The notes below the pieces were generated by a model that saw only the letters and a list, made by a program, of their open reading frames with translations, searched no databases and had not been told where the DNA came from. From Rhodovulum kholense (GTDB lineage Bacteria; Pseudomonadota; Alphaproteobacteria; Rhodobacterales; Rhodobacteraceae), in NCBI RefSeq assembly GCF_003053725.1, contig NZ_QAYC01000025.1, positions 1 to 40,188 of the forward strand: DNA of 40,188 bases, given 5' to 3'. Position 1 is the stretch's first letter, and each line of letters opens with the position of its first letter. Positions 1 through 40,188 of the stretch are shown here, piece after piece. A program made the position numbers and the translations under genes.

Positions 1-75
1 GAAGTCCAGATCCGGGCGGCGGTCCTCAACCGCTTCACGGCGCTCGGCATCCCGCTCACCGTGGCCATGGGATAA
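1..75 (+). CDS. C-terminal end of an unidentified protein (5' end outside the window)
   Basis: The first base opens a frame of 24 codons closed by TAA at 73-75; the tail reads EVQIRAAVLNRFTALGIPLT and ends VAMG. An alternating charged/hydrophobic tail with a 'GIPL' turn resembles the C-terminal cytoplasmic domain of some MscS-type mechanosensitive channels, but 24 residues cannot settle the family. It is followed by a degraded aminotransferase piece, so the end of the gene may lie next to an old deletion junction. Confidence 0.4.
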   Translation, partial: EVQIRAAVLNRFTALGIPLTVAMG

Positions 76-136
76 GTGTGTCCGGGGAAAGGGGAGCTGC
101 GGTCGTCAGCTGATTTGCGCAACAGCGCCCCGCCCC

Positions 137-649
137 GTGCTGCCGCTGGCCGCCCGTGCGCCCGAGGGCTTACCGCTGATATATGTGGGCTCGCTGGCGA
201 AGCTGCTCTCGCCGGGCATCCGGTTGGGCTATGCGCTGGCGCCCGAGCCACTGCTGCGGCGGATGGCCGAGGCGCGCGCCGCCATCGACCGGCAGGGCGA
301 CGCGCCACTGAAGGCGGCGCTGGCGGAGATGATCCGCGATGGCGATCTCGGCCGTCACGCCCGCAAGGCGCGGCGGGATCTGCTGGCGGCGCTGCTGGGC
401 GAACACCTCGCCGGGCGGGCGACATTCGACTTGCCCGCCGGAGGGTTGGCGCTGTGGCTGCGTTACGAGGGGGCGTCGGCCGAGGCTTGGGCCAAAGCTG
501 CGGGGCAGGCGGGGCTGGCCCTGCTGCCGGGTACGCGCTTTGCGCTGGAGGGCCCGCAGCCGCAGGCCTTCCGGCTGGGCTATGCGGCGCTGGACGAAGG
601 GCAGATCGCCCGGGCGGTGGAGATCCTCGCCCGAAGCGTTCCGGGCTGA
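137..649 (+). pseudogene. MocR/PdxR-type aminotransferase, C-terminal remnant
   Basis: About 170 residues match the C-terminal part of fold-type I aminotransferases as found in MocR-type (GntR plus aminotransferase) regulators. The segment YVGSLAKLLSPGIRLGY has the family pattern of the PLP-binding lysine (S-x-A-K) followed by PG-x-RLGY, and the small C-terminal domain follows to an intact stop. The N-terminal winged helix and the first two thirds of the aminotransferase domain are missing, and only about 60 bases separate it from the previous stop, so this is a 5'-truncated remnant. The frame is open upstream of the GTG at 137, so no real start can be given. It converges on bioB with a 2-base gap. 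A small stand-alone PLP enzyme is unlikely because half the fold is absent. Confidence 0.65.
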
Positions 650-651
650 GC

Positions 652-1626
652 TTATTCCGCCGCGACCCGGGGCCGGGCCTGCGCGGGGGCGATGTGCATC
701 CCCAGCCGGGTCAGCAGGTCCTGATCCTTCCACGCCGCCGGGTTGCCGGTGGTCAGCAACTGGTCGCCCACGAAGATCGAGTTCGCCCCGGCAAGAAAGC
801 ACAGCGCCTGCAACTCGTCGCTCATCCCCGTGCGCCCTGCCGACAGGCGCACGACCGAGGCTGGCATCAGGATGCGGGCCAGCGCCACGATGCGCACCAG
901 CGCGAAGGGATCGACGGCCCGGGCGCGCGCCTGCACCGGCACGCCCTCGATCTCGTTCCACAGGTTCACCGGCACGCTGTCGGGATGCGCGGGGAGCGTC
1001 GCTAGCGTCACCAATATGGCGATGCGGTCCTCTTCGGCCTCGCCCATGCCCAAGATGCCGCCGCAGCAGACCTTGATACCGCCCTTGCGCACCTGCTCGA
1101 CTGTGTCGAGGCGGTCCTCCATCGTCCGGGTGCTGGCGATCTGCGCGTAATACGCGGGCGAGGTGTCGATGTTGTGGCTGTAGAAGTCGAGGCCCGCCGC
1201 CTTCAGCCGCGCGACCTGTTCGGGCGACAGCATCCCCAGCGTCATGCAGGTTTCCAGCCCCAGCTCGGACACGCCCCGCACCATGTCGCAGAGCTTGTCC
1301 ATGTCGCGGTCCTTGGGGCTGCGCCAGGCGGCCCCCATGCAGAACCTTTGCGCGCCCGAGGCCTTGGCGCGCTGTGCGGCGGCCAGAACCTCCTCGGTTC
1401 CCATCAGCTTGGTGGCCTTCACCCCGGTCTCGTGATGGGCCGATTGCGAGCAATAGCCGCAGTCCTCGGGGCAGCCGCCGGTCTTGATGCTGAGCAGGCT
1501 CGCGGTTTCGATCGCGTTGGCGTCAAAATGCGCGCGGTGCAGGGTCTGGGCGCGGTGCATGAGATCGGCGAAGGGCAGGGCGTGGATCGCCCGGGCCTCC
1601 GCCATGGTCCAGTCGGTGCGGATCAT
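652..1626 (-). CDS. bioB: biotin synthase
   Basis: Radical-SAM enzyme that inserts sulfur into dethiobiotin, the last step of biotin synthesis, in the cytoplasm. The 324-residue product has the CxxxCxxC radical-SAM cluster motif at Cys52, Cys56 and Cys59 (CPEDCGYC), and family segments such as [27 protein letters not shown] and NLWNEIEG. Length is normal for the family. The ATG at 1626 is chosen because it overlaps the bioY stop (ATGA), implying translational coupling. It is the second gene of a bioY-bioB unit. No bioF, bioA or bioD is adjacent, so the block itself only imports biotin or completes it from dethiobiotin. Control by BioR is inferred from the boxes upstream of bioY. Confidence 0.96.
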
Positions 1627-2180
1627 GACGCGCGGGTCCGGAGGCGGGCGATGGCCGCGATGAGACCCGAAGCCAAAGCCAGCTTGACCAGATCGCCGAG
1701 CAGGAAGGGCGTGAGACCCGCGGCCAGCAGTCCCTGGGCCGGGACATAGAGCGCCAGCCACGCGAGGCCGAGGGCATAGACCACGGCGAGGCCCGCCAGC
1801 ATCGCCAGGAAGCAGCCGATCAACCCGCGCCCCTGCGCGAGCCAACCGGTCAGGCCCGCCCCCAGCAGGTAGCCCGCCAGATAGCCGCCGGTCGGCCCGA
1901 CCATATAAGCCAGCCCGATTCCGCGTTCCGGCGTGCCCGAGAAGACCGGAATTCCCAGGGCGCCCGCCGCCAGATAGGCCGCCATTCCCGCAAAGCCGAT
2001 CCTCGGCCCGAGCGTGGCGGCGAGGAAGAACACAGCCAGGGTGTGCAGCGTCATCGGCACCGGCCAGAACAGGATCTGGATCTTGGCGCCCAGCGTGATC
2101 AGCGCCGCGCCGCCGAGCGCCAGCGCGAGGCTGCGTCCGAGCGCGGCGGGACGGGTCAGAGTGGGGGTGAGAAATGCCAT
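1623..2180 (-). CDS. bioY: biotin transporter BioY (ECF S component)
   Basis: Inner-membrane biotin-binding S component. The 185 residues are almost wholly hydrophobic with about six membrane segments, and show BioY hallmarks: the [14 protein letters not shown] stretch near residues 38-51 and the [12 protein letters not shown] loop near 93-105. No ECF ATPase (BioM) or BioN gene is adjacent; solitary BioY proteins are known in related bacteria. The ATG at 2180 is preceded by GGAGGA at a good distance. The gene ends in a 4-base overlap with bioB. Two BioR boxes lie 31 and 75 bases upstream of the start codon, so it is probably repressed when biotin is plentiful. Confidence 0.93.
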
Positions 2181-2210
2181 GGGTCTGTCCTCCGAAGATA
2201 GGCATCGAGT

Positions 2211-2220
2211 CTATCTATAA
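2211..2220. promoter_or_regulatory. BioR box 1, proximal to bioY
   Basis: CTATCTATAA differs at one base from the palindromic BioR consensus TTAT-(C/A)(T/G)-ATAA known for alphaproteobacterial biotin repressors. It sits about 31 bases upstream of the bioY start, where binding would block transcription initiation or early elongation. Confidence 0.75.
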
Positions 2221-2254
2221 TTACGAGGGCTTTGCGTGGTTCTGGCAATTTCGT

Positions 2255-2264
2255 TTATAGATAA
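2255..2264. promoter_or_regulatory. BioR box 2, distal, directly after the bioR stop
   Basis: TTATAGATAA is a perfect BioR consensus. It abuts the TAA stop of bioR (2265-2267). Its centre is 44 bases from that of box 1, about four helical turns, so two BioR dimers could sit on the same face of the bioY promoter. Confidence 0.85.
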
Positions 2265-2933
2265 TTATCCGGGAATCTCGTAAGTGTCTCGTAGGTCGGC
2301 ATTTTTCACGGCGGTCTTGCGCTTACCGATCCAGCCGACATGGCGCGCGAGCGTGGCGCAGGCGAGGTCGGTCTGCCCCTTGCGCAGCGCGTCGAGAATG
2401 GCGCGGTGGTCGTGATCGGTCCGGGCCTTCCAGTCGCGCCGCCAGGCGGCGAAGAGGAACCGCGCGCTGGCGGCCTGCAGGTCGTCGATCGTCCGCAGAA
2501 GGCGCGGCATCCGGCAGGGGGTAAGGATCAGCCGGTGGAAATGACGGTTCGCTGCCTCCCAGTCACGGACGGTACTGGCACTGTCGCCGTGGCGTGTAAC
2601 CTCTTCTGCTTCCTGTAGAATGGCGCGTGTCATATTGGGCGCGGCGTGGCGCAGGGCGAGGCTTTCGAGGCTGGAGCGCATCTCGGCCACCTCGCGCAGT
2701 TCGGCCACGTCGAATTCGGTGACGCGAAAGCCGCGCCTCGGTTCGCTCTCTGCCAGACCCTGGGTCTGCAACTCGCGGAAGGCCTCGCGCACTGGGACAT
2801 GGCTCGCGCCGAATTCGGCAGCGACATGGTCCTGCCGGAGCCGCGCGCCGGGCGGAATCTCGCCCGAGATGATACGGTCGGCAAGGACGCGGGCGATGCG
2901 GGCGGACTGGGTCTCTTCCGGGGCGTGTTTCAT
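2265..2933 (-). CDS. bioR: BioR, GntR-family biotin repressor
   Basis: 222-residue GntR/FadR-subfamily transcription factor. The N-terminal winged helix spans about residues 8-75 (IARVLADRIISGEIPPGARL, then a recognition region containing VPVREAFRELQTQG), followed by an all-helical FCD domain to about residue 205. The assignment to BioR rather than another FCD regulator rests on its place just upstream of bioY-bioB and on three TTATAGATAA-type boxes, one overlapping its own start. The ATG at 2933 is used because the frame closes just upstream. No Shine-Dalgarno sequence precedes it and the start codon lies inside the operator palindrome, so the mRNA may be leaderless. Autorepression is likely. 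Confidence 0.9.
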   Translation of the reverse strand: MKHAPEETQSARIARVLADRIISGEIPPGARLRQDHVAAEFGASHVPVREAFRELQTQGLAESEPRRGFRVTEFDVAELREVAEMRSSLESLALRHAAPNMTRAILQEAEEVTRHGDSASTVRDWEAANRHFHRLILTPCRMPRLLRTIDDLQAASARFLFAAWRRDWKARTDHDHRAILDALRKGQTDLACATLARHVGWIGKRKTAVKNADLRDTYEIPG

Positions 2934-2952
2934 GAATTATAGATAATTCATG
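2931..2952. promoter_or_regulatory. BioR operator within a perfect 22-bp palindrome
   Basis: The arms CATGAATTAT (2931-2940) and ATAATTCATG (2943-2952) are perfect inverted repeats around a 2-base centre AG. The core TTATAGATAA (2937-2946) is a perfect BioR box. The first three bases are the complement of the bioR start codon, so repressor bound here would cover the start of the gene. Confidence 0.88.
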
Positions 2953-3231
2953 AGGCGCGGCCAGTCGACAGTAAAGGTGCGTTCTGAGGCTCATCTGTCA
3001 TCGTCGCCGTCTTGTAGGACCTAGCATGCCTCTGCAGGCTCAGGCAGCCTTTTGTTGCAACGTTTGGAAGCCGCAACTCGTAAAGATCATCGGGTCCGAC
3101 ACGTCTTCCCTCTTTCGGAGGTCGGCCGACACATCGGAAGGTCAAGATCGTCCGCCAGTCCCCGAGAACGTGCCAACTTGCTCTGACGTCGATATCTCTT
3201 CATGGGATGATCGCCTCGGGATCTATGGCGT

Positions 3232-3372
3232 TCATGAGGATGCCCTGCGTTCGAAGCCGGACTCCTGCATAAGAGACATCGCCACCGCGAGAGCTGGAAC
3301 GAGGAGGAGCCCAACCATTAGCCAGAACCCGGCAAGCCGAAAATATGACAGCCAGATCACCAGATCAGGCAT
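3232..3372 (-). CDS. possible small single-span membrane protein
   Basis: A 46-codon frame begins with ATG at 3372, 29 bases downstream of the exporter stop on the same strand. The product has one strongly hydrophobic stretch of about 20 residues (YFRLAGFWLMVGLLLVPALA) after a short polar start and ends with a charged tail. I see no good ribosome binding site and recognise no family. It could be a chance frame. Confidence 0.3.
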   Translation of the reverse strand: MPDLVIWLSYFRLAGFWLMVGLLLVPALAVAMSLMQESGFERRASS

Positions 3373-3401
3373 CGAATGCGCTTGGCGTGCCTTGTCCACC
3401 T

Positions 3402-3995
3402 TCAGAGCCAGAACATGATGCACGTCGCCGATGCGAGCGCCGCGAGGGTTCGGTTTGCGCGCCTGAGGCTGGCCAAACTCGAGAGGTGGTGTCGCAGGAC
3501 GGATCCCATGGCAGACCAAACGGGCATGCATGGGGTGCCGATCAATGCGAAGACGAAGCAAATGATCAGCAATTGGGGAAGAACCGCCTTTTCGGGCTGC
3601 AGAAATGCCGACACGGCGGTGAACGCGATCAGCCAAGATTTCGGATTGATGAACTGGAACAGCAGCGCCTGAGAAAACGAAATCGGGGTGGCATTAAGTG
3701 ATTGCGCCAGCGCATCTGCTTTCCAAAGCTTCAGGGCGAGCCAGAGCAGATAGAACGTCCCAGCCACCTTGAGTTCCAACTGGATACTGGGAAACTGTGC
3801 GAAAAGGCTGCTGAGACCGGCGGCCACGAGCAGGATCTGGGAGATCACACCGGTCGGAATGCCAACGATCTGCGGTATGGTGTTCCGAAAGCCAAACACC
3901 AGCCCCGCGTTCGCGAGAAGCATGTTGTTTAGCCTCGGGGTGATCGACATGACAAAGGCGTAGAGCGCCAGGGCTCCTATTGTGGTAAACTCCAT
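3402..3995 (-). CDS. LysE/RhtB-family amino-acid exporter
   Basis: Inner-membrane exporter of amino acids or their derivatives. The 197-residue product has about six hydrophobic segments and the family layout: a short N-terminal helix, the SITP..NN motif near residue 18, a GFRNTIP..VGI loop and a FQFINPKSWL segment in the middle. The ATG at 3995 is preceded by GGGAAGG at about 7 bases, which favours it over longer frames. The usual TPGPNN signature reads TPRLNN, with Gly to Arg and Pro to Leu, so transport may be altered or lost. It lies in the AT-richer accessory region; the substrate cannot be read from sequence. Confidence 0.8.
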   Translation of the reverse strand: MEFTTIGALALYAFVMSITPRLNNMLLANAGLVFGFRNTIPQIVGIPTGVISQILLVAAGLSSLFAQFPSIQLELKVAGTFYLLWLALKLWKADALAQSLNATPISFSQALLFQFINPKSWLIAFTAVSAFLQPEKAVLPQLLIICFVFALIGTPCMPVWSAMGSVLRHHLSSLASLRRANRTLAALASATCIMFWL

Positions 3996-4222
3996 TTGCG
4001 ACCTTCCCAGGTCACACGAATACATGCTCCGCGTTCTGGACGGGCAGGGCGATTGAGAGCTTCTCAACTCGGCATGAGCAGAATCCACGCTTGTCACGTG
4101 CCGCCATGCAAGGGACGCGGTCTCATTGGGTGGCGCTTCCGCGGTTCATTCGCTTAGAAGGAGCCGAAAGGTCCGAATGCGAGGTGCGGGCTGAGCTCGC
4201 GTCCGCCCGGAAGCGAACTAGA

Positions 4223-5418
4223 ATGACCAGCAAGCCCCCCCCCGTTGAGCAGAGCAGAAGACCGATTTAAGGTTTCTCGGGAACAGCTCTTCGAAGAGGT
4301 TTGGGAAACGCCGATCCTTAATTTGGCCGAGAAGTGTGCCGTCTCAGGGTCGTACCTGGCTCGAGTGTGCACGGTGCTGCGCGTTCCCAGGCCCCCGGTT
4401 GGATACTGGCAAAAGAAGGCTGTTGGCAGGGCTCCCCGCCGACCGCAACTGCCCGAGGCCCAGCCCGGAGATCAACAGATCTGGAGCAAGGACAGGCCTC
4501 TCGCACGTCCCGCGAGCGAAGCGCGCGGTGAAGAGCCGCAGAAAGCTGGCCGGGGTGCGGCAAGGCCCGCAGTGAATGCCCTGCTGCGTGGGACGAAGAG
4601 CCAGTTTCTCAAGACCCGCAAGATTGATGCCAACGAATTCTTGCGCCCGTACAAACAACTCCTTCCTGACATCGTTACATCCGCCGCGTCTCTGGAGCGA
4701 GCGCTCGACCTCGCCAATGCTCTCTATCTGGTGTTTGGAAAGAAGGGGTATCCCATACGGTTCGCCCCTCCGGATCAGAAGTTGCAGCGCGCAAAGATCG
4801 AAGAGCGGGAGACCGTCCACCATGACAGGAAGTGTGGTCAGTATGGGCATGGTACCATCTGGTCGCCGCTCCGACCCACAATTGCGTACCTCGGCGCCAT
4901 CCCGATCGGGCTCGTTCTGACGGAGATGACCGAGCGAGCGACTATGCGTTACCAGAATGGGAAGTGCGTTCGTGCGAGCACGCTCGATCGAAGACAGGGG
5001 CGGTCGATTTTGCCATCACACAGTTGGACGACAGAACAGGACCTGCCTTGCGGACGCTTTCGCTTGCTCGCCTATTCTCCGCACCCCGGAGTAGAGTGGC
5101 AGCTTTCATGGCAGGAGACCAGTAAGCGCTCCCTTGATAGGGCGTTCGGCGAAGTGACCCGCAAGCTTGAAGGCTCGGTCCGAGAGCCTTCAACAGCTTT
5201 CGGATATCATGGCGGATTGGACCAGGGCGCTCTCCGTCGAGATGTTTTTCGTCGAGGCCGAAAAGCGTATGCAGATGACGGACGGAGAGCGGCGCGTGCA
5301 TCTGGAATCCCGGCTGCGTTTGGCGCGTTCGATGCTGGGCGAACTCGATCCGCTATCATTCATCGAGCCGTGGGTTTCGCCGGAGGAGCGCTACCAGCGA
5401 AAGTTCATGGATGAATAG
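4223..5418 (+). pseudogene. hypothetical protein with N-terminal HTH-like region, frame broken twice
   Basis: Most of the protein is read from 4245 (a TTG) to about 5160. It opens with FKVSREQLFEEVWETPILNL and then VPRPPVGYWQKKA, a pattern I know from the N-termini of widespread uncharacterised proteins that look like a helix-turn-helix. A likelier ATG at 4223 (MTSKPPP) would be in frame if the C9 run at 4235-4243 had eight C's. Near 5158-5170 the frame must skip one base to continue into a convincing C-terminus (SLQQLSDIMADWTRALSVEM, ending YQRKFMDE, stop at 5418). Either the gene is decaying or two indel errors are present. The function is unknown; it may be a transferred accessory gene. 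Confidence 0.6.
4235..4243 (+). repeat. C9 homopolymer tract near the start of the hypothetical gene
   Basis: Nine consecutive C's lie between the ATG at 4223 and the main frame. Losing one C would join ATG-ACC-AGC-AAG to the downstream frame, so the tract could act as a slippage switch or reflect a homopolymer length error. Confidence 0.7.
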
Positions 5419-5554
5419 GGTGCCAATAGGATGGACGGCATATCGCTAACCTGCCTGTATCACAGCATTCAGCGGCTATGAAAGTTGATGTCTGTACTTG
5501 GCAGAACTTAGGGTGATGCGCGGGTCCTTTCGATGAGATTGATGTACTGACGCA
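5419..5554. other. intergenic, no feature seen
   Basis: This AT-richer gap separates the converging hypothetical gene and recombinase gene. I see no strong hairpin with a T run and no coding signal. Confidence 0.5.
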
Positions 5555-6626
5555 TCACGTGTTGCCGATTGCGAGCTGCAAGCCCGGCCAGTTTGCATAT
5601 TTGTCACCGGTTTCGCGGATGTGCGTATAGCGTTTCAGGCTAACCCAAGACCTGTGTCCGCTGACATCTGCGACATGACGAATGTTCCAGCCCATTTCAA
5701 ACAGCCGCGAAATGCCTTCGTGGCGCAGATCGTGGAAGTGCAGATCTTCGATCCCGAGCAGCTTGCAAGCGCGGGTGAAGTTGGCCGTGATTGCGTCCGG
5801 TGAGTAGGGGAAAATCTCACCTATATGCCCGGACATGCTGTCGATGATCCGAATGGCCTCCTCGGGCAGATCGACCCAGGTATCGTTTCCGAGCTTCTCG
5901 CCGGGATGCTTCATGTCACGGACCAGAACGCGTTTGTGTTCCTTCTGGAAATCATCCCAGGTGAGATCGGGTGATCTCTGCCTGTCGGCGCGTCGAGAAG
6001 AGAGCGAACACGATCACCTTGTGCATGGGCATGGCCTGAGGCGTTCTCTGGCGCCGATCAATGAAATGAGCCAGCAGCCGGTCGAGTTCATCGAGGGTGG
6101 GCCTGCGGTTCCGCTGCGCGGAACGCGAGATGATCCCTATACGGCGCGCGACGGTGATCGCGTCTCTCATCTCCCGATCATCCAGCCGAAAGTCCCACAT
6201 CGGCCGTGCTATGGCGAATATGGAGGCGAGATGGCTGGCGTAGTTCGCGACGGTTTGCGGTTGTCCGGGCAGAAACTGAAGGAACTCGATGATATCCTTC
6301 GACTTGATGGTGGAACAGGGCAGATCGGCGATCGGGTAGGTGGCGATGGTCCTGAGGACCTGGGCCTTTGTGCGACCGATGTCCTTCACCGTTTCTTCGG
6401 TGTGGCGCTCGATCGCTTTTGATAGCGGAGGGTCAGATACGTTCAGCTCTTCCAAGGCACCAGGCTTTGCTAGATCTTTCTCGCGCTCCATTATCCAAGT
6501 GGTCGCAGCTGGGCGTCTGTCAAAAGTCTTCGTCTCGTGATAGGCGGTTCCCTCGCGCATCACTCGAACACGTGCCCTGTAACTGAGACTTCCATCCTTG
6601 CGCTTGCGTGTGGTGATCGAGCCCAT
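5555..6626 (-). pseudogene. tyrosine recombinase (probable dusA-type integrase), one-base frameshift
   Basis: Phage-type integrase for site-specific integration of the island. The N-terminal piece starts at the ATG at 6626 (MGSITTRKRKDGSLSYRARV, a typical DNA-arm-binding start), has a SAM-like core-binding domain, and reaches the catalytic region LFSTRRQAEITR. There a surplus base near 5964-5967 shifts the frame to an early stop (5952-5954). Removing it restores RLTWDDFQKEH and joins the second piece to 5555. That piece carries HDLRH, the SGHRSW box and the nucleophile in RYTHI, so the catalytic R, H-x-x-R, H and Y residues are all present. A repaired product would be 356 residues. It faces away from dusA and sits right beside it. 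Confidence 0.85.
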
Positions 6627-6640
6627 GACTGCCTCCCCAC

Positions 6641-6706
6641 TTGGTCCACGGAACTGGATTTGGTCCGCGGGACCAAGCCCCGTGTCAAAATCGACGAATT
6701 TGGTCC
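6641..6706. repeat. TTGGTCC repeat cluster between integrase and dusA
   Basis: TTGGTCC occurs at 6641-6647, 6660-6666 and 6700-6706, and inverted (GGACCAA) at 6670-6676. The second and the inverted copy form a 7-bp hairpin-like operator with a GCG centre. Position upstream of the integrase start fits arm-type integrase sites or an operator; the choice is inference. Confidence 0.55.
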
Positions 6707-6745
6707 ATAATGAGCGTGAACGAGACGTACTGAAGGGTGCTTTAA

Positions 6746-7783
6746 GTGGCTGGAAATAATATAAAAATTTCGATTTCGACGGCCTCGCGCCTGTCCGTTG
6801 CACCCATGATGGACTGGACCGACCGGCATTGCCGCTATTTCCACCGTCTGATGTGCTCCTCGGTCCTGCTTTATACCGAAATGGTGACCGCGCCGGCTCT
6901 GGTCCGGGGGGGCGCGTTGCATCTGCTGGACCATGCCCCCGAGGAACACCCGGTGGCCGTTCAACTGGGCGGGTCGGACCCAGCGGAACTGGCCCAAGCC
7001 ACGCGGCTCTGCTGCGAGGCCGGATATGACGAGGTGAACCTCAATGTCGGCTGCCCCTCGGACAAGGTGCAATCGGGCGCGTTTGGCGCCGTCCTGATGA
7101 AGACCCCCGGCCTTGTCGCCGAGTGCGTTGCTGCGATGCGGGCGGCGGCAACGGTCGAGGTCACGGTCAAATGCCGGATCGGCGTCGACGATCAGAACCC
7201 GCAGGAGGTGCTGCCGGCCTTTCTTCAGACGATCTCGGCCGCCGGGGTGACGCGCTTCACCATTCACGCGCGAAAGGCATGGTTGCAGGGGCTCAGCCCG
7301 AAGGAAAACCGCGATGTCCCGCCGCTCGACTACGATCTCGTGCGCGAGATGAAGCGGGCGTTCCCGGCGTTGCACCTGTCGGTCAATGGCGGGATCGGCT
7401 CGCTGGCCGAGGTCAGGGGCTTTCTGAAAGACGGGCTCGACGGGGCGATGATCGGGCGCGCCGCCTATCACGACCCCGCCGCGATCCTGCTCGGCGCGGA
7501 CGAAGAGATCTTTGGTCTGCCGGGACGCAAGACCGCACGGCAGGTGGCCGAAGAGATGCGCCCCTATATCGCGCGCCACCTGGAAGCCGGAGGCCGGTTG
7601 CACGCCATCACCCGCCACATGCTGGGGCTTTTCGCGGGACGCCCCGGGGCGCGGACCTGGCGGCGTCTGCTGTCCGAAGGTGCCGCCGGATCGGGGGCAG
7701 GTCTCGACGTGTTCGATGCGGCGCTTGAGGCGCTGCCGCAGATGTCCGAGCCCCTGCCTTTGGATGCGGCGCGGAACGCCTAG
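6746..7783 (+). CDS. dusA: tRNA-dihydrouridine(20/20a) synthase DusA
   Basis: Flavoenzyme that reduces uridine to dihydrouridine in the tRNA D-loop. The 345-residue product has the SVAPMMDWTDRHCRYFHRL start of DusA, the catalytic cysteine in NVGCPSDKVQ (Cys103), and the FMN-binding TIM-barrel segments FTIHARKAWLQGL and NGGIGSL. The GTG at 6746 is the only plausible start. The first codons (about residues 1-11) are AT-rich and unlike the rest, and seem to be supplied by the adjacent element. The TAG stop coincides with the insertion point of an IS element and is retained. An altered N-terminus of a few residues should be tolerated, so the enzyme is probably active. Confidence 0.95.
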   Translation: MAGNNIKISISTASRLSVAPMMDWTDRHCRYFHRLMCSSVLLYTEMVTAPALVRGGALHLLDHAPEEHPVAVQLGGSDPAELAQATRLCCEAGYDEVNLNVGCPSDKVQSGAFGAVLMKTPGLVAECVAAMRAAATVEVTVKCRIGVDDQNPQEVLPAFLQTISAAGVTRFTIHARKAWLQGLSPKENRDVPPLDYDLVREMKRAFPALHLSVNGGIGSLAEVRGFLKDGLDGAMIGRAAYHDPAAILLGADEEIFGLPGRKTARQVAEEMRPYIARHLEAGGRLHAITRHMLGLFAGRPGARTWRRLLSEGAAGSGAGLDVFDAALEALPQMSEPLPLDAARNA

Positions 7784-8535
7784 GGTGCGGACTCAATAGC
7801 TCTGATCCAGATGCGTGTTGAGGCTAGAGCGACGGCGGCGAGGAAGGTGTCGGCGTGTTTGTCGACGCATGTGGCAGTGCGGCGGAACTGTTCGAGACGG
7901 CAGAAGACTCTCTCGACAAGGTTGCGTTTGCCGTAGAGGTCCCGGGCCACACAGCGTTGCAGGCGCATCCGGCTCTGGGTCGGGATATGCGCCTCGCCGC
8001 CGCATTCGGTGACAAAACGGACCAGCGCCATGCTGTCATGGCCGCGATCCGCGACCACCTGCGACGGTGGCAGCGCGCCGAGCAGCAGGGTCGCCACCGT
8101 CTTGTCGGAGGCTTGCCCGGCCGTGAGCAGCAGCCTCACCGGCGGCCCGTCCTGATCCACCACCGCATGGATCCTGGTCGTCAATCCGCCACGAGAATGG
8201 CCGATGGCGTGATCCGAGCCCGCTTTTTGCCCTCGGCGGCGTGCCAGTGGGCCGCGGATGATGGAACTTTCGATCAACGGCATCGACTGCGGCGCGCGGC
8301 GCGCCGGTTCCTCGACTGCATTCTGCCAGACACCCCGTTTGGACCAGAGGTCGAAGCGGTTGGAGACCGTGGTGCAAGGGCCATGGCGCTTGGGCAGATC
8401 CCGCCACCAAGCGCCCGTCCGGACGACGTGGTAGATGCCGTTCACCACCCCGGCGCTTGCCCTTGTCCGGCCGCGGCAGCAAGGGCTCGACCAGCCGCCA
8501 GTCCTCATCGCTCAGGTCGTATCCGCCATGAGCTC
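7780..8535 (-). pseudogene. IS5/IS427-type transposase, several frame breaks
   Basis: DDE transposase. In the longest frame I read GIYHVVRTGAWWRDLPKRHG, DHAIGHSRGGLTTRIHAVVD, VVADRGHDSMALV and DLYGKRNLVERVFCRLEQF, all family hallmarks including the D and E of the catalytic site. The N-terminus (YDLSDEDWRLVEPLLPRPDK) is in another frame, with a break near 8446-8455 and no start codon in its frame. A second break near 8250-8262 precedes a segment AHWHAAEGKK that ends on an A5G slippery run (8223-8228 on the complement), the sort of site where such elements use a programmed -1 shift. With extra indels, the gene is probably dead. Confidence 0.8.
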
Positions 8536-8603
8536 CCCTCCTTTTCCAGGAGGAAATGAAGCACGCAACCGCGCAAGCAGGACTCCCTGTTGAGCATGCG
8601 GCC
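7783..8603 (-). mobile_element. IS5-family (IS427-like) insertion sequence, about 820 bp
   Basis: Imperfect terminal inverted repeats: the left end GGGTGCGGACTCAATAG (from 7783) and the reverse complement of the right end (to 8603) agree at 11 of 17 positions. The element is flanked by TA (7781-7782 and 8604-8605) within CTAG on both sides (7780-7783 and 8603-8606), as expected for this family's short target duplication. The size is typical. It holds one degraded transposase gene on the minus strand. Confidence 0.8.
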
Positions 8604-8634
8604 TAGCCGCTCGCCCGGTCTGTGCATATCAAGC

Positions 8635-8961
8635 GGGTTAGTGTCCGATGACGTGGTGTAATTTCTGCGCCGTTGCCGGTGTGCCCCCGGCGGATCACCG
8701 AGGTGTATGATCGAGGTGGAGTTTGGCGGCTTCAACCGGGTTCACACGGACCCCCCGATGATCACGACCAACATGGATCGGTCCGGGCTTCTGGCCAAGC
8801 ACGGCCAAGGCGATTTCCTTCGCGCCATGGCCCGGGCCGGTCTGCCGCTGATCATGGAGGCCGACGTTGACAGCCTGATCGGTGCCGGGCGGGACGAACG
8901 CTGCGGGGAACGTACGACTTGGCGAAACGGGTATCGAGCGCGCGCCCTCGATACCCGTTTG
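8635..8961 (+). mobile_element. IS256-family insertion sequence remnant (5' part)
   Basis: From ATG at 8758 the product reads DRSGLLAKHGQGDFLRAMAR, then a segment close to GAGRDERCGERTTWRNGYR and ALDTRL, which matches the N-terminal region of IS256-type (mutator) transposases. Similarity stops abruptly at about 8961, so the catalytic domain is missing. The upstream GTTAGTGTCCGATGACGTGG (from 8637) resembles an IS terminus, but no matching right end was found. Confidence 0.65.
8925..8960. repeat. perfect 14-bp inverted repeat at the IS256 break
   Basis: The arms AAACGGGTATCGAG (8925-8938) and CTCGATACCCGTTT (8947-8960) are exact reverse complements separated by 8 bases of C/G. The repeat lies exactly where the transposase similarity ends. 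It could be a fold-back junction or a fortuitous terminator; no T run follows beyond the arm. Confidence 0.75.
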
Positions 8962-8990
8962 AGTGCTTCAAGATCCGCAATATCCCAAAG

Positions 8991-9346
8991 CCGATCCGTC
9001 CGCCCACCAGCCATCGCGCGAGTGACGCGCGGAGACTGGCGGGCACGGCAAGGCCCGCCGTCTCGTCCCGGAGGTCGAGATGCGCATGCAACTGCGCAGC
9101 GATGGCTGCGCGCCGGTCCTCGGGGATGGCGGTCATGCTGGCAGCATAGACCGTACTGTCGTGCCGCCGCCGAAACCGGGCCGTGCGGCCTTCCGCTGCG
9201 GAGGGCCGCCGTGCCGCGATCGCCTTCACACCGCGCCAGTCGGGCTTCGCAAGCGGCGTCTCGAACTGCGCCCGGTTCCCCTTCGCGCCCTGATCGACTG
9301 CGAGAATTCTGGCACGGCGCGCCGGGCCTTTGCTGCGCGCGGGCAT
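8991..9346 (-). CDS. possible truncated hypothetical protein
   Basis: A minus-strand frame starting at ATG 9346 has a realistic composition (for example SMTAIPEDRRAAIAAQLHAH, then a segment with SLRASLARWLVGG) and runs into the IS256 remnant without a stop of its own. I recognise no family and see no ribosome binding site. It may be the 5' part of a gene cut by the IS, or a chance frame in GC-rich DNA. The rest of the 8962-9477 stretch shows nothing else I can support. Confidence 0.25.
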
Positions 9347-9477
9347 CGAAGGGCGCCGGGGAAACGCTGCGCTCACCGGGTTTGCCGGGCGGTGCGACCA
9401 TGTAGCCAAAGGTTGCTGCGGCCCCTACTGTGGCGGCCGAAACACCGACCTGGCCGACAGTGTGAGGAGCCTCAGGA

Positions 9478-10842
9478 ATGCGTCAGATTTCGGAACCGGC
9501 CCGGCAGGTTGACGTCGTCTTCGAAACCGATGTGATCGTCGTCGGCTCGGGTCCCGGCGGTCTGGCGGCCGCGCTGGCCGCCGCGCGGGCGGGGGTGGAC
9601 GTGGCGCTGGTCGAACGGTTCGGCTGTTTCGGCGGCAACATCACCGCCGTCGGGGTCGAGGGCTTCGCCTGGTACCGGCACGAGGCCACCATTGAGGCCG
9701 GCGGGATCGGCCGCGAATTCGAGGATCGCGCCAAGGACATGGGCGCCGCGGTGCCCGAAAGCCAGTCGCTGAGCTATGAGCTTGACAGCGAGGGGTTCAA
9801 GCTGGTGGCCGACCGGCTGGTCGAGGAGGCGGGCATCCACCCGATGCTGCACCGCCAGTTCGTCGCCCCGGTGATGGATGGGGACCGGATCGTCGGCATC
9901 ATCACGGAATCGAAGGCCGGGCGCGAGGCGATCCTGGGCAAGATGGTGATCGATGCCACGGGTGATGCCGACGTGGCCCACCGGGCCGGTGCCCCGACCC
10001 GCATGACCCCGCGCGAAACCATGATGGCGGCCTCGGTGATGTTCCACCTCGCGGGGGTCGACAAGACCGCCTTCATGGAGGGCATCAAGTCCGATCCGCA
10101 GACCTATCGCGACTGGGGCGGCGGCGGCGAATGGACCATCGAGACCTCGGGCAAGGAGGACGAGATGTTCTCGCCCTTCATCAAGAAGCCGTTCGAGCGG
10201 GCCATTCAGGAGGGGCTGATCCCGGCCCATCTGAACACCATCGCCGGGACCTGGGGCGCGCTGCACGATACCGGCGAGCTGACCTACATGAACCTCGTCC
10301 ATCTTGACGCGGTCGACGGGACCGACCCCGACAGTTTGACCAAGGGCGAGATCGAAGGGCGGCGCCAGACGATGCTGGCGATCGAGGCGCTGAGGCGGTT
10401 CATGCCGGGCTGCGAGGGCGCGCGTCTGCGGAACTTCGGCATGACCATCGGCATCCGCGATACGCGCAAGATCGACGCGGCCTATAACATGACGGAAACC
10501 GATGTGCGCGAACAGGGCCGGTTCGAGGATTCGATCGGCATCTATCCCGAATTCATCGACGGCTACGGCATCCTCATCCTGCCGACCACGGGGCGCTACA
10601 TGCAGCTGCCCTATCGCGCGATGCTGCCGAAGAGGGTCAAGGGTCTGCTGGTCGCCGGGCGTTCGACGGGCGGTGACCGGATCGCCCATGCCGCGACGCG
10701 CAACATGTCCTGCTGCGCCGTCGTGGGGCAGGGCGCGGGCGTGGCGGCGGCCAAGGCCGTGAAATCGAACCGGGACGTGGGCGAGGTCGACCTGACGGCG
10801 GTGCAGGGCGAGCTCAAACGTCAGGGCGTGCGGATCGACTGA
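9478..10842 (+). CDS. FAD-dependent oxidoreductase
   Basis: 454 residues with an N-terminal Rossmann FAD site (GSGPGG at residues 23-28, followed by the acidic end of the second strand in VALVERFGCFGGN). Family features of the FAD_oxidored group include GDADVAHRAGAPTR, an IGIRDTRKI segment and the C-terminal GRSTGGDRIAHAATRNMSCC, with paired cysteines near the flavin end. A GAGGAG-type ribosome site precedes the ATG. It is a single gene on the plus strand converging on the polyamine block. The substrate is not evident. It may act on a small organic acid or amine, but that is a guess. Confidence 0.85.
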   Translation: MRQISEPARQVDVVFETDVIVVGSGPGGLAAALAAARAGVDVALVERFGCFGGNITAVGVEGFAWYRHEATIEAGGIGREFEDRAKDMGAAVPESQSLSYELDSEGFKLVADRLVEEAGIHPMLHRQFVAPVMDGDRIVGIITESKAGREAILGKMVIDATGDADVAHRAGAPTRMTPRETMMAASVMFHLAGVDKTAFMEGIKSDPQTYRDWGGGGEWTIETSGKEDEMFSPFIKKPFERAIQEGLIPAHLNTIAGTWGALHDTGELTYMNLVHLDAVDGTDPDSLTKGEIEGRRQTMLAIEALRRFMPGCEGARLRNFGMTIGIRDTRKIDAAYNMTETDVREQGRFEDSIGIYPEFIDGYGILILPTTGRYMQLPYRAMLPKRVKGLLVAGRSTGGDRIAHAATRNMSCCAVVGQGAGVAAAKAVKSNRDVGEVDLTAVQGELKRQGVRID

Positions 10843-10891
10843 TGCCTGAGCGGGTCCGAAGTCGGGCATCGCCCGCCGGGCCCGCGACCCG

Positions 10892-12199
10892 CTACCAGCC
10901 GAACCGATCCCGGACCCGGTAGACCAGCACCGAAGGCGCCAGAAACCAGGGCGTGCCGGTATAGAAGGGCCGTGTCGGGTAAGGCAGGCGGTCGAAGGCC
11001 GTTTCGGCATCTTCGAGCCCGGCGGCGCGGCGGCCGATCTTCATCCCGAGATATCCGGCCATGCCCACGCCCGAGCCGCAATAGCCCATCGCGTGAAAGA
11101 GGCCATCGTCCTCGCCCGCATGCATCAGCGTGTCGAAGCTGAAGGCCACGGTGCCCGCCCAGGAATGGCTGATCCGCGTGCCCTTGAGGTCAGGGAAAAG
11201 GCGGACCAGCTCGCGCAGCAGGACCGGGCCGGTGCGGTCGGGGTCGGTTTCCCGCAGCGACACCCGGCCGCCGAACAGCACCCGGGTCCGGTCGGGCGAG
11301 GGGCGGTAATAATAGACAAGCTTGCGCGTGTCCGAGAGGATCCGGTCGGTCGGGAACAGCCGGTCCATCACCGTCTTCGGGACCGGCTCGGTGGCGATCA
11401 CGTAGGACCCGATGGGGATCACCCGCCGCCGGTGCCAGGGCGAGACCGGGCCGCTATAGCCGTTGGTGGCGAGGATCACCTTGCCCGCCTTCAGCGCGCC
11501 CTTGGCGGTGCGCAGCCGGAAGCCAGGCGACAGTCGCTCAAGCTCGGTCACGCGGGCGCGCGAGACGATCTGCACGCCCGCCGCCCGGCAAAGGCGCAGC
11601 AATGCGGCGTGATACCGGCCGGGATCGATGCTGGCATGGCGAGGGAAGACCGCGCCGCCCCAATAGGCGCGGGTGCCCAGTTCGGCCTGCATGGCGTCCC
11701 GCGGGACCATGTAGGCGCCGGTCTCGTAGGCGGGGTTCGGCGCGGCGATGTCGCGGGCGAGGCTGTCATAGCATTGTGGCAGATGGGCGCCGTGGAATCG
11801 CCCAACACGTTGAAACCCGGTCTCCAGCCCCTCGTCGGCAATGACGCGTTCGATATGGTCCAGCGAGGCCTGGCCGTCGCGCAGGATCGCGGCCGCCAGG
11901 TCCGGGCCGTAGCGGGCAGAGAGCGTCGCGAAAGAGGGCTTGATGCAGGTCGAGATCTGCCCGCCATTCCGGGTGCTGCAGCCCCAGCCGGGCGTCTCGG
12001 CCTCGATCACCACGGTCGAAAGCCCCGCCCGCGCGGTCTGAAGCGCAGCGTGAAGGCCGGTATAGCCCGACCCCACCACGGCGATGTCGGCCTCGGCGTG
12101 CAGCGGGTCAGACCCGGTCTCGGGCGGGGCGGCTTCCCACCAGTAGGGCAGGGGCTTGTAGTCGTCGGCAAAGACGGCCGGGTCTGCCATGTCCGTCAT
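10892..12199 (-). CDS. PuuB-like FAD oxidoreductase (gamma-glutamylputrescine oxidase family)
   Basis: 435-residue DAO-superfamily flavoprotein. The FAD motif GSGYTG is at residues 43-48; the conserved CSTRNGGQI follows, and the C-terminal part has GYCGSGVGMAGYLGMKIG. The start YKPLPYWWEAAPP is typical of PuuB/OrdL-type amine oxidoreductases, which oxidise (glutamyl)polyamines to aldehyde with loss of ammonia. The ATG overlaps the stop of the PotC-like permease by 4 bases, so it is the last gene of the polyamine transport unit, which supports a role in catabolising the imported amine. No gamma-glutamyl ligase or aldehyde dehydrogenase is next to it, so the exact substrate is open. Confidence 0.83.
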   Translation of the reverse strand: MTDMADPAVFADDYKPLPYWWEAAPPETGSDPLHAEADIAVVGSGYTGLHAALQTARAGLSTVVIEAETPGWGCSTRNGGQISTCIKPSFATLSARYGPDLAAAILRDGQASLDHIERVIADEGLETGFQRVGRFHGAHLPQCYDSLARDIAAPNPAYETGAYMVPRDAMQAELGTRAYWGGAVFPRHASIDPGRYHAALLRLCRAAGVQIVSRARVTELERLSPGFRLRTAKGALKAGKVILATNGYSGPVSPWHRRRVIPIGSYVIATEPVPKTVMDRLFPTDRILSDTRKLVYYYRPSPDRTRVLFGGRVSLRETDPDRTGPVLLRELVRLFPDLKGTRISHSWAGTVAFSFDTLMHAGEDDGLFHAMGYCGSGVGMAGYLGMKIGRRAAGLEDAETAFDRLPYPTRPFYTGTPWFLAPSVLVYRVRDRFGW

Positions 12200-13059
12200 T
12201 GTCCGGAAGGATCGGGGCGCTGGACGGCGACGGAAACCAAGGCCAGAAGCCCGGACCCCACCATCAGCACGAAGGACACCGCGTTCAGCACGGGGGTCGA
12301 GCCGACCTTGGCCATGCGGTCGTACATGGTGATGGTCAGCGGGCTTTCCGACCCGACGAGGAAGAGCGTCGTGTTGAAATTCTCGAACGAGACCAGAAAG
12401 GCCACGATCGCCGAGGCGATCATCGCGGGCCGCAGATAGGGCAGGGTGATGGTCCAGAGCACCCGGGCCCGGCTGGCGCCGAGGTTGAAGGCCGCTTCTT
12501 CCAGCGAGAGATCGAATTTCTTCAGCCGGGCGGTGATGACGAGCGAGGTGATCGTGGTGATGAACGAGAACTGGCCCAGCACGACCAGAAAGATGCCGGG
12601 CCGCAGCAGGCTGATTTCGACCCCGAACCGGTCGTAGACGGCATTGGCGACATTGCTGGCCAGCACCAGGATCGAGATCCCGAGGATCACGCCGGGGATC
12701 ACCAGGGGCACGATCATCACGATGTAGAAGAAGGTCTTGAAGGGAAATTCGCGCCGCACGAAGAGAAACGCGTTGGTGGTGCCGACCGCGACCGACAGCG
12801 CCGCGACCATCGCCGCGATCACGAAGGAATAGTAAAGCCCGCTCAGCAGTCGCCGGTCGTGGAACATGCCAAGCTTGGGCTCGGTGTCGTTGAAGAACCA
12901 GTCCAGCGTGAAGCCTTGCCAGGGCAGCGCCGGAAAGAGCGAGTCGTTGAAGGCGAAGCTTCCCGCCGCGATCAGCGGCGCCGCGAGGAAGATGAAGAAG
13001 GCGGCGACATAGGCCTTGTAGCCCGCCATCAGCGCCCGGTTGGTCTGCGCATGTGCCAT
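12196..13059 (-). CDS. potC: polyamine ABC transporter permease (PotC type)
   Basis: 287-residue inner-membrane permease with about six spans and the EAA-type cytoplasmic loop EEAAFNLGASRARVLWTITL that docks the ATPase. The FENFNTTLFLVG segment matches PotC/YdcV-type subunits. It starts 10 bases after the PotB-like gene and overlaps the oxidoreductase by 4 bases, so the genes are cotranscribed. Assigning it to polyamines rests on the family of the whole transporter and the downstream amine oxidoreductase; putrescine and spermidine cannot be told apart. Confidence 0.88.
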   Translation of the reverse strand: MAHAQTNRALMAGYKAYVAAFFIFLAAPLIAAGSFAFNDSLFPALPWQGFTLDWFFNDTEPKLGMFHDRRLLSGLYYSFVIAAMVAALSVAVGTTNAFLFVRREFPFKTFFYIVMIVPLVIPGVILGISILVLASNVANAVYDRFGVEISLLRPGIFLVVLGQFSFITTITSLVITARLKKFDLSLEEAAFNLGASRARVLWTITLPYLRPAMIASAIVAFLVSFENFNTTLFLVGSESPLTITMYDRMAKVGSTPVLNAVSFVLMVGSGLLALVSVAVQRPDPSGQ

Positions 13060-13069
13060 CCCCGCCCCC

Positions 13070-13936
13070 TCAGGTCCGCGCCACGGTATTGGCCAGCGAC
13101 TGTCCGCTGAGCCTCAGCCCCAGCCAGACCGTGATCGAGGTGAAGGCCAGCAGCAGGAAGCCGAAGGCCGCGCCCGACTCCCAGTTGAAGCGGGTGATGA
13201 ACTGGTTGTAGATCTGCTCGGTGAACCAGCTGGAATTCTTGCCGCCTAGAAGGATCGGGGTCAGGTAGCTGCCCGCGGTCAGCATGAATGTCACTATGCA
13301 GCCCGCGACGATGCCCGGCATCGCATAGGGGATGATGATGCGCCGCAGCACCGTCAGATGGCCGCCGCCCAGATTGTAGCCCGCCTCGATCATGTCGTCG
13401 CCCATCCCGTCGAGGGTCGAGACCAGCGGCACGATCATGAACAGGATCACCGTATAGACCAGCCCGACGATCACCGCGGCGTCGTTGTAAAGAAACTCGA
13501 TGCCCTCGTCGGTCATCCCCGACCAGACCAGCAGGCTGGAAATCACGCCCGTTTGCCGCAACAGCAGGATCCAGCCGAAGGCGCGGATCAGGTCGCTGAC
13601 CCAAAGCGGGATCAGGCACATCAGGAACAGCGCCCCCCGCGCCCGCCGCCCGGCGATCTTGGCGATGTAATAGGCGATGGGAAACCCGATCAACAGCGCC
13701 AGCGCCGTCACCAGAAGCGACATCGACGCGGTGCGCAGCAGCGTGTTCCAGTAGATCGGCTCGTTCAGGAAGTCGATGTAGTTGCCGAACCCGAACTCGT
13801 AGATCCTGGGCGCCACCTTTTCGCGCAGCGACAGCGCCACCATGCCGATATGGGGCAGCACGATCAGCAGCAGGATCCACAGCGCGAAGGGCGCGAAAAG
13901 CAGGATCAGCGACAGGCGTTTGGCGTCCCGCGTCAT
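13070..13936 (-). CDS. potB: polyamine ABC transporter permease (PotB type)
   Basis: 288-residue permease with about six membrane helices (the first in LILLFAPFALWILLLIVLPH), a conserved periplasmic start region, and the EAA loop near EAGYNLGGGHLTVLRRIIIP. MTRDAKRLS at 13936 is preferred over an earlier ATG because its codon overlaps the TGA of the ATPase gene by one base (TGATG), a common coupling. It pairs with the PotC-like subunit downstream. Confidence 0.88.
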   Translation of the reverse strand: MTRDAKRLSLILLFAPFALWILLLIVLPHIGMVALSLREKVAPRIYEFGFGNYIDFLNEPIYWNTLLRTASMSLLVTALALLIGFPIAYYIAKIAGRRARGALFLMCLIPLWVSDLIRAFGWILLLRQTGVISSLLVWSGMTDEGIEFLYNDAAVIVGLVYTVILFMIVPLVSTLDGMGDDMIEAGYNLGGGHLTVLRRIIIPYAMPGIVAGCIVTFMLTAGSYLTPILLGGKNSSWFTEQIYNQFITRFNWESGAAFGFLLLAFTSITVWLGLRLSGQSLANTVART

Positions 13937-15051
13937 CAGGCACCTCCCGCCGCGAAACACATGGTCTGAGCGAAGGGCCAGTCGAGCCGGACCGGATCGC
14001 CTTCGTGCAGGTCGTTGCCGCCGCCGGTCACCACCACATCGGCTTCGATCATCGTGCCGTTGGGGCTGCGGACCAGCACCCGGCTGTTCGCGCCGTTGAA
14101 AAGCACGCTGTCGACCGTGCCGGAATGCGTATTGCCCCCGGGCGCGGCGGCGTCCGGGCCGGGCCGGGTCGCCGCGATGAATTCGGGGCGGACGAAAACC
14201 TCGACCGCGTCGCCTGCCGAAATCGCCCCGTCGCCGAAGGCGGTGGCGACGACGGTCAGCCCGGCCTCGGTCTCGACCTTGATCCCGTCGGCCCTGACCT
14301 CAAGCGCGCGGCCGCTCCAGCGGTTCGAGTCGCCCACGAACCCAGCCACGAAGGCGGTCTTCGGCGCGTGATAAAGCTCTTCGGGGCGGCCGACCTGTTC
14401 GAACCGCCCGGCATTCATCACCGCGACATAATCCGACATCACCAGCGCCTCGGACTGGTCATGGGTGATATAGACGAAGGTCGTGTCGAACTGGTGCTGC
14501 AAGAGCTTCAGCTCGATCTTCATCGCCTCGCGCAGCTTGAGGTCGAGCGCGCCCAGCGGTTCGTCCAGTAGCAGCACGTCGGGGTTCAGCGCCATGCAGC
14601 GGGCGATGGCGATCCGCTGTTTCTGTCCGCCAGACAGCTGGTGGATCTGCCGCCGCGCAAGGTCGGGCAGGGCCACGCGGGTCAGCACATCGGCGACGCG
14701 CCCGGCGATCTCGTCCTTGCCCGCGCCCGCGCAGCGCAGGCCATAAGCGATGTTCTCGTAGACATCCATCATCGGGAAAAGGGCCAGATGCTGGAACACC
14801 ATCTTCACGTTGCGCCGGTTGGGCGGCACCGACAGCACCGACCTGCCCTTCAGCAGGATGTCGCCCTGCGTCGGGGTCTCGAAGCCCGCGATCATGCGCA
14901 TCAAGGTGGTCTTGCCGCAGCCCGAGGGGCCGAGGATCGAGAAAAAGGTGCCACTGGGGATCCGGAAAGAGACGTCATCGACGGCCCTGAATGCTCCGAA
15001 ATCCTTGCAAATCCCCAGGCATTCGAGGTCGAAGGCATCGTCCGTCGTCAT
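13936..15051 (-). CDS. potA: polyamine ABC transporter ATP-binding protein (PotA type)
   Basis: 371-residue ATPase that energises uptake from the cytoplasmic face. Walker A GPSGCGKT is at residues 41-48, the Q-loop FQHLALFPMM near 86-95, the signature LSGGQ at 139-143, Walker B VLLLDEP at 159-165 and the switch histidine in YITHDQ. A C-terminal TOBE domain (about residues 265-365) is typical of the spermidine/putrescine/iron/sulfate group. It lies 96 bases downstream of the binding-protein gene, with a hairpin in the gap, and is coupled to the first permease gene. Confidence 0.92.
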   Translation of the reverse strand: MTTDDAFDLECLGICKDFGAFRAVDDVSFRIPSGTFFSILGPSGCGKTTLMRMIAGFETPTQGDILLKGRSVLSVPPNRRNVKMVFQHLALFPMMDVYENIAYGLRCAGAGKDEIAGRVADVLTRVALPDLARRQIHQLSGGQKQRIAIARCMALNPDVLLLDEPLGALDLKLREAMKIELKLLQHQFDTTFVYITHDQSEALVMSDYVAVMNAGRFEQVGRPEELYHAPKTAFVAGFVGDSNRWSGRALEVRADGIKVETEAGLTVVATAFGDGAISAGDAVEVFVRPEFIAATRPGPDAAAPGGNTHSGTVDSVLFNGANSRVLVRSPNGTMIEADVVVTGGGNDLHEGDPVRLDWPFAQTMCFAAGGA

Positions 15052-15101
15052 CTGGTTGCGGTCGTCCGATTGTGGGTCATGTGTTGTGACAAGGGAAAGG
15101 A

Positions 15102-15125
15102 CCGGGACGGCGCGCGCTGTCCCGG
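15102..15125 (-). terminator. intercistronic hairpin between the binding-protein and ATPase genes
   Basis: The arms CCGGGAC (15102-15108) and GTCCCGG (15119-15125) form a 7-bp GC-rich stem with a 10-base loop. In the minus direction it is followed by TCCTTTCCCTT. Its place just after the binding-protein gene suggests partial termination or 3' end protection, giving more binding protein than transporter. Confidence 0.45.
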
Positions 15126-15147
15126 CTGCCCTGCGCTCGGCTGGCCG

Positions 15148-16221
15148 TCAGCCGCCGGTCGCGGCCTTGATCTTCTCGAGCGTCTTGCCTTCCATGTCCT
15201 CGACCCCCGGAGGGATGTTGGCGAAGAATTTCAGGTTCTCGATATCGGCTTCGGTGAAGGAGGCCTTCACCGCCGCCTTCTTGTCCTCGGGAAGCAGGTC
15301 GGCGCCGCCCTTGACCGCCGCGATGGCGCCGGTGCTGCCCGACATGATGGTGACGTTCTCGGGCTCCAGCACGAAGTTGATCCACTTGTAGGCCGCGTCG
15401 TCGGCCTCGCCCTTGGCGGGGATCGCGAAAGTGTCGATCCAGGTCAGCGCCCCGGTCTCGGGCGGGATGAACACGATGTTCTGGTTCTGGTCGTAAAGCT
15501 TGTAGGCGGTCGAATCCCAGGTTTCCGAGGCCACGATCTCGCCCGACAGCATCATCGCCGACAGGTCGTCCCCGCCCTGCCAGTAGGCCTTGATGACCTG
15601 CTTGCAGGCGATCAGCTTGTCGGCCACCCGGTCCAGCAGGTCCTGGTACTTGTCGAGGTCGGAATAGGCCGCAAAGGGGTCCTCGCCCATCGCGAAGGCG
15701 GTTCCCAAAAGGATGGTGCGCCGCAGCCGCATCGAGGTCTTGCCGGTATAGGCCGGGTCGCACAGATCGTCCCAGCCCTTGACGTCGGGGGCCTTGGTGA
15801 TGTCGGCCATCAGCCCGGTGGTGCCCCATTGATGCGGCACGGCATAGACCTTGCCGTCGAGGGTCGCGTTCGTCTTGACCGCCTCCAGATGCACCGGCGA
15901 CATGACGTCGGTGTCGATCTGCGACAGGTCCAGCGGCTTGTAAATGCCGTATTCAAGCTGCGCGGCATAGATCCGGTCATGGCTGGGCTGGGCCAGATCG
16001 AAGCCCGCGCCGCCGGTGGCGCGCAGCTTGGCGATCATTTCCTCGTTGTTGGAATAGGTGACCTCGACATCGATGTCGGGATAGCGCTCTTCGAATTTCT
16101 GGATCAGCTCATCGGGGGCATAGGACCCCCAGGTCAAGAGACGCAGCGTTTCGGCCGAGCCAGACGCCGCGCCGAATGCCGTGGTGGACAGTAGACCGAC
16201 AAGCAGAATGCGAAGTTTCAT
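15148..16221 (-). CDS. potD: spermidine/putrescine-type periplasmic binding protein (PotD/PotF family)
   Basis: 357-residue exported solute receptor. It starts MKLRILLVGLLSTTAFGAAS, a clear Sec signal with a hydrophobic core and likely cleavage near SGSAET, and mature sequence LRLLTWGSYAPDELIQKFEE is characteristic of the PotD/PotF family. Further family segments are VPHQWGTTG and a hinge region ending in NFVLEPENVTIMSG. It is the first gene of the unit; ATG 16221 has GGGAG upstream. The promoter should lie in the 16222-16582 gap. Confidence 0.9.
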   Translation of the reverse strand: MKLRILLVGLLSTTAFGAASGSAETLRLLTWGSYAPDELIQKFEERYPDIDVEVTYSNNEEMIAKLRATGGAGFDLAQPSHDRIYAAQLEYGIYKPLDLSQIDTDVMSPVHLEAVKTNATLDGKVYAVPHQWGTTGLMADITKAPDVKGWDDLCDPAYTGKTSMRLRRTILLGTAFAMGEDPFAAYSDLDKYQDLLDRVADKLIACKQVIKAYWQGGDDLSAMMLSGEIVASETWDSTAYKLYDQNQNIVFIPPETGALTWIDTFAIPAKGEADDAAYKWINFVLEPENVTIMSGSTGAIAAVKGGADLLPEDKKAAVKASFTEADIENLKFFANIPPGVEDMEGKTLEKIKAATGG

Positions 16222-16582
16222 TGTGGTGACACTCCCTGAGAATTATTTCTCGAAGCCTCGATCTGGGCCTCTGGACGCCGATGTTAGGGCAGTTTTTTTT
16301 GCTTGTCGTGGATTTAGGCGCATGACGAGGGGGGAATTGCCCGCCGATGCGGCCGCAGGCGCGCGGCGGAGTCGGGGCCGCCGGGGCGCCTGCAGCATGC
16401 GGGGCGCAGGCCTTCGCCCCCGCCTCGGCGCCTTTTCCGGCTCCGGCGGCAGGCTCCCCGAGGGCTGGCTCCGTCTCCGCTCTCTGCGGAATGGACTTTT
16501 CCGCTATCACCCGGCAAGACCCGTTGCGAACGGCGTGCCCGTCCTTGCCCGCCCCAACGTCACCCCAATAGACGAGGATTTC
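16222..16582. other. divergent intergenic region
   Basis: This gap separates divergently transcribed potD and the glycosyltransferase gene. The potD-proximal 80 bases are AT-richer and hold a T8 run near 16292, which fits a promoter. The remainder is very GC-rich and I see no coding or regulatory motif in it; a GAGGA site just precedes the ATG at 16583. Confidence 0.5.
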
Positions 16583-18025
16583 ATGAACTCCTGGCTCCGC
16601 GATCCGCAGAAGCTCGGCCTTATCCTGATCTCGGGTCTGGCGCTTTTCTACTTCACGCAACTGCCGGTCGGCCAACTCTATCGCTTCGACGAATTTCTCA
16701 CCCTCGACCGGACGAACGGTTTTCTGCGCTTCGGAGACTGGACGACCGTCTATTCCTCGAACCTTCCGAATTTCCAGAAGCCGCCTTTGCAATACTGGAT
16801 GGGCGCGGTCTTTCTGGGTGCGGGGGTCGACGAAACCGTCGCGATCCGGATCCCGTCCTGGATCTTTTCGGTCGTCTGTCTGGTCGCGACGGCCTCGCTG
16901 GCCCGCAGCATCGCGCCCGCGCACCCCCATGCCGCGCCGGCCGCCGTGATCCTGCTGGCCAGCTCGACCGAGTTCTGGTCCCATGCCATGTCCGGCATGC
17001 TCGAGACCGGGTCGGCCGCCTTCGTCACGCTTGCCCTGCTCTTTGCGTATCGCGCCCTGAAAGAGCCCGCGAACTGGTGGTGGGTCGCGGTGGCGGTCGG
17101 TCTTGGCGCCCTGCAGAAATCGCCCGGAGCCCTTGCCGCCGTGGCCGTCTTCGTCGCCGGGGCGGCGCTGGCCGCGCGGCTTCGGGGCGTGGCCTTGCCC
17201 GGCCTGAGGTCCCGGATCTTTCCGGTCGCGGGTCTTCTGGCGCTGTGCCTCGCCGCCGCCTGGCCGCTGCTGCAGATCCTGTTGCACGGATCTGCGGCCA
17301 TCCGATCGGCCGTCGACAACGAACTGATCGGCCGGTTTTCCCCCGACGCAACCTCCGGGATGCGCGGTTTCGGTGATGTCTGGGGGATCGTGATCCGCGA
17401 CGAACCCTTCCTTAGGCTCGGGGCCATCGCCGGGCTTTTCGTCTTGCCGACGCTCTTGCGCGACCCGCGGCTCTTCGGCTTCACGGCGGTGGTGCTGGGA
17501 TATGTCGCCAGCATCGTTCTGGCCGGGGGCGCGGTCTATCCGCGCTATACCCTGAACCTCGTCCCCTTGTTCTGCGCGGTCGTGGCGGTCTGGATCTTTC
17601 AGTCGCGGGCACGGTTGCGCCGGAAATGGATCTTGACCGGGATCATGTCGTTGCTGCTTCTGGGGCCGCTGAAACCCGCCATCCTGGTGTCCGGGCAATC
17701 GGCCCGCGATCAGGCCGCGCAATCGACCGTGCTGCCGACCGTGGGCATGCAGCTTCAGGACGACGAAACGCTGGTCGTCTGCGGCTGGGACAGAAAGACC
17801 CGTTTCTCTCCGGGTGCGGTGTCGTTCTATGCCTCGAACGGACGGCCGTTTGTCTATCTCGCGCATAAGGAAGACCTTGGCCCGAAGCTGAGCGCCCTGA
17901 CGGGGCGGCAGATCCGAGGCGTGTGTTCGTCCGCGTCCTTTGCGGAACTGAACGCGGCCTTCGGAACCGCCGAAGTCGTCGAGCGTCTTGCTCCCGACTA
18001 CGTGGTCTTCACCCTGCGACCGTAA
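16583..18025 (+). CDS. membrane glycosyltransferase (ArnT/PMT type, GT-C fold)
   Basis: 480-residue integral membrane protein with about ten or more hydrophobic segments. The N-terminal loop after helix 1 has the acidic pair region FDEFLTLDRT, and the next loop has the QKPPLQYWMGAVFLG motif of PMT-type polyprenol-phosphate-sugar transferases. It would transfer a sugar from a lipid carrier to lipid A, a glycan or a protein on the periplasmic side. ATG 16583 is preceded by GAGGA. It stands alone on the plus strand; the epimerase at 21185 makes an envelope glycan role plausible but not proven. Confidence 0.75.
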   Translation: MNSWLRDPQKLGLILISGLALFYFTQLPVGQLYRFDEFLTLDRTNGFLRFGDWTTVYSSNLPNFQKPPLQYWMGAVFLGAGVDETVAIRIPSWIFSVVCLVATASLARSIAPAHPHAAPAAVILLASSTEFWSHAMSGMLETGSAAFVTLALLFAYRALKEPANWWWVAVAVGLGALQKSPGALAAVAVFVAGAALAARLRGVALPGLRSRIFPVAGLLALCLAAAWPLLQILLHGSAAIRSAVDNELIGRFSPDATSGMRGFGDVWGIVIRDEPFLRLGAIAGLFVLPTLLRDPRLFGFTAVVLGYVASIVLAGGAVYPRYTLNLVPLFCAVVAVWIFQSRARLRRKWILTGIMSLLLLGPLKPAILVSGQSARDQAAQSTVLPTVGMQLQDDETLVVCGWDRKTRFSPGAVSFYASNGRPFVYLAHKEDLGPKLSALTGRQIRGVCSSASFAELNAAFGTAEVVERLAPDYVVFTLRP

Positions 18026-18250
18026 TGCACCGCGGGGCGGTTCCGCATGTCGAAGATAGGCCGCCGGGGCGCTTCCTGCCTGGCCAATATGACCGGCTGA
18101 TGGTGTGACGCTTGGGTGACAGACCTCCGGGCCCGCTTTGACCGGCGGCGATCCCGTTTTGCAATCGAGCGGGCGCTGCCCGGACCGCGTTGCGAGCGTC
18201 CGACTCGAACCGTGCCGGGATCTGGCAAATTCCGCAGGTGGCCGGGCCGA

Positions 18251-19252
18251 TCAGTTCAGCGTCTTGCAGCAGCGAAATCCGAGGTGGTAATTCTCGTGGC
18301 TTGCCGGGCTCATCACCCGTGCGCCGTGCCAGAAGGGCGCGCGCCAGCGGCACCAGTCGGGATGCGCGCGATACTTGTCCCAGATGAACCAGGACCCTTT
18401 CATCTCTGTAACGCCAAGCCGCGTGCTGCCCGTGCTGGCCATCTGGTCGGGGGCGAGCGGCAGGTTCATGTGTTCGGCGGCGTTGCCGTTGATGTCATAG
18501 ACCTTCAGCGGGCTGGTGCAGCCGTTGAAACTGCCGGTCGGGTAGGTGTTGGACCCGCAATTGCCGAACCCGCCGCCGGGACAGGTCGGGCTTTTCACGC
18601 TGTCCTGCGCACAGACCCCCGTGCGGAAGGCCGGGCCATAGCTCCAGCTGGCGGAGCTTTGGTATTTGGCGTTATGCGCGGCCCGCATCCGGTTGACGGC
18701 GCCCGAGTCCGACTGGCCGCGAGCGAGGTCGAAGCGGTAGTCGGGCGGTTCCAGTGCACCGGCGCAGGCGCCTTCCCATTCATGCGCGTCGCACAGCCGC
18801 TTGCCTTCTGCGGCGCAGATCTCGGCGGCCTCCTTGGCCTTCACCCAGACCACCGGGTAGCTGCACGGAATATTGGGATATTCGAACTGGTCGATACAGG
18901 CCTTCGCGTCATCGGGTCGTTCGGTCCGGGGATCGTAAAGCGGAGCCATGTATTTGGCGCCGCAAATCTTTTCGAACCGCTTGTCGGCATAGGCGGCCAG
19001 CGCATTGCCGCCGGCGCGGGAATTGCACTCTTCGCGGGTCATGGCGTGGCGGGTGATAGCCGGATTGCCCTGCCCCAGAACCCGCGAGCGCGCAAAGATC
19101 TGCTGGATCCGCTCGATTGCCGGGCCGCTGACGCCGCGCGCCGATTGCAGTTCGCGAAAGAGTTGGGCATTCGAGTCGGCCAGGCTTTGCGCGGTGCCGG
19201 GTGTCGCGGCAAGGGCCAGCCAGATCGTGAGGAGGCCCAGAATGCGGATCAT
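18251..19252 (-). CDS. exported SUMF1/formylglycine-generating-enzyme-like protein
   Basis: 333 residues. The N-terminus MIRILGLLTIWLALAATPGT is a signal peptide with likely cleavage after AQS or TAQ. The rest resembles the FGE-sulfatase (SUMF1) fold: KRLCDAHEWEGACAG, the DINGNAAEHMN motif (usual form GNVWEW) and the C-terminal GFRCCK. It is unusually cysteine-rich for this family. Catalytic FGE activity cannot be assumed; many such domains only bind ligands. Its start overlaps the stop of the upstream gene by 4 bases (ATGA), so the two exported proteins are co-expressed and may work together. Confidence 0.75.
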   Translation of the reverse strand: MIRILGLLTIWLALAATPGTAQSLADSNAQLFRELQSARGVSGPAIERIQQIFARSRVLGQGNPAITRHAMTREECNSRAGGNALAAYADKRFEKICGAKYMAPLYDPRTERPDDAKACIDQFEYPNIPCSYPVVWVKAKEAAEICAAEGKRLCDAHEWEGACAGALEPPDYRFDLARGQSDSGAVNRMRAAHNAKYQSSASWSYGPAFRTGVCAQDSVKSPTCPGGGFGNCGSNTYPTGSFNGCTSPLKVYDINGNAAEHMNLPLAPDQMASTGSTRLGVTEMKGSWFIWDKYRAHPDWCRWRAPFWHGARVMSPASHENYHLGFRCCKTLN

Positions 19253-21018
19253 GGCAACGGCTCCTTGCGCATCAGGTAAAAGAAGTCGCGGTTGTCCGGG
19301 AAGCCGATGAAGCGCGGAATGACATGGCCGTCGCGGCTTTTCTCGTCGATCCGGCTCATGCCGGCGACCAGATGGCGCGCGTCGATGCCGCCGCCCTTTT
19401 CCGGGGTGTAAAGCGCCATGTAGGTGTGCTCGATGGCGTTCATGTCCAGCAGCATGGCATAGTCGCAGCCATAGGCCTGGAAGGTGCGGGCCATGGCCGA
19501 GGGCGTGGCGGTCGAGAACCAGCCATAGATCAGGAACTGGCGGCCGGCCGCGGTCTTCATGCAGGCCCCGGCGCGAAGCGTCCGGAGATCGGCATTGGCC
19601 GAGCCCGACCAGTTGCCCGCCCCCCATTGCCGGACCAGCGGGCCGACCACGCCGTTTCCGGTCGCGGGGTCGCGTTCGATGATCGGCACGCCATTCTGCC
19701 GGGCAAAGCGGATCTGCGGCAGCAGCGCATTGTCGGCCTCGGTCCAGGTCTTCATGCCGACGGTGCCGTCATCCAGAACGAAAAGCGTCGAGAGCCCGGG
19801 CTGCAGGCTGCTGAGGACGGTCCCCTGCACGACAAAGCCGTAGTGGTGGCCATTGTTGAACCCGGCCATCGGCCCGAAACGGAAGGCACCATGGTCGCGC
19901 TTGAACCCACCCGTAAAGGTGGCTGCGATCCGGCGGGCCTCTTGGGGGTTGACCATGCCCATGGTCGCCAGCGGGCGCGCGGTGTCGAACCCGTCCGGGC
20001 CGGGCAGGGTCCAGCTTCGGCCCGCCCCCGAGGGACGCGAGGACCATTCGAGCCGGGGGTGTTCGGTTCCGGTTTCGTAGCCGATGTCGAAATTCGTCAT
20101 GTCGAAGGCCACGAGATAGACATCCGCCCGAGACTCGACCCCGTCGAGCGCGTTCGTCTCGCCCCGGCGCCCGAGGATTTCGGGGCTGATCATGCGCGGC
20201 TGCAGGGCCGAGGCATAGATGCCCGGCGCGCCGCGCACGGCATACCAGGCGCCCATCTCCATGCGTTCGGGGGTGGCGCCGACAAGGCTGAAGGTCATCG
20301 TCGTGTACATGACCGGGAAATCGCGAAGGTCAGCCCGGCCCAGCATTCGGTTGACCTCGCCGGGATCGGCGCCGGCCAGGACCTCGCCGCTGGCGAGATA
20401 GCGGTCCTTGTAAAGCGTGTCCTTGACGAAGCCGACGAGGGATTCCCCGAACCACACGTTGTCGCGCAGGAATTCGGCTGTCCGTTCAAGATTGGTGCGC
20501 GCCCCCGAAACCGGGTTGCGCAGATAAAGCTGGCCGTCGCAGATCGGCGCGAAGGGCAGACCCGAGGTGCGGGCGTCGGACAATTCGGGCGTCGCCACCG
20601 TCCAGGGCCGGCACTTGATCCGGGTCTGGCCCTCGGTCAGCAGGATCGCCGGAACCGGATCGTCGCTGAGCGCGACATCGCGGGTCAGCGGATCCGGGTT
20701 TTCCAGGTGATAGGCTTCGCTCCTCTGGCCGGGGCGGTCGATTTCCAGCAGGAACCAGCCATTGGCATACGGGTTGAGCGAGGTCAGCCGGACCCGGGTG
20801 CCATCGCGCGACAGGGCGGTCTGCGAGGCACGAAGCCCCTGCAACTCGACCACCGATTTCGCGCGGGGGGCCTGGGCGTCGGCATTCTGGATCGCCAGCC
20901 TGACGGCGCCCGGATGCGGAATGGTCTGGCCCGTAACTGCGGTCGGGGGAACAGCCATCGCCGCCGCGCAGGCAAGGGCGCGGAACGTCTGGGCGGCAGT
21001 CTGAAAATACGCGGTCAT
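19249..21018 (-). CDS. exported NAGPA-like protein (phosphodiester glycosidase fold), function unknown
   Basis: 589 residues. A Sec-type start (FRALACAAAMAVPPTAVTGQ) points to export. The C-terminal half has a pattern like the NAGPA/phosphodiester glycosidase domain: TFTGGFKRDHGAFR, a hydrophobic strand IYGWFSTATPSAMARTFQAY and GCDYAMLLDMNAIEHTYM, in place of the usual G-x-x-x-ALNLDGGGS. The Gly-rich catalytic loop is therefore not conserved. The N-terminal 250 residues are beta-rich and unrecognised. It is coupled to the SUMF1-like gene. The family assignment is tentative. Confidence 0.6.
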   Translation of the reverse strand: MTAYFQTAAQTFRALACAAAMAVPPTAVTGQTIPHPGAVRLAIQNADAQAPRAKSVVELQGLRASQTALSRDGTRVRLTSLNPYANGWFLLEIDRPGQRSEAYHLENPDPLTRDVALSDDPVPAILLTEGQTRIKCRPWTVATPELSDARTSGLPFAPICDGQLYLRNPVSGARTNLERTAEFLRDNVWFGESLVGFVKDTLYKDRYLASGEVLAGADPGEVNRMLGRADLRDFPVMYTTMTFSLVGATPERMEMGAWYAVRGAPGIYASALQPRMISPEILGRRGETNALDGVESRADVYLVAFDMTNFDIGYETGTEHPRLEWSSRPSGAGRSWTLPGPDGFDTARPLATMGMVNPQEARRIAATFTGGFKRDHGAFRFGPMAGFNNGHHYGFVVQGTVLSSLQPGLSTLFVLDDGTVGMKTWTEADNALLPQIRFARQNGVPIIERDPATGNGVVGPLVRQWGAGNWSGSANADLRTLRAGACMKTAAGRQFLIYGWFSTATPSAMARTFQAYGCDYAMLLDMNAIEHTYMALYTPEKGGGIDARHLVAGMSRIDEKSRDGHVIPRFIGFPDNRDFFYLMRKEPLP

Positions 21019-21060
21019 GATGTCGTCTTAGGCAACCGCTCTAAACAAATAGTATTCGCG

Positions 21061-21098
21061 AAACAGGATTGTCTCTGAGCCGGAAACCCTTCCTGTTT
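21061..21098. repeat. 8-bp inverted repeat upstream of the NAGPA-like gene
   Basis: AAACAGGA (21061-21068) and TCCTGTTT (21091-21098) are exact inverted repeats with a 22-base loop, 43 bases before the start at 21018. It could be an operator or a weak hairpin. Confidence 0.45.
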
Positions 21099-21134
21099 TC
21101 AGGTAACCACGCAGGCCTTCGCCCGGCAAGGGGC

Positions 21135-21155
21135 AACGGCAGGAACCCTGCCGTT
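21135..21155. terminator. strong hairpin downstream of the epimerase gene
   Basis: The arms AACGGCAGG (21135-21143) and CCTGCCGTT (21147-21155) make a perfect 9-bp stem with a 3-base loop, 30 bases beyond the epimerase stop. On the plus strand it is followed by TT and more pyrimidines; on the minus strand the T content after the stem is weaker. It probably ends epimerase transcription. Confidence 0.6.
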
Positions 21156-21184
21156 TTCCGTTCCTTTCCTGCGGATTGCGGTTT

Positions 21185-22195
21185 TCAGGACGCGTGGTTC
21201 GCCTGAAACCAGTCCACGAACCGGGCGACGCCCTCGCGCATCGGCGTCTTCGGGCGATAGCCGGTCAGGCGCTGCAGCAGCGAGGCATCGGCCCAGGTGG
21301 CCGGAACGTCCCCCGGCTGCATGTCCATGTAGTTGCGGATCGCCGGCGTTCCGAGCTCCGATTCGAGCGCGTCGATAAAGTCAAGCAGCCGCACCTTCTC
21401 GGAATTGCCGATATTGACCACCCGGAACGGGGCGACCGGGCTCAGGCTGTCGCCCTCGGGCACGCGGCCGTCGGCGGGCCGTTCGGGGACGGCGTCCATC
21501 AGCAGGCGGATGCCGCGCACCAGGTCGGTGACATAGGTGAAATCCCGATACATGTCGCCGTGATTGTAGATGTCGATGGGCTCGCCTCGGACGATGCGGC
21601 TGGCGAACTTGATCGGCGCCATGTCGGGACGGCCCCAGGGCCCGTAGACCGTGAAGAAGCGGAACATCGTGGTCGGCAGATCGTGCAGGTGGGCATAGGC
21701 ATGGCCCATCGCCTCGGTCGCCTTCTTCGTTGCCGCATAGATCGTCAGCGGCAGGTCGGCCTTCTGGGTTTCGGTAAAGGGCATCTCGGTATTGGCGCCA
21801 TAGACCGACGAGGTCGAGGCCATCATCAGATGCCGGACCGACTGGCGCCGGGCGGCTTCCATCACGTTGAAGGTGCCGACGAGGTTCGAGTCGACATAGG
21901 CGCGCGGGTTGTCGAGGCTGTAGCGAACGCCAGCCTGGGCCGCGAGATGGACGATGATGTCGGGGCGAAAGCCGTCGACGGCCTGCGACAGGGCGTCGTT
22001 ATCCTCCAGCATCGCCTCGGTCATCGCAAAGCCCGCTCGGCCTTCAAGCTGCGCCAGGCGGCGGCGCTTGAGCGAAACGTCGTAATAGTCGGTCATGCCG
22101 TCATAGCCATGCACGGTCATGCCTTCCGCCAGCAGAAGATCGGCGAGGTGGAACCCGATGAAGCCGGCCGTGCCGGTAATGAAGACGCGGGTCAT
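21185..22195 (-). CDS. NAD-dependent UDP-sugar epimerase (UDP-glucuronate 4-epimerase type)
   Basis: 336-residue short-chain epimerase. The NAD motif TGTAGFIG is at residues 7-14, the active-site YxxxK is Tyr153-Lys157 (YAATK), with Ser in the STSSVYG segment. The DGMTDYYDVSLKRRRLAQLE stretch is typical of enzymes interconverting UDP-glucuronate and UDP-galacturonate, which feed capsule, LPS or exopolysaccharide. It is a single gene; ATG 22195 directly follows a purine-rich stretch. Other 4-epimerases share most motifs, so the exact sugar is an inference. Confidence 0.88.
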   Translation of the reverse strand: MTRVFITGTAGFIGFHLADLLLAEGMTVHGYDGMTDYYDVSLKRRRLAQLEGRAGFAMTEAMLEDNDALSQAVDGFRPDIIVHLAAQAGVRYSLDNPRAYVDSNLVGTFNVMEAARRQSVRHLMMASTSSVYGANTEMPFTETQKADLPLTIYAATKKATEAMGHAYAHLHDLPTTMFRFFTVYGPWGRPDMAPIKFASRIVRGEPIDIYNHGDMYRDFTYVTDLVRGIRLLMDAVPERPADGRVPEGDSLSPVAPFRVVNIGNSEKVRLLDFIDALESELGTPAIRNYMDMQPGDVPATWADASLLQRLTGYRPKTPMREGVARFVDWFQANHAS

Positions 22196-22274
22196 GCGAG
22201 CCCTTCCCGGTTCAAGGATTGTGCCGCCTGTCTAGAGCGCTGCACCGGCAAGGGAAAGGGGGAGAGCCAAGCTC

Positions 22275-22284
22275 GGGGGGGGGG
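22275..22284 (+). repeat. G10 homopolymer tract
   Basis: Ten consecutive G's in the gap between the epimerase start and the H-NS-like gene stop, about 80 bases upstream of the epimerase start. Such tracts slip during replication and could alter promoter spacing; they are also prone to sequencing error. Confidence 0.65.
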
Positions 22285-22437
22285 CGCTTTGTCGATTTGA
22301 CCCCGAGCCCGCTTAGCCCGTTTGCGGTCGTCCATGTTCCCCCGGGCGGAGGCTCCGGCCGGGTCGCCATCGGCGAAGCTTCGGCCAGGCAGGTCCCGGG
22401 GCGGGCGCCATCCCGGCGCCGCACCCCAGGGGAGAGG

Positions 22438-22749
22438 TCAGGCGATGGCGAAATCCTCGAGACTGGCGCCTTTCGACAAAGCCTCTTCCAGCCAGCGCGG
22501 ACGGCGTCCGCGGCCGCTCCAGGTTTCGGCGGGATTTTCGGGATTGCGATATTTCGCCGTGGGTTTCACCCGGCGCGCCTTCTTGCCCAGTATATCGTCC
22601 AGGGAGTAACCCATTTCCTTGGCGGTTGCCTCAAGAACTGCGCGGGCCTTTGCCTTCTCGCGTTCGTGAAAAGAAGAGATCGCGGTGTCGACGTCCTTGC
22701 GGAGTTCCTTGAGTTCCTTGAGCGAGAGGGTTTCCAGGTCTTTTGGCAT
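22438..22749 (-). CDS. H-NS/HvrA-family nucleoid-associated regulator
   Basis: 103-residue DNA-binding protein. The N-terminal half is a charged helical oligomerisation region (LETLSLKELKELRKDVDTAI), and the C-terminus has the H-NS DNA-binding motif YRNPENPAETWSGRGRRPRW. Size and layout match HvrA of Rhodobacter, which modulates photosynthesis and nitrogen genes, and other short alphaproteobacterial H-NS proteins. Start MPKDLETLS at 22749 fits the family; earlier in-frame codons do not. A long AT-rich leader lies upstream. It could silence AT-rich acquired DNA such as the island at 2953-6780. Confidence 0.9.
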   Translation of the reverse strand: MPKDLETLSLKELKELRKDVDTAISSFHEREKAKARAVLEATAKEMGYSLDDILGKKARRVKPTAKYRNPENPAETWSGRGRRPRWLEEALSKGASLEDFAIA

Positions 22750-23222
22750 CTCGGTTTTCCTTCGATCGAGTGGGGATCGGCTGTTAGTCGTCTGCAATGG
22801 CGGGACTTTGTACCGAGAAATTGTCTTTGCCAAGAGCGAAATGGCTGCCCAGGCGGATTTTAAGCCGTGCCGTGTTTTCGGCCTCTTTAAAAGCGGAATT
22901 TCGCCCGGCCCCGTCTATTAATAAATTGATTGCGTCGATGCGTATACTAATTGATCAAGCGAAGTTCCGCCATCCGGAACCGGCCTGCTCAGCAAGAATT
23001 GAATCGACCTCTGCATTCCAGCCCTTCGAGGCGGGTATTTCCGGAACGTTCGCCGCAGGGGGGCATCGTCCGTTGCACTGCAGGCGCAAATATGATGACC
23101 TTTATAGGTGCAGTGTGCCGGTTTTTCAGTTGGCAAGACGTCGGGCGGCGTGCGCCGGTCCCGGAAAGCTAGGGCTAGGGAAAAGATCCCGAAATTCGGA
23201 ACAACGCGGCGTGCCGCGGGCG
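22750..23222. other. AT-rich upstream region of the H-NS-like gene
   Basis: No gene is supported here. The part at 22890-22970 is among the most AT-rich in the window (runs such as TCTATTAATAAATTGATTGC) and is probably the promoter of the minus-strand H-NS-like gene. From about 23000 to 23220 nothing recognisable is seen. Confidence 0.5.
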
Positions 23223-23834
23223 TCAGATCACGCCGCGGCAGCGCGCCAGGGATGTCGCCTGCGACGTCGTGGCGGCGCCGAGCTTGCGCTTGGCATTGGC
23301 CAGACGGGCCTTCACTGCGCTCATCGAGATGTCGAGCTCGGCCGAGATCTCCTTCAGGCGCAGGCCATCGGCCTGCATCCGAAGCGCCTCGGTCTCGGCG
23401 CGGGTCAGGGGGCGTTCCCCGGACTCGGATACGTGCAGGCGGGTGACGATGCCCAGAAGCTCGGCCATTTCCGTCGGGCCATAGGCGCGATCCGACCGGG
23501 CGAAGGTGCCATAACTGCGCCGTCCCGAGTCGCCTGGCCGCATTACCGAGACCACGGCCCCAAAGCGCAGTCCGAAGGCGGCGGCCTGTCCGAAGACGTC
23601 GGAAGGATCGTCATGGGCCAGCGCCGCTCAGGGCGTGACGCCGGTGCGCGCATAGACCCAGCGGAAAACGGGGTCCTGCACGATAAGTCCGCTGCGCGCA
23701 TAGTAATCCGTCCAGTCTCCGGGCAGGCGGTTGATTTCCTGGGCGGGATAGGCGAACCCGAGCCGCAGCCCGACATAGAACCCTGCGGGGGCAAGCGTGG
23801 CGAGACGGTCGGTCAGTTTCTTGCGAAGATCCAT
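23223..23834 (-). pseudogene. LuxR-family regulator interrupted by an in-frame TGA
   Basis: Read through, the gene encodes about 203 residues: an N-terminal autoinducer-binding-type domain (APAGFYVGLRLGFAYP, then DWTDYYARSGLIVQDPVFRW) and a C-terminal LuxR/GerE helix-turn-helix (LTRAETEALRMQADGLRLKE, then a run ending VKARLANAKRKLGA). Codon 69 is TGA (complement of 23628-23630). The frame is otherwise continuous on both sides (RTGVTP, stop, AALAHDDPSDVFGQAAAFGL), and the partner gene has Trp at the matching place (TGAIHW), so a TGG to TGA change is the simplest explanation. The product would lack its DNA-binding domain. It is divergent from a sensor-only homologue. Confidence 0.85.
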
Positions 23835-23905
23835 CGGCTATACATCTGGTCGGGAAGGGCTTGAACTATGCGGCGCTTTGGTAGCAGGAGCAGCGCCGGA
23901 TTTCC

Positions 23906-24415
23906 ATGGGCGTTTGCGAGGCGCGGCGGATGTCGATGAACAGGGTAAGCAAGGCCGCCGAACTGCTGGGGGCGCTGCGGCAAAGCTGCGACACCGGTTT
24001 CGTGGCGGCACTGCATATCCGCTTTACCCGCCCGCTGGTGATGTACCGGACCTATCCGCAGGCCTGGTGCGATCACTACGACCTGAACGGGCTGGTGGTC
24101 AGCGATCCGTCGGTCCGCTGGGGGTTCTGCAATACCGGGGCCATTCACTGGGACGATACCGCGCTTGACGACCCGGCCGGCGTGATCGCCGCCGCGCGGT
24201 CCTTTGGCGTGGCCAATGGCGTGACGGTCTCGGTCGGTCCCGCGACCTCGCGAAGCCTGGCCGGGCTCTCGCGCGCGTCGGGGCGGTTCGGCGCGGCCGA
24301 GGTGCAGCATCTGGTCGGTCTGGTCGAGACCCTGCATCTGGTCCTGGACGGGATCGAGGACGAGGATGGTCCCGAACTTCGGGCGCTCCGCGCGCTCGGC
24401 GGTCCCGCCGCCTGA
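23906..24415 (+). CDS. autoinducer-binding-domain protein without HTH
   Basis: Up to 169 residues. FVAALHIRFTRPLVMYRTYP, then a DHYDLNGLVVSDPSVRWGFC segment with the W/Y/D pattern of LuxR signal-binding domains; TGAIHWDD and VANGVTVSVGP follow. The protein ends after this domain (GPAA, stop at 24415), so it cannot bind DNA by itself. ATG codons at 23930 or 23936 may be the real start. It faces the broken LuxR gene across 71 bases and lies upstream of the fabI operon. Such pairs of full and sensor-only LuxR proteins occur in Rhodobacteraceae. It may form heterodimers with, or compete with, its partner. Confidence 0.75.
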   Translation: MGVCEARRMSMNRVSKAAELLGALRQSCDTGFVAALHIRFTRPLVMYRTYPQAWCDHYDLNGLVVSDPSVRWGFCNTGAIHWDDTALDDPAGVIAAARSFGVANGVTVSVGPATSRSLAGLSRASGRFGAAEVQHLVGLVETLHLVLDGIEDEDGPELRALRALGGPAA

Positions 24416-24496
24416 AAGCGCCCGGCACGCGAAGGCCGCAGGGCGGCCCGCGCCTTTTCCACCCCCTGCCACAGCTTTGTCATCGTCGCCGGTTAC

Positions 24497-24561
24497 GCTG
24501 CGGGTGCAAAGAGATCCGAAGCGCGCTATGCTGCAGGTGCAAAGGCGCTGCGGCTGCAAGG
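24497..24561 (+). promoter_or_regulatory. three 15-bp TGC-rich direct repeats, candidate PhaR-type operator
   Basis: GCTGCGGGTGCAAAG (24497-24511), GCTGCAGGTGCAAAG (24530-24544) and GCTGCGGCTGCAAGG (24547-24561) share CTGC-N4-GCAA. The spacing between starts is 33 and 17 bases. PhaR, the polyhydroxybutyrate-sensing repressor of related bacteria, is reported to bind CTGC-N3-4-GCAG, one base different. The last repeat ends 29 bases before the fabI-like start. Confidence 0.6.
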
Positions 24562-24590
24562 GCAGGCCCGCGGCGGTACAGGGAGCACGC

Positions 24591-25355
24591 ATGTTTTCAC
24601 TGGAAGGCCAGACGGCACTGATCGTCGGGATCGCGAACGACAAGTCCATCGCCTGGGGCTGCGCCCGTGCGCTGCGCGCGCAGGGAGCCCGGATCGCGGT
24701 TACCTATCTCAATGACAAGGCAGAACCTTTCGTCCGGCCGCTGGCCGAGGAGATCGGCGCCGAGATTTTCCTGCCGCTCGATGTGCGCAACGAGACCGAG
24801 ATGGATACCGTCTTCGCCGAGATCGGGGCGCGCTGGGGGCGGCTCGACACGGTGGTGCATTCGATTGCCTTCTGCCCGCGCGATGACCTGCATGGCCGCG
24901 TTGTCGACTGTTCGGCCGAAGGCTTCTCGCTGGCGATGGACATTTCGGTACACTCTTTCCTTAGAATGATTCGGAGAGCGGAGGCGCTGATGCCCGCCGG
25001 GGGCACCTGCATGACCGTGTCCTTTGCCGGGGCGACGCGCGTGGTCGAACACTATAATGTCATGGGCCCGGTCAAGGCCGCCCTTGAATCGACGGTGCGC
25101 TATGCCGCCGCCGAACTGGGGCCGAAGGGCATTTCGGTGCATGCGCTCTCGCCCGGGCCGCTGGCGACGCGGGCGGCTTCGGGGATCGCGGAATTCGACG
25201 AACTGCTCGATGCGGCGGCCGAGCGGGCGCCGACCCATCACCTGGCCACCATCGAGGATGTCGGGGCCTATTGCGCGTTTCTCGCCAGCCGCGAGGCGTC
25301 CAACGTGACGGGGGGCGTTCACGCCATCGACGGCGGCTATTCGATCATCGGCTGA
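24591..25355 (+). CDS. fabI: enoyl-ACP reductase (FabI family)
   Basis: 254-residue short-chain dehydrogenase/reductase. The FabI nucleotide site [16 protein letters not shown] is at residues 13-28, the catalytic Tyr155 and Lys162 have the FabI spacing (YNVMGPVK), and the C-terminus reads [14 protein letters not shown]. FabI reduces enoyl-ACP (or enoyl-CoA in some members) with NAD(P)H. ATG 24591 has GGGAG in front. It heads a six-gene operon, 11 bases before the DUF3141 gene, which suggests a specialised reductase acting on operon-specific acyl substrates; being the cell's only fabI is also possible. Confidence 0.88.
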
Positions 25356-25366
25356 AGGAGACGACC

Positions 25367-27901
25367 ATGAACATGCATGTGGAACGCAGTTCCTCCGACG
25401 ACGCCGCAGAGATGATGCAGGCCCTGATCGGGGGCTCGGGAGCGATGGCGCAGGACCGGCTGGCGCTGATGACGGCGGTGGCCAGTGCGGCGCTGGAAAA
25501 CGCCGACCTGATGCGCGAGGTTGCCGGGCGGCATGGCAACCGCATGCTCGACACCCATTCGACCCGGGCGCGCGATCTGCTGGCGCAGATGCGCCGGCTG
25601 ATGGATGCCGCGCGAAGCTCGGGGACCGACCTGACGCCAGCGAGCCTCGCCGCCTCCTATCGCGACTATCTGCGCGATGCCGGCGAACGCTGGGTGCTGG
25701 CCATGGATGCGCTGCGCGAGCGCGGCGACATTTTTCGCGAGCACGAGGCGGCGGGCTGCCCACCCGTGCTGATCTACGATTACGAGGTGGTGATCGACGG
25801 GGCCGACCTGCCGCATCCCTGCAATTATCAGCTGTTGCGGATCCTGCCGCGCGACGGGATCGAGGTGTGGGACGACAAGCGGCCCTATATCATCATCGAC
25901 CCGCGCGCGGGCCATGGCGGCGGCATCGGCGGGTTCAAGCCAGACAGCCAGGTCGGTGTGGCGCTGAAGGAGGGCCATCCGGTCTATTTCGTGGCCTTCG
26001 GGCGCGATCCGAAGCCGGGCCAGACCATCGCCGATGTCTGCCGGGCCGAGGCGGAATTCGTGCGCGAGGTGACGCGGCTTCATCCCGAGGCCGCCAAGCC
26101 CGTTGTCATGGGCAACTGTCAGGGCGGCTGGGCGACGCTTCTGCTGGCGGCGACCAATCCCGACCTGACGGGGCCGATCGTGCTGAACGGCACCCCGGTC
26201 GCGACCTGGTCGGGCGAGGTCGGTCGGCACCCGATGCGCTATAATGGCGGCATCCTCGGCGGCACCGTGCAGCCGATGCTGTGGTCCGATCTGGGGGGCG
26301 GCCGCTTCGACGGCGCCAACCTGGTGACGAATTTCGAGCTTTTGAACCCCAGCCGTAACTATTTCCGCAAGTATTACGACATCTTCCGCGACATCGACCA
26401 GCCCGGCGCGCGCCAGCGCTTTCTGGAATTCGAACGCTGGTGGGGCGGCTTCTTCACGCTGAACGAGCCCGAGATCCGCTGGGTCGTCGAACAGCTTTTT
26501 GTCGGCAATCGGCTGACCAAGAACACCGCGATGCTGGAACCGGGGCGGCCGGTCGACCTCAAGATGATCCAGGCGCCGATCATCGTCTTCACCAGCCATG
26601 GCGACAACATCACGCCGCCGCAACAGGCGTTGAACTGGATCCTCGACGGCTATGCCGGGGTCGACGAGATCCGCATCCGTGGCCAGCGCATCGTCTACAT
26701 GATCCACGAAGAGGTTGGGCATCTGGGGATCTTCGTGTCCTCGAAGATCGCCAAGAAGGAACATACCGAGGTGTCCTCGACGCTGAAGACCATCGAGGCG
26801 CTGGCGCCCGGTCTTTACGAAATGAAGATCGACGCCGCCGAAGGCCGGGGCCAGAACCGCAAGTTCCTGGTCAGCTTCGCCGAACGGACCTTCGCGGATC
26901 TGGAAAAGATCTCGGGCGGGCGTGACGAAGAGGCGGCCTTTGCCGCAGTCTCGCGCATGAGCCATATCCAGTCCGAAGCCTATGACGCGATGGTCCGCCC
27001 GATCGTCCGGGCCTCGGTCAACCCGCAGGTGGCCGAGGCGACGCGGCGGCTGCATCCGCTGCGGCTGCAGCGGGCGATGATGTCGTCGATGAACCCCTGG
27101 ATCGCGCCGATCTCGACCGCGGCCCAGAAGGTGCGCGAGGACCGCAACCCGGCGGCCATCGACAACCCCTTCCTCTGGGCCGAACGCTTCGCCGCCGATC
27201 TGACCGAACAATGGATCGATTTCGGCCGCGACATGCGCGACGCCTGGTACGAGATGACCTTCTTCGCGCTCTGGAACACGCCCTGGGCGCGGGCCTTCGG
27301 CGCGCCCGAGGCGCTGCGGCGCACCCGCAAGTCGACGGCCGAGCTGCGCGCCCTGCCGATCGTGCAGACGGTGCTGTCGCATGTCGATCAGGGCGGGTTC
27401 GTCGAGGCGGTGATCCGCATGCTGATCCTGCTGGCCGAAAGCCGCGGATCGGTCCGGCGCGACCGGCTGGAACGCTCGGCGCGGGTGCTGAACCGCGACG
27501 AGCCCTTCGCCTCGTTGACGGCCGAGTGCCGCGCGCGCATCCTGCACGAACAGACGCTGATCGCGACCTACGACCCCGAGGGCGCGATCGAAACCCTGCC
27601 CAAGCTGTTGCGCGATCCCGAGGAACGCGAGCTGGCGGTGCGCGTCGTCCAGTATGTGCCGGGACCCATCGACGAGATGGCGCCGCACACGCTGGAAATG
27701 CTGCAACGCTTCCGGTCGGTTCTGGGCCTGAAGCCGCTGACCGCCGATGTCATCGACGACCCGCTGGCGCCTCCGGGCGCGGGCGCCCCCCGGGCCACGC
27801 GCGATGCGGTCGAGCATCCCGGACCCGAAGACAGCGTCAGCGAGACCCCGAAGCCTTTGGGCCGGGCAAAGGCGGGTGCAGAAGGAAAGACTGCTGAATG
27901 A
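25367..27901 (+). CDS. DUF3141 protein, PHA-synthase-like alpha/beta hydrolase
   Basis: 844 residues. After a helical N-terminal region (1-130) comes an alpha/beta-hydrolase core with a lipase-like box holding cysteine (MGNCQGGWA, Cys251) as in polyhydroxyalkanoate synthases, then Asp413 ([10 protein letters not shown]) and His452 (EEVGHLGIF). The Cys-Asp spacing (162) matches PHA synthases and Asp-His is somewhat longer. A further 350 residues of helical and disordered sequence, with a Pro/Gly-rich tail, have no known role. The gene is 11 bases after fabI and overlaps the next gene by 4. Polymer synthesis, polymer turnover or acyl transfer are all possible; no function is established for the family that I know of. 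Confidence 0.82.
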
Positions 27902-29307
27902 AGATTACGGAAAACCGCACCTATGACGAGATCTCGGTGGGCGACAGCGCCGAGATCGTCCGGATCAGCACGGAAGACGATTTCTATGTCTTTGCCAGTG
28001 CTTCGGGGAACTACAACCCGATGCATCTGGGGCGGGTCGATGGCGATGGCGACGGGGCGACCGAGGCAGTCGCGCCCGCGATGTGGGAGGCCTCGCTGAT
28101 CTCGGCCGTTCTGGGTAACCTGCTGCCCGGTCCCGGAACGCTGTACCAGAGCCAGAGCCTGATCTTTCACGAACGCGCCCATGCCGGGGACGAGCTTCTG
28201 ACCCGGGTGAGGGTCGTCGAAAAGCGCCCGCCGAACCGGATCGTTCTGGAAACCCGGGTCGAACGCTGTTCGGACGGGGCGCTGGTGCTGGACGGCGAGG
28301 CCGAGGTCAAGGCGCCGCCGAAAAAGCTTGTGTTCAACGATCTGGAAATCCCCGGTCTGGTGATCGAGCGCCACCGGCATTTCGACGCGCTGATCGCGCA
28401 GGCCGAACCGCTGGCGCCGCTGCCGACGGCGGTGGTCTGCCCCGAAGAGGCGCGCTCGCTGGGCGGGGCACTTCTGGGCGCGCGGCACACGATCATCGCG
28501 CCGATCCTGATCGGCGATCCCGCGAAGATCACGGCGGCCGCCGCCGAGATCGGCGCCTCGCTGGCCGGGATCGAGATCGTCGAGGCGACGGATCACGAGC
28601 GCGCCGCGCATCTTGCGGTCGATCTGGTGGCGGGCGGCCGTGCGGCCGCGCTGATGAAGGGGCATCTGCACACCGACGTGCTACTGAAGGCCGCGCTGCG
28701 CAAGGAGAACGGCCTGCGCGCCGGGCGGCGCTTCACCCATGTCTTCGTGATGGACGTGCCGGGCGTGCCGCATCCGCTGCTGGTGACCGATGCCGCGATC
28801 AACATCGCGCCCGATCTGCGCACCAAGGTCGACATCGTGCAGAACGCCATCGACCTTGCGATTTCCATCGGGATAGAGGTGCCGAAGGTCGGCGTGCTGT
28901 CCGCAGTCGAGACGGTGAACCCCGACATTCCCTCGTCGCTCGATGCGGCGCTTCTGTCGAAGATGGCCGAGCGCGGCCAGATCCGGGGCGGCATGGTCGA
29001 CGGGCCGCTGGCGATGGACAATGCGGTCGATCTGACGGCCGCGCGTACCAAGGGCATCACCTCGCAGGTGGCGGGGCGGGCCGAGGTTCTGGTCGTGCCG
29101 AACCTCGATGCGGGCAACATGCTGGCCAAGCAGCTGGCCTATATCAGCCATGCCGAAGGCGCGGGCGTGGTGATGGGGGCGACCGTGCCGATCATCCTCA
29201 ATTCGCGGTCGGACGACGACAAGGCGCGTCTGGCCTCCTGTGCCGTGGCGACGCTGCACAATGCCCGGCTGCACGGGCTGATGCCGGCCCGGCGGGCTGC
29301 GGAGTAG
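27898..29307 (+). CDS. MaoC-like hydratase fused to phosphate acetyl/butyryltransferase
   Basis: 469 residues. Residues 1-150 form a MaoC-type hot-dog domain (YDEISVGD, then SGNYNPMHL and the [15 protein letters not shown] strand). Residues 160-469 are a PTA/PTB-type phosphotransacylase ([25 protein letters not shown], and a C-terminal segment with [17 protein letters not shown]). Such fusions are annotated as bifunctional enoyl-CoA hydratase/phosphate acetyltransferase. In (R)-hydratases the catalytic pair is Asp-x4-His; here Asn38 replaces the Asp, with His43 kept, so hydratase activity is doubtful. It overlaps the DUF3141 gene by 4 bases and precedes ackA by 4, so acyl-CoA to acyl-phosphate to acid plus ATP is a likely flow. 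Confidence 0.9.
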
Positions 29308-29311
29308 ACCC

Positions 29312-30520
29312 ATGTCGCATGTTCTGACCCTGAATGCGGGGTCCTCCTCGCTGAAATTCGGCTTTTTCCGTCTGAACGGCACGGTCGAGGACCCCGACCC
29401 GCGCATCGTCGGCTCGATCGAGCGGATCGGGGCGGGCGAGCGCGCCCATATCAAGGCCAAGCGGCAGGACGGCTTCGTGCTGATCGACCAGGAATTCGGG
29501 CGCAACCATGTGCCCGATCACGACACGGCCTTGGCCCGGGCTGTCGAGTTCCTGAAAGAGCAGCGCCCGCAGGCCAAGCTTGACGCCGTCGGTCACCGGG
29601 TGGTGCATGGCGGGCCCGATTATGACGAGCCGGTCGAACTGACCCAGACCGTGATGGACCGCCTTGCCCAGTTCGAGCCGCTGGCGCCGCTGCATCAGCC
29701 GCATAATCTGGCGGGTGCGCGTGCGGCGCTGAAGCTGTTTCCAGAGGCGGTGCAGCTGGCCTGCTTCGACACCGCCTTCCACCGCAACCATCCCTGGGTC
29801 AACGATACCTTCGCGATCCCGCGCAAGTATTACGACCAGGGTGTGCGGCGCTACGGGTTCCACGGGCTCAGCTATCAGTACATTTCCGAAACGCTGCACC
29901 AGATCGCGCCGCATCTGCATATGGGCCGGACCGTGGTCGCGCATCTGGGCAACGGCGCCTCGATGTGCGGGCTGATGGGCGGGCGCTCGGTCGCCTCGAC
30001 CATGGGCTTCTCGGCGCTCGACGGGCTGCCGATGGGCACCCGCTGCGGCCAGCTCGATCCGGGCGTGCTGCTTTACATGCTGATGAACGAGGGCATGACC
30101 CCGGCCGAGATCGAGGATGAGCTGTACCGCAAATCGGGGCTTCTGGGCCTATCGGGCCTCTCGAACGACATGCGCACGCTCGAGGCTGCGGGCACCGAGG
30201 AGGCGCGACAGGCCATCGACTATTTCGTCTTCCGCATCCGCCGCGAGCTGGGCGGGCTGGTCGCGGCGCTGGGCGGGATCAGCACCATGGTGTTCTGCGG
30301 CGGCATCGGCGAGAACTCGGCCCTGATCCGCGAAAAGGTCTGTGCGGGCATGGGCTGGATCGGGATGGAACTGGACGAGACCCGCAACATGCGCAATGAG
30401 CGCATCATCTCGACCGATTTCAGCCGGGTGCGCATCCTGATCATTCCCACCGACGAGGAAATCGTCATCGCCCGCGCGGCCCGCGACATGCTGGCCCGGC
30501 GTGCGGAGGCCGCGGCATGA
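29312..30520 (+). CDS. ackA: acetate kinase family enzyme
   Basis: 402-residue kinase that makes ATP from an acyl phosphate or the reverse. The family patterns NAGSSSLKFG at the N-terminus, the CFDTAFHRNHP segment, HLGNGASMCG and GGIGENS are all present. Length is normal. It follows the phosphotransacylase by 4 bases and overlaps the CoA-transferase gene by 4. Whether it prefers acetate, propionate or a longer acid such as butyrate cannot be read; the partner domain makes a short-chain acyl phosphate likely. Confidence 0.93.
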   Translation: MSHVLTLNAGSSSLKFGFFRLNGTVEDPDPRIVGSIERIGAGERAHIKAKRQDGFVLIDQEFGRNHVPDHDTALARAVEFLKEQRPQAKLDAVGHRVVHGGPDYDEPVELTQTVMDRLAQFEPLAPLHQPHNLAGARAALKLFPEAVQLACFDTAFHRNHPWVNDTFAIPRKYYDQGVRRYGFHGLSYQYISETLHQIAPHLHMGRTVVAHLGNGASMCGLMGGRSVASTMGFSALDGLPMGTRCGQLDPGVLLYMLMNEGMTPAEIEDELYRKSGLLGLSGLSNDMRTLEAAGTEEARQAIDYFVFRIRRELGGLVAALGGISTMVFCGGIGENSALIREKVCAGMGWIGMELDETRNMRNERIISTDFSRVRILIIPTDEEIVIARAARDMLARRAEAAA

Positions 30521-31170
30521 AGCGCGCGCTGAAACCGGCCGAGGCCGCCGAGATGATCCCCGAAGGCGCGGTGCTGCTGATTGGCGGCTTCATGGGCGTG
30601 GGCTCGCCGCACCGGCTGATCGACGCGCTGGTGGCGCGGGGCGTGGGCGGCTTCACCGTCGTCGCCAATGACACCGCGCGGCCGGGCAAGGACATCGGCA
30701 AGCTGATCGACGCCCGGCTGGTGGCGAAATGCATCGTCAGCCATATCGGTCTGAACCCCGAGACCCAGCGCCAGATGATCGCGGGCGATCTCGAGGTCGA
30801 GCTGGTGCCGCAGGGCACGCTGGTCGAACGCATCCGCGCGGGCGGCGTCGGGCTTGGCGGCGTGCTGACCGCCACGGGGCTTGGCACCGTCGTCGCCGAG
30901 GGCAAGCCGACGGTCGAGGTCGACGGCAAGACCTATCTTCTGGAAAAGCCGATCCGGGGCGATTTCGCGCTGATCGGGGCGCGGCAATGCGACTATGTCG
31001 GCAATCTCGAATACACCCTGACCGCGCATAACTTCAATCCGGTGATGGCGATGGCCGCCGACACGGTGATCGCCGAGCCGCATCACGTGATGCCCGTTGG
31101 GATGATCCCGCCCGATGCGGTCAAGACGCCCGGGGTGCTGGTCGACCATATTCTGGAAAGGCTGATCTGA
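30517..31170 (+). CDS. atoD: 3-oxoacid CoA-transferase subunit A (AtoD/ScoA type)
   Basis: 217-residue alpha subunit that moves CoA between short-chain acyl-CoA and a 3-oxo acid such as acetoacetate. It has the N-terminal GFMGVGSPHRLIDAL glycine-rich loop, VPQGTLVERIRAGG and GDFALIGARQCDYVGN. The ATG overlaps the ackA stop, and the beta-subunit start overlaps its own stop, so the genes form the tail of one operon. This links acid made by AckA to CoA thioesters or ketone bodies. Confidence 0.92.
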   Translation: MKRALKPAEAAEMIPEGAVLLIGGFMGVGSPHRLIDALVARGVGGFTVVANDTARPGKDIGKLIDARLVAKCIVSHIGLNPETQRQMIAGDLEVELVPQGTLVERIRAGGVGLGGVLTATGLGTVVAEGKPTVEVDGKTYLLEKPIRGDFALIGARQCDYVGNLEYTLTAHNFNPVMAMAADTVIAEPHHVMPVGMIPPDAVKTPGVLVDHILERLI

Positions 31171-31823
31171 TGGACGCCAAGGAAGTGATCGCCCGGCGCG
31201 TGGCGCAGGAGGTGCGCGAGGGGATGCTGGTCAATCTGGGGATCGGCCTGCCCTCGATGGTAGCGAATTTCGTGCCCGACGACATGCATGTCTTCTTTCA
31301 GGCCGAGAACGGGGTGATCGGGCTGGGCCAGCGGCCGCCGGACGGGATGGAGGACCGCGACCTGACCGATGCGGGCGGCGGTTTCGTAACCGCGGTGCCC
31401 GGGGCCGCCTCGATCGACAGTGCGATGAGCTTCGGGCTGATCCGGGGCGGGCATCTGGACATGACCGTGCTGGGCGGGCTGCAGGTGGACGAAAAGGGCC
31501 ATCTGGCCAACTGGATGGTGCCGGGCAAGATGGTGCCGGGGATGGGCGGCGCGATGGACCTGGTCTCGGGCGCGCGCCGGGTGATCGTGGCGATGGTCCA
31601 TGCCGCCAAGGGCGATCCGAAGATCGTGCCCGAATGCACCCTGCCGCTGACCGCGCTGCGCCGGGTCAGCCTGATCGTGACCGAGATGGCGGTGATCGAG
31701 CCGACCGACGAGGGTCTTGCCCTGCGCGAGCGCGGGCCGGGCGTCGCGGTCGACGACATTCTCGCGGCAACCGCGGCCCGGCTGATCGTGCCCGACGAGG
31801 TGCCGGAAATGGTCCTGGCCTGA
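31170..31823 (+). CDS. atoA: 3-oxoacid CoA-transferase subunit B (AtoA/ScoB type)
   Basis: 217-residue beta subunit carrying the catalytic glutamate: VFFQAENGVIGLG places it at Glu46, which forms the glutamyl-CoA intermediate in this family. NLGIGLPSMVAN and NWMVPGKMVPGMGGAMDLV are also typical. It is the last gene of the operon. A GC-rich stretch with weak hairpins follows (31826-31905), but no clear T run, so the terminator is not defined. Confidence 0.93.
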   Translation: MDAKEVIARRVAQEVREGMLVNLGIGLPSMVANFVPDDMHVFFQAENGVIGLGQRPPDGMEDRDLTDAGGGFVTAVPGAASIDSAMSFGLIRGGHLDMTVLGGLQVDEKGHLANWMVPGKMVPGMGGAMDLVSGARRVIVAMVHAAKGDPKIVPECTLPLTALRRVSLIVTEMAVIEPTDEGLALRERGPGVAVDDILAATAARLIVPDEVPEMVLA

Positions 31824-31963
31824 CGGGCCGGACCGGCAAGCTCTCCTGACCGACCGGATCGGCGCGGGCCCGCAAGGGGCCGGGCTCAGCAGGATTGTGC
31901 CGGGTCCGGCCCGGGGGGCTCATGGTGCGCGGACCGGCCAATGCTCCCAGAACAGGCTTGTAT

Positions 31964-31980
31964 CTTTCCGCGCGACAAGA
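31964..31980 (+). promoter_or_regulatory. 17-bp motif upstream of the LacI-family gene
   Basis: CTTTCCGCGCGACAAGA, 66 bases upstream of the LacI gene, shares 13 of 17 bases with CTTTTCGCGCGTAAAAA located 69 bases upstream of smoE. Its GC core and AT flanks suit an operator of a LacI-type repressor that controls both itself and the polyol operon; this is inferred. Confidence 0.45.
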
Positions 31981-32045
31981 AAAACTGATCGGGGGAAGAT
32001 AGCGGCCCGGCGCGTCGCGCGGGCCCGTTCAGGCTGCGGGGCCCG

Positions 32046-33071
32046 ATGAGCGAGGGAAAGATCAGGAACATGGAGGAATTCGCGGCGGTCAGCGGGCTGT
32101 CGCGCCCGACTGTCTCGAAGTACTTCCATGACCCGGCCAGCGTGCGCCCCTCGACCCGGGCGCGGATCGAGGCCGCGCTGGAAAAGCACGATTATCGCCC
32201 GAACATCTTCGCGATGAACCAGAACCGCAAGCTGACCAAGAATGTCGGTATCGTGGTGCCCTATCTGGCCGATCCCTTCTTCGCCGAGATTGCGCGCAAT
32301 CTTGAACAGCGCTGCATTGCCGCCGGATACCGCCCCACGCTGTACAGCGCCCATGGCGATCCGGCGCTGGAAAACGACATCCTCGACAGCCTGCGGTCGC
32401 TGAAACCGGCGGGCGTCCTCTTGGCGCCGCTGGGTCGGGTCTCGGACCTGCGCGCGATCGAGAAGTTCTGCGCCGATGTGCCGACGGTGCTGTTCGACAG
32501 CATGGTCGATGTGGCGGGTCTGACCTTCGTCGGGTCGGACAACCCGCAATTCGCGACGCTGATCGTCAACTACCTGTGCCGCACCGGCGAGCCGCCCTGC
32601 TTTTTCGAGATGAAGACCCCTTCGAACCCCAATGCCAACAAGCGGCGGCTGGGCTACATCCAGGCGATGGAGCGGCTCGGCCAGACGCCTCATGTCATCC
32701 GGGCCGAGGGCGAGGGCTGGAACTTCGAGGAAATCGGGCGGCGCGGCGGGGCCCGGGCGCTGGCCGAGGGGCAGGTCCGGACCGACACCGTGCTGTGCAG
32801 CAACGACCGGCTGGCCATCGGCTTTCTGACCGCCTGCTACGAGGCGGGGCTGAGGGTCGGGCATGGCGACCGCTGCGCGCTGCGGGTGGCGGGGCAGGAC
32901 GATCACCCGTTCTCGCGCTATGCCTGTCCGCCGCTGACCACGGTGGCGCAGGATTACGAGGCGATCTCCAGGCTTGCGGTCGAGACGCTGTTTCGCGTGA
33001 TCGCGGGCGATGCGCCCGCCGGGCAGTCGACGCTTTTCGAGGGGCGGCTGGTCATGCGGGACTCGGCCTGA
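32046..33071 (+). CDS. LacI-family transcriptional regulator of the polyol operon
   Basis: 341 residues. The N-terminal helix-turn-helix reads MEEFAAVSGLSRPTVSKYFH, followed by the hinge region (SVRPSTRARIEAALEKHDYR) and a periplasmic-binding-like ligand domain to the end (VGIVVPYLADPFFAEIARNL, C-terminal LTTVAQDYEAISRLAVETLF). Proximity to smoE, the only operon in the same direction, argues for control by sorbitol or mannitol. It could be activator or repressor; most LacI regulators of this kind repress until sugar binds. Confidence 0.88.
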   Translation: MSEGKIRNMEEFAAVSGLSRPTVSKYFHDPASVRPSTRARIEAALEKHDYRPNIFAMNQNRKLTKNVGIVVPYLADPFFAEIARNLEQRCIAAGYRPTLYSAHGDPALENDILDSLRSLKPAGVLLAPLGRVSDLRAIEKFCADVPTVLFDSMVDVAGLTFVGSDNPQFATLIVNYLCRTGEPPCFFEMKTPSNPNANKRRLGYIQAMERLGQTPHVIRAEGEGWNFEEIGRRGGARALAEGQVRTDTVLCSNDRLAIGFLTACYEAGLRVGHGDRCALRVAGQDDHPFSRYACPPLTTVAQDYEAISRLAVETLFRVIAGDAPAGQSTLFEGRLVMRDSA

Positions 33072-33082
33072 GTCTTCAAAAA

Positions 33083-33139
33083 CTTTTCGCGCGTAAAAAT
33101 AAATTGACGCAGCGGCCATGCCACCTGTAGCGTTAACGC
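33083..33139 (+). promoter_or_regulatory. smo promoter with two candidate operators
   Basis: The 17-bp motif CTTTTCGCGCGTAAAAA is at 33083-33099. A TTGACG -35 box follows at 33104-33109, with TGTAGC at 33126-33131 as a possible -10 (16-base spacing). The perfect palindrome GCGTTAACGC (33130-33139) overlaps the -10 region, as would suit a repressor. Assignment to the neighbouring LacI protein is inferred. Confidence 0.5.
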
Positions 33140-33167
33140 GTCACATCCAGATTTAGGGAGGAGACGG

Positions 33168-34469
33168 ATGTACGCGAAACACGCACTTCGTGCGGCGATG
33201 GCTTGTTTCCTGACGGTAGCGGGCATCGCGCAGGCGGATGTCATAACGATCGCCACCGTCAATAACGGCGACATGATCCGCATGCAGGGGCTGACCAGCG
33301 ACTTCACCGAAAAGACCGGCCATCAGGTCGAATGGGTGACCCTTGAGGAAAACGTGCTGCGCCAGCGGGTGACGACCGACATCACCACCAGGGGCGGCCA
33401 GTTCGACATCATGACCATCGGCATGTACGAAACCCCGATCTGGGGCGCGAATGGCTGGCTGGTGCCGCTGGACGACCTGCCGGCCGCCTATGATGCCGAC
33501 GACATCCTGCCCGCGATGCGCGACGGGCTTTCCCATGACGGCACGCTTTATGCCGCGCCCTTCTACGGCGAAAGCTCGATGATCATGTACCGCACCGACC
33601 TGTTCAAGCAGGCCGGGCTGACGATGCCCGAGGCGCCGACCTGGGACTTCGTGGCCGAGGCCGCGCGGCAACTGACCGACAAGGACAACGAGGTGTACGG
33701 CATCTGCCTGCGCGGCAAGGCGGGCTGGGGCGAGAACATGGCCTTTCTGACGGCTATGGGCAATTCCTTCGGCGCGCGCTGGTTCGACGAGGACTGGAAG
33801 GCGCAGTTCGACAGCGACGCCTGGAAAGAGACGCTGAGCTTTTATCTGGACCTGATGAATGATGCCGGGCCTCCGGGTGCGTCGAACAATGGCTTCAATG
33901 AGAACCTGTCGCTGTTCCAGCAGGGCAAATGCGCGATGTGGATCGACGCGACCGTCGCAGCCTCCTTCGTGACGAACCCCGCGGATTCGACCGTGGCCGA
34001 TCATGTGGGCTTTGCGCTTGCGCCCGACGACGGCAAGGGCAAGCGCGGCAACTGGCTCTGGGCCTGGGCGCTGGGTATTCCGGCAGGCACCCAGAAAGAG
34101 GCCGCGGCCAAGGCATTCATCGAATGGGCGACCTCGAAGGACTATCTTGCGCTGGTCGCCGAGAAGGAAGGCTGGGCCAATGTGCCGCCCGGCACGCGCG
34201 CCTCGCTTTATGCCAATCCCGAGTATGAGAAGGTGCCCTTTGCCGCGATGACGCTGAAGTCGATCGAGACGGCCGATCCGCTGCATCCGACCGTCGATCC
34301 GGTGCCCTATGTCGGCGTGCAGTTCGTGGCGATCCCGGAATTCGCGGGCATCGCGACCGAAGTCGGCCAGGAATTCTCGGCCGCGCTTGCCGGACAGCAA
34401 TCGGCCGACGAGGCGCTTCAGAAGGCGCAGGCCCTGACCACCGACGCGATGGAAGCCGCGGGCTACTAG
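33168..34469 (+). CDS. smoE: sorbitol/mannitol ABC transporter substrate-binding protein
   Basis: 433-residue periplasmic receptor. Signal peptide at MYAKHALRAAMACFLTVAGI with cleavage near QAD; the mature part is a cluster of the extracellular solute-binding family 1 type (ITIATVNNGDMIRMQGLTSD, MTIGMYETPIWGANGW, and WIDATVAASFVT). These match SmoE-type polyol receptors. GGGAGGAG upstream of ATG 33168 is a strong ribosome site, and a hairpin follows the gene, so it should be the most highly expressed member. Confidence 0.92.
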   Translation: MYAKHALRAAMACFLTVAGIAQADVITIATVNNGDMIRMQGLTSDFTEKTGHQVEWVTLEENVLRQRVTTDITTRGGQFDIMTIGMYETPIWGANGWLVPLDDLPAAYDADDILPAMRDGLSHDGTLYAAPFYGESSMIMYRTDLFKQAGLTMPEAPTWDFVAEAARQLTDKDNEVYGICLRGKAGWGENMAFLTAMGNSFGARWFDEDWKAQFDSDAWKETLSFYLDLMNDAGPPGASNNGFNENLSLFQQGKCAMWIDATVAASFVTNPADSTVADHVGFALAPDDGKGKRGNWLWAWALGIPAGTQKEAAAKAFIEWATSKDYLALVAEKEGWANVPPGTRASLYANPEYEKVPFAAMTLKSIETADPLHPTVDPVPYVGVQFVAIPEFAGIATEVGQEFSAALAGQQSADEALQKAQALTTDAMEAAGY

Positions 34470-34483
34470 GTCTTGCTCCTCCC

Positions 34484-34521
34484 GGTCCGGGGGCGCCGCG
34501 CCTGCGCGCGAGCCCCGGGCC
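34484..34521 (+). terminator. intercistronic hairpin after smoE
   Basis: GGTCCGGGGG (34484-34493) pairs with GCCCCGGGCC (34512-34521) in 8 of 10 positions plus one G-U. There is no T run, so it probably protects the smoE mRNA end or lets only part of the transcription continue. Confidence 0.45.
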
Positions 34522-34596
34522 GCCTGTCGCCCGAGATCGCCTTCCGGCGGTCCGGCTCCCGCTCCGCGCGCCGGAGACATCAGGAGAGGTTTCGTT

Positions 34597-35463
34597 ATGG
34601 CCACCCGGCATTCCCGCTCTGCCGCCCGGTTGATGATGGCGCCGGCCGTCATCCTTCTGCTGGGCTGGATGCTTGTCCCGCTGACGATGACGCTGTGGTT
34701 CTCGTTCCGGAAATACCTGCCGCTCCGGGGCGGCGATCTGGGCTGGGCGGGGCTTGAGAATTACAGCCGCTTCGTCAGTTCCAGCGCGTTCTGGCCCAGC
34801 GTGCAGGCGACGCTGATCATCGTCGGCGGCGTGCTGGCGATCACGGTCTGTCTGGGCATTCTGCTGGCGCTTCTGCTCGATCAGCCGATGTGGGGGCAAG
34901 GCGTGGTGCGGATCCTGGTGATCGCGCCCTTCTTCGTGATGCCCACGGTGTCGGCGCTGGTCTGGAAGAACATGTTCATGGACCCGGTCAACGGGCTTTT
35001 CGCGCATCTCTTCAAGGCGTTCGGGGCCGAGCCCGTGTCCTGGCTGTCGCAGGCGGCGCTGCCGTCGATCATCCTGATCGTCAGCTGGCAATGGTTGCCC
35101 TTCGCCACGCTGATCCTGCTGACCGCGATCCAGTCGCTCGACCGCGAACAGCTGGAGGCCGCCGAGATGGACGGCGCGCCGCCGCTCAAGCGCTTCTGGC
35201 ACATCATCCTGCCGCATCTCAGCCGCGCCGTCACCGTGGTGATCCTGATCCAGACCATCTTCCTGCTGTCGGTCTTCGCCGAGATCTTCGTCACCACCCA
35301 GGGCGCCTTCGGCACCCGGACGCTGACCTACCTGATCTTCCAGCGCGTGCTGGAAAGCCAGAATGTCGGGCTCGGCTCGGCGGGCGGGGTCTATGCCATC
35401 ATCCTCGCCAATATCGTTGCGCTCTTCCTGATGCGCATCGTCGGCAAGAACCTCGACCGCTGA
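34597..35463 (+). CDS. smoF: polyol ABC transporter permease 1
   Basis: 288-residue inner-membrane permease of the sugar (MalF) type with about six spans. The first helix is in [20 protein letters not shown], the cytoplasmic EAA loop in [20 protein letters not shown] docks the ATPase. ATG 34597 is preceded by AGGAGAGG. It is followed by the second permease gene after 12 bases. Confidence 0.92.
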
Positions 35464-35475
35464 GGAGCAAGGCCC

Positions 35476-36306
35476 ATGGCACGCGCCGTCACCCCGAAAC
35501 GCAAGGCGATCACCACGGCTCTGGCCTGGGCCGCGGGGCTGGTGATCTTCTTCCCGATCCTCTGGACGATCCTCACCAGCTTCAAGACCGAGGCCCAGGC
35601 GATCAGCGACCCGCCGGTCTTCCTGTTCTTCGACTGGACGCTGGAAAATTACGGCATCGTGCAGGAGCGGTCGGACTACATGCGCTTTTTGTGGAATTCG
35701 GTCGTGATCTCGCTGGGCTCGACCCTTCTCGGGGTCGCGATCGCGGTGCCCGCGGCCTGGTCAATGGCCTTCGTGCCCTCGAAACGCACCAAGGACATCC
35801 TGCTGTGGATGCTCTCGACCAAGATGCTGCCGGCCGTGGGGGTGCTGTACCCGATCTACCTGCTGTTCATCCGCTTCGGCCTTCTCGACAGCCGCGCCGG
35901 TCTGGTGGTCGTCATCATGCTGATCAACCTGCCGATCATCGTCTGGATGCTCTACACCTATTTCCGCGAGATCCCGGGCGAGATCCTCGAGGCCGCGCGG
36001 ATGGACGGCGCCACGCTGAAAGAGGAAATCCTTTACGTGCTGACGCCGATGGCGGTGCCGGGCATCGCGTCGACGGTTCTCCTGAACGTCATTCTGGCCT
36101 GGAACGAGGCGTTCTGGACGCTGAACCTGACCGCGGCCAAGGCCGCGCCGCTGACCGCCTTCATCGCCAGCTATTCCAGCCCCGAGGGTCTGTTCTACGC
36201 CAAGCTCTCGGCCGCCTCGACCATGGCGATCGCACCGATCCTGGTGCTGGGATGGTTCAGCCAGAAACAGCTTGTGCGCGGCCTGACCTTCGGCGCCGTG
36301 AAATAG
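35476..36306 (+). CDS. smoG: polyol ABC transporter permease 2
   Basis: 276-residue MalG-type permease with six predicted membrane segments (first in [20 protein letters not shown]), and the EAA loop [20 protein letters not shown]. It forms a heterodimeric channel with SmoF. GAGGAGC lies just in front of the ATG, and the ATPase gene follows after 11 bases. Confidence 0.92.
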
Positions 36307-36317
36307 GAGGGGGAGCA

Positions 36318-37318
<1,001 letters not shown>

Positions 37319-37322
<4 letters not shown>

Positions 37323-38092
37323 GACGGCTTGAGGGAAAGACCGCGCTGATCACCGGCGCCGGGCGGGGCATCGGGCTGGCCTTCGCCCGTGCCTATCTGC
37401 GCGAAGGCGCGCGGGTCGCGCTGGCCGATCTTTACATCGGCCGCGCCCGCGCCGCTGCCGCCGAACTGGGCGAGAGCGCCGTCGCCGTCGAGATGGACGT
37501 GACCCGGCAGGACAGCATCGAGGCGGGCGTCGCCGACACCGTGGCCGCGCTGGGCCGGATCGACATCCTGATCAACAACGCAGCCCTCTTCACCGCCGCC
37601 CCCATCGCCGAGATCGCGCGCGAGGACTACGACCGGGTCTTCTCTGTCAATGTGGCCGGCACGCTCTTCACCCTGCAGGCAGTCGCGCGGCACATGATCG
37701 AGGCGGGCATCAAGGGTCGGATCATCAACATGGCCAGTCAGGCCGGGCGCCGCGGCGAGCCGCTGGTCGCGGTCTATTGCGCCAGCAAGGCCGCCGTCAT
37801 CAGCCTGACCCAGTCGGCCGGGCTGAACCTGATCCGGCATGGCATCAACGTGAACGCCATCGCCCCCGGCGTCGTCGATGGCGAACATTGGGACGGGGTC
37901 GACGCCTTCTTCGCGCGTTACGAGGGCAAGGCGCCCGGCCAGAAGAAGGCCGAGGTCGGCGCGGCGGTGCCCTACGGGCGCATGGGCCGGGCCGAGGACC
38001 TGACCGGGATGGCGGTGTTTCTGGCGTCAAGCGAGGCCGATTACATCGTCGCCCAGACCTATAATGTCGATGGCGGCAACTGGATGAGCTGA
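37319..38092 (+). CDS. smoS: sorbitol dehydrogenase (SDR family)
   Basis: 257-residue NAD-dependent dehydrogenase oxidising D-sorbitol to fructose. N-terminal TGAGRGIG at residues 12-19, NNA at 86-88, Ser140, and YxxxK as Tyr153-Lys157 are all visible. Length and the SmoS-like end ([11 protein letters not shown]) match Rhodobacter SmoS. It sits between the transporter ATPase (4-base overlap) and mtlK (1-base overlap, TGATG). Confidence 0.92.
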
Positions 38093-39597
38093 TGACCGAC
38101 ACCCCCGGCAAAACGCCCCCGATCCGGCTGAGCGAGCGTACCCTCTCCGATCTGCCCGAGGCCATCGCCCGGCCGCGCTACGACCGCGCCCGGCTGCGGC
38201 CCGGCATCGTGCATATCGGTCTTGGCAATTTCCACCGGGCGCATCAGGCGTGGTATCTGCACAGGCTGATGCAGCAGGGGCTGGCGCTTGACTGGGCGAT
38301 CCTCGGGGCGGGGGTGCGTTCGCAGGATGCGGGGATGCGCGACCGGCTTCTGGCCCAGGACTGCCTGACCGCGCTGATCGAATTGGATCCTGCCGGAGTC
38401 TCGGCCGAGGTGACCGGCGCGATGATCGACTTCCTTCCGGTCGAGGAGGGCCATGGCGCGCTCATTCGCGCCATGTCCGACCCCGCGATCCGCATCGTCT
38501 CGCTGACCGTGACCGAGGGCGGTTATTATACCGATGCGGGCGGCGGGCTCGATCCCGACCATCCCGATATCCGCCACGATGCCGCCCATCCTGACCGCCC
38601 CGTCACCGCCTTCGGCGCGATGGTGGCGGCGCTGCGCACCCGGCGCGCGGCGGGGCAGGGGCCCTTTACCGGGCAATGCTGTGACAACCTGCAGAACAAC
38701 GGCGCGGTACTGCGCCAGACCGTTGTCGGGCTGGCCCGGCTGTCGGACCCGGACCTTGCCGACTGGATCGACCGAAAGATGAGCTTTCCCAATGCGATGG
38801 TCGATTGCATCGTGCCCGCGACCGGCCAGCGCGAGCTGGATCTGGCCCGTTCGCTCGGCATCGAGGACCGCGCCCCGGTCACCCATGAGAATTTCCGCCA
38901 ATGGGTGATCGAGGACAACTTCTGCGCCGGGCGGCCGCCCTGGGAAGAGGCGGGCGCCACGCTGACCGACGATGTCCATGCCTATGAGCGGATGAAGATC
39001 CGCATCCTCAATGCGGGCCATCAGGTCCTTGCCAATGCCGGCGAACTGCTGAGCCTGCCGACCATCGCCGCCTGCATGCGGGATCCCGACCTGTCGGGCT
39101 TCTTCCGCAAGGTCGAAAGCGAGGAAATCGTGCCCCATGTCGCGCCGGTCCCCGGCATGACCCCTGCCGCCTATCTCGACCTCATCGCGCGGCGCTTCGG
39201 CAATGCCGCGATCCACGACACCACTCGGCGTGTCGCCTTCGACGGGTCTTCGCGGCATCCGGGTTTCGTGCTGCCGGTGCTGCGCGAACGGCTGGCGGCG
39301 GGTGGCTCGGTGCAGGGGCTTGCCCTGACCGAGGCGCTCTGGGCCCGTATGTGCGCGGGAACCCGCGAGGATGGCAGCGCCATCGAGCCCAACGACCCCC
39401 ACTGGCCGTCGCTGTCCGAGGCCGCGCTGGCCGCGCGGCAGGATCCGGCCGTCTGGCTGGCTCAGGCCCGGATTTACGGGGACCTCGCCCGAGCCCCGGG
39501 CTTTTCCTCGGCGTTTTCAGGCTGGCTGCGCCGCCTCTGGGCCGAGGGAACCCGCGCCACCCTGACGGCCTATCTGGGGCAGGCGGCGGCGCCCTGA
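38092..39597 (+). CDS. mtlK: mannitol 2-dehydrogenase
   Basis: 501-residue long-chain polyol dehydrogenase converting D-mannitol to fructose with NAD. The N-terminal nucleotide motif is in GIVHIGLGNFHRAHQA, and the active-site K-x4-N-x2-H is Lys302, Asn307 and His310, with the spacing of known mannitol 2-dehydrogenases. LTVTEGGYYTD and NLQNNG are also typical. It is the last gene of the polyol unit. No fructokinase or xylulokinase gene follows within the window. Confidence 0.94.
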   Translation: MTDTPGKTPPIRLSERTLSDLPEAIARPRYDRARLRPGIVHIGLGNFHRAHQAWYLHRLMQQGLALDWAILGAGVRSQDAGMRDRLLAQDCLTALIELDPAGVSAEVTGAMIDFLPVEEGHGALIRAMSDPAIRIVSLTVTEGGYYTDAGGGLDPDHPDIRHDAAHPDRPVTAFGAMVAALRTRRAAGQGPFTGQCCDNLQNNGAVLRQTVVGLARLSDPDLADWIDRKMSFPNAMVDCIVPATGQRELDLARSLGIEDRAPVTHENFRQWVIEDNFCAGRPPWEEAGATLTDDVHAYERMKIRILNAGHQVLANAGELLSLPTIAACMRDPDLSGFFRKVESEEIVPHVAPVPGMTPAAYLDLIARRFGNAAIHDTTRRVAFDGSSRHPGFVLPVLRERLAAGGSVQGLALTEALWARMCAGTREDGSAIEPNDPHWPSLSEAALAARQDPAVWLAQARIYGDLARAPGFSSAFSGWLRRLWAEGTRATLTAYLGQAAAP

Positions 39598-39723
39598 TCG
39601 TCGCGGCGAGGGGACCGAAACCTGTCCTTGTGCGGCCGCCCGGGCGCGGATCGGTCGCGATGGCCGCTCCGGAGCTACCGGGGCCGCCGATGGACCCTCT
39701 GTCCTGGCGTCGCGGAAGGTGGC

Positions 39724-40188
39724 CTAGAAGTCCGTCCAGCCCGCGTCGTTCACGGCCCGTTTCGGCTGGCTCCCCGGGCCGGATGACGCAGCTGCCGCAT
39801 AGGCGGATGGCGACGGGCTCCGCGGGCGGGCGAGCGCGGGGCCGCTGCCTTTCAGACGGAACCGGGCGACGAGGCTTTGCAGATTGCCTGCCTCCTGCTT
39901 CATCGTCACCGCGGCCGCGTTCGCCTCCTCGACCATGGCGGCGTTCTGCTGGGTAACCTTGTCCAGTTCGTTGATCCCGACATTGATCTCGCCAAGCCCC
40001 ACAGACTGTTCCTGCGCGCCGGTCGCGATCTCGCCGATCAGCACCGCGATGTTGCTGACGCGCTCGACGATGTCGGTCAGCGCCTCGCCGGTGCGGTTCA
40101 CCAGCGCCACGCCGGATTCGACCTGATCGGAACTGGACGAAATCAGCGTCTTGATCTCTTTCGCGGCCTCGGAGGACCGCTGGGCCAG
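39724..40188 (-). CDS. methyl-accepting chemotaxis protein, C-terminal part
   Basis: The gene runs off the window; 154 residues remain. They begin LAQRSSEAAKEIKTLISSSS, which lies on the cytoplasmic coiled coil just past the receptor tip, and continue as a long heptad-repeat helix with a methylation-type segment (QQNAAMVEEANAAAVTMKQE) and a linker rich in Ser, Ala and Pro. The last five residues, GWTDF, fit the xWxxF tether that binds CheR and CheB in some receptors. It converges on mtlK over 126 bases without a clear terminator. Confidence 0.92.
   Translation of the reverse strand: MAQRSSEAAKEIKTLISSSSDQVESGVALVNRTGEALTDIVERVSNIAVLIGEIATGAQEQSVGLGEINVGINELDKVTQQNAAMVEEANAAAVTMKQEAGNLQSLVARFRLKGSGPALARPRSPSPSAYAAAASSGPGSQPKRAVNDAGWTDF

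Follow-up and report, generated by a model that had tools for sequence, protein, structure and literature searches.

A DUF3141 operon of Rhodovulum kholense with PhaR-type promoter boxes is an enlarged relative of orfA-pta-ackA-fabI

The purple bacterium Rhodovulum kholense carries a six-gene operon that is an enlarged relative of orfA-pta-ackA-fabI, an operon type already known. Here we analyse this operon within a 40,188-nucleotide stretch of contig NZ_QAYC01000025.1 (the window) and add three observations: an enrichment of PhaR-type boxes upstream of such operons, a linked MaoC domain devoid of the catalytic Asp, and a second, dead DUF3141 copy that lacks both Cys and His. In the open literature, as far as its text was accessible, we met no earlier description of any of the three. 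A link of the operon to PHB is fairly well supported. We tentatively favour its being a granule-sensed, PHB-linked module that would transfer hydroxyacyl groups from the polymer to CoA with recovery of ATP, a reading we regard as possible rather than established.

The operon comprises six open reading frames on the + strand. An enoyl reductase of the FabI family (fabI, 24591..25355; NF005717, 419.9 bits, cut-off 337) is followed after 11 bp by a gene for an 844-residue DUF3141 protein (25367..27901; PF11339, 740.3 bits, cut-off 29.7), whose ATG lies at 25367, the triplet at 25364 being ACC. Downstream are a MaoC-phosphotransacylase (PTA/PTB) fusion (27898..29307; NF006045, 625.7 bits, cut-off 282), an acetate/propionate-family kinase of the AckA type (29312..30520; TIGR00016, 353 bits, cut-off 293.4, with PF00871 also above its cut-off) and the two subunits of a CoA-transferase, A or alpha (atoD, 30517..31170; TIGR02429, 214.4 bits, cut-off 128.5) and B or beta (atoA, 31170..31823; TIGR02428, 296.9 bits, cut-off 243.55). 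From DUF3141 through atoA, successive spacings are -4, +4, -4 and -1. Reading frames, profile scores and spacings thus agree with an earlier note on this DNA, which had described a tight operon of these six identities. DUF3141, phosphotransacylase, AckA-type kinase and FabI are contiguous on one strand, as in the orfA-pta-ackA-fabI type. Upstream, in part of the genus only, the operon is adjoined by a gene for a LuxR-like autoinducer-binding protein (23906..24415, + strand), a candidate for a role in the module; PF03472 is its sole Pfam match, the Pfam search giving no DNA-binding domain, and this short form recurs in 9 further loci.

The DUF3141 protein contains the cysteine lipase-like box that the earlier note had pointed out; it reads GNCQGGW and includes Cys251. 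With Asp413 and His452, Cys251 makes up a triad of the PhaC kind on an alpha/beta hydrolase core, and this Cys-Asp-His triad is invariant across 45 aligned DUF3141 homologues. The structure model (pLDDT 83) has long helices at the N terminus and a C-terminal extension that is also helical, and its best PDB matches are PhaC (class I: 5t6o, 5hz2 and 9knj), at 14–20% identity in the structural alignments; gastric lipase, the best non-PhaC fold match, lies just 2.8 Z below PhaC. As modelled, DUF3141 is a PhaC-like alpha/beta hydrolase with a PhaC-type fold. It shares with class I PhaC the fold of the catalytic domain and the Cys-Asp-His triad, but has an extra helical C-terminal region and no match to PhaC_N (PF07167), which was absent from the whole protein at E 0.001 and from the N-terminal 134 residues at E 1, whereas the PhaC of the same genome reaches 239.9 bits for this family. 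Searched for phasin signatures, the N-terminal helices matched Phasin_2 at E 0.13, short of the cut-off. We rejected DUF3141 as the main PHA synthase of the cell, because the genome has genes with PhaC_N, and also the genome's second PF11339 match (C7:180336) as a DUF3141 paralogue, because its score as PhaZ-like is higher (100.8 versus 62.9 bits). Five Rhodovulum genomes contain a second DUF3141 copy without the Cys and His, which adjoins pta-ackA in four of them. Passages in the literature variously class the DUF3141 family among PHA synthases, list a DUF3141 gene as a PHB depolymerase and place a hypothetical DUF3141 protein within a phaCAB cluster; these passages give no enzyme assay.

The association of DUF3141 with phosphotransacylase and kinase is not due to chance. 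The earlier note had named rarity of this arrangement as evidence against its proposal, and the arrangement proved common: in an even draw of Pseudomonadota, both enzymes adjoin DUF3141 in 13 of the 19 other genomes where DUF3141 is matched in full, a draw in which two DUF3141 matches have internal stops (G246 and G312) and those of one genome (G145) lie near contig ends. Among relatives, for which we used the best 80 of 572, we counted neighbourhoods in 64 complete loci, leaving out 16 whose flank on one side was shorter than 6 kb; fabI is the sole partner of DUF3141 in 20 of the 64 and none of the partners is present in 9, so the acyl-phosphate enzymes are not obligatory partners. Five large genomes of one genus (g67) have the order DUF3141-pta-ackA-fabI.

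Comparison with described systems places the window operon within this family. A passage of PMC8231600, citing Summers 1999, describes a PhoB-inducible orfA-pta-ackA-fabI operon in S. meliloti; on two replicons of this species we find a DUF3141 gene next to and ahead of pta, and it encodes the motifs GNCQAGW and GHLGIF. The two operons have four gene families in common. In the window, however, fabI comes first and a MaoC part, atoDA and PhaR-type boxes are present, whereas the S. meliloti Pta has 318 residues without MaoC, fabI is last and the pattern used finds no PhaR box upstream. In the phaC group D1 cluster of Burkholderia sensu lato, given in the same passage as phaC, a phaJ-pta fusion, ackA and fabI, a hydratase-phosphotransacylase fusion, a kinase and FabI likewise adjoin a PHA synthase-type gene, which is PhaC there and DUF3141 in the window. 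Finally, a table row in PMC10888616 gives blr3456-blr3459 of Bradyrhizobium diazoefficiens as 7.2-fold up in a phaR mutant. This operon resembles that of the window in pta (blr3457) and ackA (blr3458); blr3456 is listed in that table merely as hypothetical, and gene order suggests it as a putative DUF3141 gene. According to the same part of that source, PhaR also represses the synthesis paralogues phaA2, phaB2, phaC2 and phaC5, and the main synthase gene phaC1 is outside PhaR control, whereas phaZ1 and blr3456 are under it.

The MaoC half of the window fusion carries Asn where 5cpg, 1iq6 and 3ir3 have Asp, keeps the His and has AP in place of HG; we take these Asp and His positions to be the catalytic ones of hydratase-2. 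The fusion thus scores above the NF006045 cut-off but lacks the Asp-His pair. In alignments that include duplicate contigs, the Asp is missing in 49 of 52 relatives, and Asn occupies its position in 47 of the 52 proteins with a residue there. Judged from these residues, the MaoC domain looks catalytically disabled, and with its active site altered the operon would supply no hydratase step. Of the 13 DUF3141-linked phosphotransacylases in the even draw, 10 have no MaoC, their match to the fusion model beginning near position 138. In phaC-linked fusions elsewhere, the hydratase motif is intact in four loci (L167, L168, L171 and L172), and a motif search found none in three (L169, L173 and L174). 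The phosphotransacylase part is PTB-like and not Pta-like (TIGR02706, 304.4 bits, versus TIGR00651, 57 bits), with a phosphate butyryltransferase (7vg9) as its closest solved structure; at 304.4 bits it stays below the TIGR02706 equivalog cut-off of 410.5 and is PTB-like rather than a confirmed PTB.

The kinase is the genome's second ackA, the other lying at G000:C2:245735, and is not a butyrate kinase (TIGR02707, 39 bits, versus 353 for TIGR00016). Arg96 and His184, presumably catalytic, are kept in 76 of 76 aligned kinases, and the acetate-type pocket Val in 75 of 76 (duplicates included in both counts). In the window, this Val is kept and the pocket Pro is Ala; the retained Val argues for acetate or propionate over 3-hydroxybutyrate as substrate. 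The FabI Y-x6-K pair, Tyr155 and Lys162, is present in 93 of 93 aligned proteins (duplicates included). A second tyrosine, present in two aligned homologues of solved structure, is replaced by Phe145 in the window enzyme, and the genome's two other FabI proteins are 47 and 41% identical to it. Both AtoD and AtoA score above the cut-offs of their 3-oxoacid/acetate CoA-transferase subfamilies, and the only other genome match to atoD at E 1e-10 is 41% identical. The duplicates in the MaoC, kinase and FabI alignments come from pairs of loci on the same contig (L055/L036, L056/L034, L057/L046, L058/L042, L130/L050 and L067/L150).

Upstream of fabI, three PhaR-type boxes occupy 24499..24558: TGCGGGTGCA (24499), TGCAGGTGCA (24532) and TGCGGCTGCA (24549). 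All three depart from the published one-base core spacing and show a two-base variant shared with the phaC box of the same genome. Scanning the 4.46 Mb genome with an extended box and at most one mismatch gave 5 matches, of which two lie at fabI and one between phaC and phaZ; a reversed control pattern gave 1. For relatives, again from the best 80 of 572, we compared 51 upstream regions of fabI-first operons (50 loci and the window, 30 of the 80 loci having been dropped for want of a qualifying fabI start) with 243 control promoters. PhaR-type boxes occur in 35 of the 51 against 16 of the 243, the strict pattern having been fitted after inspection of these promoters. The published core YGCRNYGCR alone occurs in 34 of 51 against 33 of 243, and, taken by genus, most loci carry it in 11 of 23 groups, against a rate of 13.6% among controls. 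The two-base form by itself shows only mild enrichment (16/51 versus 28/243). Among DUF3141-first operons, the strict box is present in 4 of 15 (L138, L140, L144 and L148) and in 0 of 5 from genus g67; upstream of the dead DUF3141 paralogues, whose start codons are uncertain, it is found in 1 of 5. The S. meliloti PhaR paper makes no mention of pta, ackA, fabI or acetate kinase, and none of the five terms sought occurs in a transcriptome paper on PHB mutants of that species (PMC5596199).

In the window, the best PHO-like site within 200 bp upstream of fabI is CTGCCACAGCTTTGTCAT (24466..24483, + strand; position -125), which agrees with the PHO-box consensus at 12 of 14 positions and is weak as a single site. 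Mean PHO-like scores are 10.14 for operon and 8.78 for control upstreams, for a pattern sought after inspection. An FNR/FixK-type box (TTGAN6TCAA) lies 56–69 bp upstream in five of five genus-g67 loci, where such sites number 3–7 per 20 kb, and also upstream in Rhodobacter sp. CZR27; among the same best 80 of 572 relatives, it is found in 0 of 51 fabI-first upstreams and 1 of 243 controls.

Computation establishes the gene content, its conservation, the DUF3141 fold and triad, the enrichment of PhaR-type boxes across the group and the altered MaoC active site; we infer the substrate, the direction, the ATP recovery, the PhaR control in the window genome and the roles of FabI and AtoDA. In the reading we favour, DUF3141 would be a PhaC-fold cysteine acyltransferase that shuttles 3-hydroxyacyl units between CoA and the polymer or oligomers, with release as the most likely direction. 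Phosphotransacylase and kinase would then convert acyl-CoA by way of acyl phosphate to free acid and ATP; alternatively, the CoA-transferase could load CoA onto acetoacetate that BdhA forms from 3-hydroxybutyrate, and the carbon would end as acetyl-CoA. FabI may reduce an enoyl thioester as a side product or sink, the least certain step. PhaR would repress the promoter until titrated away by PHB granules, and PhoB-type or FNR/FixK-type control would be added by lineage. The polymer link proposed in the earlier note gains support from the PhaR-type boxes and the Bradyrhizobium expression row in PMC10888616, but its description of the module as self-contained is not supported: phaC, phaP, phaR, phaZ and bdhA lie elsewhere in the same genome, and the MaoC half looks disabled.

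Pta-AckA and CoA-transferases are reversible, and the same enzymes might instead activate acetate or another short acid, from which DUF3141 would build polymer or oligomer. Such assimilation, which we judge somewhat unlikely, draws support from the closest fold of DUF3141 being a synthase, from a suggestion of excess-acetate storage for the Burkholderia D1 cluster in the cited passage of PMC8231600 and from the PhaR-repressed synthesis paralogues of Bradyrhizobium (PMC10888616), owing to which PhaR control does not fix the direction. The canonical PhaC with PhaC_N already in the genome, the lack of a PhaC_N match in DUF3141 and the Bradyrhizobium contrast of phaC1 with phaZ1 and blr3456 speak against it. 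Plain overflow of acetate when phosphate or oxygen is limiting, with DUF3141 and FabI as passengers handling some other ester or fatty acid, would suit the PhoB induction stated for S. meliloti, the AckA-type kinase pocket and the FNR/FixK-type boxes; it seems unlikely given the PhaR-type boxes in promoters of DUF3141 operons and the PTB-like transferase.

The acyl phosphate could also be a signal, acting on the PHA synthase-like protein or on two-component regulators rather than carrying bulk flux. Because phaC2 is co-expressed with pta-ackA, a passage of PMC8222739 proposes that acetyl phosphate has a role in PHB metabolism, and it refers to the control of a PHA synthase in a cyanobacterium. 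The PHO-like sites point the same way, and the Cys/His-less DUF3141 copies, mostly beside pta-ackA, fit a regulatory or scaffold role; this idea, which does not account for FabI and AtoDA being part of the operon, appears slightly more unlikely still. Far less probable is a butyrate fermentation within the operon, from 3HB-CoA by MaoC to enoyl-CoA, by FabI to butyryl-CoA and by PTB and kinase to butyrate and ATP. The four enzyme classes do stand together and the transferase is PTB-like, but the MaoC catalytic Asp is mostly Asn, HG is AP in the window, the kinase is not of the butyrate type and the MaoC part is missing both in S. meliloti and in most even-draw proteins; with the MaoC site altered and its domain so often missing, we rejected a complete PHB-to-butyrate route in the operon.

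Mobilisation of PHB reserves is commonly depicted as hydrolysis. Isolated granules were, in work by Uchino in 2007, reportedly able to break PHB down to acetyl-CoA in a CoA-dependent manner. A wider and more doubtful form of the favoured reading is a second granule-sensed exit from PHB in Alphaproteobacteria, in which DUF3141 would cleave with CoA instead of water and the thioester energy would pass to ATP via acyl phosphate, under PhaR together with PhoB or FNR/FixK by lineage; some Rhodovulum would pair an active copy, with fabI and atoDA, with a dead yet still constrained copy by pta-ackA that might serve as a polymer- or CoA-sensing pseudoenzyme. We hold both the favoured reading and this CoA-cleavage form lower because the window boxes are off the published spacing and PhaR represses synthesis paralogues.

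The disabled-looking hydratase half is a reason for caution where DUF3141-linked proteins are automatically annotated as 'bifunctional enoyl-CoA hydratase/phosphate acetyltransferase'. If DUF3141 does release units onto CoA for harvest by phosphotransacylase and kinase, a family of unknown function would gain a role, and it would become testable why PHB, acetyl phosphate and phosphate starvation are connected in rhizobia.

The six genes lie on the + strand at 24591–31823 and encode a FabI-type reductase, a DUF3141 protein with the PhaC fold and a Cys-Asp-His triad, a MaoC–phosphotransacylase fusion, an AckA-type kinase, AtoD and AtoA. An earlier note had described them as a tightly packed operon, and this was borne out: the successive spacings are 11, −4, +4, −4 and −1 bases, and family searches agree with the name given to each gene. 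The genome is a 4.46 Mb assembly of 51 contigs, and the nearest named relative of the DUF3141 protein among the matches listed, which may leave out the window's own record, is from Rhodovulum visakhapatnamense (98% identity); this places the window in Rhodovulum. The upstream neighbour of the operon is a short LuxR-like protein of 169 amino acids (23906–24415, + strand) consisting of an autoinducer-binding domain only; the same short form occurs in nine further Rhodovulum loci. A divergent full-length luxR (about 23223–23836, − strand) carries an in-frame stop in the window and is an open 203-amino-acid frame in the near-identical locus L036. Downstream, the operon is flanked by genes for a LacI-type regulator and for a solute-binding protein; among 20 loci of related genomes searched, relatives of this pair were found adjoining the operon only in L036.

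The proposed link between DUF3141 and acyl-phosphate enzymes also held across proteobacteria. Across an evenly drawn set of 299 Pseudomonadota genomes including the window's own, 19 others contain a DUF3141 match of at least 480 bits. Of these 19, 13 have both a phosphotransacylase and an AckA-type kinase no more than a few kilobases away, so the arrangement is not rare, and 14 have fabI at a distance of 10 kb or less. The two enzymes were not found beside DUF3141 in six genomes (G109, G145, G246, G294, G312 and G321), two of whose matches (G246 and G312) have internal stops, and in G145 the matches lie near contig ends. In the 64 of the best 80 named loci (of 572 relatives) that extend at least 6 kb to either side, DUF3141 is accompanied by fabI in 51, a phosphotransacylase in 30, a kinase in 31 and atoD in 24; all six genes are present in 19, fabI alone in 20 and no partner in 9. 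By these counts fabI–DUF3141 is the tightest pair of the set; pta-ackA often joins it, and atoDA extends the module further. Within Rhodovulum the module can be split, with pta-ackA beside another DUF3141 paralogue in four genomes (G004, G006, G008 and G009) and fabI–DUF3141–atoDA at a separate locus in three of them. On plasmid B of Sinorhizobium americanum, a DUF3141 gene lies beside a divergent phasin-family gene (L183:6404-6733 and 7911-10301) with no annotated pta-ackA nearby. In Methylorubrum populi, fabI–DUF3141–MaoC/phosphotransacylase–kinase (L188:216-6041) sits on a plasmid of 59.9 kb that was typed as mobilizable, so the module may travel.

Related clusters are already on record. 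In Burkholderia, phaC is accompanied by a phaJ-pta fusion, ackA and fabI, a cluster that PMC8231600 likens to ORF-pta-ack-fabI of S. meliloti, whose genes are co-transcribed under PhoB control. Two S. meliloti replicons carry DUF3141, pta, kinase and fabI in that order; the old 'ORF', or orfA, is therefore most likely the DUF3141 gene, as judged from gene order. Herbaspirillum phaC2 is reported to lie in an operon with pta-ackA, and the source suggests a role for acetyl phosphate (PMC8222739). Because of these precedents the module is a variant of a described cluster type, conserved and partly known.

Upstream of fabI in the window are three tandem TGCR-NN-TGCA repeats (24499, 24532 and 24549). 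They resemble PhaR sites, which are TGC-rich in Paracoccus and Rhodobacter, as recounted in PMC10888616, and have the core YGCRNYGCR in S. meliloti (PMC12542648), but the half-sites of the window's repeats are spaced by two bases rather than one. A strict pattern allowing either spacing, shaped after these promoters had been inspected, matched 35 of 51 fabI-first operons (50 loci and the window) compared with 16 of the 243 control promoters, which precede other genes at the same loci, and occurs in most members of 14 of 23 genus groups (control rate 6.6%). For the published one-base core the figures are 34/51 against 33/243 and 11 of 23 groups (control rate 13.6%), and for the two-base form alone 16/51 against 28/243. 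With up to one mismatch, an extended two-base box has five sites in the whole genome, two at the fabI promoter and a third in the phaC–phaZ interval, the remaining two lying elsewhere; a reversed control pattern gave one hit. PhaR and phasin genes adjoin phaC in this genome, and its phaP has one-base boxes upstream. The strict box was found in only 4 of 15 DUF3141-first loci, in none of five from g67, a large-genome genus with DUF3141-pta-ackA-fabI, and not upstream of the S. meliloti operon. In the target table of a B. diazoefficiens phaR mutant, the operon blr3456–blr3459 stands at 7.2 in both value columns, with blr3456 labelled hypothetical; the source also counts pta (blr3457) and ackA (blr3458) among the induced genes (PMC10888616).

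Other signals may be read upstream of these operons. PHO-like sequences, sought after inspection, reach a mean best score of 10.14 against 8.78 for controls. An FNR/FixK-type box, TTGAN6TCAA, lies at −56 to −69 upstream of DUF3141 in all five g67 loci (L135, L136, L137, L139 and L141) and is also present in Rhodobacter sp. CZR27.

The MaoC part of the fusion aligns to the (R)-specific enoyl-CoA hydratases 5cpg and 1iq6, and its hydratase motif is altered: SGNYNPMH stands against SGDRNPVH and SEDFNPLH, with Asn for Asp, and AP replaces HG. In PhaJ the Asp and His of this motif are the catalytic residues. At the Asp position, 47 of 62 aligned proteins have Asn, three have Asp, one each has Gln and Ala, and ten have a gap; the next catalytic position is occupied by His in 41 proteins and by Met in seven. 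The Asp-bearing proteins (L112, L115 and L124) are all from Ruegeria, and even there AP stands for HG. Of 16 fusion loci lacking DUF3141 alongside, a motif search matched ten and missed six; eight of the ten keep Asp, His and HGM, whereas the other two (L175 and L179), whose genomes fall in the same class as the window's, have Asn. Only 3 of the 13 DUF3141-linked phosphotransacylases of the even draw have a MaoC part. Within the MaoC stretch (27898–28359 in the window), the loop after the motif reads DGDGDG in the Rhodovulum and several related fusions (L055, L031 and others), which resembles a calcium-loop pattern; aligned PhaJ proteins have other sequence there. The phosphotransacylase part is PTB-like, its closest solved structure being 7vg9. 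In the kinase the pocket Val is conserved (75 of 76 aligned proteins), and Pro is replaced by Ala in 70 of the 76. FabI keeps Tyr155 and Lys162 (93/93 aligned), and its Phe145 is Tyr in two aligned solved homologues. The genome encodes two further FabI proteins and one distant atoD paralogue (41% identity).

Five Rhodovulum genomes (G004, G006, G007, G008 and G009; loci L035, L037, L039, L041 and L043) encode a second DUF3141 protein with Gly for Cys, Pro or Leu for His, and Asp kept; in G006 no other full DUF3141 match was found. Pairwise, these copies differ by dN of 0.11–0.32 and dS of 0.35–0.78, a ratio of 0.29–0.42, compared with 0.20–0.38 among active copies. The replaced residues together with this ratio suggest a pseudoenzyme under constraint. 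All five copies are preceded by a luxR pair and four are followed by pta-ackA; the contig of the fifth ends there.

We tentatively favour, at somewhat below even chances, a mechanism in which PHB granules would draw PhaR off the DNA and allow expression; DUF3141 would shift hydroxyacyl units from polymer onto CoA, the phosphotransacylase and kinase would recover ATP, and AtoDA with BdhA (encoded on contig C1) would return carbon to acetyl-CoA. The operon's probable tie to PHB is based on regulation and fold. The direction of transfer is the weak point, because the published Bradyrhizobium PhaR targets include phaA2, phaB2, phaC2 and phaC5 beside phaZ1 and phasins (PMC10888616). The opposite, assimilatory direction, with a short acid activated and DUF3141 building polymer, is unlikely. 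Plain acetate overflow is distinctly unlikely, an acyl phosphate acting as signal is improbable, and butyrate formation within the operon is very improbable.

The association itself is real and conserved. To a partly known cluster type the analysis adds four points: PhaR-type boxes are enriched, orfA most likely corresponds to a DUF3141 gene, the hydratase half of the fusion is altered, and a paralogue lacking the catalytic Cys and His seems to be under constraint. With PhaR-type, PHO-like and FNR/FixK-type boxes upstream, storage state, phosphate and oxygen may be cues for the operon, their use differing by lineage.
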